Source: an uncultured Collinsella sp. (GTDB lineage: Bacteria > Actinomycetota > Coriobacteriia > Coriobacteriales > Coriobacteriaceae). From it: DNA of 11,759 bases. Under the pieces are notes generated by a model. It was not told the DNA's origin and did not search any database. It saw only the letters and a program-made list of their open reading frames with translations. The DNA is taken from NCBI GenBank assembly GCA_900551655.1, contig URWM01000026.1, positions 1 through 11,759 of the forward strand, given 5' to 3'. The translations under genes were made by a program, and so were the position numbers. Shown in pieces: positions 1 to 11,759 of the stretch. Numbering within the stretch: the stretch's first letter is position 1; each line of letters starts with the position of its first letter.

Positions 1-45
1 CGTAACGAGGGCGGCGGTTGGCAGGCGGCGGGCTGGCGGTTCTGC

Positions 46-128
46 AGCGAAACCACACCGTCAATAGCGAAAACCGTCTCGCCCGCAACGAAAAGCATCT
101 CGCCCACAACGGAAAGCATCACAACATT
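46..128. repeat. Degenerate tandem repeat, about 21-bp unit
   Basis: Units at 66-86 and 87-107 agree at 17 of 21 positions, and a partial third unit follows at 108-120. A more degenerate unit may precede at 46-65. The shared core is CGAAAA...TCTCGCCC. The array runs directly into the left arm of the inverted repeat at 117-173. It is non-coding and lies downstream of the sortase gene. No function can be assigned. It looks like an intergenic repeat element rather than a protein-binding array. Confidence 0.55.
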
Positions 129-173
129 CGACGCTTTTCGCCAAAATCGAGTTTTTCATCGAATGTTGTGATG
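117..173. repeat. 15-bp perfect inverted repeat with 27-base loop
   Basis: The arms 117-131 and 159-173 (CATCACAACATTCGA and its complement) are perfectly complementary. The AT-rich loop spans 132-158. On the minus strand it lies about 60 bases past the sortase stop and could fold into a long-loop hairpin in the mRNA 3' end, but only a short CTTTCC follows, so it is a weak intrinsic terminator at best. A small non-autonomous mobile element or genome-wide intergenic repeat is an alternative. Bases 1-116 hold no gene that I can support. Confidence 0.6.
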
Positions 174-187
174 GTTTGGAAGTCCTG

Positions 188-222
188 ACCACCACAAAGG
201 CGCCTGTCCCCATTGTGGTGGT
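188..222. repeat. REP-like palindrome, copy 1
   Basis: An inverted repeat with a 10-bp perfect stem (188-197 with 213-222) and a 15-base loop. Read on the minus strand the loop contains GGGGACAGG. The same element recurs at 9423-9457 and 10386-10418. It lies 14 bases past the stop of the sortase gene. No T-run follows on the minus strand, so it should protect or process the 3' end rather than terminate by itself. The position between a gene end and further repeats is typical of REP elements. Confidence 0.75.
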
Positions 223-235
223 TCTGGAGAATGTC

Positions 236-1174
236 TTATGCCGAGGCCTTGGCCTTGCGGCGCTTGCGGACCGCGTGGATCACGATGTCCAGCAGCAACA
301 GCACAATGGCTACGACCACGATGAGCACGGCGAACTCGCGCTTGCCCCAGTGGCGGCCGGCCAGCGACTTTTGCTCGTCGACATCCTTCTTGCTGTACTT
401 GGTGCGCACGCAATGCACCAGCAGGCGATGGTCGTTCACGCCGTAGGGCGTGCAGGTGACGAGCGTCACCTTGTCGGCGCCGGGCTCGATGGTTAGCGAC
501 TCCATCTCCTCGGGCAGCACCACCTCGGAGTCCACCATCTTGTAGGCGAGCGTCTTGTTCATGGTGTGCAGCAGCACCAGGTCGCCGGGCTCCAGCGAGT
601 GGATGTCGTCGAACATACTCAGGTTGCGCATGCCCGAATGCGCGGTGAGCACGCAATGCGTCGAGGTGCCGCCCACCGGCAGGCTCGTGCCCTCCAGGTG
701 GCCGACGCCCGCCATAAGGACTTCTTCGCTCGTGCCGTGGTAGATGGGCATGCTCACGTCGATGGAGGGAATCTCGACCCAGCTCATCATGGGGTCGCGG
801 TCAAAGATGAGCTGCTGGGCGTAGGGCTCGATCTGGTCGGCGGGGAGCTCGGTGGCCTCGCCGGCAAGCTGCTCGTTATAGGAGCGCGCCTGGAGCAGGA
901 TGCGCTCGCGCTCCTCGGCAGACAGCGCGTCCACGGTGCTGGACACCGTGCTGATCTGGTTGAACACGCCCGAGGCCTCGAGCCGGTCCAAGATCCACGG
1001 CCAGGTCATAAGGCCCACGCCAATAAGGATGATGACGATGGTGATGAGCCGATCGGCCCAGCGCGGCAGTCGCTTGCGACGGCGCTTGGGCTTTGGTTGA
1101 GGTTTGGGCTGAGGGCTTGAGTCACCGTTGGCCGCAGCGTTATTGCTCTTCATATGTTTGGCGCCCTGCACCAT
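236..1174 (-). CDS. Class C (pilin-polymerising) sortase
   Basis: This membrane transpeptidase cleaves LPxTG-type signals of pilins and joins them to a lysine of the next subunit outside the cell. The 312-residue protein has a basic, proline-rich cytoplasmic start, a membrane helix at about 43-62, the sortase barrel at about 131-258 and a second helix at about 281-301 followed by a basic tail; two helices are typical of class C. The catalytic His179 lies in TAHSG, Cys241 in TLVTCTP and Arg250 in the following HRLLVHC. The usual DP-aromatic lid motif before the barrel is not obvious; the segment at 105-128 looks degenerate. The ATG at 1174 is chosen because AAGGAG lies 9 bases upstream (1184-1189); the internal ATG at 1153 has no good site. 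Pilin genes lie upstream on the same strand but beyond a terminator, so it is probably transcribed separately. Confidence 0.93.
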   Translation of the reverse strand: MVQGAKHMKSNNAAANGDSSPQPKPQPKPKRRRKRLPRWADRLITIVIILIGVGLMTWPWILDRLEASGVFNQISTVSSTVDALSAEERERILLQARSYNEQLAGEATELPADQIEPYAQQLIFDRDPMMSWVEIPSIDVSMPIYHGTSEEVLMAGVGHLEGTSLPVGGTSTHCVLTAHSGMRNLSMFDDIHSLEPGDLVLLHTMNKTLAYKMVDSEVVLPEEMESLTIEPGADKVTLVTCTPYGVNDHRLLVHCVRTKYSKKDVDEQKSLAGRHWGKREFAVLIVVVAIVLLLLDIVIHAVRKRRKAKASA

Positions 1175-1210
1175 CGCCGGTCACTCCTTACAGCTCAGGT
1201 TGTCTAACAA

Positions 1211-1216
1211 ATAATA
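1211..1216 (-). promoter_or_regulatory. Candidate -10 box for the sortase gene
   Basis: On the minus strand TATTAT lies here, which would start transcription about 30 bases before the sortase start codon. No convincing -35 box is seen at 16-18 bases. Just upstream are two small inverted repeats, GCTGCG-CAA-CGCAGC at 1237-1251 and an 8-bp pair (1238-1245 with 1261-1268). They overlap, so only one can form at a time. The case rests mainly on position after the terminator at 1302-1331. Confidence 0.3.
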
Positions 1217-1301
1217 GCCGATTAGCGAGCTCATGCGCTGCGCAACGCAGCCTGGCAACATTGCGCAGTGCAAGTATGGGCCCGCATTTGAGTTTTCAAA
1301 A

Positions 1302-1331
1302 TATCCCGAATCGGCTGGGCGATTCGGGATA
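1302..1331 (-). terminator. Intrinsic terminator upstream of the sortase gene
   Basis: A perfect 12-bp stem (1302-1313 with 1320-1331) with a 6-base loop is followed on the minus strand by TTTTG. It would end transcripts coming from the small gene at 1435-1587 and insulate the sortase gene. The stem is only partly GC-rich (CCCGAATCG core) and the T-run is short, so efficiency is uncertain. Confidence 0.55.
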
Positions 1332-1340
1332 CAATGGCAA

Positions 1341-1396
1341 TAGAAAACGACGTATCCCGCGTAAGTGTTCGAAAGCGCGGGCGGCCTAGTTTTCTG
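1341..1396. other. Nested hairpin, possible structured RNA
   Basis: An outer stem (AGAAAAC at 1342-1348 with GTTTTCT at 1389-1395) encloses an inner stem (CCCGCG at 1356-1361 with CGCGGG at 1376-1381) with a 14-base loop. It lies between the hairpins at 1302-1331 and 1406-1433. No reading frame with a ribosome site covers it. It may be part of the 3' untranslated region of the small gene on the minus strand, or a small RNA on either strand. No known RNA family is recognised. Confidence 0.3.
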
Positions 1397-1405
1397 GTTT
1401 TGTTA

Positions 1406-1433
1406 AATGCCCGGGCCTCTAACCCCGGGCATT
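1406..1433. terminator. Probable bidirectional terminator hairpin
   Basis: A perfect 10-bp GC-rich stem (AATGCCCGGG at 1406-1415 with its complement at 1424-1433) has an 8-base loop. It starts one base after the stop codon of the small gene on the minus strand. The plus-strand side is followed by the T-rich TTCTTATTT, the minus-strand side only by TTTAAC. It would thus work better for a plus-strand transcript, though none is identified. Confidence 0.5.
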
Positions 1434-1434
1434 C

Positions 1435-1587
1435 TTATTTGCGCTTGTTGCGGCGCAAATGCCTTCTACCGTCCGCACCGCGCGTGCGCCTACGGACCTT
1501 AAACCGAACCTCATACGAGTCAAGAAACGCGATGACGAACGAGCCTACCGCCGCGAGGGCGGCGAGCGCGTTAAGGAATTTCAGCAT
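1435..1587 (-). CDS. Small hydrophobic/basic protein, function unknown
   Basis: A 50-residue protein that I do not recognise. Residues 3-22 are almost all Ala, Leu, Val, Phe and Ile and could form one membrane helix. Residues 28-50 are very basic, with 13 Arg or Lys. The reason to believe it is translated is a perfect GGAGGT (1594-1599) placed 6 bases before the ATG, and a hairpin directly after the TAA. It lies between the pilin terminator and the sortase gene, so a role in pilus assembly is possible from position only. Alternatives are a short membrane peptide such as a toxin, a leader peptide, or a chance reading frame. A weak -10-like TAAAAT is at 1644-1649 on the minus strand, with no clear -35. 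Confidence 0.5.
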   Translation of the reverse strand: MLKFLNALAALAAVGSFVIAFLDSYEVRFKVRRRTRGADGRRHLRRNKRK

Positions 1588-1750
1588 TTGGGGACCTCCG
1601 ATCGAGTCGTCGGCCGCCCGCGCACGGAATGCGTCGCAAGGGTATTTTACTGCGAGCACTCGCACTTACAGCTGGTAAACGCAATATTTGCAAACATTTG
1701 TTCGCTAATCATACGCTCGATCATACGAGCGACGGCGCCCCGGCTGCGCT

Positions 1751-1793
1751 GTTCAAAAAGAACGGGGCAAACTCCAGCGCGGAGTCTGCCCCG
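1751..1793 (-). terminator. Intrinsic terminator of the pilin operon
   Basis: On the minus strand a GC-rich stem of 13 pairs with one G-U (1763-1775 with 1781-1793) and a 5-base loop is followed by TTCTTTTTG. It lies about 100 bases after the stop of the major pilin gene. It should end the adhesin-pilin transcript and separate it from the small gene and the sortase gene. Bases 1600-1750 beyond it hold no supported gene, only a short repeated ATCATACG (1708-1715, 1720-1727). Confidence 0.85.
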
Positions 1794-1893
1794 AAAAGAG
1801 AATGGCAAAGCAAGAACGTCGATGGACGAGAAAAATGTCCGCAAGTCTCATGGCCATCACTTCCCACCTGCCAAAGGGATGGGTGAGCGAGCG

Positions 1894-3705
1894 TTACTCC
1901 TGCTCGGACTCCTCAGCCTGCTTACGGCTGCGGATGAGGTGCGCCACGCCGATGACGAGCACCGCGCCACCAGCGATCCAAGTGAAGGTCACGCCGTTAA
2001 GACCGGTGAGGGGAAGGCCAGAGCCCTTCTTGTTCTGAATGGTGACGGGGATCTTGGTCGAATCGACGCTCCCGTTCGTCTTTTCCGAATCGACCATATT
2101 GGAGGTATCGGAAACAGTAAGCGCCGTCAGTTTGCCAGCAGTATCGTAGGTCGGCTTCACCGTAATCTGGAAGGGGGCGATGGTGTTGTAGCCCGAAGGA
2201 GTGGTCGTCTCGCTAATCTCGTACGTACCCGCAACGAGACCAGGGATAAAGACCTTATTATTAGTCTCAGTCTTAAACTCCCCGGCTTTGTTTACTTCAG
2301 TGGTGAGTCCACCATCCGCAGTCAGCCATTGACCGCCATTGGCAATTTCCTTGTCTCCTTCCTTGATCATTTTGACCTTAAAACCCGCAATGAGCTTCGC
2401 GTTAGCGTTGCTCGGGTCAGCGTCGGTCTTAGTGACATCAAGACCAAAGACGTAGTCAGCAACCTTATCCGGCTCAGAAGTGCCCTTATCGCCAGTCATG
2501 GGGTTGTTGGAATAGACAAGCTTGACCTCATTGGTGGCACCTTCGGCTTTGTATTCAACATCGCTGGTGAGCTTGGACTTATAGGTCACGACCACCGTAG
2601 AAGCGGCATCGACGCTAATCAGGTTTCCCTTAGTATCCTGAGCCGCCTTAAGGTTCTCGAAAGAAACCTTAAGGAGCTCGGTTCCAATGGACGCACCAGG
2701 AGTCACGGTCGCCTGATAGCCGGATTTGACCTCAGTCTTATTATTGTTGTTGACAATATAGACATGCAGGTCCTTCGGTGCGCCACCGGATTCCGTCACA
2801 ACCTTAAGGCCCTTGCTCAGCGTATCTTGGAATTCATAGTAATACGTATCGTACGAGGCAATATTATCTGCAACGCTACCGGTCAGCCTGTAGTCAATTT
2901 CCTGTCCGATCCAAGCATCGCCGCGGTTCTTCCAGTTGCTCTCTTCAGCAGCGGCATCCTTACCTGCAGTGTCGTCGAGAATCTTTTTGTCGACCCTGGG
3001 GATGCTGGTCTTCTCGGTAACGGTCACGGCCTCGCCGCCAACGATGGCAAAGATCGGAGAGGTGCCAGTTTTCGGCTTGGTCGTATCCGTAAGGCCGTCA
3101 GACACGAAGAGATAATAGCCATCACCGTAAAGGCCATCGGCAGTAGTATTCGGGCGCGTCCACGGGGTATCTGCCGTAGGGGTTCCCGCAGCGGTCTCCG
3201 CCTCAACACCTTGCTTCTTGCCTGAAACCGCAGCCGCAATTTCATAAAGCACATCGCCAGGAGCAACACGCGTACCGTCACTGCTGGTTGCAGCGCTGGA
3301 ATTACCGTTCACATTTTCAGAAAGCCATTCGGCAACAACTTGAGCAGTGGCTTTATCGTCGAGCTCCTTGGCAGAATTGCTCGTTACAATCTTTGTGTAC
3401 TCGTCAGAACCCTTAATGGCGGTAATCACCTTGGAGCCGATAGCATCATTTGCCCACTCAATATCGGAAGCAACTTTGCCATTGCCTTTCTCGTCAACGA
3501 CTTTTGCCTTGAAGATCTGATAGGCCTTGAACGTATTGCCTTGGTTATCCTCGGCAACCTTTTTGATGGTGATGCTGTTGGTCGAAGCCGTCACCGAATC
3601 ATCAGCAAACGCCATGGTCACCGGCGCCATAACGCCACCGAAGCTCAACGCTGCTGTGAGGCCGGCCGTTACTGCCAGGCGGGCGATGTTCTTGCTCATA
3701 CTCAT
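1894..3705 (-). CDS. Major (shaft) pilin, LPLTG-anchored, isopeptide-forming
   Basis: A 603-residue secreted fimbrial subunit expected to be polymerised by the class C sortase. A signal peptide ends near AFA-DD (34/35). An N-terminal domain (about 40-230) leads to IPRVDKK (235-241), equivalent to the pilin motif, whose lysine receives the next subunit. A middle domain ends with NEVKLVYSNNP. A CnaB/SpaA-type domain (about 420-560) shows the isopeptide triad: Lys426 in DVTKTD, Glu499 in the E-box YEISE...PSGY, and Asn558 in IQNKK. The end is LPLTG (564-568), a membrane helix and RSRK. The ATG at 3705 has GAGGA 7 bases upstream; earlier in-frame ATGs up to 3810 lack a ribosome site and would bury the signal peptide. 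It is the last pilin before the terminator and a paralogue of the 554-residue pilin upstream. The shaft role is inferred from size and motifs. Confidence 0.92.
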   Translation of the reverse strand: MSMSKNIARLAVTAGLTAALSFGGVMAPVTMAFADDSVTASTNSITIKKVAEDNQGNTFKAYQIFKAKVVDEKGNGKVASDIEWANDAIGSKVITAIKGSDEYTKIVTSNSAKELDDKATAQVVAEWLSENVNGNSSAATSSDGTRVAPGDVLYEIAAAVSGKKQGVEAETAAGTPTADTPWTRPNTTADGLYGDGYYLFVSDGLTDTTKPKTGTSPIFAIVGGEAVTVTEKTSIPRVDKKILDDTAGKDAAAEESNWKNRGDAWIGQEIDYRLTGSVADNIASYDTYYYEFQDTLSKGLKVVTESGGAPKDLHVYIVNNNNKTEVKSGYQATVTPGASIGTELLKVSFENLKAAQDTKGNLISVDAASTVVVTYKSKLTSDVEYKAEGATNEVKLVYSNNPMTGDKGTSEPDKVADYVFGLDVTKTDADPSNANAKLIAGFKVKMIKEGDKEIANGGQWLTADGGLTTEVNKAGEFKTETNNKVFIPGLVAGTYEISETTTPSGYNTIAPFQITVKPTYDTAGKLTALTVSDTSNMVDSEKTNGSVDSTKIPVTIQNKKGSGLPLTGLNGVTFTWIAGGAVLVIGVAHLIRSRKQAEESEQE

Positions 3706-3788
3706 CTTCTTTTCCTCTGCTTTCTGCTTGAAATCCATTTGATCTAAAACCATCTGTCTGTGTCTAAGCATTTGCTTGGTTATGTCTC

Positions 3789-3807
3789 GCCCCGCTCTCT
3801 GTGGGGC
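3789..3807 (-). other. Small intercistronic hairpin between pilin genes
   Basis: GCCCC (3789-3793) pairs with GGGGC (3803-3807) around a 9-base loop, just after the stop of the ancillary pilin. No T-run follows on the minus strand, so it is not a clear terminator. It might stabilise or mark a processing point that lets the major pilin message accumulate separately. No good promoter is seen in the 108 bases between the two genes. Confidence 0.3.
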
Positions 3808-3813
3808 CATTGG

Positions 3814-5478
3814 CTACTCTGCATGGTTGCCGCCTCCCCGCTTGATCAGGAGCGCGACCACGAGGATTGCGGCTCCGGCGACCGCTGCGGCGGCCGCGGC
3901 GTACATTGCCATATCGCCTGTCGAGGGTATAAAGCCTCCGGTGATAGTGCTAGGGGGCGTGCCGGTGGGCGTGTTGATGAGCGACGCCTCCAGGCTGCCC
4001 GTCGACCCGTCCGCGCTGTCGGCGCGCAGGGGCGACTCGGCCGTGATGGCGAGCTTGGGCTTGGCGGCGGCCACCTGGTCGACGTCCAGGCCCTCGGCCT
4101 TGACCGTCACGGAGCGCGTGCCCTCAAAGGCGGTGTAGCCCTTGGGCGCCTTGAGCTCGCGGACCTCCAGCTTGCCCGAGTCCACGCCCGAGACGGCCAC
4201 GCGGCCGTCCTCGCCCGTGGTGACGGTGGCCTTGCCCTCCGCATCCCACGTGCCGTCGGCCGCTAGCGAGCGGCCGCGATCGTCGGTGATACTCAGGACC
4301 GCCCCAGCAAGCGGCTTGTCGCCGTCGCTGCCGCGCTTGGTGAGCGCGAGATCCCAGGTGTAGGCCGTCGCGTCATCGCTCGGCGTGCGGGTGAAGCCGG
4401 CGTCGCCGGACTGGTCGGCGAAGGGAGAGCGCGGGTAGCGCAGGTAGACCTCGTTGGGGTTGCCCTTCGCGATGCCGTGGTTGCATGCGCTGTTGAGCGG
4501 CGCGTTGTACACGGCGACCACGCGGGCGCCCGCGGTGAAGGCGTCGGCCCCGCCGAGCGCGGCGATCAGGTCGCCGGTGCGCACGGTGAAGGAGTTCCCC
4601 TCGGCCGAGACCCTGCACTGGGCCGTGATGTCGGTCCAGCCCTTGGCGGGGTCAGCGTCGACGCGGCCGTCCTTGCCGGCCGAGACGGCGTCGAAGCCGC
4701 CGTCCGCGGCCGCCGCCACGTACACATGCATGCTCGCGGCGACCCTGGAGGGGTCGAGCCCCGCGCTCATGGTGTCGACGAGCTGCACCGTGTAGGCGTC
4801 GTAGGCGGTGAGGCCCGCCGGGACCGTGGCCGAGAGGCGCCAGTACAGGTCGTCGGCGACCGTGGCGTCGGCGGCCTTCTGCCAGGCGGCGGTGCTGTCC
4901 TCCAGCACGTGCTTGGCCACCTTGGGCGTCGCGGCCTTGGGCTTGACGGTGACGGCGTTGCCTCCCACCAGGGCCATGATCGGCGCGGTGCCTGCCTCGC
5001 CCTGGGCGATGGCGTCGTCGTCGGCGACGATGAGCCAATAGCCGCAGGGCAGCTCGGCCGTCGTGCCCGCGTTAAGGGCCACGAACTCGGCGCCAGAGCT
5101 CTGGAGGGAACGAACGAGCTGTGCGCTCAGCGCGCTCGTAAGGTGGGAATCGGTGTTGAGCCACTCGGCAGCTTCCTGCGCGGTGGTCTGGGAATTGGGC
5201 ATGCCAGCGCTGTGCAGCACAGGCAGCGCGGCGTCGCGCACGACGTCGCTTGCCCAGGCGAGGTCGGTGGCGATCTTGGCGTCGTTGTCACCGTCGACGA
5301 CATTGGCGCTAAAGATCTGGTAGGCGTTGTAGCTGCTCGCCACGGTGCCGCTCACCGTGATGGAACCGGTCGAGGTCGGCGCGGCCTGCGCGGATGCGGG
5401 GAACACAACCGCGCAGGTGCCGATCAGGAGGGCAAGCAGCGCAAACAAGATCGGGAAGGAGCAAACTTTCTTATTCAC
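3814..5478 (-). CDS. Ancillary or basal pilin, IPSTG-anchored
   Basis: A 554-residue secreted pilin, initiating at GTG. The signal peptide runs to about 32 (SAQAA). The N-terminal domain is related to that of the major pilin (shared NAYQIF...A.VVD, EAAEWL, and GTAPIMALVGGNAVTV). TPKVAKHVLED (184-194) matches the pilin-motif position. NPNEVYLRYP (340-349) parallels NEVKLVYSNNP of the major pilin. A C-terminal CnaB domain (about 375-503) has Lys381, Glu441 in the E-box LEVRELKAPKGY and Asn502. The sorting signal is the variant IPSTG (517-521), then an alanine-rich helix and KR. The start was chosen for AAGGGAGGTGA (5484-5494) 5 bases before it; the frame's ATG at 5559 would put a long basic stretch before the signal peptide. 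It overlaps the adhesin gene by 8 bases. Its third codon positions are almost all G or C, unlike its neighbours. Basal role is inferred. Confidence 0.9.
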   Translation of the reverse strand: MNKKVCSFPILFALLALLIGTCAVVFPASAQAAPTSTGSITVSGTVASSYNAYQIFSANVVDGDNDAKIATDLAWASDVVRDAALPVLHSAGMPNSQTTAQEAAEWLNTDSHLTSALSAQLVRSLQSSGAEFVALNAGTTAELPCGYWLIVADDDAIAQGEAGTAPIMALVGGNAVTVKPKAATPKVAKHVLEDSTAAWQKAADATVADDLYWRLSATVPAGLTAYDAYTVQLVDTMSAGLDPSRVAASMHVYVAAAADGGFDAVSAGKDGRVDADPAKGWTDITAQCRVSAEGNSFTVRTGDLIAALGGADAFTAGARVVAVYNAPLNSACNHGIAKGNPNEVYLRYPRSPFADQSGDAGFTRTPSDDATAYTWDLALTKRGSDGDKPLAGAVLSITDDRGRSLAADGTWDAEGKATVTTGEDGRVAVSGVDSGKLEVRELKAPKGYTAFEGTRSVTVKAEGLDVDQVAAAKPKLAITAESPLRADSADGSTGSLEASLINTPTGTPPSTITGGFIPSTGDMAMYAAAAAAVAGAAILVVALLIKRGGGNHAE

Positions 5479-8400
5479 GACGCTCACCTCCCTTCGCGCT
5501 CGCCTTGCGACGAACGTGCATCCAGGCCGCAGCGACGCAAAGCATCGCCGCGCCGGCAAGGTACGTCAGAGTGACGCCCGACATACCAGAAAGGGGCAAA
5601 GAGGTGGAGTAGGTGTTGGTGAAGGTGGGGCCGCGCTCCTCGGGATTCGCACTGTCGAAGTTGACGGGGACCTGTTCCTTTTCGGCAATATCCTCGCCGT
5701 CGACGTCCTTAATCTTGGTGTAGGTTACTTCCGTGGGCTCAATTTTTCCGCCTTTTTGGTCCGTCATCGTGACATCAAATCGATAGACCGACTTGTCGTA
5801 CTTGTAGTTCGTAAACGGCGTGGTCGGCTGCTGTTCGCGAACGTAATAAGTAAAGGTTTTGCTTGCACCGCGACCCGTTGGGTCAGTCTCGAGTTTGTCG
5901 AGTTGTTCGAGTTTGTACTCAATCGGGTCGAAGCCCAGGGTCAGAGGATTGTCGCCACCAGCAGTGGTGGACTTGCTGCTAACGATAGTCTTAAACTCGC
6001 TGTCAGTTGCAAGTTGAAGCGTAAACTCCTTCATCTCGCCACCCTCAACGACCTTAGTCGCCTTGGGAGTCCAAGAGCCGCTGGAGGTGTACGGAGCGTA
6101 CGTGTTGGTGAAGGTCTTTGGTCCATCGGGGTTGGCAATCGAATAATAGCCGTCAGCATCAGGATCTACTGGCACAGTCTCCGGAGAGTTAGCTGAACTC
6201 CCGGGATTCTTAGTCACGTCCACACGATCAATCGTGAAGTTATAGATATTAAGATTTTTAGTCGCACTCGAATCATTCTTTATCGGAACAGACATAAGTA
6301 CAGTCTTGTTGTATTTGACTGTCACGTTAATCTCGTATACAGCATGATCGTAATCAATACCGGGAATATTGCCCGCATTTTCGACCAAATAGTATGAGTA
6401 TGTAATTTTGCCAGTATCACTTAAGGGCTTCTTGCTGAAGTCACCGAGCTGCTTGCTAAGGTCATTGCTAAGGTCAAAGGCGATGTTGCCGTCAGCGTTA
6501 TTCGGGGCAGATTCGACAAACTCGCAGCCACCATTGTCGAATACATTATTCTTCCAAGAAGGCGCTTTCGCAGTATCCGGGTCCTTGCGATAAACCGTAA
6601 ACTTGAACTCCCCATCTCCGAGCGTACGGCCGTCCAACTTCTTGGTTGCCTTCAACTTAAGGCTTGGATAGACGTACGTATCCGCAGGCACGCCTAGGTA
6701 CAAGTCGCCATTCGACATGATGCCGCCGCCATGGTCCCAGGAATAGTTGCCCGTGATGAAAGTTGTCGCTTCATTCTGCGCATCATTCTGCGCATTAATC
6801 GCCGCCTCATCCCCGGCCTTAACACCCGACATAACACCCGAGGTCAGGCCGATGCTATTATCTACCCCAACAGCACCGTTGGCGGGAATGGTGATAGCTT
6901 TTTTAAGTTCGATGCTTCCCGAGTACCGGGCGTCTCCACCGCCAAGCATCTTACCAGTCACAACTGCAATCGGCTTATTGTTATCATGCGCTGCGAGGAA
7001 GAAATCGGCATGACCGCTATCGCGAAACACCTTCGATCTGTATGCCTCTTTATCTTGATTCTTGCCACTACCACCACCTGAAAGATGGGGTATATCTTCA
7101 TTGCCGGAATTGTCATCTTTGTTGTAAGGATTACTGTTATGGTCTTCGTTATCATACTCAGCGCCGGCAGACGAATTGCCAAAGATTGCCGTGCCCTCAG
7201 TGTTCGTTACCAACGTCTTGCCCGTAGGGCAGACTGCAACGCCGCCGCCGTAGCCGCCAGCTCTATTGGCGCTAATGTACGAGTTGTACACAAAGAGCCT
7301 GCCAGCATTAGATGCGGTATTCGAATCGCCCTGAACGAAGACGCCGCCTCCGCCCCAGTCAAAGCGAGACATGCAGTGGTTATTAGTGATGTAGACTGGG
7401 CTATCTTTTGACGCTCCACTTATCATCGCGTCAACCTTCTGGCCCACTCGGATGCCGGCACCTTCAGATCGGTAGCTCACGTTAGAGGCAATAATTCCTC
7501 CCGTAATGTTGAGCCATGCCATATCCTTGCGAGAACCGCCTCGCCATTGATCGGTAACGTAAACGCCGCCACCGGCTTCTTCAGAATAATTGCCAGTAAT
7601 CTGGCCACCGGAAATGATGACATGGGCGCCTTCTTTGGCAGCAAGCCCAGCGCCGCCATGACAACCCCAGCCATCCTCACCGCAGAATTTGGCATAGCGA
7701 TTGTTCGTAATGTAACCGCCGGAAACAGTAACGCTGCCGCCATATTCGGCCATGATGCCGCCACCAAATCCGTTATATTCAAGCGTGCTATTACCGGAGA
7801 TTACGCCACCGGCCACTGTGACTGCAGACCCCTTGGCATATACACCGCCGCCACTAGGAGCGCGGTTGCCGGCAATTACGCCGTTAGAAATGCTAAGAGT
7901 CGAATTGTCGACAGATATTCCTGCGCCGGCACCATTGTTCGGACAAAAACCTCCACAAACGTAACCACCGTTCATATTGACGGTCGAGCGACTCTCCGCG
8001 TACACCAGGCTTCGGACCTTGCAGTCTTTCTGTTGTGTGAGCACGCCGCTCTCAAGACTGAAATGACCGCCGTCCTTGATGTTGATGAGCTTCAGTCCTT
8101 CAGAGCCACCGCATGCCACGATGGCGCCCTTATCTTTATTATAGCCTTCGCCTTTGATATCAATACCATGCTCTACCAGCGACTCGGTTGTGCCCGTTCC
8201 TTCTGGGGACGATTCGGTCACATAGTAGGAAAGGTAAGTCGGAATGCCATCGTTGTCGTAAGACAGTGTGGCTTCCTTGCCATAATTGGCTGGAGTTAAA
8301 TTCTGTCCCTGATCATTTAGCGGCTGGCCGTCGCCGACCTGTTCACTCACTTCCACAGAATCCATAATTGTAAGTGTCGCGCCACCGGTGATATTGAACA

Positions 8401-8965
8401 AAGGCTGATCTTGACTCGTATGCTTAATCTTGCAGCCGTTTAGGTCCAGTGTGATATTACTGACGCTATTATTGAGCTGAATTGTCTCGCTGGTATCAAT
8501 ATCATTCATAAGCTTGAAGTTAGCAACACCGCTTGCATTCGCCAGGTCTTTCAAGTCGTCAGCTGTTCGTATTTCAGTGAATGCCGTTTTAGTCTGCCCG
8601 CCTTCCGGCATTACGGCATTGCCATCCGACAGCTCGCCATCTTCGGCCTGCAGCTTACCTTCAGGCTGACCCTGCTCAACACCATTTGAAGGGTCGGATT
8701 CGTCACCCTCGGTCTCGCCGCTATTCAGCTTTTCGGTATCCCCGTTGTTGGTGTTTTCTACATCAGTAGACTCACTTGAGGAACCCCCCCCCATCACAGT
8801 TTCCTCGGCAGAAACCGTATGGACATCGTTGGCAATGGCCTGCGAGATCGGGGGCATGACGAGCGACAGTACCAGGCTCAAAACGGATGCTCCGCACAAA
8901 ACGCCTGCCAGTACACGGCGCGTCGCTTTATTACTCTGCTTAGATTTGTCCGAATTCGCTTTCAT
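5471..8965 (-). CDS. Pilus tip adhesin: beta-helix head, two Spy0128-like domains, LPLSG
   Basis: A 1164-residue surface protein. A signal peptide (about 15-46) is followed by an acidic, Ser/Gly/Asn-rich linker (about 52-125) coded in part by a run of nine G. From about 130 to 760 is a right-handed parallel beta-helix, with repeated turns such as VAGGVISGN (384-392), VSGGYITNN (413-421), ISGGQITGN (451-459) and ITGGIIASN (487-495), each followed by a GGG-rich loop. Two Spy0128/FctA-like stalk domains follow. The first (about 766-956) has Lys775/776, Glu862 in YYLVEN and Asn954 in FTNTY. The second (about 964-1119) has Lys968/971, Glu1044 in YYVREQ and Asn1117 in FTNTY. The end is LPLSG (1123-1127), a helix and a basic tail. 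The ATG has GGAGGAG 6 bases upstream (8972-8978). It is first in the operon, as is common for tip adhesins. Ligand unknown; beta-helix heads often bind or cut glycans, but no catalytic residues are claimed. Confidence 0.88.
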   Translation of the reverse strand: MKANSDKSKQSNKATRRVLAGVLCGASVLSLVLSLVMPPISQAIANDVHTVSAEETVMGGGSSSESTDVENTNNGDTEKLNSGETEGDESDPSNGVEQGQPEGKLQAEDGELSDGNAVMPEGGQTKTAFTEIRTADDLKDLANASGVANFKLMNDIDTSETIQLNNSVSNITLDLNGCKIKHTSQDQPLFNITGGATLTIMDSVEVSEQVGDGQPLNDQGQNLTPANYGKEATLSYDNDGIPTYLSYYVTESSPEGTGTTESLVEHGIDIKGEGYNKDKGAIVACGGSEGLKLINIKDGGHFSLESGVLTQQKDCKVRSLVYAESRSTVNMNGGYVCGGFCPNNGAGAGISVDNSTLSISNGVIAGNRAPSGGGVYAKGSAVTVAGGVISGNSTLEYNGFGGGIMAEYGGSVTVSGGYITNNRYAKFCGEDGWGCHGGAGLAAKEGAHVIISGGQITGNYSEEAGGGVYVTDQWRGGSRKDMAWLNITGGIIASNVSYRSEGAGIRVGQKVDAMISGASKDSPVYITNNHCMSRFDWGGGGVFVQGDSNTASNAGRLFVYNSYISANRAGGYGGGVAVCPTGKTLVTNTEGTAIFGNSSAGAEYDNEDHNSNPYNKDDNSGNEDIPHLSGGGSGKNQDKEAYRSKVFRDSGHADFFLAAHDNNKPIAVVTGKMLGGGDARYSGSIELKKAITIPANGAVGVDNSIGLTSGVMSGVKAGDEAAINAQNDAQNEATTFITGNYSWDHGGGIMSNGDLYLGVPADTYVYPSLKLKATKKLDGRTLGDGEFKFTVYRKDPDTAKAPSWKNNVFDNGGCEFVESAPNNADGNIAFDLSNDLSKQLGDFSKKPLSDTGKITYSYYLVENAGNIPGIDYDHAVYEINVTVKYNKTVLMSVPIKNDSSATKNLNIYNFTIDRVDVTKNPGSSANSPETVPVDPDADGYYSIANPDGPKTFTNTYAPYTSSGSWTPKATKVVEGGEMKEFTLQLATDSEFKTIVSSKSTTAGGDNPLTLGFDPIEYKLEQLDKLETDPTGRGASKTFTYYVREQQPTTPFTNYKYDKSVYRFDVTMTDQKGGKIEPTEVTYTKIKDVDGEDIAEKEQVPVNFDSANPEERGPTFTNTYSTSLPLSGMSGVTLTYLAGAAMLCVAAAWMHVRRKASAKGGERRE
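5484..5494 (-). promoter_or_regulatory. Shine-Dalgarno site inside the adhesin gene that sets a GTG start
   Basis: AAGGGAGGTGA on the minus strand lies within the last codons of the adhesin gene, 5 bases before the GTG at 5478. Adhesin stop and pilin start share GTGAATAA (5471-5478). This layout favours translational coupling, with ribosomes finishing the adhesin restarting on the pilin. Confidence 0.85.
8784..8792 (-). repeat. Nine-G homopolymer in the adhesin coding region
   Basis: The coding strand has nine G in a row, starting with the last base of codon 58 (ATG) and running through codons for Gly59-Gly61, just after the signal peptide. In the present length the gene is in frame. With ten G, a TGA (8772-8774) stops translation after seven codons. 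With eight G, a TAG (8758-8760) stops it after eleven. The tract is long enough to be a plausible slipped-strand hotspot. Confidence 0.85.
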
Positions 8966-9020
8966 CGATGTCTCCTCCCCAAGAGACCGCGATCTTGCTC
9001 TTTCCCTATCAAACGTATCT

Positions 9021-9039
9021 GCGCAATCTGTAATTGCGC
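9021..9039. other. Inverted repeat in the adhesin leader
   Basis: GCGCAAT (9021-9027) and ATTGCGC (9033-9039) pair perfectly around 5 bases. If transcription starts near 9048, the hairpin lies within the first 30 bases of the message. It may protect the 5' end or be a dimeric repressor site overlapping the start of transcription. Confidence 0.4.
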
Positions 9040-9054
9040 TCGTTTAGTAATGCA

Positions 9055-9084
9055 ATTATAACGATTGTTTAAACATCTAAGCAA
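9055..9084 (-). promoter_or_regulatory. Candidate promoter of the adhesin-pilin operon
   Basis: A consensus TATAAT lies at 9055-9060 on the minus strand. A poor -35 match, TTGCTT, is at 9079-9084 with an 18-base spacer. The start of transcription would be near 9048, giving a leader of about 80 bases. The weak -35 suits a promoter that needs an activator. A second candidate -10, TCTAAT at 9209-9214, lies closer to the direct repeats at 9253-9282. Confidence 0.55.
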
Positions 9085-9208
9085 CATAACCGAAATTTCT
9101 GTAGCAAGTTCTCAACTCTCTTGACATTTACTCAGATTTGCCTTCGTTTATTCGCTATCTATTTTTTGTTTCTGCTGGTAATTTAGTTGCCTATTATTTT
9201 TTAATGGC

Positions 9209-9214
9209 ATTAGA
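9209..9214 (-). promoter_or_regulatory. Second candidate -10 box for the pilus operon
   Basis: TCTAAT on the minus strand matches five of six consensus bases and lies 38 bases after the second direct repeat at 9253-9261. No -35 box is seen, as is common at LytTR-activated promoters. The leader would be about 240 bases long. The region is very AT-rich, so chance matches are likely. Confidence 0.3.
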
Positions 9215-9230
9215 TTTATTTGCACAACAT

Positions 9231-9246
9231 TTTGCTCAAGAGCAAA
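9231..9246. other. 7-bp inverted repeat, possible operator
   Basis: TTTGCTC (9231-9237) and GAGCAAA (9240-9246) are perfect complements around AA. It starts 6 bases downstream, in the direction of the operon, of the second ACCGTTCA repeat and before the TCTAAT box. It could bind a dimeric repressor. No terminator function is likely, as it is short and AT-rich in its outer pairs. Confidence 0.35.
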
Positions 9247-9252
9247 CATCCT

Positions 9253-9282
9253 GTGAACGGTTGAAAATCGACCATGAACGGT
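9253..9282 (-). promoter_or_regulatory. Pair of 9-bp direct repeats matching the LytTR-regulator consensus
   Basis: On the minus strand, ACCGTTCAT (9274-9282) and ACCGTTCAC (9253-9261) are separated by exactly 12 bases. The known consensus for LytTR-domain response regulators (AgrA, ComE and PlnC type) is two direct repeats of [TA][AC][CA]GTTN[AG][TG] separated by 12-13 bp. The first repeat fits all positions and the second all but the last. The pair is oriented toward the adhesin gene. No LytTR gene lies in this window. The rest of 9283-9422 is AT-rich, with no gene that I can support. Confidence 0.6.
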
Positions 9283-9422
9283 AGGCCATCAACCGGGATG
9301 AATATCCTACCAAATTGATGAGAATATCTTAAACCCATCGGTGGTTAGAAGCGTGATGTTCAGACAACAATATTTGAATTTTCGCACAGATTTTAGGTAT
9401 CAATTCGCCCAAATCGCCTGAG

Positions 9423-9457
9423 GCCACCGCAGAGGTGCCTGTCCCCATTGTGGTGGC
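9423..9457. repeat. REP-like palindrome, copy 2
   Basis: Arms 9423-9431 and 9449-9457 form nine pairs with one G-T. The loop shares GTGCCTGTCCCCA with the other copies. It lies 12 bases past the stop of the HAD gene. The left arm has changed relative to copies 1 and 3. No T-run follows, so it is not a clear terminator. Confidence 0.72.
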
Positions 9458-9469
9458 TCTCCCCCGGCG

Positions 9470-10291
9470 CTACAGCAGATGCTCCTCGATAAAGATCGCG
9501 ATGCCGTCTTTGTCGTTGCTGGCGGTTACAAAATCGGCGGCGGCACGGGTGGCGTCGCTGCCGTTTGCCATGGCCACGCCCACGCCGGCGTCGGCCACCA
9601 TGCAGGTGTCGTTATCGGCATCGCCAAACACGCAGATGTTCTGGAGCTCCATGTCGTTGAGCTCCGCCACGCGCACAAGGCCGCGCGTCTTGGACACGCG
9701 CGGATCCATGAACTCGTAGAGGCGCTGCGTGGTTTGCAGGGCGGCCGCCTTAACGGTGTCATCGGCAAACGTCGATGCGCGTTCGATGACCTGCGACATC
9801 ACCTCGGGCGCCATGGTAAACATCACCTTGGGCTGCGGTTCGCGCAAGAACTCGGCAAAATCAACCACCTTATAGGGCACGCCATCGACCTGCGACAAGT
9901 GCTCCACGCACGCGTTGGTCTCGGGAACGTAGAACACGCCGTCTCGGGGGCAGACGGGCGTTGCCGGAAGGTCCGCCATGTGCTTGCAGATGCGCGCGAT
10001 GGTTTCGCCCGGCAGCGGGTAGCTCAGCTCGTTGATGCCGTGCGCGCGATCGATGACCTCGGCGCCGCCACAGCCCACCATCACGTCCACCAGGCCGTCG
10101 ATGCCCCAGAGCTCATACATGGCCTCGGTCGCGTGGGCGTCGCGCCCGGTGCACAGGCCAAAGAGCACGCCGCGCTCGCGCAGGGCGCGGATCGCCGCCA
10201 CAGTGCGCGGGGACACCGTGTGCTCGCTCGTGAGCAGCGTGCCGTCGATATCACAGAACACGGCTTTAATGTGGCTGAATGTGGCGTCCAT
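9470..10291 (-). CDS. HAD-superfamily hydrolase, Cof type (IIB)
   Basis: A 273-residue cytoplasmic phosphatase, the usual length of Cof/YidA-like proteins, which dephosphorylate sugar phosphates, nucleotides or similar small molecules. All four HAD motifs are present. Motif I is VFCDIDGTLL with nucleophile Asp14 and acid Asp16; motif II is Thr48 in LCTGRD; motif III is Lys201 in VSKTRGL; motif IV is GDADND (223-228). The region between motifs II and III (about 85-195) forms the IIB cap that sets the substrate, which cannot be read from the sequence. The start at 10291 is chosen for its fit to the family N-terminus and an AAAGGG upstream; a longer frame to 10453 runs through the palindrome at 10386-10418. 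It lies 136 bases after the transporter gene and is probably a separate transcript. Confidence 0.92.
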   Translation of the reverse strand: MDATFSHIKAVFCDIDGTLLTSEHTVSPRTVAAIRALRERGVLFGLCTGRDAHATEAMYELWGIDGLVDVMVGCGGAEVIDRAHGINELSYPLPGETIARICKHMADLPATPVCPRDGVFYVPETNACVEHLSQVDGVPYKVVDFAEFLREPQPKVMFTMAPEVMSQVIERASTFADDTVKAAALQTTQRLYEFMDPRVSKTRGLVRVAELNDMELQNICVFGDADNDTCMVADAGVGVAMANGSDATRAAADFVTASNDKDGIAIFIEEHLL

Positions 10292-10346
10292 GGGGCCCTT
10301 TCTGGGTTGCGTGTCGGTGTGGGAAGCGATCGGAAATGGAGTACAT

Positions 10347-10355
10347 GGTATACCA
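10347..10355 (-). promoter_or_regulatory. Candidate extended -10 for the HAD gene
   Basis: On the minus strand TGGTATACC gives a TGn extension and a four-of-six -10 match, about 55 bases before the start codon. TTGGCG lies upstream at a long 19-base spacing. It sits between the terminator of the transporter gene and the HAD gene, where a promoter is expected. Confidence 0.35.
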
Positions 10356-10380
10356 AGGCGCGCGCACGACTCGCCAAAGC

Positions 10381-10418
10381 AAAAACCACCACAAAGGTGC
10401 CTGTCCCCTTTGTGGTGG
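10381..10418 (-). terminator. REP-like palindrome, copy 3, acting as terminator of the MFS gene
   Basis: The most perfect of the three palindromes: a 12-bp stem (10386-10397 with 10407-10418) and a 9-base loop. It is followed on the minus strand by TTTTTGCTTT. It lies 9 bases after the transporter stop codon. Stem plus T-run is a good Rho-independent terminator, so here a repeat element seems to double as one. Confidence 0.75.
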
Positions 10419-10427
10419 AAGTGACGT

Positions 10428-11696
10428 TTAGCGATCCAAATGCTTGCGTCCAAACAGCAGCAGCGCCGCGGGGACCGCCGTTACGACAATGCCCGCACCA
10501 ACGAGCGTCTGCTGTACGCCAAATGTCGACGCCAGCCAGGGGGCAACCGCCAGCGGAGCCACGCCGGCGAACATGTTTCCAAAGCCCATGACCGAGTTGA
10601 CGCGGCCGAGCTGCTCGAGCGGGGCCGTCGTTTGCACAATGGTGTTGTGGAGCGGGTTGACGACGCCCCAGGCCACGCCCAGGGCGATCTGGCCGACGAG
10701 CGCCACGCCCACGTACGGCGTTCCCACGTAGAGCAGGCTTCCCAGGCCCACAGACATAAGCGCCACGAGCAGCGTTTTAAGGCTGACGAGGCGCGGCGGC
10801 ATGCGGAGCGCAACCACGGCGCCCAGCACCGCGCCCACGCCGGAAGCCGACGAAAGCCAGCCCATCCATTCGACGCCGACGCGCAGGACATCGCGATAGA
10901 AGAACGACTCCAGCGGGTCGAAAGCGCCGTAGCCAAAGTTCGAAAGGAAGATGATACAGAAGAGCAGGGCGAGAACGCTGTTGGTGAAGACCGTCTTGAT
11001 GCTGGTCGCGAAGGTGGCGCGGACGGATGTGCTGGGGTTGGAGCTTTGGCTTGCGTGCTCCCCTTCCTCTGCGGAATCGGCGTTCTTCTGTCCGGCGATG
11101 CGACCTGTCTGCGGCTTAAAGCCGCAGCCGGCGATAAGCGCCAGCACGGTAAAGAGCATCATGAGCACGAACACCGCGCGCGACGATGCAGCCGCCGCGG
11201 CAAAGCCGCCCAGCGTAGGGCCGACGATGATGCTCACGTTGGAAAACATGGTAATGGTGGAGTTGATGTCTTTGAGCTCGACGGGGTCGTCGGTGAGGTA
11301 TGCCGGGTAGGATGTGGCGATGGGCTGGGCGAACCCCATCACAAAGCCCAGGAGCGCCGCGCCGGCAAGGACGATCCCGGTCGCGTCGCCAAAGGCGATG
11401 ATCGCCGCGCCGGTTGCCAGCGTGCCGACGATGCTCAGCATAAAATGGCGGCGCGGGCCCCAGGCGTCGAGCGCGGCGCCGCCCGCAAAGGACCCCAGGA
11501 TTACGAAGACATTCATAAACAGGACGGCCAGCGACGTCGCGACGACCGAAGCGCCGTCCGCATAGGTGAGCGTTCCGATAACGCCGATAAAGTAGCTGGT
11601 CTGGAAGCCGGTGTAGATAAGAAACCGCATTGCCACCAGGCGCTTGGCCTGCGCGGACAGCGATGGCTGGGATTTCGAGATTCGAGATAGGGACAT
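10428..11696 (-). CDS. MFS transporter, 12 helices
   Basis: A 422-residue inner-membrane carrier of the major facilitator superfamily. The N-half has about six helices from 22 to 192, with a motif-A-like GGAALDAWGPRRH (72-84) in the loop after helix 2. A polar central loop (about 193-230, rich in Ser, Glu and Gln) is followed by the second half (about 235-415). The substrate cannot be told; the overall pattern resembles drug or siderophore exporters such as the EntS-like group. The start at 11696 (MSLSR) has AAGGAG at 11702-11707, 5 bases upstream. The open frame continues to 11726, but its first residues (MYKRQ) come from the sequencing adapter and are not real. The natural upstream region is missing, so promoter and operon partners are unknown. 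Confidence 0.88.
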   Translation of the reverse strand: MSLSRISKSQPSLSAQAKRLVAMRFLIYTGFQTSYFIGVIGTLTYADGASVVATSLAVLFMNVFVILGSFAGGAALDAWGPRRHFMLSIVGTLATGAAIIAFGDATGIVLAGAALLGFVMGFAQPIATSYPAYLTDDPVELKDINSTITMFSNVSIIVGPTLGGFAAAAASSRAVFVLMMLFTVLALIAGCGFKPQTGRIAGQKNADSAEEGEHASQSSNPSTSVRATFATSIKTVFTNSVLALLFCIIFLSNFGYGAFDPLESFFYRDVLRVGVEWMGWLSSASGVGAVLGAVVALRMPPRLVSLKTLLVALMSVGLGSLLYVGTPYVGVALVGQIALGVAWGVVNPLHNTIVQTTAPLEQLGRVNSVMGFGNMFAGVAPLAVAPWLASTFGVQQTLVGAGIVVTAVPAALLLFGRKHLDR

Positions 11697-11711
11697 GAGC
11701 GCTCCTTGTTG

Positions 11712-11759
11712 CTGTCTCTTATACACATCTCCGAGCCCACGAGACGTAGAGGAATCTCG
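11712..11759. other. Illumina Nextera adapter contamination
   Basis: The 19-bp transposon mosaic end CTGTCTCTTATACACATCT fills 11712-11730. CCGAGCCCACGAGAC (11731-11745) is the Nextera i7-side primer part. GTAGAGGA (11746-11753) equals the Nextera N712 index as I recall it, and ATCTCG (11754-11759) begins the P7 tail. These bases are synthetic and not from the organism. Genome sequence therefore ends at about 11711. Peptides read through here, such as MYKRQ and GSEMCIRDS, are known database artefacts. Confidence 0.97.

What the first reader, a model, noticed from the sequence alone, without database searches (positions are those of the whole stretch)
8758..8792. Poly-G9 tract predicts phase-variable ON/OFF switching of the tip adhesin
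Nine G lie right after the signal-peptide region of a large surface adhesin. The current length is in frame. I translated the alternatives: ten G give TGA at 8772-8774 after seven codons, eight G give TAG at 8758-8760 after eleven. Both alternative frames stop almost at once, which is the classic design of slipped-strand contingency genes. I know of no well-described case of this for coriobacterial pili.
Basis: partly seen in the sequence, partly recalled or inferred. Interest (0 to 1): 0.85.

Follow-up and report, generated by a model that had tools for sequence, protein, structure and literature searches.

The report
Poly-G ON/OFF switch in Collinsella pilus adhesin
A run of nine G near the start of a Collinsella gut-bacterium pilus gene very probably works as a slip-prone switch: some relatives carry eight or ten G, which cuts the protein off early while the rest of the gene stays intact, much as already described for bifidobacterial pili.

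Summary
The tract alone proves little (151 of 2000 simulated windows hold a G9/C9). Relatives decide. Of 43 genomes of the genus, 20 carry the conserved N-terminus: 7 have G9, 2 G8, 1 G10, 9 no tract, 1 is cut off. The three out-of-frame alleles keep uninterrupted frames of over 1000 codons behind the tract. In a large protein database, 55 of 120 listed short N-terminal relatives read into the frame that G8 (36), G10 (13) or G7 (6) predicts. A second surface gene, with a CAP domain, has the same design: G9 in 8, G10 in 2 of 12 genomes. Phase variation by slipped-strand mispairing is therefore very likely, though switching within one strain was not seen. The mechanism is published for sortase pili of Bifidobacterium (PMC9187656); this is a new member, in Collinsella. 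Unexpectedly, an IS110-family element that inserts into C-runs also lands in these tracts.

The parts
8784..8792 (-). G9 tract: third base of ATG58, GGG59, GGG60, first two bases of GGT61
8793..8965 (-). conserved 5' segment with a hydrophobic, signal-peptide-like stretch (GVLCGASVLSLVLSLVMPPISQAIA); matched in 20 of 43 genus genomes; no signal-peptide program was run
8772..8774 (-). TGA that ends the G10 and G7 readings
   Evidence: same ending seen in relative G010
8758..8760 (-). TAG that ends the G8 and G11 readings
   Evidence: same ending seen in relatives G019 and G036
5471..8965 (-). pilus adhesin gene, 1164 aa: disordered 1-126 (holds the tract), beta-rich body ~128-704, FctA/FctB-like pilin domain ~960-1126, LPLSG sorting signal near the C-terminus
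3814..5559 (-). minor pilin (SpaA, isopeptide-forming fimbrial domain); 5559 is the mechanical start and overlaps the adhesin, the true start is probably near 5478 (inferred)
1894..3810 (-). backbone pilin (GramPos_pilinBB, SpaA; LPLTG sorting signal)
236..1174 (-). class C (pilus-type) sortase

Best explanation
The G9 tract is a slipped-strand contingency switch in the first gene of a sortase-dependent pilus cluster of Collinsella. At G9 (also G6 or G12) the signal peptide, the adhesin body and the sorting signal form one frame: ON. Loss or gain of one G during replication puts a stop a few codons on, leaving a stub of 64-68 residues: OFF. A reverse slip restores the frame. The tract lies in a disordered linker, so a change of one glycine (G6/G12) should be harmless. 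Shown here: the frames and stops; G8-G10 variation among relatives at DNA level and G7/G8/G10-type products at protein level; uninterrupted frames behind OFF tracts. Inferred: replication slippage as the cause, reversibility within a clone, tip position, and reduced expression of the downstream pilin and sortase genes in OFF cells.
For: Tract lengths G9 in 7, G8 in 2, G10 in 1 of 20 genomes with the N-terminus. The G008 (G9) and G019 (G8) genes align over full length at 93% DNA identity. OFF alleles G019, G036 and G010 have 0 internal stops in 3096, 3186 and 3033 bases behind the tract; dN/dS 0.24-0.57 in the 5 pairs that include an OFF allele, 0.31-0.75 in the 5 pairs without one. Of 120 listed short relatives (160 found), 36 read into the G8, 13 the G10 and 6 the G7 frame, and 9 have other frameshifts at the tract (inferred from protein, not DNA). 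Separate CAP-domain gene: G9 in 8, G10 in 2 of 12 genomes, with the stop right behind the G10 tract. Cluster with a class C sortase. Tract inside a region of pLDDT under 50. Precedent in B. breve (PMC9187656, abstract and sections 12, 15, 20, 21 read).
Against: 9 of 20 genomes lack the tract. The genomes compared are single representatives of different species, not one strain, so reversibility is not shown. dN/dS mostly reflects time before the OFF slip, and the closest ON/OFF pair has a fairly high 0.57. Assembly errors in homopolymers are possible in single genomes; G007, G029 and G027 have 566, 989 and 270 overlapping G9 matches genome-wide, which looks like poly-G artefact. Composition alone gives a G9/C9 in 151 of 2000 simulated windows.
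Confidence: 0.88

Rival explanations
1. The OFF alleles are ordinary pseudogenes: homopolymer mutation hits the gene, which then decays; no switching.
For: Frameshift hot-spots arise wherever G-runs exist (general knowledge); 9 of 20 genomes live without the tract.
Against: All three OFF alleles in the held genomes have no second lesion in over 1000 codons; the same design recurs in a second gene; OFF types are numerous in the database.
Confidence: 0.05
2. The tract acts mainly by RNA polymerase or ribosome slippage, so that every cell makes some full-length protein whatever the DNA length.
For: Long G-runs can be slippery for polymerases and ribosomes (general knowledge); not tested here.
Against: DNA length itself varies among relatives; in B. 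breve the authors report a strong drop of transcription behind the stop (PMC9187656, section 15).
Confidence: 0.03
3. The tract is a neutral accident of a Gly-rich linker.
For: The linker is predicted disordered and 151 of 2000 simulated windows hold such a run.
Against: GGG is only 24 of 345 Gly codons here; the tract is present in 10 of 20 genomes, and in another gene at the same place behind the signal peptide.
Confidence: 0.04

Closest known systems
G-tract ON/OFF switch of sortase-dependent pili in Bifidobacterium breve (Penno et al. 2022, PMC9187656)
   Same: G-tract in the first gene of a sortase-pilus cluster, between the Sec signal and the body with the sorting signal; +/-1 G breaks the frame; lengths vary among strains (8-13 in their Table 1).
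   Different: Bifidobacterium, not Collinsella; in the UCC2003 reference the tracts are G11 and G10 and out of frame, here G9 in frame; slippage and pili were measured there, not here; homology of the tip proteins was not tested.
Homopolymer contingency genes in general, e.g. poly-G/C genes of Campylobacter (search listing); poly-A of Listeria inlA (PMC2831843, abstract read)
   Same: Hypermutable homopolymer at the 5' end of a surface-protein gene, truncated product when out of frame.
   Different: Host lineage, gene family and pilus context.
FctA/FctB (Spy0128-like) pilins of Gram-positive pili

Membership tests
Slipped-strand homopolymer contingency gene | Long homopolymer inside the coding frame near its 5' end | tested here: met
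Slipped-strand homopolymer contingency gene | +/-1 unit gives an early stop in both other frames | tested here: met
Slipped-strand homopolymer contingency gene | Tract length differs between related genomes while the rest of the gene stays intact | tested here: met
   10 of 20 genomes have the tract, lengths 8, 9, 10
Slipped-strand homopolymer contingency gene | Reversible mixture of lengths in one clonal population | not testable with these tools
   no reads held
Slipped-strand homopolymer contingency gene | Surface protein present or absent on cells according to length | not testable with these tools
   needs cells
G-tract sortase-pilus switch as in Bifidobacterium | Tract in the first gene of a cluster with pilins and a pilus sortase | tested here: met
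   co-transcription not tested
G-tract sortase-pilus switch as in Bifidobacterium | Tract separates the secretion signal from the body with the sorting signal | tested here: met
   by reading: hydrophobic N-terminus before the tract, LPLSG near the C-terminus; no signal-peptide program run
G-tract sortase-pilus switch as in Bifidobacterium | Common descent with the bifidobacterial tip pilins | not tested
   no bifidobacterial protein was compared
Sortase-pilus subunit | Pilin domain plus sorting signal, next to a class C sortase | tested here: met
Pilus tip adhesin | Position at the tip and binding to a ligand | not testable with these tools
   suggested only by gene order and by the separate N-terminal body

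The most novel reading that the evidence does not exclude
Collinsella keeps a genome-wide set of G-tract contingency genes (sortase-pilus adhesin, CAP-domain surface protein, and untested candidates in Flp-like pilin, other secreted proteins and BREX brxA). A bridge-RNA-guided IS110 element that recognises runs of C uses these very tracts as landing sites, adding a second, insertion-based OFF state to the slippage switch.
Probability: 0.45. Interest if true: 0.75.

Novelty: new member of a known kind. Interest (0 to 1): 0.6.

Why it matters
Collinsella is a common human gut genus (recalled). A pilus subunit that flips ON and OFF by single-base slippage would mean that one culture or metagenome-assembled genome shows only one state, and that an OFF allele may be annotated as a short hypothetical protein, as P0006 is. 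Tract length can be read directly from existing metagenome reads, so selection for adhesin ON or OFF in people becomes testable without culture. The IS110 observation suggests that phase-variable tracts are also targets for a transposon.

Full report
What is there. The minus strand of the window carries a sortase-pilus gene cluster: adhesin (8965-5471), minor pilin (5559-3814), backbone pilin (3810-1894) and a class C sortase (1174-236). Nine G lie at 8792-8784, codons 58-61 of the adhesin, just behind a signal-peptide-like stretch. G9 reads through 1164 codons; G10 and G7 stop at TGA 8774-8772; G8 and G11 stop at TAG 8760-8758; G6 and G12 stay open.

Chance. The run is the only G/C run of 6 or more in the window, but 151 of 2000 Markov windows of the same composition hold a G9 or C9. 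GGG is rare among Gly codons here (24 of 345). The nearest held genome, G001, has 8 distinct G>=9 runs, all on its 2.43-Mb contig, and G042 also has 8 (overlapping matches merged by me). Other genomes have more: raw overlapping counts range from 2 (G022) to 989 (G029), the very high ones (G029, G007 with 566, G027 with 270) probably assembly artefact. The window's own assembly is not held.

Relatives. The genus of G001 is Collinsella: six of its contigs have the same lengths as contigs titled Collinsella. Of 43 genomes, 20 hold the N-terminus. Tract: G9 in G001, G005, G007, G008, G018, G029, G042; G8 in G019, G036; G10 in G010; none in G003, G004, G011, G012, G024, G031, G037, G039, G043; G027 is cut off by a contig end. 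Two further named loci: L037 has G9, L034 has none. In the seven in-frame tractless alleles codon 58 is not ATG; they look locked ON. In G003 and G011 the 58-codon leader runs into MGCSK-stop, and a second frame with its own signal-like start (VKKFAA...) continues.

OFF alleles are not ruins. Behind the tract G019, G036 and G010 have 1032, 1062 and 1011 codons including the stop, with no internal stop, ending in the same LPLSG anchor. dN/dS: G008-G019 0.57, G010-G019 0.31, G010-G008 0.30, G036-G042 0.24, G036-G012 0.31; pairs without an OFF allele 0.31-0.75. These values mix ON and OFF time, so they show little beyond the absence of decay. The G008 (G9) and G019 (G8) genes align over 3321 columns at 93%.

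Protein database. A search with the G8 reading found 160 short relatives; of the 120 listed, 36 read into the G8 frame, 13 the G10 frame, 6 the G7 frame, 9 have other frameshifts at the tract, 7 the end of an IS110 element, 3 another insertion-like tail, 8 read MGCSK, 9 are in frame (fragments or later breaks) and 29 have no tract or other tails. Tract lengths here are inferred from protein. One G8 type is named to Collinsella sp. TF08-11AT (P0006). The full-length search scored 7969 hits; 117 of the 120 listed read MGGGS, a list biased to G9.

A second gene with the same design. A surface protein with a CAP domain (PF00188 in the G001 copy) has G9 just behind its signal-like N-terminus in G001, G008, G018, G029, G031, G039, G041 and G042; G10 and an immediate stop in G004 and G037, with frames of 1121-1122 aa after it; no tract in G011; an inserted element in G024. 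Of 63 short relatives, 14 end as GGVVL or similar (7 of them with an upstream frame change), 5 as G10, 2 as G7, 11 carry the IS110 end, 1 another tail, 30 are otherwise.

Mechanism. Slippage at the G-run during replication toggles the frame. In B. breve the authors saw pilus-like structures on strains placed in frame but not on the parent, a drop of transcription behind the stop, and the ON length about tenfold (bbr_0113) and twofold (bbr_1889) more frequent in mice than in culture (PMC9187656, sections 15 and 20). By analogy an OFF slip here may also lower the pilins and sortase; not tested.

Prior art. Searches for Collinsella with phase variation and pili, homopolymeric/slipped-strand/phase-variable (25 of 332 listed), sortase and pilus, phase-variable and homopolymeric listed nothing on this topic by title and abstract start. 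I opened two of the listed papers by passages: PMC8068183 names Collinsella only among antibody-coated bacteria, and PMC13011404 speaks of Collinsella as a co-occurring species and gene donor. The other papers were not opened. Only open-licence papers are held.

An unexpected visitor. In G024 an element with an IS110-family transposase (PF01548, PF02371) sits in the CAP-gene tract. Copies of 100% protein identity number 10 in G001 and 3 in G024. Of 19 stretches fetched, 16 show both ends: 15 lie in C-runs of 5-9 bases followed by T or G, always in one orientation, and one (L182) shows a tandem junction; two of the 15 (L176, L181) share flanks, so 14 are distinct; 2 stretches showed one end and 1 none by this pattern. 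Eleven more distant copies share the right end but sit at CCCAA[T/C]GACTA (8 of 11 exactly, 3 with one change). The left end folds with z -2.25 (4 of 200 shuffles as good); in its centroid CGUCUGCCCCU lies unpaired opposite CCGGGGGGUGUU, but in the minimum-energy fold these stretches pair with each other. A bridge RNA (PMC11208160, passages read) for a C-run would have such guides; that reading is a hypothesis.

Noticed in passing
L134:244-1401 (G024) and L169-L185: IS110-family element: 15 insertions with both ends readable lie in C-runs of 5-9 bases; one is in the CAP-gene tract, and its right end fits 7 of 120 adhesin and 11 of 63 CAP truncated products.
   Followed up: partly
L144-L147, L152, L153, L156, L158, L159, L167, L168: More distant IS110 copies with the same right end sit at CCCAA[T/C]GACTA (8 of 11 exactly) instead of C-runs: same donor end, different target.
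   Followed up: partly
L093, L100, L123-L133: CAP-domain surface protein with a G9 or G10 tract right behind its signal-like N-terminus in 10 of 12 genomes: a second ON/OFF gene.
   Followed up: yes
L091:1964 and L091:5836: G10 and G11 tracts 3.9 kb apart in G001, each just before Flp-like pilin sequence (G11 copy: GQSTVEYVLII; Pfam Flp_Fap below its cut-off).
   Followed up: no
L092, L098, L107: G10, G9, G9 at the start of a BrxA-like gene (BREX; PF08849 found on the L092 frame) in three genomes with near-identical flanks.
   Followed up: no
L094:1969: G9 inside a signal-peptide-like start (MAGGGLPSRA) of a 721-aa open frame in G001, no Pfam match.
   Followed up: no
L114, L115 (G003, G011): Adhesin leader ends MGCSK-stop and overlaps a second frame with its own signal-like start; also 8 of 120 database products.
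   Followed up: partly
window 11712-11730: CTGTCTCTTATACACATCT, which I recall as the Nextera transposase adapter: probably adapter left at the end of the assembly.
   Followed up: partly
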